64,000 bases of DNA from an uncultured Nitrospira sp. Lineage in GTDB: Bacteria; Nitrospirota; Nitrospiria; Nitrospirales; Nitrospiraceae. Below, one piece after another: positions 1-64,000 of this stretch; the first letter of the stretch is position 1; each line of letters begins with the position of its first letter. Location of the stretch: positions 1-64,000 of the forward strand of contig CABVRV010000002.1 in NCBI GenBank assembly GCA_902500755.1, in the 5' to 3' direction. Made by a program: the position numbers and the translations under genes. The notes under the pieces are model-generated. The model was given only the letters and a program-made list of their open reading frames with translations, ran no database searches and was not told the origin of the DNA.

Positions 1-59
1 CGTCGGGGTGATCACTGGATGTCGAAATAACGCATTGCGCCACGCCCACAGATCCACCC

Positions 60-380
60 ATGCACCAGCAACTCGCTTCTGGACGATGGCATTCCCTCCC
101 GCTTATAGAACAACTGACCAATGTCGGAAGCGATGTCGCACGCGCCGCTCGATGGTATGTCAAGAACCAGAAACGTTGCGAACAGGCCTTCGATCACACT
201 CTGGAATTATTGGATTTGACGATTGCTGACGAGCGGTGGAAAGGCCGGCGAAAAGAACTGACCCGCGCACGTGAATTGCTGTGCGACGCCATGTTTGGCG
301 GAACAACTTACGGCAGTGATTTAGCGTCTCTCGATTGTTATTTCTTTCACTTCGCCATGGCCGCCCGAGTTGGTCGGTGA
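60..380 (+). CDS. Small hypothetical protein, copy 1 of a paralogous pair
   Basis: A 106-residue soluble protein of unknown function. Its core (the stretch around RCEQAFD, LLDL, IADERWK, KELT, AREL and TTYGSDLASLD) recurs in the ORF at 3288-3590, and a 35-base stretch at 301-335 is identical to 3511-3545. Conservation of the reading frame between copies supports a real coding sequence. The ATG at 60 aligns with the ATG of the second copy. No Shine-Dalgarno is evident, no signal peptide or membrane segment is seen, and no known domain is recognised. It could also be a recent pseudogene of a lineage-specific family. Confidence 0.55.
   Translation: MHQQLASGRWHSLPLIEQLTNVGSDVARAARWYVKNQKRCEQAFDHTLELLDLTIADERWKGRRKELTRARELLCDAMFGGTTYGSDLASLDCYFFHFAMAARVGR
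301..335 (+). repeat. 35-bp exact repeat, copy 1 (pair at 3511-3545)
   Basis: The bases from the GAACAACTTACGG motif to TCTCTCGAT are identical in both copies, inside the 3' ends of the two paralogous small ORFs. Flanking coding sequence is similar but diverged, so this block is unusually conserved at the nucleotide level. Confidence 0.75.
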
Positions 381-505
381 ACGGCGTATGACAGGGGATG
401 CACAAGACAGGAGTCGACCCCAATTTTCAATTCAGGCGGAAAAACACGCTGAAAAAATCAAGGTCCGGCGGGTGAAAGATTCATTGCTGCCTGCCGAATC
501 TTCGA

Positions 506-925
506 CTAATCGGGGACTTTGGCCCCTTCCTCTCGACACGTAAAACTCAGGACATTGAAGGTCGGTGCAAGGATCGTCACGATCAAGCCCCAGAGTAGGA
601 TCGCGGTGATCGCGCGGTAAAAGACGAGATCGAAGACTATCGTGGGACCGGCACCTGCAATAATACTGAAGCGGCCGACCACCGTTCCAAGCAGAGCGAT
701 CCCCTGAAACACGATACCGATTTGCCTCGTCCAGGAGCGATTGTACAGGGTCAGAGAATATCCGAGAACCAAGATGCCTGCCAGCACACTTTCGAAGATG
801 ATCGCGTCGCGATGCCCATCCTCTTCAGCCGGCAAACCGGCATGAATGATGGCAGCGATGGCAAATGCCGCCGCTTCGGCAAACAGGAACATCCGGATCT
901 GCACCAGCTGGCGATGGTCCTTCAT
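506..925 (-). CDS. Small integral membrane protein, unknown function
   Basis: A 139-residue protein with four predicted hydrophobic helices (roughly residues 11-31, 43-62, 70-92 and 104-126) and short charged loops, so it should sit in the inner membrane. No catalytic motif or family is recognised. The ATG at 925 is the first in frame; GGAG lies immediately before it, closer than normal, so the start is uncertain. It lies on the same strand as the downstream-named methyltransferase gene at 1103-2101, 177 bases away, and could share its transcript. Confidence 0.55.
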   Translation of the reverse strand: MKDHRQLVQIRMFLFAEAAAFAIAAIIHAGLPAEEDGHRDAIIFESVLAGILVLGYSLTLYNRSWTRQIGIVFQGIALLGTVVGRFSIIAGAGPTIVFDLVFYRAITAILLWGLIVTILAPTFNVLSFTCREEGAKVPD

Positions 926-1102
926 CTCCGTTCAAGTCCAGCAACCTTTCGGAAACGCTTGCTTCAGTCAAACACTGATTTGCCATCAAGGCTCCTAGCA
1001 GAACTCCTAGAGCAGGTAACCAGGAATAGGAGGAAAGAAAATACGAGAGGGTACTTCGCTCTGGCATTGGTACCGGCCAGGGAGCTCAAGCACCCCAGGC
1101 AC

Positions 1103-2101
1103 TCAGGATCGTACAAGCCTGTCATCCATCTGCCTAGACAACATCACACTCGTAGGGACATCGGCACGCACGGCCCGAAACATGCCAAAGCGACACAGCC
1201 CTGCCCCAAATGCCAGCCGCATGAGCAGGAACGTGGGCACTTCCCGCAATGATTTCATGAACCCGATCACGCCAAACTGAATAATCCCTTCTGGGCGCAT
1301 AATGCCCTGCCAGATCGAATCGATCCATGAGGGTAACGTTTCCGCAGTCCAATCGGCCGTGGTGACGTCACCCGCCACCAGTCCGGTCGACGCCAGTAAT
1401 TCTGAAAACCCTTCAATACTGGAAAATGCTGGGTGAGACCACTGATCCAGCAGTTGCCGCATCACTGGCTTTTCCCAAACATTGAGCGGAACCCGGCGAT
1501 CGTCCCGCTGATTCCAATCGGCCACGACCAGAATTCCACCCGGTTTCAGAACGCGCATGAGCTCTCGAGCAAATTGTGCTTTATCCGGCATATGCGGTCC
1601 GGCCTCGACCGACCAGACCACATCAAAACTGGCATCGGGGAACGACAGTGCCAGCGCATCATCGACCTGAAAGCGGGCATTCACTTCTGGGGCAGTTAGC
1701 TCTTGAGCCCGTCTGACTTGCTGAGGGCTGATAGTGATTCCTGTGACAGCACAGCCATACTCCCTCGCCAGAATGCGACTGCTGCCGCCGATGCCACAGC
1801 CCACATCTAACACCGTCGTACCGGAAGGAAGCTTATCTAACCCACCCCACTGCACCATTTCATGCACAAAGTCTGACTTGGCTTTAAGAAAATCCTTTTT
1901 GCGAGGTGGAGAGCCATAGTGTCCCAAATGAATATGCTCGCCCCAGTAGAACTCGAGAATGCCGTCATTCGTCCAATCATCATAGGAATTGGCGACAGAA
2001 TCGGCAGACTGATAGGTGCGGGGAAATAGCAAATACAGTACTAGTCCAATCAGCAGTACGACCAGGAGAAGGGCAATCGCCCATATGAACATGTTCATCA
2101 T
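1103..2101 (-). CDS. Membrane-anchored SAM-dependent methyltransferase (MPBQ/tocopherol-methyltransferase-like)
   Basis: A 332-residue class I methyltransferase with an N-terminal membrane helix (about residues 4-27). Motif I is clear (VLDVGCGIGGSS, about residues 97-108) and is followed by the acidic and LKPGG motifs typical of the fold. The conserved entry region with FYWGEHIHLGHYG resembles plant and cyanobacterial gamma-tocopherol and 2-methyl-6-phytyl-benzoquinol methyltransferases, which act on prenylated quinols in membranes. A quinone or lipid substrate is therefore plausible but inferred. The start at 2101 is followed directly by a second ATG; no strong ribosome site is seen. No quinone genes are adjacent. 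Confidence 0.75.
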   Translation of the reverse strand: MMNMFIWAIALLLVVLLIGLVLYLLFPRTYQSADSVANSYDDWTNDGILEFYWGEHIHLGHYGSPPRKKDFLKAKSDFVHEMVQWGGLDKLPSGTTVLDVGCGIGGSSRILAREYGCAVTGITISPQQVRRAQELTAPEVNARFQVDDALALSFPDASFDVVWSVEAGPHMPDKAQFARELMRVLKPGGILVVADWNQRDDRRVPLNVWEKPVMRQLLDQWSHPAFSSIEGFSELLASTGLVAGDVTTADWTAETLPSWIDSIWQGIMRPEGIIQFGVIGFMKSLREVPTFLLMRLAFGAGLCRFGMFRAVRADVPTSVMLSRQMDDRLVRS

Positions 2102-2422
2102 CTTGAATGTCTGAATGAACGTGATTTCATTAGCATGTAGGACAATACAACGAAAAAGAAACTCTATTGCTGTGCCAGCAGAGGTGAAAAGTGGCGCAGA
2201 TTAGCTTCGGAAATGCTGTTAAGTCAAGGCGAAGGGTATTTGAATCTCAGATGAATCACTCATGTAGTAGACGGATGAAATAGTCTCGGAATATCCGCAC
2301 ACCGGATAGACCGCTTCTGAATCGCCCTCCCCTGATGCCACAATAGACCAAACCGGGGCAGGACACGTTACAATGGCCGCGCTTCCTGGCTCGCTTCGCA
2401 ACAGATTTTCCGGATATACCCT

Positions 2423-3163
2423 GTGGCAATCGGCACCACCTACAGCATCACCGTGCTCTTGGACGTCAACGAAATTCAGGACGTGGACGACCGGGCGGAA
2501 AGCCGCAGTTACATCGTCGCCGATCGCGAGTCCAAGCAGGCCGCTATCATCGATGCCGTCATCGAGAACGTCGAGCGCGATCTTCGACTTATCAACGAGC
2601 TTGGGCTGATTCTCTGCTTTGCCATCGAAACGCATATCCACGCCGATCACATCACCGGTGCCTCAGCCATTAAAGATCGAAGCGGCGCACAGATCGTATA
2701 CGGCGGCGGCGCCAAGGGCGAGGTCACCGGCGCGGATCTGTTCCTATTCGAGGGCGAGGCGCTGCGGCTTGGTGAGACGTCACTGACCGCGCTCGCAACC
2801 CCCGGACATACGAATGGCTGCACGAGCTACCTGCTCCCTGGTGCCGTCTTCACGGGCGATGCGTTGTTCATCCGCGCCAACGGCCGGACCGATTTCCAGG
2901 GCGGCTCGCCGGAGAAACTGTTCGACTCCGTTCGCAAGAAACTGTTCGCGCTGCCGGACGACACGATCGTCTACCCCGGACATGATTATCAGGGCCGGAT
3001 TTCCTCCACGATCGGCGAGGAAAAGCGATTCAACGAACGCCTCAACCTCTCGATCGACCAGGCGACTTTCGTCGAGATGATGAATCGGAGAAACGTGCCG
3101 CGTCCTGCCAAAATGGATATCGCCATACCCGCCAACCTGAGAGCCGGCCGGGTCACTTCATAA
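2423..3163 (+). CDS. Metallo-beta-lactamase-fold persulfide dioxygenase-like protein (ETHE1 family)
   Basis: A 246-residue MBL-fold hydrolase. The metal motif THIHADH places H71, H73, D75 and H76; further ligands are H129 (TPGHTNG), D146 (FTGDALF) and H187 (YPGHDY). These and the GRTDFQGGS segment match the ETHE1/persulfide dioxygenase branch of the glyoxalase II superfamily, which uses one iron to oxidise glutathione persulfide to sulfite. The GTG at 2423 is chosen because the family's N-terminal strand starts shortly after it. It has no obvious operon partner here; the two rhodaneses at 16 and 20.6 kb could act in related sulfur chemistry, but that is inference. Confidence 0.85.
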   Translation: MAIGTTYSITVLLDVNEIQDVDDRAESRSYIVADRESKQAAIIDAVIENVERDLRLINELGLILCFAIETHIHADHITGASAIKDRSGAQIVYGGGAKGEVTGADLFLFEGEALRLGETSLTALATPGHTNGCTSYLLPGAVFTGDALFIRANGRTDFQGGSPEKLFDSVRKKLFALPDDTIVYPGHDYQGRISSTIGEEKRFNERLNLSIDQATFVEMMNRRNVPRPAKMDIAIPANLRAGRVTS

Positions 3164-3287
3164 CTTTTTGTCTCGTCCTGACACCGAGATACACCGTTCC
3201 CGGTACGTCGAACGGGCTGAGATCTGCACCGCCGTGAACGGTCATCGTCAATCGATCAGTGCAGGGTTAATAGCATTCCACCCTTTC

Positions 3288-3590
3288 ATGAACAACTGGC
3301 TGCTGAACGATGGCACACACTCTCGCATGGAACAACTGGCCAATGTCGGCAGCGATGTGGCGTGGGGGGGGAAGGATCAACACCGCTGCGAACAGGCTTT
3401 CGACCGAGCCGTGAAACTTCTGGACCTGCCGATTGCGGACGAGCGATGGAAACGCTGCCTCAAGGAACTGACCGGTGCGCGGGAAGTGCTGTGCAACGCG
3501 ATGTTCGGCAGAACAACTTACGGCAGTGATTTAGCGTCTCTCGATCATTATTTCTGTCATTTCGCCATGGCCACCAGAGCTGGTCGGTGA
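3288..3590 (+). CDS. Small hypothetical protein, copy 2 of a paralogous pair
   Basis: A 100-residue protein of unknown function and a paralogue of the ORF at 60-380. I start it at the ATG at 3288 because that codon and the following residues align with the start of copy 1; an in-frame TTG further upstream (3168) is less likely. Copy 2 has a short internal deletion relative to copy 1 after the NVGSDVA motif, where a run of seven G bases occurs, which is a possible slippage site. The frame stays open to a shared C-terminus. No membrane segment or known domain. Confidence 0.55.
   Translation: MNNWLLNDGTHSRMEQLANVGSDVAWGGKDQHRCEQAFDRAVKLLDLPIADERWKRCLKELTGAREVLCNAMFGRTTYGSDLASLDHYFCHFAMATRAGR
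3511..3545 (+). repeat. 35-bp exact repeat, copy 2 (pair at 301-335)
   Basis: Identical to 301-335 base for base. It lies within the 3' end of the second paralogous small ORF. Confidence 0.75.
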
Positions 3591-3955
3591 TCAGAGCATG
3601 ATGGGCAGCGCACGGAACAAGACCTGACCCTGACTTTACTCACGACGACGACTCTTGATCGACGCCACTTGCCGCGGTTTGAAGCTTGCGGCTGCACGCC
3701 GAATTCGAGGGACCCCCCCTCATCATGGATGAAGCACCGTCTCCATCACTGCCGCGATGGTGACGTTCGTAGTATACAGACTCTCGACCCCTCTTCTTCC
3801 GCCTTCATTTAGTAAACTCATAGTAATCCTAAAACGTTGTAAATCTTGACAAATCATAAATATCAATACTAGGTATAATTGACTCTTTTCAACTATCGAT
3901 AGATTTCATTAAGATGCAAGGCCTCCGACATCGGCCACCATCAAGGAGTCCCATT
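3591..3955 (+). promoter_or_regulatory. Intergenic region with AT-rich putative promoter before the HEPN-like pair
   Basis: These 365 bases hold no gene I can support. From about 3800 the base composition turns markedly AT-rich. A TTGACA lies at 3846-3851 and a perfect TATAAT at 3874-3879, but they are 22 bases apart, too far for one standard sigma-70 promoter, so the -10 may use a weaker -35. AAGGAG at 3943-3948 is the ribosome site of the gene starting at 3956. The abrupt composition change suggests the left edge of an acquired segment. Confidence 0.35.
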
Positions 3956-4567
3956 ATGGCTTCTGGCAAGGCAGAGCAGACAGACAACCCCAGTAACGAA
4001 ATTAAGGCCATGGATTCGACTTTTAAGGCTCTCGTTAATCTGAAGCCTGATGAACAAAGGCGAGTACTTGCGTGGTTACCCCAAAAGCTAAATTTAATAC
4101 CTGCAGAGCGGCCACCAACAGGAGGAGGGCCATTAGCTGGAGCATCGACGGCTTCAGGAGCACACGCTTTAACGCTAAAAGGTGAACCTGGCAGTCGAGA
4201 GCATGCAAAAACATTTATGAGCCAGAAGAAACCTGGCGACTTCCAAGAGAGAGTTGCATGTCTGGCGTACTATCTCACTCATTATATGAATACACCCACA
4301 TTTAAGACCCGAGATATTACGACGATGAATAGTCTTGCCGGACAACCAAACCTGTCGAACCCCGCGGTCTTCGTGAGTAACTCTGTTCGATCACAATACC
4401 TGTCTTCTGCAGGAAAAGGGCAACAACAAATTACTTCAAGGGGAGAAGCGGTCGTGGACGCCCTACCCGATAGAGAGAAAGTGAAGCAAGCTATTGAGGA
4501 TCACAAACACTCCGGGCGAAGGAAGAAAAGAAAAGGGAAGAAGTCCAAAGCTAAGGCAGGGAACTAA
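3956..4567 (+). CDS. Basic-tailed hypothetical protein, first gene of a putative two-gene module
   Basis: A 203-residue protein that I cannot assign to a named family. The ATG at 3956 is chosen because AAGGAG lies seven bases upstream. The N-terminal half is polar with a Gly/Ala/Ser-rich linker. A middle domain (about residues 80-170) contains the ERVACLAYYLTHY helix and a KTRDIT...NPAVFVSNSVRSQYL stretch that reads like a winged-helix-type nucleic-acid-binding fold. The last 20 residues are almost all Lys, Arg and Gly, suited to DNA or RNA contact. It is separated from the next gene by two bases, so the products are probably made in concert. Codon and base composition are more AT-rich than in neighbouring genes. 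Confidence 0.7.
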   Translation: MASGKAEQTDNPSNEIKAMDSTFKALVNLKPDEQRRVLAWLPQKLNLIPAERPPTGGGPLAGASTASGAHALTLKGEPGSREHAKTFMSQKKPGDFQERVACLAYYLTHYMNTPTFKTRDITTMNSLAGQPNLSNPAVFVSNSVRSQYLSSAGKGQQQITSRGEAVVDALPDREKVKQAIEDHKHSGRRKKRKGKKSKAKAGN

Positions 4568-4569
4568 AG

Positions 4570-5340
4570 GTGCTTCAGCAAATACGGGACGGGCTAGCCA
4601 AACAACTACCTACGTTACTTGTAGATGAATTGCTCGCGGCATACGTCGAAACGAAGAAAGAGTTTTATCTTGGTGGTCTTCGATTAAGTGCCGTTGAAGG
4701 TGGACGATTCTCCGAAGCTGCATTTCGTATTCTTCAATACCAGACCACTAGTAAGTTCACTCCCCTCAACAAGAAGCTCGATACAGACCGTACAATTCTT
4801 GACCTCGCGAATCTGCAATCGGGTTCTTATCCAGATTCACTCCGTCTTCACATTCCTAGGGCGTTGCGCGTTGTATATGATGTTCGGAATAACCGAGACG
4901 CTGCTCATCTGGCCGACGGAATTGACCCGAATTTACAGGACGCAACGCTTGTTATATCTGTTTTGGATTGGGTTCTCGCTGAGCTGGTACGTCTGCACCA
5001 CTCCGTGAAGGCTGATGAAGCACAGTCTATAGTCCAGAACCTCGTCAGTCGCCAGGCACCGGCAGTTCAGGATTTCAATGGATTCTTGAAGGTCTTAAAT
5101 CCAGGCCTCCTGGCTGGTGACTACTGCCTTCTTCTTCTCTATCAGAGAGGATCGTTGGGTGCAACCTTAGCGGAACTCTCCAATTGGGTGCGACCTAAAA
5201 TGAGAAGTAATCTCAGTCAAACACTCAATCGTTTAATAGATGGCAAATCCTTTGTCCACGTCGATTCTCAGGGTAAGTTCTTTGTGACTGCTACTGGTCT
5301 CAAGGAGGTGGAGAATCGCGGGCTATATAAGCTCCCATAG
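4570..5340 (+). CDS. Putative HEPN-like (R-x6-H) protein with C-terminal winged helix
   Basis: A 256-residue protein with a GTG start two bases after the preceding stop, indicating translational coupling. Residues about 10-165 look all-helical. At residues 106-113 it carries R-N-N-R-D-A-A-H, which fits the R(X4-6)H consensus of HEPN ribonucleases including the polar residue after the Arg. Residues about 180-250 (GDYCLLLLYQ ... LSQTLNRLIDGK) look like a winged helix. HEPN proteins are common toxins or effectors in abortive-infection and toxin-antitoxin systems, so a defence role together with the 3956 product is plausible. This is inference from one motif; a non-enzymatic scaffold is possible. 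Confidence 0.6.
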   Translation: MLQQIRDGLAKQLPTLLVDELLAAYVETKKEFYLGGLRLSAVEGGRFSEAAFRILQYQTTSKFTPLNKKLDTDRTILDLANLQSGSYPDSLRLHIPRALRVVYDVRNNRDAAHLADGIDPNLQDATLVISVLDWVLAELVRLHHSVKADEAQSIVQNLVSRQAPAVQDFNGFLKVLNPGLLAGDYCLLLLYQRGSLGATLAELSNWVRPKMRSNLSQTLNRLIDGKSFVHVDSQGKFFVTATGLKEVENRGLYKLP

Positions 5341-5530
5341 GATAATAGCTCTACGCGTTCCCATCGTTTCCTAGCAGACCGAGTTGTCAGCCGTGTGCGC
5401 CCTGAGACCAGCCTGCTGAGAAAACTGGCTAGTCAAACGAGATTTTTATCTCTTAGATGAACGAGGGTCTATGGATTTTCACGGAGCCCACCTCTAACCA
5501 CCCGCCTTTAGGTCATGCAATCTAACTCAT

Positions 5531-5725
5531 CTCGAAGGGTTCTGGTCGATTGACATACCCACTTGGAATAATGTGTCCCTGAATGTCAGCACACACTGGA
5601 TCAATCAGGCTACAAGAACAAGAATCCTCTCTTCTTTCTGAGAGAGAAGTGATCGGTACCATTGATAGGAAGGCGGAGCATTGATCAGTCATGGATCTGA
5701 AGGTAGAGGATCAGCGGACCGCCCC
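5531..5725 (+). pseudogene. Duplicated leader and 5' end of the PilZ gene (decayed copy)
   Basis: This segment closely matches 6689-6890: both contain CTCGAAGGG, a GATAATG or AATAATG box, TGGATCAATCAGGCTACAAG, and the codons for MDLKVE-x-QRTAP. After the Pro codon the two sequences diverge abruptly and the copy encodes no PilZ domain. In the copy the frame upstream of the shared ATG is closed by a TGA, which supports the ATG (at 6855 in the intact gene) as the true start. It appears to be a 3'-truncated duplication that kept promoter and translation start. Confidence 0.7.
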
Positions 5726-6323
5726 CATGATTGAAGGTCAGATCTCGAACCGTGCATCAGAACGCAGGTGTTATATTGCGCTCCGCGCAAACCTGCAGAT
5801 GCCATCAACCTCTTGGCTCACGAACCCAACAAACCAAGCCTCCCCTACCATCTCACTCACCGCTACCGCCCTTCGTGTTAGTTATAATCCCAGACCGTGA
5901 GACGACATTAGATCAGCTTAGCCATCACACTCGCGTCCCTCCGCTCCGTTCTACTTCTTCTGGAAGGATGCCCCTCACACGTCGATGTACATGGCCTTTC
6001 GGAATAACGCGGAAGGAAGGTCCTGCAGGGTAACACCCATTACCAGACTGCGTCGAGCGCAACGACCAGACTGTTCAGAACCTGACCTGCCAAGCCCTTG
6101 CCACCGCGTGGGGATTCCACTCATCCGGGCAGCTTGAGATTCCCTCACACCTGGCATACACAGCCAGCTAAAACATCCCCGTGCCCTCTATAATCATTGA
6201 CCAGCACATGATTCACCACTCGCTCTCCTTCTACTTCATGAAAGGTTCTTCACCGAGTTCTCATTCGTTCTTCATCTTTCTCCTGTATGGTTGCCCTATT
6301 GGAAACAATGAAAGAGGCACGGA

Positions 6324-6407
6324 ATGGACACCAATTGGCTGATATTCGGTGGAGTGATTCTCGGGTTAGTGGGTGCGGCTTTCTTCGTCTACAAGAAGGG
6401 TCAATAG
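6324..6407 (+). CDS. Putative 27-residue single-span membrane protein
   Basis: A short ORF with an ATG at 6324, preceded by a purine-rich AAAGAGG at about 6311-6317. It encodes MDTNW, then one hydrophobic helix of about 18 residues rich in Gly, Val and Leu, then a positively charged KKGQ end. The topology matches small regulatory or structural inner-membrane peptides. There is no family assignment, and an ORF this short can arise by chance; the good ribosome site and textbook helix are the only support. Confidence 0.4.
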   Translation: MDTNWLIFGGVILGLVGAAFFVYKKGQ

Positions 6408-6688
6408 CCATAGAGAGGGTCAGGTAATTCAATGGCCCTTCTATGACAACCTAGGGACTGCCCCGGTTGTGCAGCCCGGGACGGTTCCATAGGTTCTCAC
6501 TCTTCTTGCCCCTGAAACTTGCAAGCAGCTTGCAGCACAGGCATCGAAGCCTGAACGGTTAAGGGCGCATTGCTTTCAGCCCTGCTATCAGGGAACGTCG
6601 GTACGTCCCACCTGATTAATCAATCTTTCAAATGGTTCCGCTCAACGCGCCACAGGCGGGAGTCGATCCTTCATGAGAATTGCTCCGC

Positions 6689-6890
6689 TCGAAGGGCTGT
6701 TGCCGATGAACATCTCTACGCGGGATAATGCGTCCCTGAACAAACAACACATACTGGATCAATCAGGCTACAAGAACAAGAACCCTCTCCCCTGTTTCTT
6801 TTTGATGGGAAAGTGATCGAGACCATTGATGGGAAAGCGGAGCGTCGACTAGTCATGGATCTCAAGGTAGAGGAACAGCGGACTGCCCCA
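6689..6890 (+). repeat. Parent copy of the duplicated PilZ leader
   Basis: Promoter-proximal region and first codons of the PilZ gene, matched by 5531-5725. Similarity is strong through the non-coding leader, which implies that the leader itself was copied and has not fully decayed. Confidence 0.7.
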
Positions 6891-7805
6891 CGAGTTTGTG
6901 TGCAATTTCCCGCCATGGTATCGGGCTCAGCGCAGCCCGAAGGAACTGGTACCGTCCTCGATCTCTCAAGGGGTGGGTGCCGACTGGAAAGCCCGCTCCT
7001 CATGTTGCCTGGCCTCTCATTAGAACTGCGTATCGCAATACCCGGCTTGGAGTGGGCGCTGATGATTGATGGGGCTGATGTGCAGTGGGCAAACGAGGAC
7101 ACCGCCGGGCTGGCATTTGTTCGCATCAGAGAGACGGAACGGCAGCGACTCAGCGACGTGATGACAACTTGGCTCGCAAGGAAGTCTGAGGACGGCGGCG
7201 AAGAGCAGGTCGAACTGGTGCCGTTTGAGTTCCAAGGGCTGGAAGCCGTGCTTTCAAAAGATCCTGAACTCGCCATCAGCAAAGGACTGGTGTGGTTCGC
7301 TCAAGACCGAGCGGAATTCCGCTTTCATGGAGGGAGCCTCCTCGGCAGAGCGTTCCCCACGTGCACGCCCGAGTTCGCGGCCGCGCTCGGTGAGTTGGTC
7401 AAAGCCGGCGGCGACACGGAGGCCGATTTCTCTCTGGCTCTGCTCCAGAATTATCTTGGTTCGACATCCACCGACGGCGTCTTAAAAGAGATTGTGTCTC
7501 GATTTCCACATGATGATCGAAAAATGAGCGAAGTCCGGAGCAGCATCAATAGTACCGGCGTGGTCTCAGTCTCCGGTGAATTCGGACTCGCGGAAGCATG
7601 GCGGGCCAAGAAAGAGTCGCTGACGCGCTGGCTGACAGACGAACGACAGGTGGTCACAGCATTCGCCGAGCAGCACATTGCAGAGCTCGATCGAATGGTC
7701 GCGACAGAGCGGCGCCGTGTGGAGGCCGAAAGGGAACTACGAGAGAGGACCCGGAATGAGGACGAGTCAGGCCACGATCATGGCTACAGGGCGAAACCCT
7801 TCTGA
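6855..7805 (+). CDS. PilZ-domain protein (probable c-di-GMP receptor)
   Basis: A 316-residue protein with an N-terminal PilZ domain: RTAPR (R9, R13) followed by DLSRGG (D36, S38, G41), which fits the R-x3-R and D/N-x-S-x2-G c-di-GMP contacts. Residues about 100-300 have no recognised domain; the end is charged and helical. An in-frame GTG at 6813 is an alternative start, but the duplicated leader at 5531-5725 has a stop in that frame just before the shared ATG. It precedes two phage-tail-tube-like genes by 57 bases on the same strand, so it may regulate or be co-expressed with them; this is inference. Confidence 0.75.
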   Translation: MDLKVEEQRTAPRVCVQFPAMVSGSAQPEGTGTVLDLSRGGCRLESPLLMLPGLSLELRIAIPGLEWALMIDGADVQWANEDTAGLAFVRIRETERQRLSDVMTTWLARKSEDGGEEQVELVPFEFQGLEAVLSKDPELAISKGLVWFAQDRAEFRFHGGSLLGRAFPTCTPEFAAALGELVKAGGDTEADFSLALLQNYLGSTSTDGVLKEIVSRFPHDDRKMSEVRSSINSTGVVSVSGEFGLAEAWRAKKESLTRWLTDERQVVTAFAEQHIAELDRMVATERRRVEAERELRERTRNEDESGHDHGYRAKPF

Positions 7806-7862
7806 TAGCAGAAGAAGATATAGGGTCAGTGGCAGGAAGATACAAAAGGAGAGGAGAGACGT

Positions 7863-8315
7863 ATGGCTATTTTCCGCGATCGTCCTTATGGCCAGTACAA
7901 TTTTCTGATCGACCTTGGCGACGGAGACACCCAAGGCCCGCAGGCGGGCTTCCAGGAGGTGAGCGGCATTGGCATGGAAGCCGTGGTAATCGAGTACCGC
8001 AACGGCAACTCCAAGGAAAATACTGTGATGAAGCTGACCGGCTTGAACCGGGTTAGCGATGTCACACTGAAACGAGGGATCATCGGCTCGCTGAATCTCT
8101 ATACATGGCTTGACCAGATCCGCAACGGCGACCAGAACGCCATGCGAACGGTGACCATTCAATTACAAAGTGAAGATCACAGCAACGTGGTTCAGACATG
8201 GAAGCTCTTACGGGCACGCATCGTCAAGCATACGAGCGGTCCGCTCAATGCAAAAGGGACCGACGTCGCGATGGAAGAAATGGTGTTAGCCTACGAGCGC
8301 CTGGAAATGGAGTAG
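7863..8315 (+). CDS. Phage tail tube-like protein (T4 gp19 / contractile-injection tube family), copy A
   Basis: A 150-residue protein of the family that forms the inner tube of phage tails and extracellular contractile injection systems (Afp1/Pvc1-like). Typical features are the N-terminal DRPYGQYNFLIDLGDG, the GFQEVSGIGMEAVVIEYRNG strand pair, the LKRGIIGS...LYTWLDQIRNG motif, and the C-terminal MEEMVLAYERLEME. The start is supported by AAGGAGAGGAGAG upstream. Length is normal for the family. No sheath, baseplate, spike or ATPase genes are in the window, so it would be an orphan or act with a distant locus. Confidence 0.85.
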   Translation: MAIFRDRPYGQYNFLIDLGDGDTQGPQAGFQEVSGIGMEAVVIEYRNGNSKENTVMKLTGLNRVSDVTLKRGIIGSLNLYTWLDQIRNGDQNAMRTVTIQLQSEDHSNVVQTWKLLRARIVKHTSGPLNAKGTDVAMEEMVLAYERLEME

Positions 8316-8347
8316 GTTCGAGCTTTTTAGTTTGGAGTAAAGACAGT

Positions 8348-8794
8348 ATGGCCGTCATCAGTGAACGACCCTATAAGAACTCGAACTTTCTCGTTGATCT
8401 TGGACGAGGAGACAGCCGTTCTCTGCTTGCGGGCTTTGCCGAAGTTATTTTTCCAGATTTTATGGTTGGCCAACCTAAGGGCGATCAACATCCTCAGCCT
8501 ATCGAACAAGCTGAAGTCATTGCTGTCAATCGTCTTGTCCTCAAGCGAGGGGTGATGGGATCTCTGGATCTCTATGCCTGGTGGGATGAGGCTCGGAAGG
8601 GCAAAGCCTCTCGACCGCGCACCGTGAAGGTTGAACTTCTGGGGGAGGACCAGTCAACAGTGGTGCTGACCTGGCGCTTCGACAATGTTCGTCCGGTGGG
8701 TCTTTGTTACTCACCCTTGCGTGCGATGGAAGGGGGCATCCTCATGGAGACTCTTATCTTGGAGTTTGACAGGATGGAGATGTTAGAAGGGTGA
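8348..8794 (+). CDS. Phage tail tube-like protein, copy B (divergent)
   Basis: A 148-residue paralogue of the preceding gene, with the same N-terminal ERPYKNSNFLVDLGRGD, the VLKRGVMGSLDLYAWWDEARKG motif and the closing METLILEFDRMEM. The central segment after GFAEV is quite different (FPDFMVGQPKGDQHPQP) and lacks the usual SGIGME strand, so this copy may be a cap or initiator or a tube variant, as in injection systems that encode several tube paralogues. I start it at the ATG at 8348, 32 bases after the first copy stops; GGAG lies 11 bases upstream. Confidence 0.8.
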   Translation: MAVISERPYKNSNFLVDLGRGDSRSLLAGFAEVIFPDFMVGQPKGDQHPQPIEQAEVIAVNRLVLKRGVMGSLDLYAWWDEARKGKASRPRTVKVELLGEDQSTVVLTWRFDNVRPVGLCYSPLRAMEGGILMETLILEFDRMEMLEG

Positions 8795-9334
8795 CATCCC
8801 AGAGAGATAGAGGCCACGGTATGATCCCATTGAGATGCAGGCCTCCCTCGCTTTCTGAGCGGTGATGCCTCCCCCAATGCTGCGGCAACGCGCTTGCCTC
8901 AACGCGGCCGACGCACGATGAACCGATGCACTCATCCCCTCCCCCTCGCTGCTCCCCCCTCACCTCAGGAATGATGAATTGGTCTCCAACTTTGCAGTAG
9001 ACTTACCGTAATGGCCATGAATGGATGCAGATCACAAGAAGGGTATGGACGTGTTCACGCAAGCAGGCGCTATCTGTTGTATCTTTTGCTTCTTCGCCAA
9101 CAGCACATGCCCATCTGTTCAGATTCGACAGAGACTCAACAGTGCTCCATGACCCACACAAAGCTTGGCCAAGGACAGCACGTGGCAGAAATCATGTTCA
9201 GGCTGCTGGCGTGGACCTCATGCTGCTGGTTACTTTGCCCTTCATGTGAGTGGTTCGACCTGCGAACAAGACCCTCCTAAAAGAAGATTTCAGACCTCCA
9301 TGGTGGAACGATTATGTTGAAAGGCTGGTGATCG
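8795..9334. other. Gene-free 540-base stretch
   Basis: No coding sequence is supported. Overlapping ORFs at 9011-9280 and 9025-9249 lack a ribosome site and any recognisable motif. A C-rich run occurs around 8937-8960. I see no clear terminator hairpin. Confidence 0.5.
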
Positions 9335-9847
9335 ATGCAGCGGTTCTTCTTGGCAGTGCTCTTGGTTCTAACCTGTGCGGCAGGTACGAGTTCACGGTCC
9401 GTGGTGGCTGCCAATTCTCTTGAGGAGGCGGAATTTGCCTATGAGCGTGGTGAGTATACACAGGCGGCCCGCCTCTTCAGTCCACTGGCGGAGCAAGGAG
9501 TGGCATCGGCCCAATTCCATCTGGGCTTGATGCATGAAAAAGGACGAGGTGTCCGACAGGATTACCCGACCGCACTGACGTGGTTTCGTAAGGCGGCGGC
9601 GCAGGGCTACGCTGGTCCTCAGAACAATCTGGCGCTGATGTATGAGAGAGGACGAGGCGTCCGGAAAGACTTAGTTCGCGCACTCATGTGGTATCACATC
9701 GCCGGTGCCTTGGTATCTGACACTGAGGGGAAGGCCGCCTTGAAGCGCCGAGACTATCTGACCTCACAAATGACGGCCGCGCAGATCGAGCAGGCGCAGG
9801 AGATGATACGAATTTGTCAGCAATCACAGTTTAAGAAATGCGACTAG
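9335..9847 (+). CDS. Secreted Sel1-repeat protein
   Basis: A 170-residue protein with a signal peptide (about residues 1-26, ending near VVAANS) and at least three Sel1-like helical repeats, with the signatures GVASAQFHLGLMHEKGRGV and GYAGPQNNLALMYERGRGV. Sel1 repeats are TPR-like scaffolds for protein-protein contacts, often in the envelope. A C-terminal helix with two Cys (residues about 163 and 169) could form a disulfide in the periplasm. Partner and pathway are unknown. Confidence 0.8.
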   Translation: MQRFFLAVLLVLTCAAGTSSRSVVAANSLEEAEFAYERGEYTQAARLFSPLAEQGVASAQFHLGLMHEKGRGVRQDYPTALTWFRKAAAQGYAGPQNNLALMYERGRGVRKDLVRALMWYHIAGALVSDTEGKAALKRRDYLTSQMTAAQIEQAQEMIRICQQSQFKKCD

Positions 9848-9998
9848 ATCAGGTTTTTTGCAATGCAAGGAAGTTTTAGGCATGAGGTCAGGGCTCGTAA
9901 TCCAATACCTCCGGCAGATGCCACGCCCCTTGCGTTCAAGCCTATCTAAGCTATACGTTACCTGAGATCAAGCTGAATCATGACAGGAGAATAGGTAG

Positions 9999-10466
9999 AT
10001 GAAGACCAACATACTTGCGATTACGTTGCTTTGCTGCGTGCTGATCGTTTCAGCGCTGCATGCTGAGGAAATTGGGAGTGTCGATACGGAATTCAAATGG
10101 CTGGGGCCAGATCATAAAATTGTAGTTGAGGCGTTTGACGACCCAAAGATTGAAGGCATCACCTGTCACCTGAGTCGATCAAAAAAAGGTGGCTTCAAAG
10201 GGATGGTCGGATTGGCAGAGGAAACCTCAGATGCTTCCATTGCCTGCCGTCAAGTCGGTCCCATTCGCGTTGTGAGTGAGCTGAAAGAAGGGGAAAAGGT
10301 ATTCAGCGAGAGTCGATCCCTTATTTTTAAGAGCCTACAAGTTGTCCGATTCTTCGACAAGAAACGCCAGACCTACATTTATCTCGTCTATAGCGATCGA
10401 GTGATCGAAGGCTCGCCCCAAAATGCTATCTCGACCGTGCCGATCCAATCCTGGTCAACTCGATAA
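9999..10466 (+). CDS. creA: CreA family periplasmic protein
   Basis: A 155-residue protein with a signal peptide (about residues 1-22) followed by the CreA domain: [27 protein letters not shown], then [13 protein letters not shown] and [12 protein letters not shown]. Two Cys in the mature part are conserved in the family. Its name derives from catabolite regulation in E. coli, but the molecular role is not established. It is a single gene in its own unit here, with TGACAGGAGAATAGGT upstream of the ATG as ribosome site. Confidence 0.88.
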
Positions 10467-10764
10467 AGTCCAGGAGGCAATGTAAGGAACCTCTGAATCT
10501 GACTGTGTGCTTGAGTGACTGTTCGATGGACTACCCTCGAAGTGGGCAGAAACCTCATGCCTTTTGCGTGAGTGTGCAACGGAGCAGTTTCTTTGGCGAC
10601 GAAGCTTGGGTGAACGAATGGTAAAGCGGATTAGCGGGGAATCCAAGGTTTGACCCCGTAAGCCGGCAAAGGAGGGTTTGTGACGACCGTATAGTGAGGT
10701 TTAGAGTCTTAGTATATTATATGTCTATCCCGAATACCGAATCGCTCTTCTCATGGAGGCTCCC

Positions 10765-11085
10765 ATGGTACGGAGCAAAGACGAGCAGCCCTACCGGGCA
10801 CGCGCGTTGAAAATCCTCCCCTGGATCTGCGCGAACTGCGGACGAGAATTTGAAGGCAAAAAGCTGAGTCAACTCACCGTCCATCACAAGGACCACAACC
10901 ATCATAACAACCCTCCGGACGGTAGTAACTGGGAGTTGCTCTGCCTCTACTGTCACGACAACGAGCATCAGCGCGATCAGGTCGGTAACGGGTCGAACGA
11001 ATCGCCGTCGAGCCGTGAACCGGATCGCCCCTTCACCCCTTTTGCTCATCTTGCCAACCTGATCAAGCGCAACACCGCAGGCTGA
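10765..11085 (+). CDS. yajD: YajD-like HNH nuclease family protein
   Basis: A 106-residue HNH protein. Zinc-binding CANC (CxxC) and CLYC pairs bracket the catalytic HHKDHNH and the DGSNWELLCLYCHDNEH block, closely matching E. coli YajD. The ATG at 10765 is preferred over 10753 because GGAGG at 10755-10759 lies five bases before it. The C-terminal tail ends in FAHLANLIK as in YajD. Substrate is unknown; stand-alone HNH proteins can be repair or housekeeping nucleases. Confidence 0.85.
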   Translation: MVRSKDEQPYRARALKILPWICANCGREFEGKKLSQLTVHHKDHNHHNNPPDGSNWELLCLYCHDNEHQRDQVGNGSNESPSSREPDRPFTPFAHLANLIKRNTAG

Positions 11086-11168
11086 TCAAGGCCGTGCCGA
11101 ACCTACAATGCCGGGTGTTGTTTTTTGAAAGAATCACCAGCTGTGCGCGTTCTTAGATCCGCTTCTGA

Positions 11169-11487
11169 GTGCTGGCCTTCGCGCTCCACGCGGATGAAGC
11201 CTTGTCATTCGGCCTCGAGCTAGGTACTGAAGATGAACCAGCACTGTGGCAACGTGATTTGACCGGAGCCATCGACCTCTGAATCGAGATCGGCCAGCCC
11301 GACGAAAAGATCCTGCGCCAGGCCTGTGGCCGTTCTAAACAAGTCGTTGTCTATATCTATGGCGCCCGCAGCGCCGAGGGATGGTGGGCAAACCAGAGAT
11401 CGACGCTTGATTAGCTGAAGAATCTGGCTGTGATGATGCTCCCGATAGAGAGCGTGATTCTCGTACTTCACGGATGCAGCCATCGCC
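11169..11487 (+). pseudogene. yaeQ: yaeQ pseudogene (fragment with two in-frame stops)
   Basis: One continuous frame reads VLAFALHADEALSFG, then TEDEPALWQRDLTGAIDL-stop-IEIGQPDEK, then QACGRSKQVVVYIYGARSAE, then a stop before LKNLAV. This is the middle and C-terminal part of YaeQ, a small PD-(D/E)xK-like protein. The TGA at 11279-11281 replaces the family's Trp codon in the LWIE motif and a TAG lies at 11411-11413. The N-terminal third is missing. The frame runs into the start region of the next small gene. Confidence 0.8.
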
Positions 11488-11501
11488 AGGAGGAATCGAC
11501 A

Positions 11502-11708
11502 ATGACCATCACCAGACCAATCACCGACCGTATTCTGGCCGTACTCCATGACTCACCCGAGTGTGATTTTGAACTCCTCGTCGCTCGATACCCTGAATTC
11601 ACCTGGAACGAACTTTTTCAGGAGGTCGGCCGATTGAGCCGAGCCAGGCAGGTGATCATTACGAGAGGAGTAGGAGTGTTCACGGTCAAATTAACATCGG
11701 TCAAATAG
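11502..11708 (+). CDS. Small hypothetical, possible winged-helix protein
   Basis: A 68-residue protein beginning at the ATG at 11502, which has AGGAGGA at 11488-11494 eight bases upstream. The pattern of three helices followed by a basic hairpin (RARQVIITRGVGVFTVKL) suggests a small winged helix. An in-frame extension further upstream belongs to the yaeQ remnant and is unlikely to be translated. Function unknown. Confidence 0.6.
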   Translation: MTITRPITDRILAVLHDSPECDFELLVARYPEFTWNELFQEVGRLSRARQVIITRGVGVFTVKLTSVK

Positions 11709-11738
11709 ACAAGCATACCGCGATAGGGGAAGTTGAGA

Positions 11739-13682
11739 TCACTGCTGCTGTTGTTCGTCTGGGTAGGATGTCGAAGCTGTGGCCTGATTGTGGCCGCTGT
11801 ACCAACGTTCCGTCGGACCATGAGACTCCAACGTAACGGATACCGCCATGTCGAGACGGTTTTTGGCTTCGCCTTCATAATAGCCGCTCGTCGGGGCAAT
11901 ATCCTGGTAGTCGCGTCCGACGGCGACGGTGATGTACCGTTCATCGCAGCGCCGCTGATGGGTCGGGTCGTACCCGACCCACATGGGGAGTTTCTGCCCC
12001 GATCCCGGTAGCAACACTTCAACCCAGGCGTGCATCTGCCCTTCGCCAGGGAGCAAGCCGGACACATAGCGAGCGGGTAAACTCGCCAAGCGGCACAGTG
12101 ACAGCATCACGTGCGTATAATCTTGGCAGACGCCTGACCCCAGGGCCATCGCTTCGGAGGCCGTCGTTCCGATGTGTGTTCGGCCCTGCTCATACCGCAA
12201 TGCCGCATGCACGTGATGGAGGATGGCTTCTGCCAGCTTGCCCGGCGCCCCTCCCCCACCCCGCAGTCGTTCACCGAGACGAACCAGTGCCTCAGACCGG
12301 TCAACCAGGTGGGTGAGTCGGGTAAACTCTGAAGAGGCAACCGTGCAATCCGTGTCCTGAGGATCGGTGCCTTGCACCGCCAGCGTGCCGTCGCTGAGAT
12401 AGCCGGTTTGAGTTCCAACACGCATGTCGACAGTACAGGTGATTTCCTTTTCCACACGCGCATGGTCCATCTGCCACACCAAATTTCCAAACGCATCGGT
12501 GTAATGCCGATAATCGGCCGGTGGGTCCATGTGCCACCGGACATCAAGACGTCGCTGATTGCCGTAGTGTTGATGTGGAGCGACACGCATGATGGTCCGA
12601 ACGTTCGTGACCGGCGCCTCATAGGTGTACGTGAATTGGATGCGAGCGGAGAGTAACGCTTTCACATCGTGAACCACCGCCTCATGATGCTCTAATCGGA
12701 GATGACGACGCGGGCTCGAAATTCTGACATCGTGAGTGTCCTCCGATCTGAAGTAGGTACGCGAAACAGCCATGGTAATTCGGTCAAGTTGCCGCAGCAC
12801 CTCGGTTAAGAACGACTCCAGCCCCATCTCATGGACTTCTTCCAAGGTCACAAAGTCCAAATCAGCGGCCAGTTGGCCTATCAGTCTGGCCGGTTCACGA
12901 TCGGACACTCCTGCTGATTTGTTCATCAGCCGTTCGATATGTTGACGATGCCCTCGAGTGCAGAAGCGAACGGACCGCGGAAAATATTCATTCAGCAATA
13001 AGAACTCGACAATCTTCTCCGGCGACACCACGGAGCGCGAGACCTTTCGGTAGGCTTCGTAGGCGCTGGCCGACTTCAGAATCGCCACGCATTGATGCAA
13101 ATCGGAAAGCTCCGTGGATTCCGAGGACATCTGCAGCAGGATGGGATGCACGAGCAGACGGGTCGTATGGTTTGCACGCTCGATATCCTTGCCGAGTCGG
13201 TAAAACGTCCATCCTTCATCGTGCAGCATCGTGCTGGCCATGATGCCGTGCAGGGTGTAACAGGTATCTTGCACCTCCGTGAGCAGACGATGCGGAGTCG
13301 TGGCGATGCTGGCGGGCGTGTAGGCTTTCCATGCCAAGTGGACCCGGTTGATATGGTGCCACACTTCGCTTGATAGCTGATCTTGAATGCCTCGAGCATT
13401 TTCTCTGGCGGCGCTGATCAAATTGACCAAGGCATTGGGATTAGCATGATCAAGAGTGAGAAACTGCATCACCGCCATGGTCTCGAGAGGTAGTCCGTGC
13501 CCCTCGTACAAGGCGAGTTGTCCGGTGCTCTCCAAGTACCACCGCCAAATTACATTTTGATCCCTCTGGTTCTGGCTCTCCAAGAGCAACTGGTAGTGGA
13601 CATTGATCAGTCGAGCCGTGTACTCGGCTCGTTCAGTATAGCGAGCAATCCAAAAGCACGATTCAGCGGTCCGGCTCAGCAT
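11739..13682 (-). CDS. Alpha-E domain / transglutaminase-like cysteine protease fusion
   Basis: A 647-residue fusion. Residues about 1-310 form the alpha-E domain (start MLSRTAESCFWIARYTERAEYTAR). Residues about 330-430 form the bacterial transglutaminase N-terminal domain. Residues about 480-600 form the transglutaminase core, with a complete triad: C519 (GVCQDY), H551 (HAWVEV) and D572 (GYDPTH). Usually alpha-E and transglutaminase are separate genes next to a circularly permuted ATP-grasp, as the upstream gene here is, six bases away. The set is thought to build and cleave a small peptide or peptide tag; the product is not known. Confidence 0.9.
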   Translation of the reverse strand: MLSRTAESCFWIARYTERAEYTARLINVHYQLLLESQNQRDQNVIWRWYLESTGQLALYEGHGLPLETMAVMQFLTLDHANPNALVNLISAARENARGIQDQLSSEVWHHINRVHLAWKAYTPASIATTPHRLLTEVQDTCYTLHGIMASTMLHDEGWTFYRLGKDIERANHTTRLLVHPILLQMSSESTELSDLHQCVAILKSASAYEAYRKVSRSVVSPEKIVEFLLLNEYFPRSVRFCTRGHRQHIERLMNKSAGVSDREPARLIGQLAADLDFVTLEEVHEMGLESFLTEVLRQLDRITMAVSRTYFRSEDTHDVRISSPRRHLRLEHHEAVVHDVKALLSARIQFTYTYEAPVTNVRTIMRVAPHQHYGNQRRLDVRWHMDPPADYRHYTDAFGNLVWQMDHARVEKEITCTVDMRVGTQTGYLSDGTLAVQGTDPQDTDCTVASSEFTRLTHLVDRSEALVRLGERLRGGGGAPGKLAEAILHHVHAALRYEQGRTHIGTTASEAMALGSGVCQDYTHVMLSLCRLASLPARYVSGLLPGEGQMHAWVEVLLPGSGQKLPMWVGYDPTHQRRCDERYITVAVGRDYQDIAPTSGYYEGEAKNRLDMAVSVTLESHGPTERWYSGHNQATASTSYPDEQQQQ

Positions 13683-13688
13683 CGAGTG

Positions 13689-15188
13689 TTAATCCTCGCC
13701 ATAGAGTACCCAGGTGCCTTTGCTCCCACCGCCTTGCGAAGAATTCACGACGAGCGATCCCTCACGTAACGCCACGCGCGTTAATCCCCCCAGTGAGAGG
13801 GTAATGTCCTTTCCGGAAAGTACGAATGGACGCAGATCAATATGACGTCCGGCGAACTCGAATCCACCGGCATGGTCGTCGACCAGGCACGGCAATCTCG
13901 AGAGCGATACGATCGGTTGTGCAATGTAGTTCCTTGGATTGTTGACGATGCGCGCATGAAAATCTTCTTGCTCCGCCTTGCTTGAGGCGGGTCCCATCAG
14001 CATTCCATACCCACCCGATTCATTGACGGCCTTCACGACAAGGGAGGAAAGGTGATCGAGCACATACTTCCGATCATGCTCGCTACTACAGAGATAGGTC
14101 TGGACGTTGGGAAGCACCGGAGACTCGTTCAAGTAGAAGGCAATCATCTGCGGCACGTACGCATAGATGGCTTTATCGTCCGCGACGCCGTTGCCGATTG
14201 CGTTTGCTAAGGCCACGTTTCCAGCGTGATACGCTCGAACAAGCCCTGGCACGCCTAACAAAGAATCCTGGTGAAACACTTCCGGGTCCAGAAAGGCGTC
14301 ATCCACTCGTCGATAAATGACGTCTACCTGTTGCAATCCTTGGGTCGTCTTCATGTAGACTCGATCGGATTCAACGATCAGATCTTGGCCTTCGACGAGT
14401 TCGATACCCATCTGAAGCGCCAGGAATGAATGCTCGAAATAGGCTGAATTATTGACCCCAGGTGTCAAGAGCACCACGGTAGGATTTTCGCGGATCTCCG
14501 GCGCGAGGTAGCGTAGATTTTCCAACAGCTGATTGGGGTAGTGATCCACCGGCCTGATTCGCATCTGCGCAAACAAGCTGGGGAAGACTCGCTTCATGAT
14601 CACACGGCTTTCCAATACGTATGAGACACCTGACGGGGTCCGCAGATTGTCTTCCAAGACAAGGTACGTGCCGTTCGTATCGCGGACGAGGTCAATGCCG
14701 GCGATATGGATATAGAGATCGCGGGGCGGTCTGAATCCGACGAACTCCCGGTGAAATCCTGACGCGCCTTCCACCAACTCACGAGGAATAATCCCCTCCC
14801 GCAAAATGCGCTGCTCGCCATAGACATCCAGCAAGAATGCGTTGAGCGCTTGGATGCGTTGTCGCACCCCTTGCTCGATGTGCCGCCATTCACTATTTGG
14901 AATGATGCGGGGCAGTAGATCAAAGGGGAAAATTCGTTCGGTTTGCTGGACGTCTCCATACACCGTAAACGTAATTCCCTGGTCTAGAAACGCTTTGGCT
15001 GCCTGCTCTTGATATTGAGCAAGTTCGCCGACCGAAAGCGACTGCAACTGGTCATATAATTGTCGATAGTGGGGCCGCGGTCGATCTGATGCCTCGAACA
15101 TCTCGTCGAAACCCTGGCCGATCTGATAGCGTTTGAAGAGGTCGTGGATTTTCGTGGAATGCAACTGGCGGTTTGAAGAAGGGCTCAT
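13689..15188 (-). CDS. Circularly permuted ATP-grasp type 2 protein (DUF404/DUF407)
   Basis: A 499-residue protein of the CP-ATP-grasp family, identified by the N-terminal QGFDEMFEASDRPRPHY, the VDLVRD...YLVLEDN motif (here GIDLVRDTNGTYLVLEDNLR), the YRRVDDAFLDP loop and the C-terminal GGYGMLMGP and GGGSKGTWVL motifs. These enzymes are predicted amide ligases. It precedes and is almost certainly co-transcribed with the alpha-E/transglutaminase gene. The start is the first in-frame codon giving a family-like N-terminus; two to four residues either way are possible. Confidence 0.9.
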   Translation of the reverse strand: MSPSSNRQLHSTKIHDLFKRYQIGQGFDEMFEASDRPRPHYRQLYDQLQSLSVGELAQYQEQAAKAFLDQGITFTVYGDVQQTERIFPFDLLPRIIPNSEWRHIEQGVRQRIQALNAFLLDVYGEQRILREGIIPRELVEGASGFHREFVGFRPPRDLYIHIAGIDLVRDTNGTYLVLEDNLRTPSGVSYVLESRVIMKRVFPSLFAQMRIRPVDHYPNQLLENLRYLAPEIRENPTVVLLTPGVNNSAYFEHSFLALQMGIELVEGQDLIVESDRVYMKTTQGLQQVDVIYRRVDDAFLDPEVFHQDSLLGVPGLVRAYHAGNVALANAIGNGVADDKAIYAYVPQMIAFYLNESPVLPNVQTYLCSSEHDRKYVLDHLSSLVVKAVNESGGYGMLMGPASSKAEQEDFHARIVNNPRNYIAQPIVSLSRLPCLVDDHAGGFEFAGRHIDLRPFVLSGKDITLSLGGLTRVALREGSLVVNSSQGGGSKGTWVLYGED

Positions 15189-15462
15189 CTCACATGTCCG
15201 CTACGAGAAAGACCGCTTGGCGTAGGCGCATTTCCAGAGGGCCAATACTCCTCTCTTTCCATCTGTATTGCAAGCGTAGGCTCCCGGGTAGCGTCAAAAT
15301 GAATGCATGCATTTCATGGATTCATCGCAATACATGCAGCGGAAGAGCTGAAACCTCATGACGATCTGCCTGTAGGTTTCGTGATCGCTTGAACCGCGTA
15401 ACGGGCTATGGTACTGATCACCCAGCGCTTGTGCGTCTTAGCCACCAAGGAGGAATATGACG

Positions 15463-15765
15463 ATGGCCACATCACAATCTGCTCAGCGAATCAAAGCCAA
15501 AGTTGCCAAGGGTACGGCCCAAGTAAAACGTACGGCCGTAAAGAAAGGTCAGGCGCTTGCGAAAAAAGGGCGGAAGACCGCTCAGTCATCGGCTAGCCAG
15601 GTTCGGAAGTTGGTGAAGGCAACCGGTAAAAAGGCGGCCAGTGGTCAAAAGACAGCTCGCGCGAAGGCCCGCAAAGCCGGAGCGGCCATCGGGAAAATTC
15701 TTGGCCGAGCGCAGGGCTTGAGCAGGAAGTTAGTCAATAAGGCGAAGAGGAGATTAACTTACTGA
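15463..15765 (+). CDS. Histone H1-like lysine/alanine-rich protein
   Basis: A 100-residue, very basic protein made of Lys-Ala-Thr-Ser-rich low-complexity sequence with repeated KKG and KTA motifs, like bacterial histone-H1 homologues (Hc1, AlgP tails). It probably binds DNA non-specifically and affects nucleoid structure. The ATG at 15463 is preferred over 15457 because AAGGAGG (15447-15453) is then nine bases upstream. Only composition supports the role; there is no folded domain. Confidence 0.65.
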   Translation: MATSQSAQRIKAKVAKGTAQVKRTAVKKGQALAKKGRKTAQSSASQVRKLVKATGKKAASGQKTARAKARKAGAAIGKILGRAQGLSRKLVNKAKRRLTY

Positions 15766-16031
15766 GCCGACCACTAAATAGTGCGCGCTCATTTCGAACA
15801 AAGACTCCCAAATCCCAATTTGATGAAGCATCAACGGATGGAACATGCACTATTTGACGACCTGCTCAGTAAGTCATCGGATGGCTCAGGTGACCTGTAT
15901 CCTCTTTTTGACTTCATGCAGATCGCACAAAGCTGCGGGTTCGCGCCTTTTGGCGGCTGGATGTCTTCATCCCGCTTGACATTAGCCTCCGGGATGGGTG
16001 ACCAATTTCGTCAGTCCAATGAGGGATGCCG

Positions 16032-16550
16032 ATGCGACAGTACGTCGTCCTCGCCTTGGCGATGCTATTGGTGCTCCTCTTCCTGTGGGGACGTCATCTC
16101 CAAGCATCGATCCATGTGAGCGATAAGGTCTACGACTTGTTTCTGTCCACCCTGTTATCTCATCGCGTACCAGCGGTTTCTGTCGACCGCCTCGATAAGA
16201 GCCACTTTCATATACTCGATGCCCGATCATATCGAGAGTTTGAGGTGAGTCATATCCCGGGGGCCACCTGGGTGGGTTATGAGGAGTTCTCTCTGGATCG
16301 GCTGGCTGGAATCGACAAACAGGCGCCAGTGGCAGTCTACTGCTCAGTAGGATATCGCAGTGAACGGATCGCGGATCGACTGCGGCAGCAGGGATACACC
16401 AATGTAGCCAATGTCTACGGAGGCATTTTCGAATGGGTCAACATGAAACATCCTGTTGTGACCGACGACGGAACCGAAACAGACGAGATTCACGGCTATT
16501 CAAAATTCTGGGGATTCTGGCTTATGCGAGGAGCACGCATCTATGGCTAA
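16032..16550 (+). CDS. Membrane-anchored rhodanese-domain protein
   Basis: A 172-residue protein with one N-terminal membrane helix (about residues 4-20) and a single rhodanese domain. D63-A-R (the family's LLDVR site), SHIPGA and the active-site loop CSVGYR with Cys104 are all present, so sulfur transfer is possible. The domain would face the periplasm. I choose the ATG at 16032 because GAGGG at 16021 abuts the other in-frame ATG at 16026. It lies alone on the plus strand. Confidence 0.8.
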   Translation: MRQYVVLALAMLLVLLFLWGRHLQASIHVSDKVYDLFLSTLLSHRVPAVSVDRLDKSHFHILDARSYREFEVSHIPGATWVGYEEFSLDRLAGIDKQAPVAVYCSVGYRSERIADRLRQQGYTNVANVYGGIFEWVNMKHPVVTDDGTETDEIHGYSKFWGFWLMRGARIYG

Positions 16551-16839
16551 TCAGCCAACTGTGTCGCCCGTATACCCCGTATACAGGGTCTAAACCCCGG
16601 TCGGAAATCGATGGGAGCAATTTCGTCCACGGGAAGCGCTGTGCAGGCACATTATGACAGATGAGCGGTGTTACGACGAGCACGCATCCAAACGTCTTTC
16701 AACACTACTCTCTTTAAAACATCTCGGCAGTCTACCGGCTTTCTCTCTTCCCTGTGTTGTTGATCTCTGCGTTTTGCTGCTACGTAATTGTAGAATGATG
16801 GATGTATCTAAAATTTTCGGCTAGACTGATTCTACAACC
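16551..16839. other. Intergenic stretch, no gene seen
   Basis: These 289 bases contain a short near-palindromic CCCGTATACCCCGTATACAGGG around 16566-16588 that could form a hairpin downstream of the rhodanese gene. There is no T tract, so it is not a convincing intrinsic terminator. Confidence 0.35.
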
Positions 16840-17364
16840 ATGGCCAAATTTGGGAACGTGCGTGAGTGGGAGAAGCCGTGCTCGCCCGACGTGATCGGCG
16901 AGCCGACACGCCACGCTATGTCGATATCGGAGAAGACACCCGACGAGGATCGGCCGTCTGGCCTGGTGCAAGTCTTGAAGGCCGGCGCTGTCTATTTTCT
17001 GATCGCGCTCGGGGCAGGATTTGTGCTGGAGGTCATTCGGCTTGAAGTCGTGGCCCTCCATTTCAGCGCGCGCATGGCTCAAGTGATGGAAATTCCCTCG
17101 CATCTTCTCGCCATGATTATCGCTGCACGCTGGGTGATCGACCGATTCACTTTGCCTCCCTTCCCCGGTATCCGACTCACCGTGGGTTTCGTCGCGCTCA
17201 GTCTCTGGCTGGTCATGGAATGGATCATTGTCCTCCCCTTCCACGGCCTCTCGCTCGACGAATACCTTGCCATACAAGATCCTGTTGTAGGAACCTTGCC
17301 CATCGGAGCACTCGGTGTCTTGACCGTCATGCCCTTTCTTGTTGGGTATCGATGGGATCGCTAA
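16840..17364 (+). CDS. Hypothetical four-helix membrane protein
   Basis: A protein of 174 residues, or 148 if translation begins at the in-frame ATG at 16918. Four hydrophobic segments lie at roughly residues 46-70, 82-100, 108-132 and 148-168. No motif or family is recognised. Neither start has a clear ribosome site; the first 26 residues are hydrophilic and not signal-like, so the shorter form is quite possible. Confidence 0.55.
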   Translation: MAKFGNVREWEKPCSPDVIGEPTRHAMSISEKTPDEDRPSGLVQVLKAGAVYFLIALGAGFVLEVIRLEVVALHFSARMAQVMEIPSHLLAMIIAARWVIDRFTLPPFPGIRLTVGFVALSLWLVMEWIIVLPFHGLSLDEYLAIQDPVVGTLPIGALGVLTVMPFLVGYRWDR

Positions 17365-17428
17365 GTTGCTTTCCTTGCCCTGCGCACAGTCGTGAGAAAG
17401 AATTCTCGTCGAGAGGAGGATCTACGTG

Positions 17429-18301
17429 ATGATGCGTGGACTTCTGGCACCTGTTCTCCTTCTAATATTCATCGCCGTTCCCATTATCGTACTGGCGTCG
17501 GAAACTTCAGATCCGGAGTCGGCCATCCGACGGCTCGTGCGCGCGAATGCCGAAAAGGATTTGCCTACACTTTCTCGAATGATGGCCCACGACGCAGACA
17601 TCATCAGTTATGGAGTCGCCGGCCGTAAATATATCGGTTGGTCTGAGCTTGAACAGGGGATGAGAGATGAATTCCTCAACGCTCAGAAACTTGAGATTCC
17701 CATCACTGAGCTGAAAGTATGGACGAAAGACAATCTGGCTTGGTATTCCATGGAACTTGACTATATCCGCTATGTCGCGGAAGGAGCTGAAGTAAAACGG
17801 ACGATACTCCCCATGCGGGAAACCGGCGTCCTCGAACGTCGCGATGGTCGATGGCAACTGTTATCGTGGCACGAATCATTCCGATCCGCCGGCCTGGGTC
17901 ACGTGTCGGGCTTACCGCCCGCAGATTCGCGACTACGTCATGCCGTTGAGCCTCAGACCTCAAGGAAACCGGACGTGGGCGGAGAATGGGATATCCTCGA
18001 AGTCGAGGATGACAAGCGATACACAGCGACCCTCGACAAGAACGGCAACGGCCCCTACAGCCAGCACGGCGGGCGCTTTACCACTACGACGATTGCGGAT
18101 CGACTGTGGCAGGGCACATGGTATCAGCCCGGCAACGATCGAGAAGGAGGGTTTGAAATCCAGCTCTCAGATGACGGCGCGGAGGCGAAAGGCATCTGGT
18201 GGTACACCCGGGTCGGCAAGCAGAAGAACATTCCGCCCCGCGAGCATGGCGGCACCTACCACTGGAAGAAACAAATATTTTCCTCTGACGGTGCCCGATG
18301 A
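17429..18301 (+). CDS. Secreted SnoaL/NTF2-like (DUF4440-type) protein with extra C-terminal domain
   Basis: A 290-residue exported protein: signal peptide (about residues 1-24), then an NTF2-like domain (about 27-145) with the pattern AIRRLVRANAEKDLPTLSRMMAHDADI and GRWQLLSWHESF, typical of SnoaL-type proteins. Residues about 175-288 form a separate beta-rich domain (WDILEVEDDKRYTATLDKNGNG ... LWQGTWYQPGNDREGG) of unknown type. AGGAGG nine bases upstream supports the ATG at 17429; a GTG at 17426 also fits. Ligand and role unknown. Confidence 0.7.
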   Translation: MMRGLLAPVLLLIFIAVPIIVLASETSDPESAIRRLVRANAEKDLPTLSRMMAHDADIISYGVAGRKYIGWSELEQGMRDEFLNAQKLEIPITELKVWTKDNLAWYSMELDYIRYVAEGAEVKRTILPMRETGVLERRDGRWQLLSWHESFRSAGLGHVSGLPPADSRLRHAVEPQTSRKPDVGGEWDILEVEDDKRYTATLDKNGNGPYSQHGGRFTTTTIADRLWQGTWYQPGNDREGGFEIQLSDDGAEAKGIWWYTRVGKQKNIPPREHGGTYHWKKQIFSSDGAR

Positions 18302-18360
18302 CAAGACACTCTGACTTTTAGTCCCTTCCCCGGTACGGTATGGTCTGGCACCATATGTCT

Positions 18361-18720
18361 TTAGGTTTCCATCATCTCCAGCCTGGTATCAAATTCATGT
18401 CCGCAGGCAGTGCAGCGAATACAATCTGACTCTACCGTGACTTCCTCATCTCGAATCCCCATGCCTCCGCAACCCGGACATCGGGCAAGATGGACCCTCT
18501 CGCCATCTACGGTTTCATATTGCGTTCCGCGAAGACAATAGACAGGCATTCCATCCAGCAGCCAGGGCTGCCCTCGCTTGTCGACGACCGGCAACACGAG
18601 ATAGTGGTGGTTCACATACTCTTCAATCTCTTGTTGGTTCACAAAACCGTCTTTGATCAATTGGCCCCCGACTACTTCATACAGAGCCTGTCCTTTTATG
18701 ATGCCCTTCGTCGGACCCAT
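18361..18720 (-). CDS. Zinc-ribbon hypothetical protein
   Basis: A 119-residue soluble protein. The N-terminal two thirds (helical, with QQEIEEYVNHHYL) has no known domain. The C-terminal third carries a CPGCGG ... CIRCTACGHEF arrangement with five cysteines, likely a zinc ribbon. It converges on the SnoaL-like gene at its 3' end and is probably monocistronic. Function unknown. Confidence 0.6.
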   Translation of the reverse strand: MGPTKGIIKGQALYEVVGGQLIKDGFVNQQEIEEYVNHHYLVLPVVDKRGQPWLLDGMPVYCLRGTQYETVDGERVHLARCPGCGGMGIRDEEVTVESDCIRCTACGHEFDTRLEMMET

Positions 18721-18845
18721 CGTTGCCTCCCCTCGTGAAAGTTCAGAGCAATTTAACTGTTGATCAGACGCACGCCCATCCTTGCAATCAGCACTCGATA
18801 CCCTGCAGGCCCCTGTGCCTTCAAGACGAAGCCGTCAGCTCGCAG

Positions 18846-19025
18846 TTATGCGGCACGCTGATTGGTAGTTGACGGTTGCGTCTGACCATCACTCGATTTG
18901 CCACCAGCCTGTGTTGATCTTTCTCGACTGTTGATGCTCTTGGATGCGAGGATGTCCATGCACACCAAGAGCATGACCACCAAGACCAAGAGACCAGTCA
19001 CGATTCCCCAATATTCCCATGACAT
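18846..19025 (-). CDS. Putative 59-residue single-span membrane protein
   Basis: Starting from the ATG at 19025 the ORF gives MSWEYWG, one strong membrane helix (about residues 8-24) and a hydrophilic Ser/Gln/Thr-rich tail. The upstream in-frame extension to 19115 is hydrophilic and basic and looks non-coding. No ribosome site stands out. Resembles other tiny membrane proteins but cannot be assigned. Confidence 0.4.
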   Translation of the reverse strand: MSWEYWGIVTGLLVLVVMLLVCMDILASKSINSRERSTQAGGKSSDGQTQPSTTNQRAA

Positions 19026-19482
19026 AAAGCACACGCTCGCGTGCCATGGCATGCGAGTCCTTTGGATTCCCAGTACCGATTTCTTCGGTCGATGGTATCT
19101 GGTGTCTGGATGCAATGTGGCCTCTACAGCTGAGGCGCATGCCTATGCGCCCGAGCATCAAAACGGTCATCTCTGATGAAGGAGCCTGTTTGGAGAGGTA
19201 TGCACACCCCGAAGGCCCAGACCGTCGGAATCGTTCTCCGCGGAGGACCATCGTCACCACCTCCAGATGAGGCAGCAATGGAATGATCGATGGTAGTACC
19301 CTACGCCTCAACCGGTAGGCAGGTCAAGGGCGTGAAAAGTTGGATGCGCCGGCCCTCACACAATGGTTCTTGAAGTAGGAGCATGCCGCTGTCATAGTTG
19401 CCCGATAATCTTAGAAACATGTGTGGGTGCTTCATTCGATCAGTATCCGATTCGATGTGACCGAATTGAGGGAAAGATCTTT
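19026..19482. other. Intergenic stretch, no supported gene
   Basis: These 457 bases contain only overlapping short ORFs on both strands without ribosome sites or motifs. The last 20 bases hold GAGGGAAAG at 19468-19476, the ribosome site of the next gene. Confidence 0.5.
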
Positions 19483-20478
19483 GTGAGCACGCCGTCTCCT
19501 CCCGCTCGTGAAGCCACCCCTGGGTCATGGATTGTCCGTTCGGCAGCGCTCATCTTTCTCTGTCTTCCCCTTTGGGGCTTGGGGAAAGTCCCACCTCAGT
19601 CTGTAGAGATCACTCCCCACTGGCATCAGGGTGATAAGAGTGAGCTGATGGTCACGCGGGTACGCGATAAATCACTCAACGGCCAGTCCAGGGTTTCAGG
19701 AAAGACTCACACCCGTTTCTCCCTTGAAGTTCTCCGCGCGAGTCCACAGGGATACCTTGTGGGATGGACGGTAGGTGCAACCACCTTTGATGTCCCTGCT
19801 CCATCCGGATCTGTTCTGCGACAGGTAGTGGGTCTCATGCAGGGCATGCAGATCGTGCTTCAGATCGACCATCGAGGCGCCATCACCGGCGTCCAGAATT
19901 GGGAAGCATTGCGCAGTGAAATGCTGAGGAATCTAGATGGCCTCTTGGCCAGGAGATCAGATTCACAGCGCGGGACAGCCGACCAAGGTATGATGGCAAA
20001 CGTACGGGCACAGTGGGACACGATGTTCTCGACCAAAGCACAAGTCGAGCAAGTCTGCACACGCGATGCGCAGCTCTATTTTAGGATTCTCGGAAGAGCT
20101 TACACATGGGACCAGCCCTACGAGTATCAAGGCTTCATCGAGAATCCACTTGGAGGCGATTCCTTTCCAGCTCGCGCCGACATCGTGCTCAAGTCGTTCA
20201 ATGGGCGATCGGGGCAAGCAGTTCTGCATTGGAATCAATCGGCTGATCGCGAGCAGACCGACCGAATCATGCGATCGCTCGTAAAGGATCTCGCTGCACG
20301 GAAAGGCAAACACGTGCCGGATGAAGGATTTCTACAAACCATTTCGTTGGAAAACCACGCCGAAATCGAGGTAGATGTTGGAACTGGATGGGTTACCAAG
20401 GTCACGGAAACAAAGTCGATGAATCTCGGCACGCGAGCCCAAAGGGATACGACCTTCATGGTCAGGGCAGTGCGGTGA
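19483..20478 (+). CDS. Exported or membrane-anchored hypothetical protein
   Basis: A 331-residue protein with an N-terminal signal or anchor helix (about residues 17-33, RSAALIFLCLPLWGLG). I start it at the GTG at 19483, with GAGGGA nine bases upstream; the open frame extends to 19363 but has no better start. The body is a mix of beta strands and helices (TRFSLEVLRASPQGYLVGW, VLQIDHRGAITGVQNW, and a C-terminal GWVTKVTETKSMNLG) and resembles periplasmic DUF6263-like lipid-pocket folds only vaguely. No function can be assigned. Confidence 0.6.
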   Translation: MSTPSPPAREATPGSWIVRSAALIFLCLPLWGLGKVPPQSVEITPHWHQGDKSELMVTRVRDKSLNGQSRVSGKTHTRFSLEVLRASPQGYLVGWTVGATTFDVPAPSGSVLRQVVGLMQGMQIVLQIDHRGAITGVQNWEALRSEMLRNLDGLLARRSDSQRGTADQGMMANVRAQWDTMFSTKAQVEQVCTRDAQLYFRILGRAYTWDQPYEYQGFIENPLGGDSFPARADIVLKSFNGRSGQAVLHWNQSADREQTDRIMRSLVKDLAARKGKHVPDEGFLQTISLENHAEIEVDVGTGWVTKVTETKSMNLGTRAQRDTTFMVRAVR

Positions 20479-20637
20479 AGCCGGCACCGAACAATCCCAC
20501 AGACTGTCTTCGCTGATGCGTCCTGAGGATCCACGCTTGGATAATCGCAACCTGCCTTGAGACGTCGATAGAATCACGGTACACTTAATTCAGTCGTATT
20601 GTTGACTGTACACGATCCAACGCAAAGAAGAGGCAGC

Positions 20638-21096
20638 ATGAAGAAGGTGGCAACATTTTTTTTGAGTGTCATGGTCGGTGCTTCATTATCGCTTTCATCA
20701 TTTGCTTTTTCCCAGGGGCTTCCTCCTGCTCTGAAACAAAAAGTGAACGCAGCGCAGAAGCACGTGCGGACGATTGGTATGGATGAGTATCGGACGTTTG
20801 TTGAGAATCCTGGCTCAGCGCTCATCGTGGATGTGCGAGAACCTCAGGAGTTTTCAGCCGGACATGTGCCGGGAGCCATCAACATTCCGCGAGGCCTGAT
20901 CAAATCCCAAATCTGGAACTACGTCGGTTCCCCCGACCAGGCGGACAAGGAAAGACCCATCATCCTTCAGTGCCAAAGCGGCAAGCGCGCGACGCTTGCG
21001 TCCCAGACTCTCCAAGAGCTCGGCTTCACGCACACGACGGCCGTCATCATGAATCTTGACGACTGGCAGAAGGCCGGAAATCCATTTGTGAAATAA
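20638..21096 (+). CDS. Periplasmic rhodanese-domain protein
   Basis: A 152-residue protein with a signal peptide (about residues 1-25) and one rhodanese domain: VDVREPQEFSAGHVPGAINIP and the catalytic loop CQSGKRA with Cys112. It should act in the periplasm as a sulfurtransferase. AAGAGGCAGC precedes the ATG at 20638. The aldose epimerase gene follows only eight bases after its stop, so the two may be co-transcribed, though no functional link is apparent. Confidence 0.82.
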   Translation: MKKVATFFLSVMVGASLSLSSFAFSQGLPPALKQKVNAAQKHVRTIGMDEYRTFVENPGSALIVDVREPQEFSAGHVPGAINIPRGLIKSQIWNYVGSPDQADKERPIILQCQSGKRATLASQTLQELGFTHTTAVIMNLDDWQKAGNPFVK

Positions 21097-21104
21097 TCGT
21101 TTGT

Positions 21105-22139
21105 GTGACGGCTCAAGACAAGACTACACATGAGTTACGTCAGCACGGTCATGGGGGTATTGAAATCGCTTCTAACCAAGATCACACCATGCACCCTGTG
21201 ACACCGGATACCGAACTCACGCTCTCGTTTAAGAATCAGCGAGCGGTAGTATCCCCATGGGGTGCGTCGTTACGGCGATATTTGCTGATCGATGACGGTG
21301 GGAAGGAGATGGATATTGTGTGGGGTTACTCAGGTGGAAGCCGGAAACGAGGTGGACAAGGTGATGTGCTCATTCCATTTCCTGGGCGTATTAGTAATGG
21401 GCGATACTCCTTCAACGGACGACCATTTCAGCTTGAATGCAACGACAAAGAAGGCCCCAATGCCATCCATGGCTTCGTGCGAAATCTTCCTTGGCAAGTC
21501 CGGGAGGCGCTCGCTAATAAAGTGACCTGTGAGGTTCAGCTCGAGGCTCAGACCTATGCCGGCCGTGGCTACCCCTTCTCGCTTATGGTCCAGATTACCT
21601 ATGAACTGGATGCACGGGGGCTATCCTGTGCATTTGCCGTGACCAACGTGGGCCAACAGGTTGCGCCGATGGGAGTCGGTTTTCATCCGTATTTCACTGT
21701 AGGAACGTCTCTGATCAATCAAGCTGAGGCGCAGTTACCAGGCGCCGGTTATTTGGAATTCAACGAGCGACTCGCCCCAACAGGCTCTATTGTGGACGTG
21801 GCCGGCACGCCGTGGGATTATCGCCAGTTTCGTGCGGTTGGTCGGCAACGCTTCAACCATTGCTATGTGCACCTCGAACGCGATGCAACGGGTATAACCA
21901 CGGCCTCTCTTCGCCATGCAGCAAACGGTCGCGTGATCGATCTCGTGATGGATTCGGCCTTTTCTGCAGTCGTTGTCTACACGGGTGATGCCATCGTAGA
22001 TGCGCCGCGAGCCGCACTTGCCATCGAACCGATGACCTGTGCAACGGATGCCTTCAACCATCCAGAATGGGGACTGAAGCGGCTCGAACCCGGCGAGACA
22101 TTTTCAGGACGTTACACCATCCGGCATCGAACGCCCTAA
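21105..22139 (+). CDS. Aldose 1-epimerase (mutarotase) family protein
   Basis: A 344-residue GalM-like protein. Family landmarks are PFPGRISNGRYSFNG, the NAIHGFVRNLPW segment with its catalytic-site His, and GVGFHPYFTVG. These enzymes interconvert alpha and beta anomers of hexoses. The open frame starts with GTG at 21105; an ATG at 21189 would remove a 28-residue hydrophilic extension that the family lacks, and may be the true start. Neither has a clear ribosome site. Confidence 0.82.
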   Translation: MTAQDKTTHELRQHGHGGIEIASNQDHTMHPVTPDTELTLSFKNQRAVVSPWGASLRRYLLIDDGGKEMDIVWGYSGGSRKRGGQGDVLIPFPGRISNGRYSFNGRPFQLECNDKEGPNAIHGFVRNLPWQVREALANKVTCEVQLEAQTYAGRGYPFSLMVQITYELDARGLSCAFAVTNVGQQVAPMGVGFHPYFTVGTSLINQAEAQLPGAGYLEFNERLAPTGSIVDVAGTPWDYRQFRAVGRQRFNHCYVHLERDATGITTASLRHAANGRVIDLVMDSAFSAVVVYTGDAIVDAPRAALAIEPMTCATDAFNHPEWGLKRLEPGETFSGRYTIRHRTP

Positions 22140-22275
22140 CGAGGCTGCTTTCACTCAATCTCATCGCTTCCTCTCTTGAGTCTTCTCGTGATTCACGGTA
22201 CTGTCAGCCGATTCCAGCGGCGATATTTTTTTGGTCGGAAACGCTCGTTCGCTGATCAACTGCAAGGAGGTTCTT

Positions 22276-23862
22276 ATGAAGGTGTATCAGATGCGAAGTG
22301 GAAGAGAGTCTGAAATAGTCCATACGACATTAGCGATGTTGGGGAGTGTTTTGGCTTTGTTGCTGGTGGCTCCAGGCATGGCAGTGGCAAGCGAATATGA
22401 GGTCTGGCTCAGCGACCAAGCGAATACTCAGGGCATCACCCCTGCGGTGCCGATAGGAACACACGGAGGGAAGATTCGAATTTATGAGGGCGCCGATCTT
22501 GATCAAACTCCACCGGTTAATAATCCGGTCGTCCTTGATGTCACCAGTGATTTGTTTCCAAACGCCGATGCAACGACCGGCGCTCACGTGAGTCGAATCC
22601 ACGGCGTCACACCAAGCCCCGACCATGTGTACATGGCGCTGAATTTTGTCGGCAGCGGACACTTGGGTATCGTTGATGGTTGGACAAGAAAGCCGGTCTG
22701 TCTATTCCGAACCACCGGCACGACAACCGGTCGCCAAAATCATATGAGCTTTTGGACGCACGATGGACTGCGCATCATCGTCGCCAATCAAAACGGCCGC
22801 ATGCTGGAGCGGGTCGATGTCGTTCGAAATCAGGGAGGAACACCTGAGAGTTTTGTATTTAACGGCACAGCAAGTTTGGATCTTGTCGGAGGAAGCGGAA
22901 GAGTGAGCGCTCAACCACTCAGTGTAGACATGGATGCAACTGATGGAATTACCTGTTCTGTGTCGGGTGCCGTGGCCGATGGGCAACCAACCGTGACCCC
23001 AACGGGGGCACTCAAGCAGGCTGTTGGGCTTCGGGCGTTGAATGCCCCGATCTGCCCGATCCCCGCGAGCAACAACCGACACGTCTTTACGACACTCGGT
23101 GGCGGTGGAATGTTCGTGATCGATGTAACTGCCACCCCGATGGCGATCGTGGGAGAGTATGATCTTTCGGTGGTGCGGGCAGCAGGTTGTGGAGGCGCCG
23201 AAGCTGATGGCTTTATGCACCTCAATACCGGCACCTCTGGACCGAACATTTCAGAGTTTTCTATTTATCGCTTTACCATCGACTATCCGACCGCCCCATC
23301 TTTTAACCCAACGAACGTCCCCGCTCCTATCGCAGTTTGGCAAGATCCGGATAATGGGAAAATTGCCGGACAGAATAATTTTCCAACCGGCAATAACCGC
23401 GATGCGCACGGAATCGTGATCATTCAGAATACTCAGTTCGGGACAGCAAAGTACCTGCATCAGATCGACCGCATTCGAAACAATGTCGAGGTGTTTAAGC
23501 TCTCACCTCCATGGAATAACATGAGCAATCGCCATGAAGGCACGTATAGTCTGACAGCAAGCGGGACCTGCGGCGGAACACTTGGGACAGCTCGAACAAA
23601 CGACCCGACTCCGGATCTGGGCGACTTGGCGTTCAGCGACGGCCCGAAGGGTAATCGGATATACGTCGCGTTGCGTGGTCCCTTTCCTCTGACAGTGAGT
23701 CATGCTGCGGATGGAAGTTGCCCAGGACTGGGAATCATCGATCTCTCACCGAATCGCCGATCGGGAAGCCTGACCGCGGTGATGGACACAACGGTGCTCA
23801 ATGCTGACCGCTCAAAGAATTTGAGTGATCCCCATGCCGCGATCGTGCGGAGGAAGAAATGA
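22276..23862 (+). CDS. Secreted beta-propeller-like protein
   Basis: A 528-residue exported protein: signal peptide (residues about 18-37, ending AVASEYEVW), then repeated strands with the character of a seven-bladed propeller, for example RIHGVTPSPDHVYMALNF, RQNHMSFWTHDGLRIIVANQNG and RNNVEVFKLSPPWNN. Conserved His in HGVTPSPD, QNHMSFW and DAHGIVI motifs might bind a metal or heme, as in cytochrome-d1-like or selenium-binding-type propellers; this is speculation. AAGGAGG lies before the ATG at 22276. Only one or two Cys pairs appear; no CxxCH heme motif. Confidence 0.65.
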   Translation: MKVYQMRSGRESEIVHTTLAMLGSVLALLLVAPGMAVASEYEVWLSDQANTQGITPAVPIGTHGGKIRIYEGADLDQTPPVNNPVVLDVTSDLFPNADATTGAHVSRIHGVTPSPDHVYMALNFVGSGHLGIVDGWTRKPVCLFRTTGTTTGRQNHMSFWTHDGLRIIVANQNGRMLERVDVVRNQGGTPESFVFNGTASLDLVGGSGRVSAQPLSVDMDATDGITCSVSGAVADGQPTVTPTGALKQAVGLRALNAPICPIPASNNRHVFTTLGGGGMFVIDVTATPMAIVGEYDLSVVRAAGCGGAEADGFMHLNTGTSGPNISEFSIYRFTIDYPTAPSFNPTNVPAPIAVWQDPDNGKIAGQNNFPTGNNRDAHGIVIIQNTQFGTAKYLHQIDRIRNNVEVFKLSPPWNNMSNRHEGTYSLTASGTCGGTLGTARTNDPTPDLGDLAFSDGPKGNRIYVALRGPFPLTVSHAADGSCPGLGIIDLSPNRRSGSLTAVMDTTVLNADRSKNLSDPHAAIVRRKK

Positions 23863-23947
23863 TAGAGCGTTGGGCTGCGTCAGCGAATAGACGAGCCGAG
23901 GGTCGGACGCCATCGGTTCGTGTCATCGAATGACAACAAACTACCGG

Positions 23948-24331
23948 TCAAGCAGCCTTTCGGATGCTGGAAGGCTTACCGGTCATCAGGTCGCGGCAGA
24001 GTTGGATGAGCTTGAACTGCACCTCATCAAAGGACTCCCCTTGTGCCGAGTAGTCCGGGTAGCCGTGCAGATGCCCATGCCACTTGCCTTGATCCTGCGA
24101 GAGAACATACTGCGGTGAGTCCAAGTCAAGAAATCGTGGCTTAGGTCGCTCTACACGAGGAATGTCTCGAGGACTTTTGGCAACAGCCTGGCTCAGCTGT
24201 CGAACTTTGAGCTGCAGCTCCTCGAAGGAGGCTGCCTGTATTTCGCTATTGGGAGAGCCCTCCGGATAGGCGCGCCACTTACCCTGATCTGGCCAATACA
24301 CCCAATTTGGTGGTTCCATGGTGGTAAGCAT
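23948..24331 (-). CDS. Tandem HicB-like domain protein
   Basis: About 127 residues containing two copies of a HicB-antitoxin-like unit: first YWPDQGKWRAYPEGSPNSEIQAASFEELQLKV, second VLSQDQGKWHGHLHGYPDYSAQGESFDEVQFKL. HicB domains adopt a partial RNase-H-like fold and usually pair with a HicA toxin; no HicA-like ORF is adjacent, and no DNA-binding domain follows. The ATG at 24331 (GGAAAG six bases upstream) is preferred over 24364. It diverges from the hydrolase gene at 24376 by 44 bases. Confidence 0.6.
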   Translation of the reverse strand: MLTTMEPPNWVYWPDQGKWRAYPEGSPNSEIQAASFEELQLKVRQLSQAVAKSPRDIPRVERPKPRFLDLDSPQYVLSQDQGKWHGHLHGYPDYSAQGESFDEVQFKLIQLCRDLMTGKPSSIRKAA

Positions 24332-24375
24332 AGCAGGCTTTCCAGATCTGGCCAGCGATTTCAAAAGTTTTGTGC

Positions 24376-25287
24376 ATGAGCTACCTGGCCCCCAAATACC
24401 CTAGCGTCGAGGCCGTGTCATGTTGCCATATTCCGATTAACCAATTGTCCTTTCAGGTCGCCATGGTCGGGGCCGGAAATCAACAGGTTCTCTGCCTCCA
24501 TGGCTTTCCGGAGTCGGCTGTCTCATGGCGGCATCAGATGCAGCCATTGGCGCAGGCGGGGTATCGGGTCTGGGCCCCTGACCTCCGCGGATATGGCGGG
24601 ACTTCACGACCGATCGGTATTGCGGCCTACTCCATAGAATCGTTGATAGAGGATGTCGACGGACTCCTCGATGCCGCGAAAGTGCAGCGGGCTATCCTCG
24701 TCGGGCACGACTGGGGTGGAATCCTCGCATGGTACTATGCGATGCGGTACCCCAGTCGTGTAGAAGCTCTGGTTATCATGAATGCGCCCCACCCCGCTTG
24801 TTTTGAACGCGAGGTTCAATGCTGGCGGCAATTACGCCGCTCTTGGTACCTGGGTTTCTTCCAGATTCCATGGCTTCCGGAAGCAGCCTTATCGGCTGGT
24901 CATGGCTATATCATCGGCCAGATCTTTGAGCGCATGTCGCGTGACCGCGAGCAGATGCCGAACGATGTCGTAGACTTGCACCGAAAGCAGGCATGCGAGC
25001 CTGGCGCACTGACCGCCATGGTGAATTACTATCGAGCCGCGCTCCGAGGTGGAGGGGGCATTCGCCAGCGCAAACTGGGGTATCCCAAGATCGGTATTCC
25101 CTCGCTTGTGCTCTGGGGACTGCAAGACCAGGCGCTTGTGGCACAGAATCTGGATGGACTGAGTAAGTTTGTGGACGATCTGACGGTCGTCACGATGCCG
25201 GACGCTGGACATTTCGTCCATCAAGATCAGCCGGAGCAGGTGACGCACAAACTCCTGGCCTGGTTACACGATAAACTCGGCTCCTGA
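24376..25287 (+). CDS. Alpha/beta hydrolase, epoxide-hydrolase-like
   Basis: A 303-residue alpha/beta hydrolase. HGFPES forms the oxyanion hole, D112 in GHDWGG is the nucleophile, and D251 (WGLQDQ) and H279 (AGHFVHQD) complete the triad. An Asp nucleophile with HGFPES points to epoxide hydrolases and haloalkane/fluoroacetate dehalogenases rather than esterases. The ATG at 24376 is used; a TTG two codons earlier is possible. No substrate clue in the context. Confidence 0.85.
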   Translation: MSYLAPKYPSVEAVSCCHIPINQLSFQVAMVGAGNQQVLCLHGFPESAVSWRHQMQPLAQAGYRVWAPDLRGYGGTSRPIGIAAYSIESLIEDVDGLLDAAKVQRAILVGHDWGGILAWYYAMRYPSRVEALVIMNAPHPACFEREVQCWRQLRRSWYLGFFQIPWLPEAALSAGHGYIIGQIFERMSRDREQMPNDVVDLHRKQACEPGALTAMVNYYRAALRGGGGIRQRKLGYPKIGIPSLVLWGLQDQALVAQNLDGLSKFVDDLTVVTMPDAGHFVHQDQPEQVTHKLLAWLHDKLGS

Positions 25288-25390
25288 TCGATCAATTTGC
25301 AGCTTATGCTGATGCTAAAAAGTGCTGAAGCTAAGTTTTTGAAGAGCGAGCGCTGTTACCCGTCAATCTGGCTACACGACTCAGCTCGCC

Positions 25391-26719
25391 TTACTGGGGA
25401 TCACTGTACTGACGTCGTTCGACGATGGGGACGGCTTCAGATTTTGAGTGTCCGGTATCCAGCAGGATGGCGACGAGCATGTCGCTCATGACGTTGACGC
25501 CGGAACGGGCGCGGGCGATGATCCAGTCCACTGTCATGATCAAGGGAATGGCCGCGAGGATGACTTGGTCCGGCAGACCGGCAGCGGCAAGGACGAGCGG
25601 CAAGACGATCATCCCCGCTTCAGGAATACCGGCTACGCCGGCGCCGGCGATAATGGAAGCGATGACGATCACGAATTGCTTCGACATCGACAAATCGTAC
25701 CCAAGGGCATGGGCGAGGAAGAGCGCCGCCATCGCTTCGTAGAGCGTGATGCCATCATTGTTCAAATTCGTCCCGACACAGGCGGCTAGGCGCGCCGATT
25801 GTGGCGAAACTCGCATGCGCTCGAGGCACCGGAGCGTAATCGGGACGGTTGCCAAACTACTGTTGCACGACACGGCCGTCAGAATGGCATCGGCCCCCTG
25901 CCCAAGATAGACCGTCGGTGATTTCTTCCCGATGACCCAGGCCACGAGCGGATAATAGAACAGTGCATGCACCGCTAGACCAAGGAGCATAGCGGCGAGA
26001 AAGATCCAAAGCGCAGAGAAGACCCCAATACCCGACCGGCCGACCACACTCGCGACGACGCCGAATACGGCGAACGGCACGATCAAGATGACCCACCAGA
26101 GAATGGTGACGAGCCACCCATAGGCCCGCTCAACGGCCCAGGCCACGCGATCGAGTAACCAACCAGGCTGGCCGCTCTTCGCCCGTGCCCACCGTAGCGC
26201 CAGCCCAAGTCCGAGAGCCAAGAGCACGACGCCGATGATATTATTGCTCGCAAACGGATCGCTTATCGTACGGGGAATATAGGCCAGCAAGTCTTCAAGT
26301 GGATGCTCCGTTGGGGTGAAGGTCGTTTTGAGACTCGTTCCTGGTACGACCTGGAGCAGATCTTCGACGTGGCCCTGCCACGATTTTCCCGGCTGCCAGA
26401 CATTCATAATGGCGAGGCCGATCAGCATGGCCACCGAGACATTGATCAAGCAGATCGAGAGTAACTTCGCGCCCTGGTGTAGGTGTAATGGGGTCGAGGC
26501 CCGGAGCAACGAATCGAGGATCGCCACGAAGATGAGCGGAACAGCGAGCGTCTTGAGCACCCAGACCACCCACTGACCGAGCTGACCGAGCTGCTCGTTG
26601 CGGAGCCCTGCCAAATAGGGTTCTTGGCCAAATAGGACGCCGAGCGTCGCACCGAAGAGCACGGCGACAAGAACTTGCGCATACAATGGGAAGAGAGTCC
26701 GGCCTGACGAGTCGTGCAT
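25391..26719 (-). CDS. Dicarboxylate/amino acid:cation symporter (DAACS family)
   Basis: A 442-residue inner-membrane protein with about eight helices plus two re-entrant loops. The serine-rich loop CNSSLATVPITL, the NLNNDGITLYEA metal/substrate motif (matching NMDGT) and the GIPEAGMIVLPLVL loop are those of GltP/GltT/DctA-type carriers, which bring in glutamate, aspartate or C4-dicarboxylates with protons or sodium. Substrate cannot be fixed from sequence. It is monocistronic as far as can be seen. Confidence 0.88.
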   Translation of the reverse strand: MHDSSGRTLFPLYAQVLVAVLFGATLGVLFGQEPYLAGLRNEQLGQLGQWVVWVLKTLAVPLIFVAILDSLLRASTPLHLHQGAKLLSICLINVSVAMLIGLAIMNVWQPGKSWQGHVEDLLQVVPGTSLKTTFTPTEHPLEDLLAYIPRTISDPFASNNIIGVVLLALGLGLALRWARAKSGQPGWLLDRVAWAVERAYGWLVTILWWVILIVPFAVFGVVASVVGRSGIGVFSALWIFLAAMLLGLAVHALFYYPLVAWVIGKKSPTVYLGQGADAILTAVSCNSSLATVPITLRCLERMRVSPQSARLAACVGTNLNNDGITLYEAMAALFLAHALGYDLSMSKQFVIVIASIIAGAGVAGIPEAGMIVLPLVLAAAGLPDQVILAAIPLIMTVDWIIARARSGVNVMSDMLVAILLDTGHSKSEAVPIVERRQYSDPQ

Positions 26720-26865
26720 CCTGATATCGGGGTGTCGGAAGCTTACTCGGTTTCAGGCCAAGAAAGCACGCCTCCTTCATTGGAAAGCACTGCTGATCCC
26801 TGAGTCATCAGATGCGACGCGTACATGACAGCTGAATAGGAAACCGTTTGCTGCGTGAAAAATAG

Positions 26866-27144
26866 TCAGGTGGGAATATCTCTGGTCCCGTCGTACGACG
26901 TACGAGATTGGAACGAGAACTTCACCATGTCACCGTCTTTGACGAACGAATCCTCCGAGCCGATCTTCTTGTTGATCGTGATGAGCGTTTCGCGGCTCCT
27001 GATGTACTGAAGCAAGCCCCCCAGCTGCACCGGGTTCGCTTCGATCAGTTGCTTCACAGTGACCTTACCTGTTACGGGGACTTCGATCTCGCTCTCATCG
27101 ACGGCTGCGCGTAACATTTGACCGAATATCTGCACTGATACCAT
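26866..27144 (-). CDS. MoaD/ThiS-like beta-grasp protein lacking the C-terminal Gly-Gly
   Basis: A 92-residue protein with the beta-grasp pattern of small sulfur carriers (VSVQIFGQMLRAAVDESEIEVP ... TVKQLIEANP ... LITINKKIGSEDSFVKDGDMVKF). The chain ends in SYDGTRDIPT, so the terminal Gly-Gly needed for thiocarboxylate formation is absent. It may be a stand-alone ubiquitin-like domain or a partner subunit. It lies 80 bases downstream of the GlcDF-like gene on the same strand and might be its last operon member. Confidence 0.6.
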   Translation of the reverse strand: MVSVQIFGQMLRAAVDESEIEVPVTGKVTVKQLIEANPVQLGGLLQYIRSRETLITINKKIGSEDSFVKDGDMVKFSFQSRTSYDGTRDIPT

Positions 27145-27223
27145 TGCATCCTCAACAAGTCATTCACCGACGCTGATTTCGTGATGAGAGCGGTGTGCAC
27201 GATACACCATCGACGAGACTGAC

Positions 27224-30064
27224 TCAGCTTTCCTCCCGTTCGGCTGCTTGATAGGCGTCTTGGAGAAGTTGCGCGACGTGTTTGACTTGGATAGAGTCAC
27301 GCAACCCATTCTTGAGCTGAATCATACAGGCCGGACAACTGGTGGCGACCACATTCGCACCGGTTTGCGTGATGGCGCGGGCTTTTCGATCGAAGATTTT
27401 CTGCGACGTGTCGTAGTCTTTGACGACGTAGGTGCCAGCGCCTCCGGCACAGCGGTCTGCATCCTGCATCTCGACAAAATTGACCCCAGGCATGGACGAG
27501 AGGACTTGTCGTGGCTCTTTCGTCACGCCTGCCGCCCTGAGATGGCAGGATGAATGATAGGTGACGCGTTTGGTCGTCCCATGGGCCTTGGCCATAGGGG
27601 GGCGCTCAGTTGAGCGAGCGACAAATTCCGATATATGGAACACTTTCTTTGCCAATGCTTCGGCTTGCTGTCGTTCCTCTCCATCCTGAAACAGTGTCGG
27701 ATAGTCTTTCAGCATCAACGTGCACGAAGCACAACCGGTCACGATGGTTTCGTAAGGAGCCAACGATCGGAGATTAAATCGCGCTCCCTCGCGTGCGAGA
27801 TCGACGTGCCCATACGTTTGAATCGGGGTTCCCGAACAGCGTTGCGGGGGTAAGGCAGGATCCACCCCATGTTTTTTCAACACCTCGATCACAGCGTCGC
27901 CTACCCCATCATCGAAATAGTTCGCTGCGCATCCGTGGAAATAGGCCACGGTCTTGGAGGGTGATGAGTCTGTCCCATTTGGAATCAAATGCCTGTGCCG
28001 TTCGCGCAGATGCCGTTGGGCTAGTTTCGGCAATACGAGATCATGAGGCAAGCGGGCCGTCGGAGCCAACATCTTCATGATCGGCGCAGTGATCCGTTCC
28101 AAGAGTCTTCTGAAGGCTGGCCGATCCCAGAGTCTCTGGGTGTCCGCCAGCACATGCAGGAAGGCGTCAAAGACGGTTCCCTGTGCCTGCCGCCTGAAGA
28201 TCCAACCGGCAAATCGATTCGGATGCTCTGCCCGCTTCTGCAGAATCAGATCGGACACGTCCACACCGGCCGGACAGATGGTGCGGCAGGACTTGCAGTT
28301 CAGGCAGGATTCAACGACTCGTTTGGAATTGAGATAACTGTAGTCGTTGGCTGTGACAATCTCGAACCAGCCACGCGCGCTCATGTCCTCCGATTGAAAG
28401 ACATCGTACACGGGGCACACAGAGTTACATTTCGCACAAGTCGCGCAGGATTTCGAGAGTCGCGTGTAGTCGATATGGTCGGTGAAGGGAGCTTCGCTCA
28501 ACTTGATCCCGGGATTGAGGATATTCCCCGGATCGAACGCCTTCTTGACCTGCACAAAGAGGTCGTACAGCTCCTCCCCGAACATGGTCTTGACGAACCC
28601 GGCCCGAATACGACCATCGCCATGCTCTCCGCAAATCGATCCGCCAAACCGATTCAGCACAGTCGTATGGATCTCTTGGTAGGCGTCCACCATCTTCTGA
28701 AAATCGCCGGTGTCGTTGACATCCAACAATGGCACAATATGCGCATTCCCATTGCCGATATGGCCGAAAATAGCCACCGGCACCTGTTGTCCTTGGAAAA
28801 ACTCCTCCAGGTAGTGAATCAGCTCACTGATCCGCTCAGCCGGCACGACGACGTCATCAACGAAGTTGATCGGCTTCTTTTTAGCATCAAATCGATAGAG
28901 AGTCGGATAGAGGGCTTTCCGGGCTTTCCAGAGTTGCTCCCGTTGCGACGTATCAAACGCAAGGGTGAGTTCCGACGCCAGTTTATACGATCGACAGATG
29001 GCTGCCATCGCGTCGGCCTTCTCACGGAGGTCGACCTCGAGAGAATCGGCATCTAACTCAACCAGCAATGTCGCCGTCGCATCGTCCGGAATGCCATGCT
29101 TTCCACGACCGATCAAATTAAGCGTGTTGGCATCCATGACTTCCAAGGCGCTTGGCTGGAGAGTCAGGAGCTGAGGAACGGCTTCACCGACCTCTTCGAG
29201 ACTCTGGAAATGAATCAGAGCAGTCAGCGTCGCTGCAGGCTTCGCCGCCAACATGATCTTCGCTTCACTGACGATACCCAGCGTTCCCTCGCTGCCTACA
29301 AACAGTTTGGGGAGATCAAAATGGCCTCGATCCAAACCATCGGCCACCCCAAAGAGATTGTACCCACAGCTGTTCTTACTGACGGTCGGTTGCTTAGCAG
29401 CAATGAGGTCGGCATGCGCCTGAGTCAATACGAGGATGTCGCGCAAGGCGGGCACGGATGTCAGGAGTCGTTCCAGCGTCGGGTCATTCAGCGCATAGCA
29501 CCGAGCTTCGATCCAAGACGATGATGTCAGGCACAGCCGAAGACTCTGGATATTGTCTTTCACGGAACCGTAACGCAACGTATGCGGGCCTGAGGAATTA
29601 TTGGCGATCATGCCACCCAGCTTGCACATATCCCCACTGGAGGGGTCAGGGCCAAACAGGAGCCCTTGCGAACTGAGCTGCTTGTTCAATTCCGCCAACA
29701 CGATACCTGGCTGAACACGGGCCCAGCGCTCTTCCCGGTTCACTTCGAGGATTCGATTCATCCGTGACACATCGAGAATGACACCGGACCCGATGGCAGA
29801 ACCGGTCAGATTTGTCCCGGCGGCGCGAGGCGTCAGTGGAATGCCGCGTGACACAGCGTAGCTAACCGTTGCCGCGATATCACCTTCCGACTCGACTAGA
29901 ACAACGGCTTGTGGAGGAACGCGGTAGATGCTGGCGTCCACCGCATACGCTGTAAGCGCAGGGCCGTCGTCCAAGACTTTCCCTACTCCCACCAGAGCAC
30001 GGAGATCCTTCGCAACGACGCGGCCTTTTGTCGGTTGGATCAATGATGGAGAAGAAGGTGTCAT
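27224..30064 (-). CDS. FAD-linked oxidase / iron-sulfur heterodisulfide-reductase-like fusion (GlcD-GlcF type)
   Basis: A protein of about 946 residues fusing a GlcD/D-lactate-dehydrogenase flavoprotein (FAD_binding_4, about residues 35-190, with PRAAGTNLTGSAIG; C-terminal FAD oxidase domain to about 480) to two 4Fe-4S motifs (CATCAKCNSVCP and CLNCKSCRTICP) and two cysteine-rich CCG domains (GCAAN ... CASC and CHLR ... CPAC). It should oxidise a 2-hydroxyacid such as glycolate or D-lactate and pass electrons to quinone. The ATG at 30064 is preferred over the upstream TTG. It is divergent from a glyoxylate-reductase-like gene 89 bases away. Confidence 0.9.
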   Translation of the reverse strand: MTPSSPSLIQPTKGRVVAKDLRALVGVGKVLDDGPALTAYAVDASIYRVPPQAVVLVESEGDIAATVSYAVSRGIPLTPRAAGTNLTGSAIGSGVILDVSRMNRILEVNREERWARVQPGIVLAELNKQLSSQGLLFGPDPSSGDMCKLGGMIANNSSGPHTLRYGSVKDNIQSLRLCLTSSSWIEARCYALNDPTLERLLTSVPALRDILVLTQAHADLIAAKQPTVSKNSCGYNLFGVADGLDRGHFDLPKLFVGSEGTLGIVSEAKIMLAAKPAATLTALIHFQSLEEVGEAVPQLLTLQPSALEVMDANTLNLIGRGKHGIPDDATATLLVELDADSLEVDLREKADAMAAICRSYKLASELTLAFDTSQREQLWKARKALYPTLYRFDAKKKPINFVDDVVVPAERISELIHYLEEFFQGQQVPVAIFGHIGNGNAHIVPLLDVNDTGDFQKMVDAYQEIHTTVLNRFGGSICGEHGDGRIRAGFVKTMFGEELYDLFVQVKKAFDPGNILNPGIKLSEAPFTDHIDYTRLSKSCATCAKCNSVCPVYDVFQSEDMSARGWFEIVTANDYSYLNSKRVVESCLNCKSCRTICPAGVDVSDLILQKRAEHPNRFAGWIFRRQAQGTVFDAFLHVLADTQRLWDRPAFRRLLERITAPIMKMLAPTARLPHDLVLPKLAQRHLRERHRHLIPNGTDSSPSKTVAYFHGCAANYFDDGVGDAVIEVLKKHGVDPALPPQRCSGTPIQTYGHVDLAREGARFNLRSLAPYETIVTGCASCTLMLKDYPTLFQDGEERQQAEALAKKVFHISEFVARSTERPPMAKAHGTTKRVTYHSSCHLRAAGVTKEPRQVLSSMPGVNFVEMQDADRCAGGAGTYVVKDYDTSQKIFDRKARAITQTGANVVATSCPACMIQLKNGLRDSIQVKHVAQLLQDAYQAAEREES

Positions 30065-30153
30065 AAGCCTTAACAAATTCCTAACCGGGACGGTTTTCGG
30101 GTCACCACCGTCGTTGTTCCTGGACTCCGATTTCTTCTACAATACACACGACC

Positions 30154-31110
30154 ATGGCTCGGCCGACTTTGTTTATCACGCGTCTGCTGCCTCAGCCAGT
30201 GATGGACGCCATCCCTACACACTATCAGATGCTGACTGAACCAGTCGATCGACCCGCGACCGCGAAGGAGCTACATTGCGGCTTCTCCCAGGCCGACGCC
30301 GTGATCTGTACGCTGGCCGACTTTATCGACGCGTCACTACTGTCCTGCACGACAAAGCTGAAAATTGTCGCCAACTATGCCGTCGGCTACAACAACATCG
30401 ACCTGTCTGCCGCGGCTGAGCGTGGCATCATCGTGACCAATACACCAGACGTGTTGACCGATGCCACTGCCGATCTGACGTGGGCGCTGCTGTTGGCGGT
30501 CGCGCGGCGTATCGCCGAAGGAGATGCCTGGATTCGAACCGGCAATTGGACTGGATGGACTCCGACGCAGATGCTGGGTGCCGACATCACAGGAAAGACA
30601 CTCGGCATTCTCGGTATGGGACGCATCGGCCAGGCAGTGGCGCAACGAGCAGCCGGTTTTCGGATGTCGGTACTCTATGCAGGCCGTCACGCTGTTTCAA
30701 GTCCTCCGGGTCTTTCCTGGACTCGGCAGTCGCTCGATACCGTGCTCACACACTCCGATTTCCTTTCGCTTCATGTTCCGCTCATCGACACCACTCATCA
30801 CCTGATCGGTCAACGTGAACTCGTTCGGATGAAGCCGACAGCCTTTCTCATCAACACCTCGCGAGGGCCGATCATTGATGAGTCTGCTTTGCTGTCGGCG
30901 CTTGAGGCACGAACCATCGCCGGAGCCGGACTCGATGTCTACGAGCATGAACCGACGATCACCCCTGCTCTACGTTCACTGCCGAATGTCGTCCTTCTTC
31001 CTCACCTTGGATCGGCCACGCTCGAGACGCGTGTTCGGATGGGACTGATCTGTCTCGACAATATTGCAGCCACACTGGAAGGCCGATCGGTTCCGAATCG
31101 AGTGAACTGA
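30154..31110 (+). CDS. D-2-hydroxyacid dehydrogenase (glyoxylate/hydroxypyruvate reductase-like)
   Basis: A 318-residue NAD(P)-dependent enzyme with the Rossmann motif LGILGMGRIGQAVAQRAAGF (residues 150-169) and the catalytic R237 (NTSRGPI), E266 (YEHEP) and H284 (PHLGSAT). The sequence best fits glyoxylate/hydroxypyruvate reductases of the GyaR/GhrB group. With the divergent GlcDF-type oxidase it could form a glycolate-glyoxylate pair. That pairing is inference from gene order. Confidence 0.87.
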   Translation: MARPTLFITRLLPQPVMDAIPTHYQMLTEPVDRPATAKELHCGFSQADAVICTLADFIDASLLSCTTKLKIVANYAVGYNNIDLSAAAERGIIVTNTPDVLTDATADLTWALLLAVARRIAEGDAWIRTGNWTGWTPTQMLGADITGKTLGILGMGRIGQAVAQRAAGFRMSVLYAGRHAVSSPPGLSWTRQSLDTVLTHSDFLSLHVPLIDTTHHLIGQRELVRMKPTAFLINTSRGPIIDESALLSALEARTIAGAGLDVYEHEPTITPALRSLPNVVLLPHLGSATLETRVRMGLICLDNIAATLEGRSVPNRVN

Positions 31111-31137
31111 GGGATAAGAGAGGAACGACGCGGCACC

Positions 31138-33258
31138 CTACGCGGCATACCGAAAACCAGCGTCCCCTCCTCCTGGCTTCCCCTTTAAAGCGGCCAGACG
31201 CTGGGGGACGTCATGGAACGAAGGAATCGACTGAAACGCATGTGCGGCCTTCTCCCACTGTTCCTCATCTTCATACAATAAGCCAAGCTCATACTGTATG
31301 GCTTGACCCTTCGCACCCTCACATCGTGGATCAGCCAAGACCGTCTCCAGCCCGCGAATAGCGAGAGCGATCTGGCGCTCTTCCTTGAGACAGACCGCCG
31401 TCATCAGCGCCGAATCAAGATAGAATGAGTTGCTGTTCATCGAGACCTGGAATTCTTCCTTCGCTTCTTCATAGAGTCCCATGTTCTTGTACGCCACACC
31501 TAACGCGTAATGTGCCTCATAGTCTGGCGGCGGCCCCGTGGGTTCCTTGGTCGCCACCGTGGGAGCAACGGATGGCATCTCTGGAGCAGTCAGGCGGCTT
31601 GATGGCGAATCAACAGCCGGCTTGGTCGGATGTGAGACTGGTCCTGGAATCGCTTTGGATTCCTGTCTCCTGTCCTTCGTTGCAGAAGATGGCTCCCCAG
31701 TCGATGGCGTACGAACCGGCTGACTTTGCTCCTGGCGCGAGACCGTTGGCGACGGGGGCGCTGTCTTGACAACCGCTGACACCTGCGTGGTCGACGCGGG
31801 TGTGACCTGTGTCCCTCCCTTGTTAGGAGCTTCCTGTTCGTGGGCGTCACTCATTACTGGCAACCCGTGATCCTTGTTAAACGGATTCACGTCATCAGGT
31901 TCCGCTCCAACAAGTGAAAATCCTTGAACCTCTTGAGTCTGTGCCTCCAGACCCTTCACCAGATCTTCCTCTCTGTCGGTCCCTGCTGATTCACCACTCC
32001 GGCCTAAAGAAGGCTCACCGATCTGTGCCTCGGGTTCAGAAGCAATCTGTGCGGATTCTCTCGGCTCTGCCGAAACATCTCCCCGTATCCTCGCCGCCAA
32101 CCGATTCACGAACGCCTCATCGGTGGACAGCGACCTCACTTTTTCAAAGAGTTCTTCGTGGAGGCTTTCCATTCCCGGTTCAGGATGTTCTAATAACAGT
32201 TCGACCGCCTTCGCATATTGAAGCGCTGCGCCAGAATGATCTCCTTTTTCTTCATAGAGTTCACCGTTCAGTTCCAGTAAGGGAACCGAGTTCGGCTCAG
32301 CAGAGAGAAACTCCTGAATCAGTGATTCGGCCAACCCGAGATCATGGGCCCGTAACGCGGCTCCTGCCAAGAAGCGATACTCCCCCAGTGCGACTTGCAC
32401 ATCCCCTCGTTGCAAGTGCAACCGAGCGAGGAGCTGACAGACTTGCGGATTGCCAGGTTCCCGCGTAAGCATCTGGTTCAAGATCGCTTCCGCTCCGGCA
32501 TATTGCTTCTCCTCAATACGCCGGATCGCTTCGGTCAAGAGGTCGAGCGGCTCAGACGGCTTCTGCGTCGGGACAGAAGAGCCTGGTTTCACGGCATGGA
32601 CCGCTCCAGTCCCGCCTTTCTTGATGCTTTCGACAAACTGGGCCGCTTCACTATTCGCCGGATCGATCCTCAGTACGGCGAGATACGCGTCCTTCGCTTC
32701 ATCGTATCGACCTTGCGCCGATCGTTCGCGGCCCAGCTGCAAATAGACCTTGGTCGCTTCATCCTGCTGGTTTTCCTGGACACAGAGTTCGGCGACGCGC
32801 TGTTGTGCGTTGAGATTCGATGGGTCCTGAATGACGATCTTCTTGTAGATTTCGAGTGCGTCTTTGCCTCGACGCTCCTTCAAATAGTACTTCCCAAGCG
32901 TGAGATAGTCTTGAACCGCGCTAGTAATGAGTCCCCGCTCAACGTTGAGGTCACCGAGGTGGCGATAGACTTCATAGCGCGTGGGGTCACACTTGAGGAC
33001 TTTTTTGAAGGCGGCGATCGCTTTAAGGGTAGCACCCTCCGCTCGAAATGCCGATGCGGCTTGGAGAAATGCCGTGGCAGCTTCCCCTGGAACGTTCCGT
33101 TTTAAGTGTAGATCTCCGATGGAATTATGAATGCTCCCGTCGCCGGGCATTTCCGTGGCCAGTTTCTTCCATTCGGCAATCGCCGCTTCAAACTGTCCAC
33201 GGGAAGCCAGGAGTTGAGCTTGCTGAAGAACGCGACTGCGATCCGGTGGCACAACCAT
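31138..33258 (-). CDS. Large TPR-repeat protein
   Basis: About 706 residues with eight or more TPR units in the N-terminal 430 residues (for example GDLHLKRN, AIAAFKKVLKCDPTRYEVYRHLGDLN, ALEIYKKIVIQDPSNLNAQ), a disordered Pro/Ser/Thr-rich linker (about 430-590), and two more TPRs at the C-terminus (YALGVAYKNMGLYEEAKEEFQVSM). No signal peptide is apparent, so it is probably cytoplasmic and serves as an assembly scaffold. The ATG at 33258 has GGAGGAA directly upstream; an in-frame TTG at 33282 is possible. No partner is known. Confidence 0.8.
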   Translation of the reverse strand: MVVPPDRSRVLQQAQLLASRGQFEAAIAEWKKLATEMPGDGSIHNSIGDLHLKRNVPGEAATAFLQAASAFRAEGATLKAIAAFKKVLKCDPTRYEVYRHLGDLNVERGLITSAVQDYLTLGKYYLKERRGKDALEIYKKIVIQDPSNLNAQQRVAELCVQENQQDEATKVYLQLGRERSAQGRYDEAKDAYLAVLRIDPANSEAAQFVESIKKGGTGAVHAVKPGSSVPTQKPSEPLDLLTEAIRRIEEKQYAGAEAILNQMLTREPGNPQVCQLLARLHLQRGDVQVALGEYRFLAGAALRAHDLGLAESLIQEFLSAEPNSVPLLELNGELYEEKGDHSGAALQYAKAVELLLEHPEPGMESLHEELFEKVRSLSTDEAFVNRLAARIRGDVSAEPRESAQIASEPEAQIGEPSLGRSGESAGTDREEDLVKGLEAQTQEVQGFSLVGAEPDDVNPFNKDHGLPVMSDAHEQEAPNKGGTQVTPASTTQVSAVVKTAPPSPTVSRQEQSQPVRTPSTGEPSSATKDRRQESKAIPGPVSHPTKPAVDSPSSRLTAPEMPSVAPTVATKEPTGPPPDYEAHYALGVAYKNMGLYEEAKEEFQVSMNSNSFYLDSALMTAVCLKEERQIALAIRGLETVLADPRCEGAKGQAIQYELGLLYEDEEQWEKAAHAFQSIPSFHDVPQRLAALKGKPGGGDAGFRYAA

Positions 33259-33349
33259 TTCCTCCACAAACGGAACAGCCAAACGCTAACAGTCTCACTG
33301 AGTTTTGTCTAGGAAATGGCAGAATCAGACGGGAGAACAGCTCGGCAGT

Positions 33350-33391
33350 AGAAACCGTCCCTCCTGTTCGGAGGACCGGCTCTCCAGCCGA
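33350..33391 (-). terminator. Possible hairpins downstream of the cold-shock gene
   Basis: On the minus strand, just after the csp stop, CGGCT-GGAG-AGCCG and GTCCTCC-GAACA-GGAGGGAC can each pair, the second followed by GGTTTCT. The T tract is weak, so this may attenuate rather than end transcription before the TPR gene. Confidence 0.3.
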
Positions 33392-33412
33392 GCACGGTAA
33401 GACGAGTCTACG

Positions 33413-33631
33413 TTAAGATGCAGCGATCGCTGACTTGAGAACGTTGGCCGCTTGAGGCCCTTTGGCTCCTTGGACAATGTCAAACTCCACGTTTTCCCCT
33501 TCCTTGAGGGTCTTGAAGCCATCCCCCTGCAACGCCGAGTAATGAACGAAGACATCTTCTCCGCTATCCAGCCGGATAAACCCAAATCCCTTTCGATCGT
33601 TGAACCACTTGACCGTTCCTTTTGTCTTCAC
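33413..33631 (-). CDS. Cold-shock protein (CspA family)
   Basis: A 72-residue single cold-shock domain. RNP1 (KGFGFI, residues about 14-19) and RNP2 (VFVHYS, residues 27-32) are intact and the length is standard. Such proteins bind single-stranded RNA and melt mRNA structure. AAAGGAGGGA precedes the ATG. About 170 bases of leader separate it from a putative promoter at 33815-33843, consistent with leader-dependent cold regulation. No close partner gene. Confidence 0.95.
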
Positions 33632-33814
33632 TGAATCCCTCCTTTTGTCAACAACTACGAGCAGTTATGTAACGCTATCGCGCAAGTTGCATGGTTTGGC
33701 AATGTGAATGATACAGCTAGACCGGACAAGAATTCGGTTGGTCGAACGGACGGGCACCTGAAGGAGTGATACATCGCTCACGGAACCCATCAATTGCAGA
33801 GGAAAGTCGCGGAG

Positions 33815-33843
33815 CATGTAACATAGGGCTGATAGCCTGTCAA
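33815..33843 (-). promoter_or_regulatory. Putative promoter of the cold-shock gene
   Basis: On the minus strand, TTGACA (33843-33838) is followed after 17 bases by TACATG (33820-33815). The -35 is perfect and the -10 is weak. Transcription from here would give a leader of about 170-180 bases, similar in size to the regulated 5' leader of E. coli cspA. The rest of the 301-base csp-lptF intergenic region shows no gene I can support. Confidence 0.4.
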
Positions 33844-33933
33844 GCGAATCTTCATCGAGCAGAATTTCTCCTGTGTTTACAAGGGGGAATGACTGCCCTA
33901 TAGTGTCAGACATTTCCCCGATCCAGAGACTTT

Positions 33934-35025
33934 GTGATCCTACGAACTCTTCTCGACCGCTACATTTTCACGGAACTTCTTTCTCCCTTTGGGCTCAGTC
34001 TTGGGGCACTCTGTTTTGTCATGTTGACGAGAGAACTCCTGCGTCTTGTCGAGTTACTCGTCTCCAAAGGAGTGGGATTCTGGGCGGTCTTGAAAGTGAT
34101 TGCCATGCTGCTCCCATCCGGTTTGGTGCTCACGCTGCCCATCGCGGGCCTGATTGCTTCGATTACGGCATTCGGTCGACTGTCATTCGATAAAGAACTG
34201 GTCGCCATGCGTGCGGCCGGACTCAGCCTGCTGCGCCTCTCACAGCCGGTCCTTCTTTTTTCCGTCTTCGTCTGTACGCTCACGCTGGTGTTGTCCCACT
34301 GGGGACAACCATGGAGTTCGCTGAACCTGAAGAAAGTTGCCCTCAATCTGCTCAAAGACCAACTCGTCTTGGCCCTGGAGCAAGGCACCTTCAACGAGCC
34401 GATTCCTCACATGATGATCTATGTCCCTGAAAGTGCACCAGGTCATCCTCCCGACGGCATCTTCATCTCCGATGAACGCCTACCTCATGAGCCACGAGTC
34501 ATCGTGGCGCAGCAATACCATGTCTTCATGGATTCTGAGCATGAGCACGTTGCCTTACGATTGATCAACGGAACGATTCATAGCCGACCTCGTCAAGACG
34601 ACCAGTACCGACAGATCGCGTTCGCGAGTTATGACATCAAGATCAATCTGAATCTGAGCAGCTATTCGGCCACCGAGGAACGTCCATCCTATGACCAAAT
34701 CATGGCACGCCTGGCAGAAACGGACGGAAAAGATGCCGGCGCTCTTCGGCGCCTGATGGAATATTACAAAGATCTGGCATTCCCGACCGCTTCCCTCGTA
34801 TTCTGCTTACTCGGAGTGCCCGTCGGTATCGTGTCGAAGCGATCCGGTCGTGTCGGTGGATTTGCCGTCGGCGTGGGAATCATCATTGCCTTCTATATTC
34901 TCAATGTCGGCTGCGATTTCTTGGTGACCGCCTTAGTCCTTCATCCGTTCTTTGGTGCCTGGCTGCCGAATATCATTTTTATGGTGATTACTGGGGTGAT
35001 GTTCGGACGGATGAGCAGGCAATAA
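33934..35025 (+). CDS. lptF: LPS export permease LptF
   Basis: A 363-residue YjgP/YjgQ-family permease with six membrane helices: three N-terminal (starting LLDRYIFTELLSPFGLSLG), a periplasmic beta-jellyroll (about residues 140-255) and three C-terminal. It belongs to the LptB2FG ABC complex that pulls LPS from the inner membrane onto the LptC/LptA bridge. It begins with GTG and overlaps the end of the csp leader region; lptG follows four bases after its stop. FabF, ACP and LpxD downstream supply the same pathway. Confidence 0.9.
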   Translation: MILRTLLDRYIFTELLSPFGLSLGALCFVMLTRELLRLVELLVSKGVGFWAVLKVIAMLLPSGLVLTLPIAGLIASITAFGRLSFDKELVAMRAAGLSLLRLSQPVLLFSVFVCTLTLVLSHWGQPWSSLNLKKVALNLLKDQLVLALEQGTFNEPIPHMMIYVPESAPGHPPDGIFISDERLPHEPRVIVAQQYHVFMDSEHEHVALRLINGTIHSRPRQDDQYRQIAFASYDIKINLNLSSYSATEERPSYDQIMARLAETDGKDAGALRRLMEYYKDLAFPTASLVFCLLGVPVGIVSKRSGRVGGFAVGVGIIIAFYILNVGCDFLVTALVLHPFFGAWLPNIIFMVITGVMFGRMSRQ

Positions 35026-35029
35026 TTTC

Positions 35030-36121
35030 ATGACAATCCTGTTTCGCTATATCCTTCGCGAATTCTCAAAAATCTTCGGAATGTGCTTTGCCGGCTTGGT
35101 AACCATCTATCTAGTGATCGATTTTTTCGAGAAGGTCCGTCGCTTTCTTCGGTACGAATCCGGCCTTGTTCCCATCCTGACGTACTTCGCTTTAAAAATT
35201 CCCTCCATTTCGTTTCAAGTCGCTCCATTTGCCATACTGGTATCAACTCTGTTGACCCTTGGACTCCTTGCCCGCAGCAACGAAATCACGGCGATGCGCA
35301 GCTGTGGTATCAGTCTGCTGTGGATGTCATCCCCCTTTGTCCTCTTCGCCAGCGCCGTGTCACTGGTGCTCCTCATTTTCAGCTCGACCGTTATTCCCTT
35401 GGCTTCTGAAAAAGCCGAAGAAGTCCGTGTGATCCAAATCGAGCAGAAACCCGCTCCGGTCACGATCCAGGCTGCTCAGCCTTGGGCTCGCATCAGCGCC
35501 GATGCGCTCATGAAAATCCGTGAAATCGACACCACCGGCATGATCGTGCGAGGAGTTCGCATTTTTTATTTCCGCCCTCCCTTTCAGCTCGAACGCATGA
35601 CCGAGGCGGAGGAAGCCCGCTATACCCCGACTGGTTGGATGCTGTTGAATGGGCATCATCGTCGATTTCTTGAAGGCGACACCGCCGAGCTCGTCCAGTT
35701 CACGGAACAGCTGATCAAGATCCCGCTTATCCCGGATGACTTCTCCAGCTCCCTCATCGGGAACTCGGACACGATGACGTTCCAAGAGATACGAAATTAT
35801 CTTGAGCGTTTCCGACACGAAGGCTTTTCCTTTACTCGCTTATTGACAGACTACTATGGTCGGGTGGCCTTTCCCTTGGTCACAGTCGTGATGGTGATCG
35901 TCGGCATTGCCTTAAGTCTTCGACGGAGTGGAGTGCGCGGAGGCAGCATGGCGATGGGCATTGGGCAAGCGTTCATCGTGGGGTTTTGCTATTGGACGAC
36001 CAACGCGGTCGCGATTGCACTGGGGCGGGGGGGAGCCTTGGCACCCATGCTGGCTGGCTGGATGGCCAACGCACTCTTCTTGAGCTTCGGACTCTATCTC
36101 TTGTTGAAAGTTCGTCATTAA
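35030..36121 (+). CDS. lptG: LPS export permease LptG
   Basis: A 363-residue paralogue of LptF with the same six-helix plus periplasmic domain layout. N-terminal FRYILREFSKIFGM and the C-terminal FPLVTVVMVIVGIALSLR are characteristic of LptG. It completes the permease heterodimer encoded by the adjacent lptF. The LptB ATPase and LptA/C are not in the window. The start ATG is four bases after lptF. Confidence 0.9.
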   Translation: MTILFRYILREFSKIFGMCFAGLVTIYLVIDFFEKVRRFLRYESGLVPILTYFALKIPSISFQVAPFAILVSTLLTLGLLARSNEITAMRSCGISLLWMSSPFVLFASAVSLVLLIFSSTVIPLASEKAEEVRVIQIEQKPAPVTIQAAQPWARISADALMKIREIDTTGMIVRGVRIFYFRPPFQLERMTEAEEARYTPTGWMLLNGHHRRFLEGDTAELVQFTEQLIKIPLIPDDFSSSLIGNSDTMTFQEIRNYLERFRHEGFSFTRLLTDYYGRVAFPLVTVVMVIVGIALSLRRSGVRGGSMAMGIGQAFIVGFCYWTTNAVAIALGRGGALAPMLAGWMANALFLSFGLYLLLKVRH

Positions 36122-36200
36122 ACTATGGTTACCTAGTTGACTGTCTTCTGGTCTTCCGGTAAGAAAGGCGCCGGAGACGCCTATTGAAGGAGGAACAAAC

Positions 36201-37457
36201 ATGGCCTCGCGCGTAGTGATCACTGGTCTCGGAGTGGTGTCTCCTATTGGGATCGGCGTCAGTGAGTTTTGGAAATCGGCTCTTACGGGTCGATCGGGGA
36301 TTACGGCGATCCCATCCCTCGGGTGGTTTCCCATGTCCGGGTATCGCTCACAGGTGGCGGGCCAAGTCCATAATTTCGCACCAGAACAATACCTGTCGGC
36401 CACACAAGCCAATCGCGTGGATCGCTATGCGCAGTTTTCCTTGGTCGCCGCCAAGGAGGCGCTGACCGATGCCAACCTGAGCATGGCAAAGGAAGCTCCT
36501 CATCGCGTCGGAGTGATCGTCGGAGCAGGGATGGGTGGAATGGTGATGGGAGAGCGAGAAATCACTCAGCTCTTTGAGACCCAGCGACCGCATCGCGTAC
36601 ACCCGAATTTCATTCCTACGATCACACTGAACTCTGCCTCTGGGATTGTCGCCATGGCTCATGGCGCCAAGGGGCCGAATCTCACCATCTCGACAGCCTG
36701 CTCCTCCAGTGCCCATGCGCTCGGCCAGGCTCTGCACTGCATTCGTACTGGTCAGGCCGATGTGGTCATCGCCGTCGGGGCTGATGCGAGCATTACGCCC
36801 TTGGTCTTCGCCGGATTCTGCTCCTTACGTGCGCTCTCGAGTGAATTTAACAATGCTCCGGAGCAAGCGTCACGTCCATTTGACCGACGCCGCGACGGCT
36901 TTGTGATGGGCGAAGGAGCTGCCGCCTTGATCGTCGAATCATGGGCCCATGCCAAGAAACGGAAAGCCAGAGTCTATGCCGAGCTCGCCGGATACGCCGC
37001 GACCAGTGAAGCCTATCATATGGTCATTCCCCAAGAGGATGGCCAGGAAATCTGCACCACGATGAAAATCGGTCTGAAGTCGGCCGGCATCGGCCCGGAC
37101 CAAGTGGACTATATTAACGCGCATGCGACCTCCACGACGATCGGTGATGCCGTCGAAACCAAGGCGATCAGGAGGCTCTTTAAGAATCGCGCGGATAAGA
37201 TTGCCGTCAATGCCACAAAGTCACTTGTCGGCCACACCTTGGGCGCGGCGGGCGCGATCGGAGCGGTGGCAACGACTCTTGCCATTCATACGGGACAGAT
37301 CCATCCTACCGCCAACTACGAGGAGCCAGACCCGGACTGCTGTTTAGATGGAATCCGTCGAGCCATCCAAGAGCGAAAGGTCCGCTATGCCCTCTTAAAC
37401 GCATTTGGATTCGGCAGCAACAATGCCACGGTTGTCTTCAAGAAATTTGTCGCCTAG
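36201..37457 (+). CDS. fabF: Beta-ketoacyl-ACP synthase II (FabF-like)
   Basis: A 418-residue KAS II enzyme that elongates acyl-ACP with malonyl-ACP. The catalytic set is complete: Cys167 (STACSSS), His308 (NAHATST), Lys340 and His345 (KSLVGHTLGAAG). TGAAGGAGGAA lies upstream of the ATG. Position between lptG and a dedicated acyl carrier protein, upstream of lpxD, suggests it may supply hydroxyacyl chains for lipid A or a specialised envelope lipid rather than being the only housekeeping copy; that is inference. Confidence 0.92.
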   Translation: MASRVVITGLGVVSPIGIGVSEFWKSALTGRSGITAIPSLGWFPMSGYRSQVAGQVHNFAPEQYLSATQANRVDRYAQFSLVAAKEALTDANLSMAKEAPHRVGVIVGAGMGGMVMGEREITQLFETQRPHRVHPNFIPTITLNSASGIVAMAHGAKGPNLTISTACSSSAHALGQALHCIRTGQADVVIAVGADASITPLVFAGFCSLRALSSEFNNAPEQASRPFDRRRDGFVMGEGAAALIVESWAHAKKRKARVYAELAGYAATSEAYHMVIPQEDGQEICTTMKIGLKSAGIGPDQVDYINAHATSTTIGDAVETKAIRRLFKNRADKIAVNATKSLVGHTLGAAGAIGAVATTLAIHTGQIHPTANYEEPDPDCCLDGIRRAIQERKVRYALLNAFGFGSNNATVVFKKFVA

Positions 37458-37536
37458 AAAATTATCACATGATAACGAGGCCCATTCACCCAGTTCAGCT
37501 GCGAAGAGCCTCATGCCACTCTAAGGAGTACCCATA

Positions 37537-38001
37537 ATGACTGAACGGATCAACCCGGAGATCACAGAAAAAATCGTCCATGCGTTGGCCAGCTATCTTA
37601 AACGAGATCCGGCCTCAATTACTGAGGCACATCATCTCCGAGATGACCTTGGCCTCGATTCGGTGGCCGTCATTGAGCTCCTCTTCGAGATCGAAGAACG
37701 ATTTAAACTTCAGATTCCAGACCAGGACCTTCCAGGACTGAGCACGGTCGGCTCGGTTGCGGCCTACGTACAGCGACGTCTCGCAGAACCTCAGGGAGGC
37801 TCGAAGCCTGAATTACCTAAATCCAAGACACCATCTACCAAGTCAGGATCAAAAAAATCCGCTTCATCCACCAGGTCGACATCGGTAAAATCCTCTTCCA
37901 CCAAATCGGTCTCAACGAAACTGAAATCCGGCTCCGCCAAGAAACCGAAAACAATGCCAAAACCTGCTGCGAAAACAAAGAAAAAGGTCACAGCCCGATG
38001 A
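37537..38001 (+). CDS. Acyl carrier protein with Lys/Ser-rich C-terminal extension
   Basis: A 154-residue protein. Residues 1-85 form a normal acyl carrier domain with the phosphopantetheine site Ser42 in [12 protein letters not shown]. Residues about 90-154 are a low-complexity Lys/Ser/Thr/Pro tail that resembles histone-H1-like tails and is strongly basic, unusual for an acidic ACP. AAGGAGT precedes the ATG. Its stop overlaps the lpxD start (ATGA), indicating coupled translation. The tail may tether the ACP to membranes, nucleic acid or a partner. Confidence 0.85.
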
Positions 38002-39098
38002 GCAAACCTCAACTCCCCACCCCGATCACACTGGCTCAGATCCATCATGTTGTCGGCGGTACGATCCATGGCAATGACCGGACACAAATCTTTAGTCTTA
38101 CCAGCCTCGATCAGGCTGACCCGCAGGCTCTTTCGTTCGTAACGAACGAGAAAATGGCAAAGGCTGCGACGACCCTTGCAGTCGCAGCGCTGCTGGTACA
38201 TCGACATCAGCCGGATCTTACAGTGCCGCAGATCGTCGTCGACAATCCCATGTTGGCTTTCGCGCATGTGGCACAGAAATTTTTCGTTCGCGTTCCGACG
38301 CCTCGGGGTATTGCCGAACATGTGACACAAGGTTCCGACGTACAGGTTGGAGCCGATCCGTCCATCTGGCCCTTTGTCACCCTGGGCGACCGTGTGAAGA
38401 TCGGCGATCGGGTTACTCTCTACCCAGGAGTCTTCATAGGATCCGATGTGACGATCGGAAACGATTGTACGTTGTACCCCAATGTCGTGGTGCGAGAGGG
38501 CTGTTCACTTGGGGCTCGAGTGATCGTCCACAGTGGAACTGTCATCGGGGCAGACGGATTTGGGTATGTGCAGCATCAAGGCCGTCATCACAAAATCCCT
38601 CAACTGGGAGGCGTGACCATCGAAGACGACGTGGAGTTGGGAGCCAACGTCACGATCGATCGGGCCACATTCGGACGAACTCTGGTCAAGCAGGGCACCA
38701 AGGTAGACAATCTCGTCCAAATCGCCCACAACGTGACCGTGGGAGAACACTGCATTCTCGTCGCACAAGTGGGCATAGCCGGCAGCACAACGATCGGTCG
38801 TCACGTGATGATTGGCGGCCAAGCCGGTCTTTCGGATCACCTGACCATCGGCGATCAAGTACTGATTGCGGCGAAAGCAGGGGTCAATCGAAGTGTTGAA
38901 TCGAATCAGATTGTCGGAGGCACTCCTGCAATGCCGCGTGAAAAAGCGCTCAGAGTCCAAGGAGCTATTTTCCAGTTGCCTGAGTTGAAACAACTCGTGA
39001 GGGATTTGGAAACGCGCGTGACGACGCTCGAAACAGGTCTAGGAAAATCTCCTGGACGCACTGCTCGAGCACAGAAGGCTCGCCCTAAAAAGAGATAA
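37998..39098 (+). CDS. lpxD: UDP-3-O-acylglucosamine N-acyltransferase LpxD
   Basis: A 366-residue enzyme with the N-terminal uridine-binding domain, then a left-handed parallel beta-helix of hexapeptide repeats ([25 protein letters not shown] and others) and the catalytic-His region [11 protein letters not shown]. It adds the second 3-hydroxyacyl chain in lipid A synthesis using acyl-ACP. A basic C-terminal tail ([13 protein letters not shown]) is longer than usual. It overlaps the ACP gene by four bases, which ties the carrier directly to this acyltransferase. Confidence 0.93.
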
Positions 39099-39102
39099 GA
39101 CC

Positions 39103-39642
39103 TCAGGCCTTTACTTTTTCTATTGTGATCACTCTCCGCCATAAGAACAGCCTTGCCCAATAATAGCCGGCCCAAGGCAGAAAAATCGCAGGAACGACGT
39201 ATACATGTCCGTAGGCGAACGCGGCAATGGCGCTTCCCACAAGAAGCGTGATGCCTGCGACATACGCGAACGGAACCACCTGCCGACCGGGATGTTCAAA
39301 ATCCATGGGTTCCGATCTTTTCTTGAGCTTCCCCTTCTGTCTATCCAAAGTCTGTCTCATCCGCGCCGCCAGAACCTCTGGGAATTCACGCAACAGATAT
39401 CGCTGGTAGAGGGTATGCCCCGCCCCCAATCCGATACCTGACAGAAACAAACCGGAACTCTGATAAAACGTATCCCACGTATAAGTGTCGGTCGCAACCC
39501 ACTGATAGACTAACCCACCGACCCCGCCGACCAAACAAATGAGGCCGAGAAAACCAGACGGCATAAGTATGTGTATCTTCACATACTCCTGAGCCTGTTG
39601 CGTGGTTTGTTGTGAGTGGTGAACGTTAATAAGTTTCGGCAC
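39103..39642 (-). CDS. Hypothetical membrane protein
   Basis: A 179-residue protein with two pairs of membrane helices (about residues 28-48 and 62-82, and 126-146 and 148-168) separated by a basic cytoplasmic stretch (RMRQTLDRQKGKLKKRSEP). No family recognised. It converges on lpxD with only four bases between stops. AAGGGAGC lies before the ATG at 39642. Confidence 0.6.
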   Translation of the reverse strand: MPKLINVHHSQQTTQQAQEYVKIHILMPSGFLGLICLVGGVGGLVYQWVATDTYTWDTFYQSSGLFLSGIGLGAGHTLYQRYLLREFPEVLAARMRQTLDRQKGKLKKRSEPMDFEHPGRQVVPFAYVAGITLLVGSAIAAFAYGHVYVVPAIFLPWAGYYWARLFLWRRVITIEKVKA

Positions 39643-39856
39643 GATGCTCCCTTCTTAATATCTCCAAACTGTACCTGGCTCGTAGCGCATTATAGCGACC
39701 TCATTCGCTTCAGCAAAGTGTAGAACCATGGGTCGTGAGAATTGGCTCAGAGCTTACAAGTCTACGATAAATGGGGACATCATCACCATTAAGCCAGGTA
39801 ATCGTGGCAAGGGACCTCTAGCTTGATGACTGTCCGCCAGAGAAGAGAACGGTGCG

Positions 39857-40948
39857 TCAATCCGGTTGATGGGACGACTGTTTCGTCGCAGAATGAGGGG
39901 GGATGATGTCTGCTCCAGATTCTTTCATCGCAGCACAACGGCTTGAAACCACTCCTTGCATAGTTGACGCGATGGCATCAAGACTTTCGAGAAGAGCCGT
40001 AAAGGAATCAGAAATAACGGTCTTGGAAGCCGACCTCTGGACCTGAGATGAGCGATTGGTGAATTTCACGCGGCCAACGGCAGGAGGATTCACCGTCTCA
40101 ACCACCGAGATCAGAGGAGTGACACTCAGATCAATCTCACGACCCTCCGCGCCCTTGTTCCCTTGCTGCGCATCAACCCTGACCACTGGACGAAGAGGAT
40201 AGCGACTATTCACCTTGGCCACGATGCCGACGTCTCCGGTCGTCAACCGGACAATCGTCCCGAGCGGGTACACCGACAATTGCTCGACAAGGGCCTTGAG
40301 AATCTCTCGTGGAAAAGTCGCTCGCTCGGCAACCAGGAGCTCTTTAACGGCTTCATGGGGAAGCAGCCGGCGGCGATAGGGTCGTTCGCTGACCAGTGCG
40401 TCGAATACATCCACGACGCCACAAATCTGAGCCATCTCGTTGATCTCTCGACCCTTGAGTCGATTAGGATATCCCTGACCATTGAATCGTTCATGAACCT
40501 GACGTATCAATCGCGCAAGCCAGTGGTAGTCCGGACCGCATTGTTCGATGACTCGATAGCCGAACTCCGGATGCTGTTCAATCACTGCTCGTTCTTCCTG
40601 AGTCAATCGGCCGCTCTTGGTGATCAACGTGTTCGGTACCGCAAATAACCCAATATCATGTACGAGCCCCGTGAGCGCCAATCGATGCAGCTCTTCTCCA
40701 TAGTACCCCAACCCTATCCCCACCTTCGTTCCGAGTATGGCCACATTGACCAAGTTGGTAGTCAAGGGTGAGCCTGCGCGTCCAGATAAGGCTTCAACAA
40801 CGAGTTCGTCGGTCTGTTGTAAAGACAAGACCAGATCTGTCGCAAGCTGCTCAAGCGAGTGCAGCGCGAAAGCGTGCTGACCTTGCAGGGCAATGGCAAC
40901 CTCGTTCAAGACCTGTTCTGACCGAGAATACCAGTCGTTCACGATCAC
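39857..40948 (-). CDS. HD-GYP domain protein (probable c-di-GMP phosphodiesterase)
   Basis: A 363-residue protein. The N-terminal part is helical; the HD-GYP core spans about residues 85-200 with HDIGLFAVPN, IEQHPEFGY and HERFNGQGYP. The second half of the usual HHE pair is present but the first His is Val (RQVHERFNG), which may alter metal binding. The C-terminal 100 residues carry a short beta domain and a disordered tail. It is the last gene of the chemosensory cluster and overlaps the ExeA-like gene by four bases (GTGA). Confidence 0.82.
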   Translation of the reverse strand: MIVNDWYSRSEQVLNEVAIALQGQHAFALHSLEQLATDLVLSLQQTDELVVEALSGRAGSPLTTNLVNVAILGTKVGIGLGYYGEELHRLALTGLVHDIGLFAVPNTLITKSGRLTQEERAVIEQHPEFGYRVIEQCGPDYHWLARLIRQVHERFNGQGYPNRLKGREINEMAQICGVVDVFDALVSERPYRRRLLPHEAVKELLVAERATFPREILKALVEQLSVYPLGTIVRLTTGDVGIVAKVNSRYPLRPVVRVDAQQGNKGAEGREIDLSVTPLISVVETVNPPAVGRVKFTNRSSQVQRSASKTVISDSFTALLESLDAIASTMQGVVSSRCAAMKESGADIIPPHSATKQSSHQPD

Positions 40949-41817
40949 ACCCCTGAGCCGCCGCCGTCATGTCGGCACAACATGTTTCCTGCAACTCGTT
41001 CAACCAACGCTCGCCTGATCTGGCGAACTTCCGCGACGCTCCCAACGTAGAGGCATAAGTCACACAGTGAGTTAATTAAACGGCAGACTCCGCCAGTCCG
41101 CTGGAAAATTGAGGAAATCGCACCCGAAGAAAAGATCGGCTGAATACAACCGGCAGCAGTCAAGCGAGTCACGATGTATGCTTTCGTCTCGGCACGATCG
41201 AGCCGGTCGATATGGTGATGAATGGCCACACGCTGCGCGAGTTGTGGAATATGCGCGATACGGTCGCGGAGTTCCGGTTGACCAACGAGCACCAGCGTCA
41301 TGAGAAACCGGTCGTTCAGCTGGAAATTGCTCAGGAATCGCAGCTCCTCGAACAAGCGCTCGTGCTCGATGGCCTGGGCTTCATCCACCACCACGACGGT
41401 ATCGATGTCTTGCTGGTAATTGGCCAGTAGCTGGTCATTTAGTCGACGTAGCTGCTCGCCTCTGGTTCCGCCTGAGTCCAAACCGAGCTGAAATATAATC
41501 TCGCCGAGGAATTCGTTTCCTGGGATAGTCGGGTTGGACAGGAGGCCAATCTCATACCGGGATCGAGGAAGCTTCAGAATGATCGCGCGACTCAGGAGCG
41601 TCTTGCCACTCCCGATCTCGCCAGTCAACATGACAATTCCCTTTCGGGTACGAATTCCATACAGCATGCGCGCCATGGCAGCTTCGTGCTTGGCCGATGG
41701 AACGTAGAATGTTGGGTCCGGCACGTTTTCAAACGGGCGCCGCTGCAACCCCCAGTGTGGCTCATATGTCAAATGCTGGATCACATGCTGCTCGTGAACA
41801 GCGTCAACCAGAGACAT
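40945..41817 (-). CDS. ExeA/GspA-like AAA ATPase
   Basis: A 290-residue AAA protein of the ExeA/GspA type with Walker A (GEIGSGKT), Walker B (VVVVDEAQ) and the N-terminal YEPHWGLQRRPFENVPDPTFYVPS signature. The sensor region is LVGQPELRDRI. Unlike full ExeA it has no C-terminal peptidoglycan-binding segment or membrane helix in this length. ExeA proteins help place secretins; here it sits in a chemosensory operon and may position or energise a pilus or secretion complex. This link is inferred. Confidence 0.82.
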   Translation of the reverse strand: MSLVDAVHEQHVIQHLTYEPHWGLQRRPFENVPDPTFYVPSAKHEAAMARMLYGIRTRKGIVMLTGEIGSGKTLLSRAIILKLPRSRYEIGLLSNPTIPGNEFLGEIIFQLGLDSGGTRGEQLRRLNDQLLANYQQDIDTVVVVDEAQAIEHERLFEELRFLSNFQLNDRFLMTLVLVGQPELRDRIAHIPQLAQRVAIHHHIDRLDRAETKAYIVTRLTAAGCIQPIFSSGAISSIFQRTGGVCRLINSLCDLCLYVGSVAEVRQIRRALVERVAGNMLCRHDGGGSGV

Positions 41818-41874
41818 TATCCTACCTCACTCTTTCCCGTCATGCGGACTCATCGAGTGTCTCCACGGTCGGAT

Positions 41875-42819
41875 TCAATTTGGCAAGACACGTTGTATGG
41901 CCGCGCGTTCCGCCTGTCCGCATTGCGCCCATTCCTCGAGGCTGTTGATGCTTTGAGCGAGGCGAGATTGGACCGCCTCGTATCGCTTAGCATCAACCGT
42001 CACCCGGCAGTCCATCACAATTGCGAGAAAACTATGGAGGCCCATGAAAAACGTCATGGTATGGGAGGCATTGACCTGTTGAGCTGCAGACCACAACTGT
42101 GCAACGCGTTCTACAGTGTTCTGTAGATGGGATGACGGCCCATCTGAGGAGGCGCTGCCGTTCCTCAGCGCCTGAAGCATGGCGGATAGATGAGGGACTT
42201 CCTGACGAGCAAGCTCCAGAAATCCCTGCTCCCCTTCCGTCGATCGGTCGAGAAATTCCTGTATGGAAACGAGGTTGCATTGTTCCACTCCCCGCTGCAG
42301 AAGCCCCTCTGTTTGAGCCACCATGGTCTGAACTAGATTGCGACAAAAGGTCCCTGTCGCTGGGCCTTGATCGTACAGACCACGGAGAAGAGCCAACAGT
42401 TCTTTCGTGCCAATCGCTGTCGGAGCGCTGTCAGCAGAGGCTTGGGCGGCCTCGTGGTCAAAAGTGACACCGGTTGCTCGTGTCAGCGTTCCATGAATGT
42501 GCCCCAACTGTTTACAGAGTGCGAGGAAATCATCAGCCGAAATTCGTGCGCTCGGCTCCTGAACAGCTTCGATAAAGGGCAGAGCTGAAAAACTTGCTCG
42601 CTCAACATCACTCAGATTAATGGTCGCCGCAGACCCGCCAAGGTTCGTGATGCCGACCTTGATCGTCTGGGCCAAGGACCGATGGCGCTCCGCGGGGGGA
42701 GCCTGTTGAAGTTCGTCGAGAGCTACATGAATCTGTTGAAGCCATTCCTGTGCTTCTTGAACGAACAGTTCAATTAGTTCTTTCTGGAACGCATCTTCGG
42801 TTTCAACAGGCATCGGCAT
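41875..42819 (-). CDS. Hpt-like protein without the phospho-accepting His
   Basis: A 314-residue protein whose first 110 residues look like an Hpt domain (LFVQEAQEWLQQIHVALDELQ, then the stretch around NLGGSAATINL), but where CheA-type Hpt domains have HTLKGSA this protein has no His at the aligned place. The remainder is helical with no domain I can name, including a further conserved-looking segment near GFLELARQEVPHLSAMLQALRNG. It lies between the ExeA-like and receiver-coiled-coil genes. It may be a decoy or scaffold; a domain assignment by eye is tentative. Confidence 0.6.
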   Translation of the reverse strand: MPMPVETEDAFQKELIELFVQEAQEWLQQIHVALDELQQAPPAERHRSLAQTIKVGITNLGGSAATINLSDVERASFSALPFIEAVQEPSARISADDFLALCKQLGHIHGTLTRATGVTFDHEAAQASADSAPTAIGTKELLALLRGLYDQGPATGTFCRNLVQTMVAQTEGLLQRGVEQCNLVSIQEFLDRSTEGEQGFLELARQEVPHLSAMLQALRNGSASSDGPSSHLQNTVERVAQLWSAAQQVNASHTMTFFMGLHSFLAIVMDCRVTVDAKRYEAVQSRLAQSINSLEEWAQCGQAERAAIQRVLPN

Positions 42820-42867
42820 CGGCCAATCATCAGCAACACAGTCATCTCACGACTCCGACTGGTTACA

Positions 42868-44067
42868 TCAGGACTGTCCTTTCCCATTTCCAAGTTGCGA
42901 GGCCAACCCAGCGATTTCGCCCAATTTGCGAGCCATTTCTTCAAATCGTTTCGTTGCATTCTCAGCTGCCTGCTCTGTTTCCACTACCTGCCGAGCAAGC
43001 ATTCCGTTACGCTCGCGTTCAGCCACCAGAAGTCCTTCCAGCTCTTGAACTTTTGTCGCGGTTTTTTCCGCTTCCTGCACTCGCCCTACCGCTTCGATAT
43101 GCTTGCGCTGTTCAGACGTGAGCTCAGTTTCGAGCGCCCTAATTCTCTCCTGGAGTTCAACCACGTGTTTTTGCTCGCTGAGGAGTCGCCCTTCGGCATC
43201 CTGAGCCTGCGCCGAGATCTTTTCTGAGTCAGCCAGCTGTTGGACCAGTTGCTCCGCAGCCGCCCGTTCAGCATTGAGAGTAGATTCCAATTCTGCAATG
43301 CGTCCGGCAGTCTTTTGCAAGCCCAGAGCCTCCTCCTTGAGAGTCCTTACTTGATCCTGTTCTGCCTTGAGCGCAGCTTCCAGCTCGGAAATTCGCAAGG
43401 CCTGCGGCTCAAGCTTCGTGACTTGTGCTTCAAGATCACTGACACGCTGATGCGCTGTCGCCAACTGCGCTTCGCTTTCTTTGGCTCGCGCCAGCTGCCC
43501 CATTGCGTCGGACAGCTGTTTGGCCAACTCTTCGGATCGGGCCCGTTCGTTCTGAAGCTGGCCTTCAATTTCCTTGAGCTTTCCGGCACTCTGATTCACG
43601 TTGTCTTGTTGATGGATCGATATTACAGGAGCTTTTTTAACGTCCTGCATGTGCTCAGATGCAGGTTGAGTGGCTACGGCCGATTCGGGTATCGCTTCTT
43701 GTCGTTTTGCCATCAGTTCGAGCACACGATCTTTCAACGATGTGCCTTGGAAAGGCTTCTTCAACACACCATCTGCTCGACAGGACTCAGCCTGCTTGGT
43801 CACCTCATCATTGACGATACCAGAGATCAAGAGTACCGGAGTCGTGGCAAGGTCGGGATTTCCCCGGACAAACGCGCACACCTCGTACCCACTCTTATCC
43901 GGCATAATAACGTCAGAGACGACGAGGTCCGGTCGCTCCTTTGCCAAATAGGCCAAGGCTTCCTCGCCATTTGCCGCGAGCGTGACGCCAAGCCCAGCCT
44001 CAGTTAACAGTCGTTCGGCGACTTTTCGCACTGCGATGCTGTCATCTGCTATGAGGATCTTCGGCAT
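42868..44067 (-). CDS. Response-regulator receiver with long coiled-coil
   Basis: A 399-residue protein: a receiver domain (residues 1-120; acidic D8/D9 and phospho-acceptor D52 in VVSDVIMP), then an extended heptad coiled coil from about residue 150 to 390 (EGQLQNERARSEELAKQLSDA and similar). Signal-dependent dimerisation or scaffolding at a pole is plausible, as with polarity factors of gliding and twitching bacteria. No output domain is present. Neighbours are CheW-like and Hpt-like genes. Confidence 0.85.
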   Translation of the reverse strand: MPKILIADDSIAVRKVAERLLTEAGLGVTLAANGEEALAYLAKERPDLVVSDVIMPDKSGYEVCAFVRGNPDLATTPVLLISGIVNDEVTKQAESCRADGVLKKPFQGTSLKDRVLELMAKRQEAIPESAVATQPASEHMQDVKKAPVISIHQQDNVNQSAGKLKEIEGQLQNERARSEELAKQLSDAMGQLARAKESEAQLATAHQRVSDLEAQVTKLEPQALRISELEAALKAEQDQVRTLKEEALGLQKTAGRIAELESTLNAERAAAEQLVQQLADSEKISAQAQDAEGRLLSEQKHVVELQERIRALETELTSEQRKHIEAVGRVQEAEKTATKVQELEGLLVAERERNGMLARQVVETEQAAENATKRFEEMARKLGEIAGLASQLGNGKGQS

Positions 44068-44104
44068 ACCTGCACCTTTCGTCTTTCTTAAGTCTCTTGA
44101 AAAG

Positions 44105-44554
44105 TCATTTCATGCACGATCCGAGTTGTGATATGGCGAGAATCGGTATCTCATCGAGTCCGTTGGCATAACTTCCTTCAGCCGGTATATCTTTCCCCCG
44201 ATAGGCCTGAATGGCGGCGGGTTCTAACGTGTGAAGGACCGGCATCTCCTCATCGATGCACATCACCATATCTCCCAAAGGATGTTTTATCCTGAGACAC
44301 AGGGGATGGTTTCCCCGCACACGAAGACGCAGCAGTGAAGCCAGATCGAATACCGGGAGAACGGTCTGATCCTGCCGAACGACCGATGTGATAAACGGTG
44401 TGCGACTGCCAACCGGAATGGATGGTTTCCATGGCGAAATGCCCGCTACTTCCAACGTCTTCACGGCCAACCGCCGACCACCTATTGAAAAAACCACACA
44501 ATTCGATGGTGAATGCGTTGCTTCTCTCTGCCCCTTTTCTCCCGTCCTCAGCAT
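44105..44554 (-). CDS. CheW-like protein
   Basis: A 149-residue CheW-fold protein (CVVFSIGGRRLAVKTLEVAGIS, TVLPVFDLASLL, then MVMCIDEEMPVL). It would couple receptors to the CheA kinase. The start is the ATG at 44554 that overlaps the previous gene's TGA in ATGCTGA; a TTG at 44584 is less likely. It is quite divergent from the CheW at 50477-51013. Confidence 0.7.
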   Translation of the reverse strand: MLRTGEKGQREATHSPSNCVVFSIGGRRLAVKTLEVAGISPWKPSIPVGSRTPFITSVVRQDQTVLPVFDLASLLRLRVRGNHPLCLRIKHPLGDMVMCIDEEMPVLHTLEPAAIQAYRGKDIPAEGSYANGLDEIPILAISQLGSCMK

Positions 44555-45114
44555 GTTCGGCCATCGCTCACACCAATCGCCCAAGCATCCACTGATGAAC
44601 GAGGAGTTTCTCGCTCCTGGCCGGCATCGGACCTCCCATGCATCTCAAGCACCCACGTCGGATTGAGGATCATGGCTATGCTTTTCTCAAATAGGATCAT
44701 GCCTTGATACCAGTGTCGCTCAACACCACAGAAATGCGGAGGCAGTGGTAGGATCTGAGACTGCTGAATTTCCAACATTCCATGGACATCACTGACTCGA
44801 ATGCTGCCTCGCATTTCTCGATCTGCGAGAAGCACCACTCGAGTAGTCGGATGTGTCGGAACGTCGGAACTGCCTAATTGCATAACAAGAGAGATCGTCC
44901 TCTCGACGACACCTTGAATCGCTGGATCTTCACCGCTTTCCAACTCTTTGATGGTCAGTACCCCTCCAACGGATCCGGCGTCTAATGCCAAATACCTTCC
45001 ACTGATCGTGACAATGAGGAAACGCCGTAAAGAGGATGCTGATGGAGCCGATGCGCTCTGTTCCTGGATGCTCATGTCAGCACTCTCATCGCCATTCTCT
45101 GCAACAACCCACAT
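44548..45114 (-). CDS. Divergent CheW-like protein
   Basis: About 188 residues with a CheW-like core (RRFLIVTISGRYLALDAGSVGGVL, TTRVVLLADREMRG, then HWYQGMILFEKSIAMILNPTWVL). A start at the ATG at 45114 (GACGGA directly upstream) or 45075 is better than the open-frame limit at 45186, which would overlap the CheA stop codon by 41 bases. It overlaps the next CheW-like gene by seven bases. Together they look like a tandem CheW pair dedicated to this system. Confidence 0.65.
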   Translation of the reverse strand: MWVVAENGDESADMSIQEQSASAPSASSLRRFLIVTISGRYLALDAGSVGGVLTIKELESGEDPAIQGVVERTISLVMQLGSSDVPTHPTTRVVLLADREMRGSIRVSDVHGMLEIQQSQILPLPPHFCGVERHWYQGMILFEKSIAMILNPTWVLEMHGRSDAGQERETPRSSVDAWAIGVSDGRTC

Positions 45115-45145
45115 TCCGTCAATTAATACGAATATTTCCGCAAGG

Positions 45146-48100
45146 TTACCTTCTAGGCACAAATGCCCCGCCAACCCATCGTTCAACTTCTTGCAGCAAC
45201 ACGCGTTCTTCTACCGGTTTCGCAATATACGCGTTTGCGCCGATAGAAAGTGCCATCTGCCGGTGCTTGTTCCCAGCACGTGTCGTCATCACCACGATGG
45301 GTGTTTGTTTCGTTTCAGGACGGCTCCTGAGAGCTTGGATGACTTCGAACCCATTCAGCTTCGGCATCTCAAGATCGGTGAGAATCATTCGATATGCGGC
45401 CACGGAGGCTTTCCGTAATCCATCTTCCCCGTCCACCGCCGTGTCGATCTGATATCCTGCTGACTCCAACATTTTTCCGACGAACTTCCGAATACTCAAC
45501 GAATCATCGACGAGCAACAGGCGCGCGCCCTGACGTTCATTCGTAACCATCTCATCAGGCAACAATTCTTCATGCCGAACGGTGGTCCTTGCCAAAACCG
45601 TTTGGCCCCCAGGATCCTTAGCCTCTCGTGAGACCAAGCGTGCTGGATCGAGGACTAATAGGACTCGTCCCTCGGGATCGATCGTCGCTCCTCCGAAAAA
45701 AGAATGCTCCAGCGGTTTGAGCATTCCCAGCGACTTGATGACGATTTCTTGCCGACCCAACAGTTCATCGACGGCCAACCCCATCGGGCCCACTGCCGTC
45801 CGAACAATCACAACCGGCATTGTCCAATCGACGCTTCCGGCTTCCCTCCGAAGCAAATGGTACAGCGATTGAACTTCAATGGCTTGTTCAGCGACCTGCA
45901 ACAACGTGCGCCCGTCTTCTGCTCGCATCGCGGAGGCTGTTGGCATCGTCACTTCATGTATATTGAGTAGAGGAATCGCGTACCGTTCGGTCCCCGCACG
46001 GACCAACAAGGCGGTCGCAATGAGCAACGTGAGTGGAAGATGTAAGGTGAACTTGGTCCCAACTCCAGGCATGGACTCTACCTCGATTTGTCCATTCATC
46101 CCCTCAATTACCCGCTTGACAACGTCCAACCCAACACCTCGTCCCGCCTGGTCTCCCACCTTCTCAGCTGTCGAAAATCCCGGTAAGAAAATCAATTGCA
46201 GCGCTTCCTCATCCGTCATGGTTAGTAGCTTGTCTGGATCGGCCAATCCCATTTTGATGGCTTTTGCTCGAATCTTTGTCAAATCCAACCCTGCACCATC
46301 GTCTTCAACCTCGATGATGACGGAATTACCACGATGCGCCGCATGCAAGTAGACCGTGCCGACAGCCGGTTTCCCCTTAGCTATTCGCTCAACCGCTGGC
46401 TCAATACCGTGATAAACCGAATTTCGAACTAGATGCACCAAGGGATCCACCAACCGCTCCACTACCCCCGTATCAACCTCTGTCTGCTCACCTGAGGTAA
46501 CCAGAGTGACTTCCTTGTTCGATGCACGAGCAAGTTCCCGAATCGCTCGTCGGAACCTGGTAAACGGAGTACCGATCGGAACCATACGGGCACGTGCAAT
46601 TTCATCTCTCATTAGGAGGGTCAACTGTTGCAGCTGGCTCATATCCTCATGCGAACGTCGAATTGACCCATCGAGCTGCGATATCGACTCACTGATGTCG
46701 GCCGTGACTTCTCCGATTCGTCGAGCAAGGATGTTAAAGTCATCATACTTATCGAGTTCCAGACTGCCAAAATCGCCGAATGCCGGAACGGGCTGCCCCG
46801 GGGATGACGTCAAACTGCTCGGCGCCTCCTGATAGGTAAAGGTGTGTTTATCGGCGAAGGATTGGACGGACTCTACTAAACGGCCCTTAAATGCCAATAC
46901 CTGCTGCGACAGTTGTTCCAACACCCGCAGGCGTTGCTCTAGTCGCCCGCGCCCGATGACCAACTCCCCGACGAGGTTCATCAGTCGCTCAAGTCGCGCA
47001 TAACTGACACGGATGACGTCGCGCTCTTCTGCCGTCTTGCCATCCTGGGGTTTGTCCTGGCCATGAGGCTCCTCCCGTCGACCTTGCGGTGAGGCACCAG
47101 CCTCGGACCTTTCAGGTGAGCGTTGTACCGATGTCGCTTCAACGGGCACGCCTTGATCTAACCCTTTCAACTCTGACCGAGCCGCATCGAATCGTTGCCT
47201 CGTACCATCGACTACGTTGAGATCTCTCCGCATCAACACACGTACGACATCAATTGCACGTAGCATCAGATCCGTATGCCCAGGCAATACGCTGAAGCGA
47301 CCATCCCGCACCGCACCCATAAAGTCTTCAACGTGATGGACAAGATCACCTACTGATCGAAACCCTATTGTGTACGCCGATCCTTTCAAGGTGTGCGCTG
47401 TGCGAAAGAGCTGGTTGATCAATTCCTTGTTCTGAGAGTCCTTGTCCAACCGCAGGAGATTGGCCTCCAATAACTCAAGATATTCTTGGGCTTCAGGAAC
47501 GAAGTAGGACAGCACTTCCGGATCTAGATCAGGGATCAGGTATTCGTCGGACAAGTCCGTGGCAGGCATTTCTATGCTGACAACAGCCTCGCTCTGGATC
47601 GAGCTCGAATCAGTCATTGCAGTGCTTGGAGGCACGGTTTCCCCTGGAGCAACCACAACGGTACACTCGCATGTCTGGGTAAGTCGCTGGAGAAGGACTG
47701 GTACATCCTGCAGCAGCTGCGGCACGTTCTCGTGATCCGGTTGAATAATGAGACGGATCATCTCAACAGCCGCAGCCATCATGTTGAGAAGCGTGGGGCC
47801 TAGACGAAGACGCTTTTCCCTGACCGCAATCATGCAGTCTTCCATGGGTCGCGAAATGTCTCCAATGACTTGGAAGCCGACAGTATAGGCTGAGCCCTTG
47901 AGAGTATGTGTGGCACGAAAAAGCCGATAGATCGCGTCTTCGTCTTCTAAGTTACCGCTAAGGATTCGGATCAACTCATCGATGGTGCGGAGATACTCCT
48001 CCGCTTCGGGAATAAAGTACGACAGAATCTCTGAATCAAGGGTAGGATTCACATAGCCTGGAGTGGCCAAGGACAAGGTCTGGGACGAGTCCTTTAAGCT

Positions 48101-48478
48101 CTCCAGGGACGCCAAAGACTGTCTGACCAGGCCTTCATCCTCGCTGTCACCCTGGCCAATTAATGTCACAAGAGTTCTCAGATCCTTGACGGCTTCTCTC
48201 ATGGCCGTCACCACCCTTGGCCAATCGGAAGGGAACGTTTCAATAGCCCGCTCAAGAATCGCTTCAAGCTGTTCAGACACTCGAGAGACCCCTTCGTATC
48301 CGTATAGCGCCGCTGCGCCTCGAATACGGTGGGCAATGATGTACTGGTCGTGGAGCGCTTGAGGAGTAGGGGTCGAGTCGCTCTCAGCCTGTAGTGATTC
48401 TGTCAACGTCCTGAGTCCGTCTGAGGCTTCCGAGACGAAGACGCGAACTAAATCAATCTGATTGGATTCCGATCCCAT
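45146..48478 (-). CDS. CheA-type hybrid kinase with three Hpt domains and a C-terminal receiver (ChpA/PilL-like)
   Basis: An 1110-residue kinase. Three Hpt domains have phospho-His candidates H50 (AHRIRGAA), H191 (THTLKGSA) and H362 (AHTLKGSA). After a linker come the CheA dimerisation helices (about 495-640), a GHKL ATPase (LVRNSVYHGIE N-box, DDGAGLD G1-box, GRGVGLDVV), a CheW-like regulatory domain (about 825-960) and a receiver (about 985-1105, phospho-Asp in ILTDLEMPK). Multiple Hpt modules plus receiver is the hallmark of Pil-Chp kinases controlling type IV pili or other surface machines. Confidence 0.92.
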   Translation of the reverse strand: MGSESNQIDLVRVFVSEASDGLRTLTESLQAESDSTPTPQALHDQYIIAHRIRGAAALYGYEGVSRVSEQLEAILERAIETFPSDWPRVVTAMREAVKDLRTLVTLIGQGDSEDEGLVRQSLASLESLKDSSQTLSLATPGYVNPTLDSEILSYFIPEAEEYLRTIDELIRILSGNLEDEDAIYRLFRATHTLKGSAYTVGFQVIGDISRPMEDCMIAVREKRLRLGPTLLNMMAAAVEMIRLIIQPDHENVPQLLQDVPVLLQRLTQTCECTVVVAPGETVPPSTAMTDSSSIQSEAVVSIEMPATDLSDEYLIPDLDPEVLSYFVPEAQEYLELLEANLLRLDKDSQNKELINQLFRTAHTLKGSAYTIGFRSVGDLVHHVEDFMGAVRDGRFSVLPGHTDLMLRAIDVVRVLMRRDLNVVDGTRQRFDAARSELKGLDQGVPVEATSVQRSPERSEAGASPQGRREEPHGQDKPQDGKTAEERDVIRVSYARLERLMNLVGELVIGRGRLEQRLRVLEQLSQQVLAFKGRLVESVQSFADKHTFTYQEAPSSLTSSPGQPVPAFGDFGSLELDKYDDFNILARRIGEVTADISESISQLDGSIRRSHEDMSQLQQLTLLMRDEIARARMVPIGTPFTRFRRAIRELARASNKEVTLVTSGEQTEVDTGVVERLVDPLVHLVRNSVYHGIEPAVERIAKGKPAVGTVYLHAAHRGNSVIIEVEDDGAGLDLTKIRAKAIKMGLADPDKLLTMTDEEALQLIFLPGFSTAEKVGDQAGRGVGLDVVKRVIEGMNGQIEVESMPGVGTKFTLHLPLTLLIATALLVRAGTERYAIPLLNIHEVTMPTASAMRAEDGRTLLQVAEQAIEVQSLYHLLRREAGSVDWTMPVVIVRTAVGPMGLAVDELLGRQEIVIKSLGMLKPLEHSFFGGATIDPEGRVLLVLDPARLVSREAKDPGGQTVLARTTVRHEELLPDEMVTNERQGARLLLVDDSLSIRKFVGKMLESAGYQIDTAVDGEDGLRKASVAAYRMILTDLEMPKLNGFEVIQALRSRPETKQTPIVVMTTRAGNKHRQMALSIGANAYIAKPVEERVLLQEVERWVGGAFVPRR

Positions 48479-48526
48479 CGGCTTGCCTTAAGACTCGGGA
48501 AGAGGTCTCCTGCAGATCCTGCTCAA

Positions 48527-50416
48527 TTAGGCCAACTTGAATTGAGCGACGGACGCCGTCAGACTTTCGGCCAGCTTCACCATGTCCTCTACTGTTGCAC
48601 GAGCCGAGTCTGTCGCCTTTTGTGTCGCCACGGCACCACCGGTAAAATCTTTGATGGAACGGCCCACTTGATCCGTGGATGCAGTCTGGTTGACTGCAGC
48701 TGAAGCAATACTTTGAGCAAGCTCCGCAGACCGTTCCGCAATCGTCGAAATCTCCTTAAACACATCACCGGTACGAAGCGCTGAGGCCGACCCCGCTTCC
48801 ACCGCCTGGGTTTCATGCTCCATTGCGACAACCGCGTGCTGCGTCTCACTTTGAATGACCTTGACCAGATCGGCGATCTCTCGCGTCGCTTGGGTCGAAC
48901 TCTCTGCAAGCTTGCGGACCTGATCGGCGACGACGGCGAATCGTGCGCCGGCTTCGCCCGCACCGGCGGCTTCAATCGCGGCATTTAACGCCAGTAGATT
49001 GGTCTGGTTGGCAATGTCACGAATGGTCGAGACGATTTGTGAGATCTCCAACGAGCGGTCTCCAAGCGCTTTAACCTGCTTCGACATCCGTTGAACCGCG
49101 GATCGAATGCGCTGCATGTCTTGCACGGTTTCCTGCACTGCGACTCGACCGTCTTCTGTCGCTTTCAAGACCTGCCGTGCGGAATCCGATGAGGCTTCTG
49201 CAGTTTCAGCGACCTGTCTCATCGAGGCAGCCAGTTGTTCGACCGCACCGAGCGTCCTCATCGACTCATCTGCTTGGTGCTTCGCAGTTCCCGCCATCTG
49301 CCCGGCATTCTCTCGCAATGCACCGGCAGAGCGGTTCACGCGTTCTGCCGATTCCCTCACCTGCTTCATCAGCTGGGCGAATCGTTGAATCATGAGATTG
49401 AACCCATCTGCAAGATTCCCGAACATGTCAGCCGTCACTTCACCACGTTTGGTCAAATCGCCTTTGCCGACATCGGACACGAGCACGAGAAATTGAACCA
49501 GACGTTTTTGCATCGTGTCCCGCTCTTCCTCTGTCGACACGAGGCTCGTGATTCTGTCAAGCATGGAGTTGAACGCCTTCGCCATATGACCGACCTCATC
49601 GTCGCTCTCCAGCCGAGCCCGGGCTTGAAGATTCCCCGCGGCGGCTTGCTGAGCGACATCGGCTACATGAACGATGTTCCGAGCGATGTTGCGCGCAAGA
49701 AAGTATCCGATCGCACCGGCCAGAACCAAAGCCAACACGGCCCCCATGAATACAATGTTGGTTCGATACGAGGCCTCGGCTTGCCCACTGTCGTTGAGCT
49801 CCTTCGCGACTTCTCGGATCGTTGTCATGAGCTCGCGCAGCCGTAATGTTGCAGCCCCATACTTGTTTGCGACTTCGACGGACAACGTGGACTGCCCAAG
49901 GCCACGCATGTCTTGTTTCTGCTCATCGGTCAGTGAAGAGCCAGCACTATCAACGAACACCACGATCACACCTTCTGTCGCTGTAAAATACTCGCGCAAC
50001 GCTTGACGAAGCTCTGCAAGATCCTTGCTTTCATTGCGTCCGGTCGACGATTCGTGGAGTTGAGATGACTGAAGTACCTCAAGTGGAGCAAGGGTCTGTC
50101 GTTTGAGTTCGGCAAGCGGGCCGAGCGCCTCTTCAACGTCGCTTTTACGAGTTTGCCTTCCCACGTTCAGAAGCGCACTATGATACAGTCCCAAGTTACT
50201 ACTACTAATTCCGACGTTCGACAGCGCCAGGGTCGAGCCGTTGTAAATCAATTGCAACTCGCCTTTGAGTTTATGAAGCCCCATTAAACCGACCAAACCG
50301 ACGGAGACCATGATGATGCTCACGGCAGAGAAGCCGAGGATCAACTTGGGCAAAGTCTTGAGGTTTTGGAACCATGAATTCGTCGGCTTCGCCGTCGGCT
50401 TGCTATACCTTGGCAT
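48527..50416 (-). CDS. Methyl-accepting chemotaxis protein (PilJ-like position)
   Basis: A 629-residue receptor: N-terminal cytoplasmic stretch, membrane helix (about residues 24-46), periplasmic four-helix-bundle sensor (about 47-205), second helix (about 212-234), HAMP ([14 protein letters not shown]...), a second HAMP-like segment, and a signalling domain with the hairpin tip [31 protein letters not shown]. The ATG at 50416 is preferred over a TTG at 50434 because AGGAGGAAGG lies between. No C-terminal CheR-docking pentapeptide is seen, and no CheR/CheB genes are in the window. Confidence 0.92.
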
Positions 50417-50476
50417 AACGTCCTTCCTCCTCAACGCTCTCGATCACATGTAGCTGTCCGGGCGTCGTTGTGTTCG

Positions 50477-51013
50477 TTACCGACTCTCCGATATGTTCAC
50501 ATCTGTGGCTGATTCCTCAACGGACGCCAACAGTGAGGGAATCTCCAGCATCCCACTCACACGATCTTCCACCCTGACCAGTCTTGATAGAAAGGAGCGC
50601 CCACCGTTTACGCGTAACCCTGAGGAGTCCAACATATCGTCAGGATAGATCGCTCGAATCTCGGGGACCTCATCGATCAGCAAACCGATTTGATGAGCTT
50701 CGTGCCGTACCACGATGGCATATCGAGGAGTCATGGATAACGCTGCGCCTAAAGACTGTCTCAAATCTGCCAACGGGACGATGGTCCCGCGGAGATTGGC
50801 CACTCCAACCAGTGATGCCGGCATTCCAGGCACCGGGGTTACCGACTCAAGTTCGAAGACTTCGCGGACTTGACGAAGATCGATGGCGAATAATTCCCCT
50901 CCCATCATAATGAGGCACACCCTCAAAACGCCTGATGCTTTGACTTGTTCCGTTTCAACGTCGGAGGTGAGTTGTGGCAGATCACATGGCAATTCCATCG
51001 TTCTTCGGTCCAT
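50477..51013 (-). CDS. CheW (PilI-like) adaptor
   Basis: A 178-residue CheW protein with the typical core: VCLIMMGGELFAIDLRQVREVFE, PGMPASLVGVANLRGTIVPLADLR and IGLLIDEVPEIRAI. It bridges the receptor and the CheA-type kinase. It lies between the response regulator and the receptor, the gene order seen in PilG/H-PilI-PilJ clusters. Starts at 51013 and 50998 are both possible. Confidence 0.88.
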   Translation of the reverse strand: MDRRTMELPCDLPQLTSDVETEQVKASGVLRVCLIMMGGELFAIDLRQVREVFELESVTPVPGMPASLVGVANLRGTIVPLADLRQSLGAALSMTPRYAIVVRHEAHQIGLLIDEVPEIRAIYPDDMLDSSGLRVNGGRSFLSRLVRVEDRVSGMLEIPSLLASVEESATDVNISESR

Positions 51014-51027
51014 ACGCCATCAAATAC

Positions 51028-51390
51028 TCAACCAAGTGCACGTTTCACGGCTTGCAGCAGTTCTTCAGATTTGAAGGGCTTGACTACATGCCCGTTCGCC
51101 CCCTGCTGTTGCCCCCAAAACTTGTCGCTCTCCTGACCCTTCGATGTGCAGAGCACGATGGGAATGCGATTAAAACGGACATCGTTTTTCAAATCTCGGC
51201 AGGCTTGAAACCCGTTTCGGCCAGGCATCACGACATCCATGACGATCAAATCAGGCTGTTCCGCCACAATTTTCTCTTCGAGTTTGTCCGTGCTTGGGAA
51301 TGTCACGACCGTATGGTGGGCCGCCTTCAAGTATGACTCGATGAGTTGAAGCTCAGCCTGGGAATCATCGATCACCACAATCTTACTCAT
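51028..51390 (-). CDS. CheY-like response regulator (PilG/PilH type)
   Basis: A 120-residue stand-alone receiver. Acid pocket D8/D9, phospho-acceptor D52 (VMDVVMPGRNG), T81 and K103 (VVKPF) are all present. It likely takes phosphate from the ChpA-type kinase. The ATG at 51390 has AGAGAGGAGAA upstream; the longer open frame to 51450 is unlikely. It is the first regulatory gene of the cluster. Confidence 0.93.
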   Translation of the reverse strand: MSKIVVIDDSQAELQLIESYLKAAHHTVVTFPSTDKLEEKIVAEQPDLIVMDVVMPGRNGFQACRDLKNDVRFNRIPIVLCTSKGQESDKFWGQQQGANGHVVKPFKSEELLQAVKRALG

Positions 51391-51501
51391 GAGACCGTTC
51401 TCCTCTCTCGACGGATCGCAGAAGCGCTTAGCGCAACGGCAAGACCACACTGATCGCGCCTGCGAGTTCTCCTTCTTTCCATCCTTCTTTTTTCATTCCG
51501 C

Positions 51502-51873
51502 TCATGTCCCGTTCGCCTTTACCTCAAGTACAGCTTCATGCTGTGACTCCAACATGGCCAAGAGAATCTCAGCATGCGGAATCCCCTGTGGACGGAAGAG
51601 GTCCATCCGTGTCTTTGCCTTAAATTTATCGAGGACTTGGCTTACTGAGAACTTATCGGTGAAACCTTTCTCACCTTTAGAAGGATCGTTGATGAGCGAC
51701 TGATGCTCCGACACAACCGCCCGTCCGGCTCTCAGCAATTCAATGAGCAATTGCGCAAGCTCCGTATCGTCTGCTCCTTTACCATGAGCCAAACTGCTCC
51801 CCATCCCGACACAACACACAGCTCCGACCATGACTGACACCAGCCACACCCGCCTCCTGCGACCTCTTGGCAC
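51502..51873 (-). CDS. Exported hypothetical protein, possibly Tll0287/DUF3365-like fragment
   Basis: A 123-residue protein with a signal peptide (about residues 8-29). The mature part (LLRAGRAVVSEHQSLINDPSKGEKGFT ...) faintly resembles the start of Tll0287/DUF3365 sensor domains but is short, so it may be a small heme-free relative or an unrelated protein. It ends 111 bases upstream of the response-regulator gene on the same strand and could be the first gene of the chemosensory unit. Confidence 0.55.
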   Translation of the reverse strand: MPRGRRRRVWLVSVMVGAVCCVGMGSSLAHGKGADDTELAQLLIELLRAGRAVVSEHQSLINDPSKGEKGFTDKFSVSQVLDKFKAKTRMDLFRPQGIPHAEILLAMLESQHEAVLEVKANGT

Positions 51874-52023
51874 AGCCGATTCGGGCTGTCACACGCAGTG
51901 TATCGGCTTGTACACAGTTGGCAAGAAATCGGTGATTATTGACAATTTGTTTTCAGGACCTTGAGCTTGAAGCTCCATCCAAAATGAAGAGACGAGCGGT
52001 CGGAACAGTGCGAAGAAAGCCTG

Positions 52024-53583
52024 TCACCTGCTTGAGGCATTCAGAGAGCGGAAATTCTTGAGAAGACGAGAGATATCTAAATGATGAGCCACGTGATCAG
52101 CCCATCGGTCAAGTTCGTTCTGTAATCGTGCACTGGTCATCCTGGATACGAATCCCGCAAGTGGCGGAAGTTTTTTCCTCCGGCGAACACGATTCAACCA
52201 GTCACGGCGAAACTCGGGTTCGTCAAAGACACCGTGTATGTACGTTCCCCATACAAGACCATCATTCCGAACGGCTCCATCATAACCCTCCTCACTCATC
52301 GTCGTCGGAAATTGAACATTTTGACCTTGCGCCGTTCGACTGTAAACGGTGAAACATGGCAGTTCATTCATTCGTAGTGTGACGCCCATATGAACTTCAT
52401 ACCCACGAATCGGAGTACTCTCACACATAAACTCACCGGTCGGACGAGCTTCTACCTGCCTGGTGTATTTGGTATCCAGAAGGGTCGTCTCGATATTCAA
52501 ATAACCCAATCCTGACCTTGTCCCACCCTGTTCAACATGGTCGGGGTCCGCAATCGTCCGTCCGAGCATTTGATAGCCACCGCAGATACCGACCATTTCT
52601 CGTTCATTCTGGAGATGTTGCTCCAGTAGCGGCACAAACCCCTTTTCTCTCAAGTACGATAGGTCGGCCACGGTGCTCTTGCTTCCTGGAATGATGACGA
52701 TGTCGGCATCGGAGAGCATGGCCGGAGTACTTGCGTACCTCAGCGCCACATCTTCTTCCGCCGAGAGGATGTTGAAATCAGTGAAGTTACTCATATGCGG
52801 CAGTAAGACCACGGCAATATTCACTCGGTCCGAGGCAAAGCGTGCTCCCTGGCTAGTGACGTAGCCAAGGCTGTCTTCTTGATCGAGCATGAGATCATGA
52901 AGATACGGAATCACGCCCAATACGGGAACTCCGCCTCGATATTCGAGGAATCGCACCCCATCACTAAAGAGCTTGGCATCACCACGAAACTTATTGACCA
53001 CAACCCCACAGACCCGGTCCCGCTCGTCGGGTGCAAGCAAATCCAACGTTCCAAGGATCTGGGCAAAAACCCCGCCTCGGTCGATATCCGCCACCAACAA
53101 GACGTGCGCATCGGCCATCTTCACGACAGGCCAGTTGACCAGATCCTGCTCCCTGAGATTCACCTCCGCCGCGCTGCCCGCTCCTTCAATCACCATCATC
53201 TCGTACCGACTCGCCAAGCGAGCGTAACTGTCTTCCACGACAGACCAGAGTGTTCGTCGACCATCGAAATACGCTGATGCTGCTTGCTTCGCGAATGCCC
53301 TACCAAGAACGACGACTTGGGAGCAGCTATCGGATTCTGGTTTGAGCAGGATCGGATTCATATCGACATGGGGCGGGATCCTACATGCGGCCGCTTGTAA
53401 CGCTTGAACTCGCCCGATTTCTCCTCCTTCGGGAGTCACGAACGAATTTAAGGACATGTTCTGCGCTTTGAAGGGCGCCACATGAATACCGGTCCGCGAC
53501 AGCAACCGACAGATGCCGGCTGTCAGCACACTCTTCCCTACATCAGAGCCTGTCCCCAGAATGGCAAGGGATTCGGCCTTCAT
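52024..53583 (-). CDS. cobQ: Cobyric acid synthase
   Basis: A 519-residue enzyme that amidates four carboxylates of adenosylcobyrinic a,c-diamide. The N-terminal P-loop-like GTGSDVGKS, the NMSLNSFVTPEGGEIGRVQALQA segment and VIEGAGSAAEVNLR are typical, and the glutamine amidotransferase domain carries GICGGYQMLG with the nucleophilic Cys and a later GTYIHGVFD. The ATG at 53583 overlaps the cbiZ stop by four bases (ATGA). It is the last gene of the B12 operon. Confidence 0.95.
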   Translation of the reverse strand: MKAESLAILGTGSDVGKSVLTAGICRLLSRTGIHVAPFKAQNMSLNSFVTPEGGEIGRVQALQAAACRIPPHVDMNPILLKPESDSCSQVVVLGRAFAKQAASAYFDGRRTLWSVVEDSYARLASRYEMMVIEGAGSAAEVNLREQDLVNWPVVKMADAHVLLVADIDRGGVFAQILGTLDLLAPDERDRVCGVVVNKFRGDAKLFSDGVRFLEYRGGVPVLGVIPYLHDLMLDQEDSLGYVTSQGARFASDRVNIAVVLLPHMSNFTDFNILSAEEDVALRYASTPAMLSDADIVIIPGSKSTVADLSYLREKGFVPLLEQHLQNEREMVGICGGYQMLGRTIADPDHVEQGGTRSGLGYLNIETTLLDTKYTRQVEARPTGEFMCESTPIRGYEVHMGVTLRMNELPCFTVYSRTAQGQNVQFPTTMSEEGYDGAVRNDGLVWGTYIHGVFDEPEFRRDWLNRVRRRKKLPPLAGFVSRMTSARLQNELDRWADHVAHHLDISRLLKNFRSLNASSR

Positions 53584-54299
53584 CGGGAGGCCTTCTGCCA
53601 CTGCTTAGCCTTGACTAAGCCTCGAGAGACACATCTGGCAACCGCTTTTCCGATGAGTGCACCGATGATGGTGTGAGTCCCACTGTATTGGTGAAACGGT
53701 CCTTGTCCGCGCAACGCACAAGCAATGACGACGGCATCTGTCCCAGTCCCGGTTGCCAAAGACTGATCTTCTTTACTCTCCACCGCATGATCCCTCAACA
53801 CACCCGTCTTGGCTTCTGTCATGACCTGCACCGCACCGACCATCGCGGCGCTCGAAAGACTCGCATTGGTGATCACAATGAGATTGATCGTGCCCGGTTT
53901 GTTGTATTCCTTTAATGGCGCCCATCGCAGCGGCCACTCCCCTGCCCGGACAGCATTGGTCACGCCGACGGTTCCAAAACATTCCACCCAGAGCCCCTCC
54001 GCGGCGACTCGTGCCGTGACCAGCTGTGTCATCGGCACCGCAGTCATGAGTCCGATGGTTCTACCATTAAGTCGGAGGCGGGAAGCCAGTCGTCCCAAGT
54101 AGCGTGCTGGCGTGGGACAATGCGCCTTAATGTAACCATTCGCTTCGACCTGGTGATTCAGAATAGTGGACGCGAGACCGACCCCTCCGCCTAGTGGTGC
54201 TGATGAAAGCACTCGCTTTCGACCACCGAGCCGAATCACGAGCGTGGGCCCAATCACCTGATGCTGGATGCAGGTACCTCTGCGAGTTCGGGTATTCAC
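53580..54299 (-). CDS. cbiZ: Adenosylcobinamide amidohydrolase (CbiZ)
   Basis: A 239-residue CbiZ-family protein: RVLSSAPLGGGVG, GLMTAVPM, GTINLIVITNASLSSAAMVGAVQVMTEAKT and ATGTGTDAVVIAC ... GALIGKAV are its landmarks. CbiZ removes the aminopropanol side chain from salvaged cobinamide or pseudo-B12 to give cobyric acid, allowing remodelling with a preferred lower ligand. The GTG start overlaps the cobD stop by four bases. Confidence 0.88.
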   Translation of the reverse strand: MNTRTRRGTCIQHQVIGPTLVIRLGGRKRVLSSAPLGGGVGLASTILNHQVEANGYIKAHCPTPARYLGRLASRLRLNGRTIGLMTAVPMTQLVTARVAAEGLWVECFGTVGVTNAVRAGEWPLRWAPLKEYNKPGTINLIVITNASLSSAAMVGAVQVMTEAKTGVLRDHAVESKEDQSLATGTGTDAVVIACALRGQGPFHQYSGTHTIIGALIGKAVARCVSRGLVKAKQWQKASR

Positions 54300-55408
54300 G
54301 GCCTTTGTTGCAGGAGCGTTTTCGACAAAGCTTGGAGAAGGAAATCATTCTCTTGTTGAGAGCGCACTGCTAGTCGAATCGAACGAGCATTTGCACCAGG
54401 AACGGTCGAACAGTCACGGATCAGCAATCCTTCGCCTCGCAATGTGGTGCTGACTTCACGCGCGAGCCATCCACGAGGGAGTTCGAGGAAGAAGTAGTTG
54501 GCATAGGTGCGCGTGATCACACAAGAGGGTAGCGCAGCCAGCATGGTTCCGAGCCGTTTTCGTTCCCGGTCCATAAAACGCACACTTTTTCGAGCGTAAC
54601 TCACATCGTTTATGGCGGCTAGCGCCGCTGCTTGCCCCATCACATTGACGGACCACGGTGATACCTGCCGGCGAAGCGCTTCGATCACGGCAGGTTTAGC
54701 GACTGCGTACCCAACCCGAAGACCGGGTAATGCATAGAACTTCGTTACGCTGCGCAAGATCACCACACGTGGCCATGAACCAGCTATCGGCAGAAAGGAT
54801 CGTTCAGCACAGTAATCGGCAAATGCTTCATCAATGATCAACCATAGGCCTCGTCGCTGAGCGAGGTCCGCCAATCGCTGGATCTCATCGACTGTGCAGG
54901 CTTGCCCCGTTGGGCTATTGGGATTGCACAGCATGACCCCATCGATCGCACTGGTCTTAGGTCGTCGTGGATCCAGCACATGACAAAGGTCGACGATCGG
55001 CTGTACATACTGTTCTGTGCGCTTTGCATAGACGGCACTGACACGACCTCCGGCGCGCTCCATCGTCGCCACGTACTCCGAAAAGGTAGGGTGTATGACG
55101 AGCAGATGCCGAATCTTGAGCGCGCGAGGCAATACATCGATCAATTCCGTTGAGCCGTTTCCAACCACAATCTCTTCCGGCTGTCTGTCCCAGCATTTGG
55201 CGAGCGTCTGACGAAGCTCCCAACAATCTGGATCGGGGTAATGCGCCAACAGATCTCGGCAATCAGCAATCGCCTGCCAGACCCGTGGAGATGGACCCAA
55301 TGGGTTGATACTGGCGCTGAAGTCAATCAGATTGCGAACACTTCGACCGAGATCCCGTGAGGCCGCATAGACGTTCCCACCATGGGATGAACTTCTTAGA
55401 CGAGCCAC
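54296..55408 (-). CDS. cobD: L-threonine-O-3-phosphate decarboxylase-like PLP enzyme
   Basis: A 370-residue class I PLP aminotransferase fold. The Schiff-base lysine is K223 in SVTKFYALPGLRVGYA; PNSPTGQ and IIDEAFADY are cofactor and substrate motifs. The family includes histidinol-phosphate aminotransferase, but place within a B12 operon and the FSASINPLGPSP start identify the CobC/CobD branch, which makes (R)-1-amino-2-propanol phosphate. It begins with GTG and overlaps the cbiB end by 13 bases. Confidence 0.9.
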   Translation of the reverse strand: MARLRSSSHGGNVYAASRDLGRSVRNLIDFSASINPLGPSPRVWQAIADCRDLLAHYPDPDCWELRQTLAKCWDRQPEEIVVGNGSTELIDVLPRALKIRHLLVIHPTFSEYVATMERAGGRVSAVYAKRTEQYVQPIVDLCHVLDPRRPKTSAIDGVMLCNPNSPTGQACTVDEIQRLADLAQRRGLWLIIDEAFADYCAERSFLPIAGSWPRVVILRSVTKFYALPGLRVGYAVAKPAVIEALRRQVSPWSVNVMGQAAALAAINDVSYARKSVRFMDRERKRLGTMLAALPSCVITRTYANYFFLELPRGWLAREVSTTLRGEGLLIRDCSTVPGANARSIRLAVRSQQENDFLLQALSKTLLQQRP

Positions 55409-56352
55409 ATGACTCCGATGGTCGACAACAGACCCAGAAGAGAGACACCCATAATGATCCGAGATGCGATCTCAATGTCCTCCAAAACCGGTTGACGCCC
55501 GCCCAGCCCGATAAGGGGTCGATCGTTTGGTATTCCATGATAGAAGTTACTTCCTCCTAAGCGGACCCCCAAGGAACCGGCCATCGCAGCCTCCGGCCGC
55601 CCACTGTTGGGACTGGGGTGCCTGCTGCCGTCACGCCGCAGCACATGCCACCCCGTTCTGATCCGAGCACTCTCACCCATGATCAACGCGCCGGCAAGAA
55701 TAATAAGGACGGCAGACAGACGAGCCGGAACCCAGTTCGCAAGGTCATCCAGTCGAGCAGATGCCCACCCGAAATCGACGTGGCGCTCATCCTTATGACC
55801 AATCATCGAGTCCAACGTGTTCACCGCCTTGTAGGCAAGAGCGAGAGGGGCACCACCGAGCGTAAGATAGAACAAGGGGGCTATGATTCCGTCATTGATG
55901 CTTTCCGCAACTGTCTCGATCGTGGCACGGACAACATCCTCCTGTGACAACTGATCGGTGTCTCGGCCAACAATCATCCCAACTGCCCGTCGAGCCTCCG
56001 GGAGATGACCTCGACCTAGCGGTTTACTCACTGCCTGAACGTGATTCCACAGGTCACGTGCGGCGAGAGTCGTCCAGGCAAGTCCGATCGAGACAAGGCT
56101 CCCGAACCACCAGACTATCCCGTCAGCCATGACAATCACTTCACGGCTAAGAACCAACACAAGCAAAGGCAAACCCAGAGCCAGGACAATCCCCGCTGCC
56201 CGAAGGACAGAGGGATGACGGGAAAATTTTCTGATATGGTTGTCGCACCATCTAATGACGATGCCGATCCCGCGAACTGGATGAGGAAACCAGCGTGGGT
56301 CGCCTGCAACGGCATCGAGACCTGCTGCGGCTAACAGTTCCCCTCCGATCAT
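55396..56352 (-). CDS. cbiB: Adenosylcobinamide-phosphate synthase
   Basis: A 318-residue inner-membrane protein of the CbiB family that joins aminopropanol phosphate to adenosylcobyric acid. DAVAGDPRWFPHPVRGIG, the NDGIIAPLFYLTLGG segment and YKAVNTLDSMIGHKDERH are highly conserved. I start it at the ATG at 56352, which overlaps the cobS stop (ATGA); the open frame extends far upstream but out of homology. Confidence 0.92.
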   Translation of the reverse strand: MIGGELLAAAGLDAVAGDPRWFPHPVRGIGIVIRWCDNHIRKFSRHPSVLRAAGIVLALGLPLLVLVLSREVIVMADGIVWWFGSLVSIGLAWTTLAARDLWNHVQAVSKPLGRGHLPEARRAVGMIVGRDTDQLSQEDVVRATIETVAESINDGIIAPLFYLTLGGAPLALAYKAVNTLDSMIGHKDERHVDFGWASARLDDLANWVPARLSAVLIILAGALIMGESARIRTGWHVLRRDGSRHPSPNSGRPEAAMAGSLGVRLGGSNFYHGIPNDRPLIGLGGRQPVLEDIEIASRIIMGVSLLGLLSTIGVMWLV

Positions 56353-57113
56353 GACAGGACAAGTACGAGAGGAACGAGGAGAAGGAATGTGATTTCCACA
56401 ATTTCGTTTGTGGCTCCTAACGTATCTCCTGTAATCCCACCGAACAATGTGCGACACGCGGTCTGGATCGCGATGAGGGCCAGGCAGCTGCCGATCACTG
56501 TCAGGATTGTTGCCGTCACACCGAGTCCGATCGTGAGCGCCGCAGCCAGCACCAACGTCGATACCATCACATGGAAGACCGACAAATGAGCAAGGAACGG
56601 GGACGCCAACCCACCTCCCGTTCTTGCATAGGGAACCAGCCACGCCAAGACCACCATGGCGCACCGTCCTAGTGCCGGCATACAAACCAACGCTGGAAGC
56701 CGGAGCGATTGGGGAAGCGCCAGGAGGCTCGCATAACGAAGAATCAACGACAAGAACAGACCGGTCGCTCCCATCGCCCCGATTCTTGGATCGCGCATGA
56801 TCGACAGGCGATCGGCCGGTGTCCTGCCGCCTGCGAGCCCGTCAAGTGTGTCTGCCAAGCCATCCTGATGCAGTCCGCGAGTGAGCGACACCAGCAGCAC
56901 GATCAGCAGGATGTTCACGACCTCCTGTGCAAAGACACGGCTCAACACCATATCCGATAACGCTAATATCGCGCCGAGCATGAGGCCAACCGTGGAATAC
57001 CACGCCATCGACGCAGCCAATTCCGGCGCAGTGGGCTCATGATGAGTCCGACTCAGGGGAATGGTCGTCAGAAAATGCCACGCAAAGATGAATGGGCGGG
57101 CAACAGTTCCCAT
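56349..57113 (-). CDS. cobS: Cobalamin synthase (adenosylcobinamide-GDP ribazoletransferase)
   Basis: A 254-residue integral membrane enzyme that joins alpha-ribazole to adenosylcobinamide-GDP. The metal-binding GLHQDGLADTLDGLAGG and RDPRIGAMGATGL motifs are intact and the multi-span membrane pattern is as expected. I start it at the ATG at 57113, four bases after the cobT stop with AAGG upstream, not at 57149. Confidence 0.93.
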   Translation of the reverse strand: MGTVARPFIFAWHFLTTIPLSRTHHEPTAPELAASMAWYSTVGLMLGAILALSDMVLSRVFAQEVVNILLIVLLVSLTRGLHQDGLADTLDGLAGGRTPADRLSIMRDPRIGAMGATGLFLSLILRYASLLALPQSLRLPALVCMPALGRCAMVVLAWLVPYARTGGGLASPFLAHLSVFHVMVSTLVLAAALTIGLGVTATILTVIGSCLALIAIQTACRTLFGGITGDTLGATNEIVEITFLLLVPLVLVLS

Positions 57114-57117
57114 ACAG

Positions 57118-58170
57118 CTAGGCCTTGCCACACACTCCGGCTTCTTCAAATGTTGCCATCTCGGTATAGATCTTAATCGCGGCGCAAAGCAGATCCATGC
57201 CTAAGCAGGCGCCCGTGCCTTCGCCGAGTCTTAACTCCAGATCCAACAGTGCTTTGAGTCCAAGATGATCTAAGATCGCGAGATGTCCATGCTCGCCCGA
57301 CCGGTGAGAGGCAATGAGAAAGTCGCGGCATAACGGTTGAATTCCCACCGCAAGCAGCGCCGCCGCACCGGCGATGAACCCATCCAATACGATGGGAACT
57401 CGGGCGGCCGCCGCGCCAAGAATGACACCAGCCAATCCACCGATTTCCAGACCCCCAACCTTCGTCAGTACATCCAACGGATCGGTCCGATCGGGACGAT
57501 GAAGGTCCAAGGCTCTTTGAATCACCGCCACTTTATGCGCGCGTCCAGATTCGTCGATACCGGTTCCACGCCCTGTCACTTCTTCCACCGACCGACCCGT
57601 CATCACAGCGGTGATGGCAGCGCTCGGTGTGGTATTGCCGATGCCCATCTCGCCGGTACCGATCAGCCCGATCCCCTCTTGCACCGCATCGGCTGCCAGC
57701 TCGATTCCCACCATCACGGCCCGTTCCGCCTGACTCCGTGTCATGGCCGGCTCGACCGACAGATTGCGCGTGCTTTTCATAATCTTTCGATCAAGCAGAC
57801 CGGGCACGATACCAAACTCATAATCGACGCCGATATCGACCACGCGCACATCCACACCGGCATGCCGTGCCAGCGCATTCACACCTGCGCCACCTCTTAG
57901 AAAGTTGAACACCATTTGAGGGGTGACTTCACGCGGATAGGCACTGACTCCCTCAGTCGCCACACCATGGTCTGCCGCGAAGGTGAAGACCACTCCGCGC
58001 GGGATATTCGGCTTCAACTCACCGGTGATCGCAACGTAAGACGCCGCCAGTTCCTCGAGCCGCCCAAGGCTGCCGAGCGGTTTCGTCAGCCGATCCAATC
58101 GCCCTTGTGCCCTTACACGCAGCGTGGCATCGAGCGGCTGAATTTTTCTAGTCACGTCTTCGATCGCCAT
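57118..58170 (-). CDS. cobT: Nicotinate-nucleotide:dimethylbenzimidazole phosphoribosyltransferase
   Basis: A 350-residue CobT that activates the lower-ligand base. FAADHGVATEGVSAYPREVT, GAGVNALARHAGVDVRVVDIGVDY and TGEMGIGNTTPSAAI are signature stretches and the catalytic Glu lies in the C-terminal third. The ATG at 58170 is favoured by GGAGGGGAGG; an ATG at 58188 that overlaps the cobU stop is also possible. With bluB in the same operon its substrate is expected to be 5,6-dimethylbenzimidazole. Confidence 0.93.
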   Translation of the reverse strand: MAIEDVTRKIQPLDATLRVRAQGRLDRLTKPLGSLGRLEELAASYVAITGELKPNIPRGVVFTFAADHGVATEGVSAYPREVTPQMVFNFLRGGAGVNALARHAGVDVRVVDIGVDYEFGIVPGLLDRKIMKSTRNLSVEPAMTRSQAERAVMVGIELAADAVQEGIGLIGTGEMGIGNTTPSAAITAVMTGRSVEEVTGRGTGIDESGRAHKVAVIQRALDLHRPDRTDPLDVLTKVGGLEIGGLAGVILGAAAARVPIVLDGFIAGAAALLAVGIQPLCRDFLIASHRSGEHGHLAILDHLGLKALLDLELRLGEGTGACLGMDLLCAAIKIYTEMATFEEAGVCGKA

Positions 58171-58184
58171 GTCCTCCCCTCCAT

Positions 58185-58745
58185 TCATTTGAAGCGAAGC
58201 GGTATCCCGCTGACAGCGAACAGGACCTCATCCGCCTCGGCAGCAATGTGCTGATTCACCCGCCCGGCAAGGTCTCGAAAGGCTCGTGTTGTGGGTTCCG
58301 CGGGAACCAGTCCCAGTCCCAATTCATTGCTGACGATCACGACTCTTGCCGCAGTTGCCCGCATAGCTTGCATGAGTGAAGCAACTCGCGTAAGAACCAT
58401 TCCTTCAGACAACCCAATTCCGACGAGATTGCTCAGCCAGAGCGTGACGCAATCCAGGAGAATCGTCCGGTACCGCGATCCATGTTTGGCAATCCAGGCC
58501 TCCACCTCCATCGGCTCCTCAACCGTTTCCCAAACCGGCGAGCGTGCAGCGCGATGCCGGTCGATTCGGACGATCATCTCATCATCCAGCCCCTGTCCCG
58601 TCGCGACGAATGCGTGGGGGCCGCGCGGGCCAGCAAGACGGAGCGCCGCTTCACTCTTACCGGATGCAGCACCGCCCAGCACAAGAATGATTCGACCTTT
58701 GACTCGCCGAGCTGATTGACGTTTACTCGGCTTTCGTGGCGACAT
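58185..58745 (-). CDS. cobU: Adenosylcobinamide kinase / guanylyltransferase
   Basis: A 186-residue CobU/CobP enzyme that phosphorylates adenosylcobinamide and adds GMP. The P-loop GGAASGKS is near the N-terminus, followed by FVATGQGLDDEM (guanylylation region), RSPVWETVEEP and LDCVTLWLSNL, and IVSNELGLGLVP. The ATG at 58745 overlaps pduO by 23 bases; the open frame further upstream is out of homology. Confidence 0.92.
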   Translation of the reverse strand: MSPRKPSKRQSARRVKGRIILVLGGAASGKSEAALRLAGPRGPHAFVATGQGLDDEMIVRIDRHRAARSPVWETVEEPMEVEAWIAKHGSRYRTILLDCVTLWLSNLVGIGLSEGMVLTRVASLMQAMRATAARVVIVSNELGLGLVPAEPTTRAFRDLAGRVNQHIAAEADEVLFAVSGIPLRFK

Positions 58746-59319
58746 CACGCTCCCATAAGAATTCCGGTTCGCCCTGCGTTTTGGCGACCCAACGAGCCAA
58801 TACAAACAGCGCATCACTCAGTCGATTGATGAACTTGATGATCGTCGAATCGACCGGCTCCGTTTTTGAAAGCGCCACACACAACCGCTCGGCGCGACGG
58901 CAGACCGTCCTAGCCTGGTGCAGAAACCCGGATACTTTTCCACCTCCCGGCAAGATGAATTCTTTGAGTGGTTTCAGATCTTTCTGGCACCGATCGATTA
59001 ATTTCTCGAGACGCACGACGTCCTTCGGTGCCACCTGTGGCATATTCTTGAACGTTTGTCCCGGGGCCGTCGCCAGAATGCTGCCCATATCGAACAACTT
59101 GTTCTGCACCCAGCGCAACTCAGTTTCGAGCTGAGCCGCCGCTGCATACTCGTCTGCGACATCGGCGTTCATCACCCGCACCACGCCAACCGTTGCATTC
59201 AACTCATCGATTGTGCCGTACGCCTCGACCCGCAGGCTATCTTTCCACACCTGTTGTCCACCGGCCAATCTGGTTTTTCCTGTGTCCCCTGTTCTTGTAT
59301 AGACCTTGGTGATGCGCAT
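58723..59319 (-). CDS. pduO: ATP:cob(I)alamin adenosyltransferase, PduO type
   Basis: A 198-residue PduO-type trimeric adenosyltransferase that forms the Co-C bond to adenosine. The ATP-binding YTRTGDTGKTRLAGG and YGTIDELNA motifs and the C-terminal CRRAERLCVALS ... INRLSDALFVLARW are intact. Starts at 59319 with GAGGAA upstream; its first 83 bases lie inside the bluB reading frame, an unusually long overlap. Confidence 0.92.
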   Translation of the reverse strand: MRITKVYTRTGDTGKTRLAGGQQVWKDSLRVEAYGTIDELNATVGVVRVMNADVADEYAAAAQLETELRWVQNKLFDMGSILATAPGQTFKNMPQVAPKDVVRLEKLIDRCQKDLKPLKEFILPGGGKVSGFLHQARTVCRRAERLCVALSKTEPVDSTIIKFINRLSDALFVLARWVAKTQGEPEFLWERDVATKAE

Positions 59320-60004
59320 CTTCAGTTCCTCGCTTATCATGAATCCGATTGCCCCAGGACTCGTCGTGAATTAACCGACCGACTGGAATCCGGCTCCGCC
59401 ACCCAGCAGCTTCCAAATCGGGCTGCTCTTCAAACTTGGACACATAACCGAGGCAAAGATAGGCGAGGACCGTCACCGATTGAGGCACACCAATGACCCG
59501 CTTCAGCTTCTCGTGATTTAAAATACTGACCCAACCGACGCCGATGCCCTCGGCCCTGGCGGCCAACCAGAGATTCTGAACGGCGCAACAGGTGCTGTAT
59601 AAGTCCGTTGCGCGGACTGTAGAACGACCGAGCACGTTCGCCCCGCCGCGCCGCCTACTGCATGTGATGCACAAGTTGATCGGCGCTTCCTCGATGCCCT
59701 CCAGCTTCAACCGTCGGTACAAGGCCCCCTTGGCGCCTGCATACCGGGCAGCTGCTTTAGTATTGGCGTCGATGAAGAGGTCCTTCACTGCGTGTTTCGT
59801 CGCACGATTACGGATGACGACAAAATCCCACGGCTGCATGAATCCTACCGATCCTGCATGATGCGCCGCCGTCAGCAGCTTCATCATCACGGCATCAGGA
59901 ATCGGTGTCCGCAGAAAATTCCGGCGCACATCTCGCCGCTCAAAAATCGCCCGATAGACGGCCTCTCGCTCAACATCCGAAAATCGACCGTTGGCCTGCC
60001 TCAT
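59237..60004 (-). CDS. bluB: 5,6-Dimethylbenzimidazole synthase (BluB)
   Basis: A 255-residue flavin-destroying BluB enzyme: VYRAIFERRDVRRNF, HHAGSVGFMQPWDFVVI and GIGVGWVSIL are characteristic. It makes the lower ligand used by CobT. The homologous region ends around SWGN; about 25 extra residues follow because the frame reads on through the pduO start. That tail is basic and not family-like, so the natural stop may have been lost. The ATG overlaps the CWC gene's stop (ATGA). Confidence 0.92.
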   Translation of the reverse strand: MRQANGRFSDVEREAVYRAIFERRDVRRNFLRTPIPDAVMMKLLTAAHHAGSVGFMQPWDFVVIRNRATKHAVKDLFIDANTKAAARYAGAKGALYRRLKLEGIEEAPINLCITCSRRRGGANVLGRSTVRATDLYSTCCAVQNLWLAARAEGIGVGWVSILNHEKLKRVIGVPQSVTVLAYLCLGYVSKFEEQPDLEAAGWRSRIPVGRLIHDESWGNRIHDKRGTEDAHHQGLYKNRGHRKNQIGRWTTGVER

Positions 60005-60231
60005 TGGCTCGCTCCGTCGCCCTGCTTACTGCCTATAGAATGAAGATCCGCCCCCAGCTCACCGGTTGCGATTCTTTCCAAACACAAGAAACAGAGACAA
60101 TCCTTATATCGCGCCGCAATCCAATCCATCTGTGGCTCGGTAATACCAATCTTCCCGCACCAACATTGGTATCCTCCACACTCGAAGATGTGGCCGCAGC
60201 CTTCGCAGGTCTTCTGAACCGGCCCCTTCAT
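60001..60231 (-). CDS. Cysteine-rich CWC-family small protein
   Basis: A 76-residue protein with nine cysteines in the CWC-type pattern: CEGCGHIFEC, QCWC and CLCFLC. This likely binds zinc. Function of the family is unknown. It is embedded between cbiA and bluB with four-base ATGA overlaps at both ends, so it is translated as an integral part of the B12 operon; a metal or cobalt handling role is a guess. Confidence 0.75.
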   Translation of the reverse strand: MKGPVQKTCEGCGHIFECGGYQCWCGKIGITEPQMDWIAARYKDCLCFLCLERIATGELGADLHSIGSKQGDGASQ

Positions 60232-61643
60232 CGATCTGCTCCCAGCACACTCTCAGCCGATTCGGATATTCGACTAGCCGCACAACGTGCCGACTCAACC
60301 AACGACGCTGCAATTTCCAGCTGGCTAGCAAAGCGCAGATGGGTATAGAGCGCCAGCACGTTGCCCTTCATGAGTCCATCCTGTTTCTTTGAAAGTCCTT
60401 CAGCATCGCTCAGGGTACAGGCATACATCAGCGGCCCCTTTGGAACCAGCACAGAATAATGGAACTCATGGCCTCGGACCGTGACACCAACGTCACCCAG
60501 GATGCTGCGTTGTGAACATTCCACTGTTCTGTATCCCAACGTGAGGCCTGATTTCCGCATGATGGTTTCTGCCGGAAAGATTCCGACCATGTCATGCGAG
60601 CACCCGTCGAAATCGCGGATTGATTCCGCAAGATACATCAACCCGCCGCACTCTGCATAGATCACACCGGCTCGCTCGGCAAACCGCTTGACGGCTGCTC
60701 GCATGGCAACGTTCTCGGTCAGGGCTGTACCATGCAATTCCGGATATCCACCGCCGAAATAGAGCATCTCGACATCCGGCAATGCGTCGTCATGTAAAGG
60801 CGAAAACGTGATGATTTCAGCACCGGCCGCTTCTAATCGTTCGAGGTTGTCGGGATAGTAAAAACAAAATGCTTCATCCTGTGCCATACCGACTCGAACG
60901 GTACGACCCTGCTTTTTGGTCGTCTGCGAAGACACGGCCTCCGGCAACATATCGCACAAATGAGCAAGAGCTTCGATACGATCCAGATCGACCGTCTCCA
61001 GTGCGGCCTTCGCCAACCGCTGGTAAAGTTGGTCATTACCCTGTTCCAGGGCCATGACTAGCCCGAGATGCCGATCGGGAATAGTCAAAGCAGCATCCGG
61101 ACGCAAGTATCCCAGGGCAGCCACATCGGTCTCTTGTTCCACCGCCGCCTTCAGCAGTTGGTAATGGCCATCGCTCCCAACCCGATTGAACAACACCCCT
61201 ACGACACGTACCGCAGGATCGAAGCGTGCATACCCCGCCACCATGGCTGCGGCAGAACGGGCCATGGCGCTTCCATCGATGACGAGAATAACCGGTGCCT
61301 CCAGCTGCTTGGCCAATTCGGCCGTGCTGCCGATGCCATTCAGCGGTGAACTGCTATCGAACAGACCCATCATGCCTTCGATGATGGAGATGTCCGCATC
61401 AGTCGCGGCATGAGCAAAGATCGTGCGATTACAGTCTTTCCCCAGCATCCACCCATCGAGATTGCGAGATGGTCGGCCAGTGGCCGCCTGATGATGACTT
61501 GGATCGATAAAGTCAGGCCCAATCTTGAACGGCTGAACCTGGCGGCCCCGTTTCCGAAAAGCCGCCAGAATCGCCAGGGTCGCCGTCGTCTTCCCGACAC
61601 CGCTGTGTGTCCCCGCAATCACCAATCTCGGATACTGTTTCAT
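60228..61643 (-). CDS. cbiA: Cobyrinic acid a,c-diamide synthase
   Basis: A 471-residue CbiA/CobB enzyme that amidates positions a and c using glutamine. P-loop GTHSGVGKTT, FKIGPDFIDPSHH, and the glutamine amidotransferase motif YAECGGLMYLAES with the nucleophilic Cys; the GHEFHYS motif follows. Whether it acts on cobyrinate or hydrogenobyrinate is not settled by sequence, but absence of cobN-type chelatase here slightly favours CbiA. It begins six bases after btuB. Confidence 0.93.
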   Translation of the reverse strand: MKQYPRLVIAGTHSGVGKTTATLAILAAFRKRGRQVQPFKIGPDFIDPSHHQAATGRPSRNLDGWMLGKDCNRTIFAHAATDADISIIEGMMGLFDSSSPLNGIGSTAELAKQLEAPVILVIDGSAMARSAAAMVAGYARFDPAVRVVGVLFNRVGSDGHYQLLKAAVEQETDVAALGYLRPDAALTIPDRHLGLVMALEQGNDQLYQRLAKAALETVDLDRIEALAHLCDMLPEAVSSQTTKKQGRTVRVGMAQDEAFCFYYPDNLERLEAAGAEIITFSPLHDDALPDVEMLYFGGGYPELHGTALTENVAMRAAVKRFAERAGVIYAECGGLMYLAESIRDFDGCSHDMVGIFPAETIMRKSGLTLGYRTVECSQRSILGDVGVTVRGHEFHYSVLVPKGPLMYACTLSDAEGLSKKQDGLMKGNVLALYTHLRFASQLEIAASLVESARCAASRISESAESVLGADR

Positions 61644-61649
61644 ACGCTA

Positions 61650-63674
61650 CTAGAGAGGCAAATCGTAATTGATCCGCACGCCGCCAAAGATCGAGCGAAT
61701 CGGCGTGCCGAAGAACAGGATTTCTTCGTACTTCTCGTTGAACATATTGTCCAAACGGAGATAGGCCTGCACGGACTTCGTCACGTCATAGCTCGCGGAC
61801 AGATTCCAAACGACAAAAGATGGAGTCGCAAAGCTATTTCCAACATTGCCGAACCGCTCCCCGACATAGCGTCCCTCCAGATTGGCTCGCAAACTTTCCA
61901 CAGGCTGATAGCTGATGACGGTCGAAATCTGATGGAGGGGCCATCTTGGAAGGCGTGTGTCCGAGCCGCTACTGATGTCCCGCGTCGCGGCATACGTGTA
62001 CTGGATCTGCAGGTCCAAGTTTTTTATCCATGGTCTATCACGGAATAATTTGAGCTTCGTGCTGACTTCTAGGCCTTCCGCTCTCGCCAATCCGACATTC
62101 TGCGCGCAGAACCCAAACGAACCGGGACCCGTACATTCGGTCGGATCGAAGACCGACAAGATCAAATTACGGTAACGCGTCCAAAAATAGCCTACGCTGA
62201 TCGAACCCCTATCATCCGGCAAGGTTTGTTCAATGGCTGCGTCGAGCGCTTGGCTCTTCTCGGGTTGCAAGTTCGGGTTCCCGAATCCCGGGAAAAACAG
62301 CTCATTGATTGTCGGAGCTCGAAATCCTGTCGAATAACTGCCTCGTAACTTCGTGTCCGTTTCTCGATGCAGGTATCCTCCAGTCACCCGATAGGTTGTG
62401 GCGCTTCCGACCACGTTATATTCGTCCTGCCGAATACCGGCGGTTCCGAACACACGATCCCAGAGGTTCAACTGGGCTTCCCCAAATCCTGCATGGCTAC
62501 TCAGGATCTTATCCGTAAAGGTAGCGGTCTGTGTGAGCAGATCCGTGTTGCTCCCTTTCTGTTCTCGATACTGATATCCTGCCGTCAATATGAGGGGTTT
62601 CCCGACTTGGAAGTTGTGCTGCCATTCAACCCGATTACTGGTTGTTCCAATTTTAGATCTGAACGGGAACCCGATCGGTCCCCCTGCACCCGTCACAAGA
62701 TTCCGTTCAACTGCGCCGCCATCACTCACGAGGTTCTCAGTTGCACGTGACATAGTGAGCTTTTGTAACCACCAGGCAGTAATCGGCTGGGCATAGTTTC
62801 CAGCAAAGACGTATTGGGTACTTTTCGATCTGGCACCAAACACATCAGCCGGATCCGACGCGAATGTGACTGGATTGAACGCGAATCCGTCGAAATTCAC
62901 AATGCCTTCCAACCATCGGAAACTAAATTCTAGCCGTCCATCCTTTGGCAAGTCTGCACCCAGTCGGACAGATCCCTGCCAGTTGTGATAGCCATCACGC
63001 TCGGCTGCACCACGCCGGTAGTTGATGGCTGAAAAGCCGGCCGTATCCAAACGCGCGATCGATCCTGAAAAATCAATGGGGCCCTTCTTCCCGGACAGGC
63101 TGCCGCCTTCTCGAATCGTGTTGAATGATCCGTATTCGGCAAACGCTGACACATTGGGTTTGTCACGTCCACGTTTGGTCGTGATGTTAATCACACCACC
63201 CATGGCATCCGACCCCCACAGCATGCTCTGGCTGCCGCGCAAGATTTCAATCCGCTCAATGTTGTCCGACGTCAAGTTGGCAAAGTCGTAACTCCCGTCC
63301 GTGGCACTGTTGACGATCGCGCCATCAATCAAGACAAGCGTCTGCTGTGGCGTGCCTCCACGCATTCGTACGCCGACCGTTGTTCCAAGTCCTCCACTTT
63401 GAAAAACAGCCAGTCCCGATGCCCATCGAAGCGCTTCTGTAACCGTTCTGATCTTCCGTTGTTGCAGTTCTTCGCCCGTGATGACTTCCACGGCACTGGT
63501 GACTTGCTTGGCAGGCATTTCAGTCTTGGTTGCGCTGACGATGACGTCAGGAGCTTCAAGGTCAGGCTTGTCGGCCATCGCGACTTCCTGAGCCGAGACG
63601 GGATATGCGAAAGCGATACTCCACAAACTGAGGGCACACGCACGGAAAAAATGACGAACTGAAAACCACAACAT
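61650..63674 (-). CDS. btuB: TonB-dependent outer-membrane cobalamin receptor BtuB
   Basis: A 674-residue outer-membrane receptor: signal peptide (about residues 1-28), TonB-box-like DVIVSATK, plug domain (LRWASGLAVFQSGG ... GVRMRGGTPQQTLVLIDG ... EILRGSQSMLWGSDAMGGVINI) and a 22-strand barrel. The plug and the LIDG and LWGSDA motifs match BtuB. The ATG at 63674 has GGGAGG upstream; the longer frame runs into the riboswitch. The chain ends in Asp-Leu-Pro-Leu instead of the usual terminal aromatic residue. Its expression is controlled by the riboswitch. Confidence 0.9.
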   Translation of the reverse strand: MLWFSVRHFFRACALSLWSIAFAYPVSAQEVAMADKPDLEAPDVIVSATKTEMPAKQVTSAVEVITGEELQQRKIRTVTEALRWASGLAVFQSGGLGTTVGVRMRGGTPQQTLVLIDGAIVNSATDGSYDFANLTSDNIERIEILRGSQSMLWGSDAMGGVINITTKRGRDKPNVSAFAEYGSFNTIREGGSLSGKKGPIDFSGSIARLDTAGFSAINYRRGAAERDGYHNWQGSVRLGADLPKDGRLEFSFRWLEGIVNFDGFAFNPVTFASDPADVFGARSKSTQYVFAGNYAQPITAWWLQKLTMSRATENLVSDGGAVERNLVTGAGGPIGFPFRSKIGTTSNRVEWQHNFQVGKPLILTAGYQYREQKGSNTDLLTQTATFTDKILSSHAGFGEAQLNLWDRVFGTAGIRQDEYNVVGSATTYRVTGGYLHRETDTKLRGSYSTGFRAPTINELFFPGFGNPNLQPEKSQALDAAIEQTLPDDRGSISVGYFWTRYRNLILSVFDPTECTGPGSFGFCAQNVGLARAEGLEVSTKLKLFRDRPWIKNLDLQIQYTYAATRDISSGSDTRLPRWPLHQISTVISYQPVESLRANLEGRYVGERFGNVGNSFATPSFVVWNLSASYDVTKSVQAYLRLDNMFNEKYEEILFFGTPIRSIFGGVRINYDLPL

Positions 63675-63715
63675 GAAAACCTCCCTTTGACTCGAAGGGT
63701 GTCGATAATCCCGGC

Positions 63716-63885
63716 AGTTGGGTCTCCTGACTTGCGGATCGTCGTGTTCTCTGCGCCTTCCCATGTGCCGAGGCACACAGTGGCGTCAGGCAGAGTCACT
63801 CCCCGCTTACAGTGGCGGCACCGTGATGGATTTGCACCATCTTCCCCGTCGCTGACGGTATGACCTTAAAGAATCCCCCCAGAAT
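63716..63885 (-). promoter_or_regulatory. Cobalamin (AdoCbl-type) riboswitch
   Basis: On the minus strand the sequence runs GACGGGGAAGATGGTGCAAATCC, CGGTGCCGCCACTGTAAGCGGGGAG, CTGACGCCACTG, then GGGAAGGCGCAGAGAACACGACGATCCGCAAGTCAGGAGACC. These are the conserved GGTGCAAATCC, GCCACTG B12-box and AGTCAGGAGACC elements of cobalamin riboswitches. It ends about 42 bases before the btuB start, whose ribosome site GGGAGG (63685-63680) could be sequestered. The whole twelve-gene operon would be repressed by cobalamin. Exact ends are approximate. Confidence 0.92.
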
Positions 63886-63898
63886 AAGTGTTGCGCAC

Positions 63899-63915
63899 CC
63901 TGCATCCTATGCAGG
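63899..63915. repeat. Inverted repeat upstream of the riboswitch
   Basis: CCTGCATCCTATGCAGG can form a six-base-pair stem with a five-base loop. It lies just 5' of the riboswitch core on the minus strand and may be a transcript 5' hairpin or an operator. The remaining bases to 64000 hold no gene I can support. Confidence 0.4.
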
Positions 63916-64000
63916 AGAGGGGTGCCTCTCTTCCTGCTGACATCAGTCTGCATCGGTCGATCGAGCATTCTTGACCCACCGAACTGTCATCTCCACGATC

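Follow-up and report, generated by a model that had tools for sequence, protein, structure and literature searches.

A coupled gene pair encoding predicted winged-helix and HEPN proteins in an uncultured Nitrospira, probably representing toxin-control or anti-virus modules of an undescribed family

Layout and composition of the gene pair

Two adjoining genes on a contig of an uncultured Nitrospira, previously proposed from the letters alone to be a HEPN-type defense or toxin-antitoxin module, raise the question of whether they form a functional unit and, if so, of which kind. In the window, meaning the whole 64,000-nucleotide stretch of DNA analyzed here, gene A (3956..4567, + strand, 203 aa) encodes a predicted winged-helix partner protein, and gene B (4570..5340, + strand, 256 aa, GTG start) encodes a predicted HEPN plus winged-helix protein. 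The ORF positions leave only 2 bases between them (4568-4569) and both ORFs could be read, which confirms the tightly coupled pair, with its GTG second start, of the preliminary description. The motif AAGGAG at 3943..3948 (+), the likely ribosome-binding site of gene A, lies 7 nt before the ATG at 3956, favoring this start over the ATG at 3914. The GC content of the pair is 0.480 compared with 0.544 for the window, and 1.1% of 1385-nt windows are equally low, in agreement with the earlier remark that the pair is poorer in GC than its surroundings. The pair had also been credited with its own AT-rich promoter region. An AT-rich leader does lie 5' of A (3760..3930, +; GC 0.36 by base composition), but the promoter scan found no sigma-70-like site at 3600-5600 (shuffled sequences average 1.7), so that the claim of an own promoter comes down to AT content alone. 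Terminator and operator scans gave nothing useful, and no RNA antitoxin known to Rfam was found near the pair, where the sole match was to a group II intron-like fragment.

Gene B encodes a predicted HEPN domain followed by a winged helix

Searches with B retrieved 2007 homologues at E <= 1e-3, and a profile built from divergent members matched 2743 of the 7998 candidates scored; the source names of the 120 relatives listed are all variants of "hypothetical protein." Neither B nor A matched any family at E <= 10 in Pfam, PADLOC (PADLOC-DB 2.0.0), NCBIfam, or PHROGs, consistent with the initial impression that the pair belongs to no named system, and sequence searches of the PDB with either protein gave no useful match. 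Matches of the B profile to Nup192 (E 0.012) were treated as chance.

The arginine and histidine noted at the outset, R106 and H113, are present in B and form part of an R106-N107-x5-H113 motif, the predicted HEPN RNase active site (4885..4908, +). According to the published definition, HEPN domains carry R-x4-6-H with a polar residue (N, D, or H) after the arginine (PMC3710099), and the motif of B agrees with it. In an alignment of 277 rows including the query, in which the homologue rows comprise the top 120 hits of each search, a selection that leans to close relatives, R106 is kept in 275, N107 in 271, and H113 in all 277, so the homologues do retain the R/H pair. E49, kept in 275 of the 277 rows, belongs to the helix-2 acidic motif Ex3[KR] described in PMC3710099 (E49-x3-R53; 4714..4728, +). 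Position 53 is R in 120/120 of the best homologues of the B search and in 30/36 loci, compared with T, S, or A in 120/120 of the best matches of the divergent-member profile. R106 is lost in 2 of the 36 loci rows. These two divergent relatives (L090 and L091) have neither R106 nor N107, carry R109 and H113, and adjoin several further small winged-helix-like genes.

The AlphaFold2 (AF2) model of B (mean pLDDT, 90) places a predicted HEPN domain at residues 10-145 (4597..5004, +) and a predicted MarR-like winged helix at residues 180-251 (5107..5322, +), the latter as anticipated in the preliminary description. HEPN domains consist of four helices with an insert between helices 2 and 3, an acidic residue in helix 2, the arginine at the end of helix 3, and the histidine in the following loop (PMC3710099). 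In the predicted model the helices span residues 15-33, 45-60, 89-107, and 120-144, with an insert bearing a helix at 72-80, and E49, R106, and H113 occupy the published positions. The VIA-align scores against solved HEPN structures were 9.9 for 2hsb (rmsd 3.4, 115 residues aligned), 9.2 for 3o10 (4.9, 122), 8.9 for 3c18 (2.8, 104), and 8.9 for 6tug (3.9, 122), values that helical bundles can also reach, and Foldseek E values were above 0.001. B is best described as a predicted HEPN domain plus a predicted C-terminal winged helix.

In four pairs of related loci elsewhere, dN/dS was 0.05-0.13 for B and 0.09-0.24 for the partner genes. Together with the numbers of homologues, these low ratios indicate at the sequence level that A and B are more than chance ORFs. 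In one Symbioplanes record (L021, 8004-8771), a B homologue is broken by an in-frame stop and the A frame upstream is open.

Gene A encodes a predicted winged-helix protein with a basic tail

The AF2 model of A (mean pLDDT, 86) suggests an N-terminal helical hairpin (residues 12-44; helices 12-27 and 31-44; 3989..4087, +), a poorly defined linker, and a winged helix (residues 93-170; 4232..4465, +). A Lys/Arg-rich tail at residues 186-203 (4511..4564, +) is evident in the sequence as RRKKRKGKKSKAKAGN, as had been pointed out. A returned 153 homologues at E <= 1e-3, and among the 120 relatives listed the source names are variants of "hypothetical protein" except for one "surface protein." An A profile yielded 0 matches in the PDB, and matches of A to histone H2B (E of at least 0.016) were treated as chance.

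HEPN superfamily RNases have been described with an MNT nucleotidyltransferase, ATPase, or restriction gene as partner (PMC3710099; Anantharaman et al. 2013); B differs from them in its predicted C-terminal winged helix, in its predicted winged-helix partner, and in matching no curated family model. The likeness to the HEPN-MNT (HepT/MntA) toxin-antitoxin system lies in the two-gene module with a HEPN protein. An MNT-type partner was rejected, since A is a predicted winged-helix protein and has no Pfam match.

Distribution of B and its coupling to a small upstream partner

B occurs in 6 of the 396 genomes searched from the window's phylum and, among 59 near relatives, in the window's own genome only. 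When 31 B proteins were placed in a tree, that of the window came out next to one from Acidobacteriota (SH-aLRT 84, not starred), and phylum labels changed 11 times, compared with a possible minimum of 8 and an average of 15.4 after shuffling, indicating that phyla are partly mixed and also clustered. The A-B module has likely been spread by transfer. Phage cargo was rejected as an explanation: searches with short peptide patterns found B neither in the phage collection nor in viral contigs, and found A once in the latter.

A set of 30 B loci was assembled from the genome scan, with the longest open frames as gene calls; 29 of them, placed in the tree, cover nine phyla. A small same-strand partner precedes B in all 30, its end ranging from 20 nt within B to 68 nt ahead of the B start, and a small upstream gene was also found in five additional B loci from the phylum of the window, so that the pair is conserved as a unit; a B homologue on a haloarchaeal plasmid has no small upstream gene. 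The partners comprise 19 of A type, 10 of a second class (from Actinomycetota, Chloroflexota, and Bradyrhizobium), and 1 of beta type. Of all A-profile matches in the 30 genomes, 19 adjoin B and only 2 more lie elsewhere (coordinates compared by hand). By hhalign, A joins the partner type of L009, L013, and L092 (99.3) and scores 0.5 against the actinobacterial/Bradyrhizobium type, and a profile of B-linked A proteins matched second-class partners weakly (L015, E 8e-4; L012, E 0.015; L006, E 2e-6); the partner comparisons did not establish a single common origin of all partner classes. Adjacent small genes on the same strand, the partner upstream, and a patchy distribution amount to a layout like that of type II toxin-antitoxin systems.

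Relatives of A adjoin other effector-type genes

The A profile was found in 13 of 396 genomes of the window's phylum, 6 of 294 of Planctomycetota (the phylum of L003), 13 of 297 of Acidobacteriota (that of L008), and 6 of 296 of Actinomycetota (that of L016). These 38 genomes, minus the centres G000, G060, G065, and G073, leave 34, of which 31 had their neighbor read (G1018, G1250, and G1099 are outside this count). The 31 neighbors comprised B-like HEPN-winged-helix proteins (5, one truncated), ParA plus RelA/SpoT (5), a type with the motif YRNYxHP (5), the pP_pnuc type (3), the AbiEii type (2), the DUF4145 type (2, one upstream of A), a winged-helix-HEPN protein with RNxxAHPS (1), a 281-aa protein (1), PNP_UDP_1 upstream of a weak A match (1), symporters beside weak A matches (3), and no clear downstream gene (3). 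The symporter cases and those with no downstream gene do not fit a hub or are uninformative.

A search of Pfam with 27 A-neighbor proteins matched RelA_SpoT (6), AAA_31/CbiA (3), pP_pnuc_1 (3; in Pfam, a predicted pPIWI-associating nuclease), AbiEii (2), DUF4145 (2), and PNP_UDP_1 (1), with three further ParA-like neighbors matching in a separate search. The Pfam result gave member numbers only, and loci were assigned to pP_pnuc_1, DUF4145, and AbiEii by similarity; these families and RelA_SpoT describe genes beside A relatives and not the window's own protein. AbiEii-type genes occur at L158 and L161 and a PNP-type gene upstream of the A relative at L156, and the 281-aa neighbor in L155 had no match in family searches. 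In L158 and L161, frames of 443-445 aa carry an A-like domain after the AbiEii-type nucleotidyltransferase.

Several further neighbors appear HEPN-like. In five loci (L145-L149), a protein of 263-278 aa with YRNY[VI]HP follows the A relative; these proteins look HEPN-like by eye, their R-x3-H falls outside R-x4-6-H, and one of three matched DUF4145 weakly in Pfam (E 0.057). They resemble the 262-291 aa proteins beside the A relatives of L153, L159, and L167 over roughly 100 residues at the N terminus (92.6, E 4.5e-7). B shows no match to the YRNY type (0.2) and is a clear relative of the type in L157, L160, and L092 (99.6). Winged-helix-HEPN-like proteins adjoin A relatives in L086, L150, L151, and L152.

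A profile of 18 B-linked A proteins, run against 2277 ORFs, recovered the partner in 32 of 32 A-relative loci (18-184 bits) and gave no match among the 582 ORFs of 15 control loci. A's family thus looks like a hub with several unrelated predicted toxins as neighbors, and A-B probably represents one form of a so far undescribed family of modules for toxin control or virus defense.

The order A, ParA-like ATPase, RelA/SpoT-type synthetase was found in six loci (L140-L144 and the IMG/VR contig L122), that is, in two phyla and one IMG/VR contig, and the L140 synthetase matches solved GTP pyrophosphokinases. Another reading takes A to bind centromeres or the nucleoid as part of ParA-type segregation modules, with B as secondary addiction cargo of such elements. 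We regard this as very improbable: the ParA-type motif KGGxGK[ST] occurs in none of 1387 ORFs of the 30 B loci, B is represented on PLSDB plasmids by one weak archaeal match only, and a RelA/SpoT gene follows A-ParA in all six loci, which suggests a conflict module.

Proposed mechanism and alternative readings

The reading we favor is a toxin-antitoxin or abortive-infection module, with A likely restraining or triggering the predicted RNase of B, and the idea of a HEPN effector module is in this sense partly supported. More specifically, we give roughly even odds to a two-gene module, probably spread by transfer, in which B is a predicted RNase toxin with a near-invariant R-x6-H and A likely restrains B until an invader or DNA stress disturbs A. 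Under this proposal, A would bind the operon's own DNA via its predicted winged helix and basic tail, and would also bind B, either holding the HEPN site inactive or autoregulating the operon; loss or displacement of A would then free B, RNA would be cut, and the cell would be arrested. Across the family as a whole, this A-type hub may control further outputs: a ParA ATPase together with a RelA/SpoT synthetase, HEPN-type proteins other than B, and pP_pnuc nucleases.

A single small partner adjoining many unrelated toxins has been described for hyperpromiscuous antitoxins, which, in the part of PMC10440598 consulted, are Panacea and HTH domains in a network that includes toxSAS nodes and a HEPN node. 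As far as that part goes, the likeness to Panacea/NetFlax lies in one small partner family facing many toxin types, RelA/SpoT-related and HEPN ones included; the A family differs in having no Pfam match and in that its neutralizing role is putative, and it is not named there. A search of PMC, covering titles and abstract starts of the matches listed, found no description of the A-B pair or the hub, nor of the A-ParA-RelA/SpoT order; the accessible portions of PMC13092281, PMC12839542, and PMC7159879 likewise describe neither pair nor hub.

The antitoxin role of A ranks above the role of a sensor-activator, a weaker candidate that we would put at about one chance in four. Here A and B would form a resting complex on DNA, and their winged helices would recognize foreign or damaged DNA and switch the HEPN RNase on, leading to abortive infection. 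Winged helices are predicted towards the C-termini of both proteins, partners resemble mosaics of N-terminal modules and winged helices, with an extra small partner-like gene in 7 of 30 B loci (judged by eye), and the exchange of the adjoining effector suits a sensor hub equally well; the small size and upstream position of A are, however, typical of antitoxins as well.

Alternatively, the pair might be a ribonucleoprotein or transcription regulator, in which the HEPN domain would be a dimerizing, non-toxic RNA-binding part, as has been argued for MtlR (PMC3710099), and the operon would control other genes. The two DNA-binding-type domains, the loss of R106 in two loci, and the purifying selection on both genes in the four locus pairs would suit such a regulator, whereas the retention of the active-site motif in nearly all rows, the patchy distribution, and the A relatives beside RelA/SpoT, AbiEii, and nuclease-type genes make it unlikely.

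Returning to restraint or triggering of a predicted RNase by A, a more far-reaching version is possible, if somewhat short of an even bet: the A family would be a winged-helix hub of an undescribed, hyperpromiscuous kind, able to exchange its N-terminal modules and running a whole class of conflict modules whose outputs include HEPN RNases of several unrelated types, ParA plus RelA/SpoT, pP_pnuc, nucleoside-phosphorylase-type, and AbiEii proteins. A-B would be its HEPN-winged-helix output, with two winged helices sensing and a tethered RNase fired. If one small winged-helix hub does control HEPN, RelA/SpoT, nuclease, and AbiEii outputs, searching for the hub would bring more modules to light, and the pairing of one antitoxin-like fold with unrelated toxins would become directly testable outside the Panacea network. 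Some two thousand B-family members with a near-invariant predicted RNase site have no Pfam, PADLOC, NCBIfam, or PHROGs model, and through the partner family of A many predicted toxin and defense genes become accessible together.

Genomic neighborhood and flanks

Conservation within defense islands had been suggested as a check on the pair. Up to 4 nearest ORFs per locus were taken as neighbors (118 proteins from 30 loci, extra partner-like genes included). These neighbors matched 117 PADLOC models, the 25 listed being mostly methyltransferases with each matching at most 2 proteins, compared with 1 model and 1 of 112 ORFs in 15 control regions, which came from the same genomes and were not matched locus by locus. 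Of the 100 Pfam families matched, the 25 listed mostly concern metabolism or transport and also include two DNA methylases and two integrases. In most cases the pair thus stands alone, leaning no more than slightly to modification genes; defense-island enrichment is weak, and strong island membership was rejected on these counts.

To the right, positions 5531..5727 (+) are a partial copy of the region before the PilZ gene (6684-6889), as detected by repeat comparison. The PilZ flank was found without A-B in 10 relatives, among which L060 ends soon past this flank, and in five of the 10 (L058, L059, L062, L065, and L066) no more than about 450 nt separate the PilZ region from the methyltransferase or metallo-beta-lactamase (MBL) gene. 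To the left, a group II intron D1-D4-2-like fragment occupies 3612..3721 (-; Rfam RF01999, 53.3 bits versus a gathering threshold of 36), and 3372-3637 repeats 162-427, so that repeats lie on both sides of the A-B site. No reverse transcriptase ORF was noticed beside the intron-like fragment, and 3640-3739 also matches 6 plasmid records, at 74% in the five listed. An unnamed protein family of 106-140 aa is present twice (60-380 and 3168-3590, +; 76% DNA identity over 266 nt), on either side of a methyltransferase gene and a metallo-beta-lactamase gene, and relatives of this family occur in 16 of 39 genomes searched. Elsewhere in the window, beyond the PilZ gene come two tail-tube genes resembling T4 gp19 (7863-8794, +), perhaps part of a contractile injection system, and a cobalamin riboswitch (Rfam RF00174, 93 bits) is located at 63700-63893 (-).
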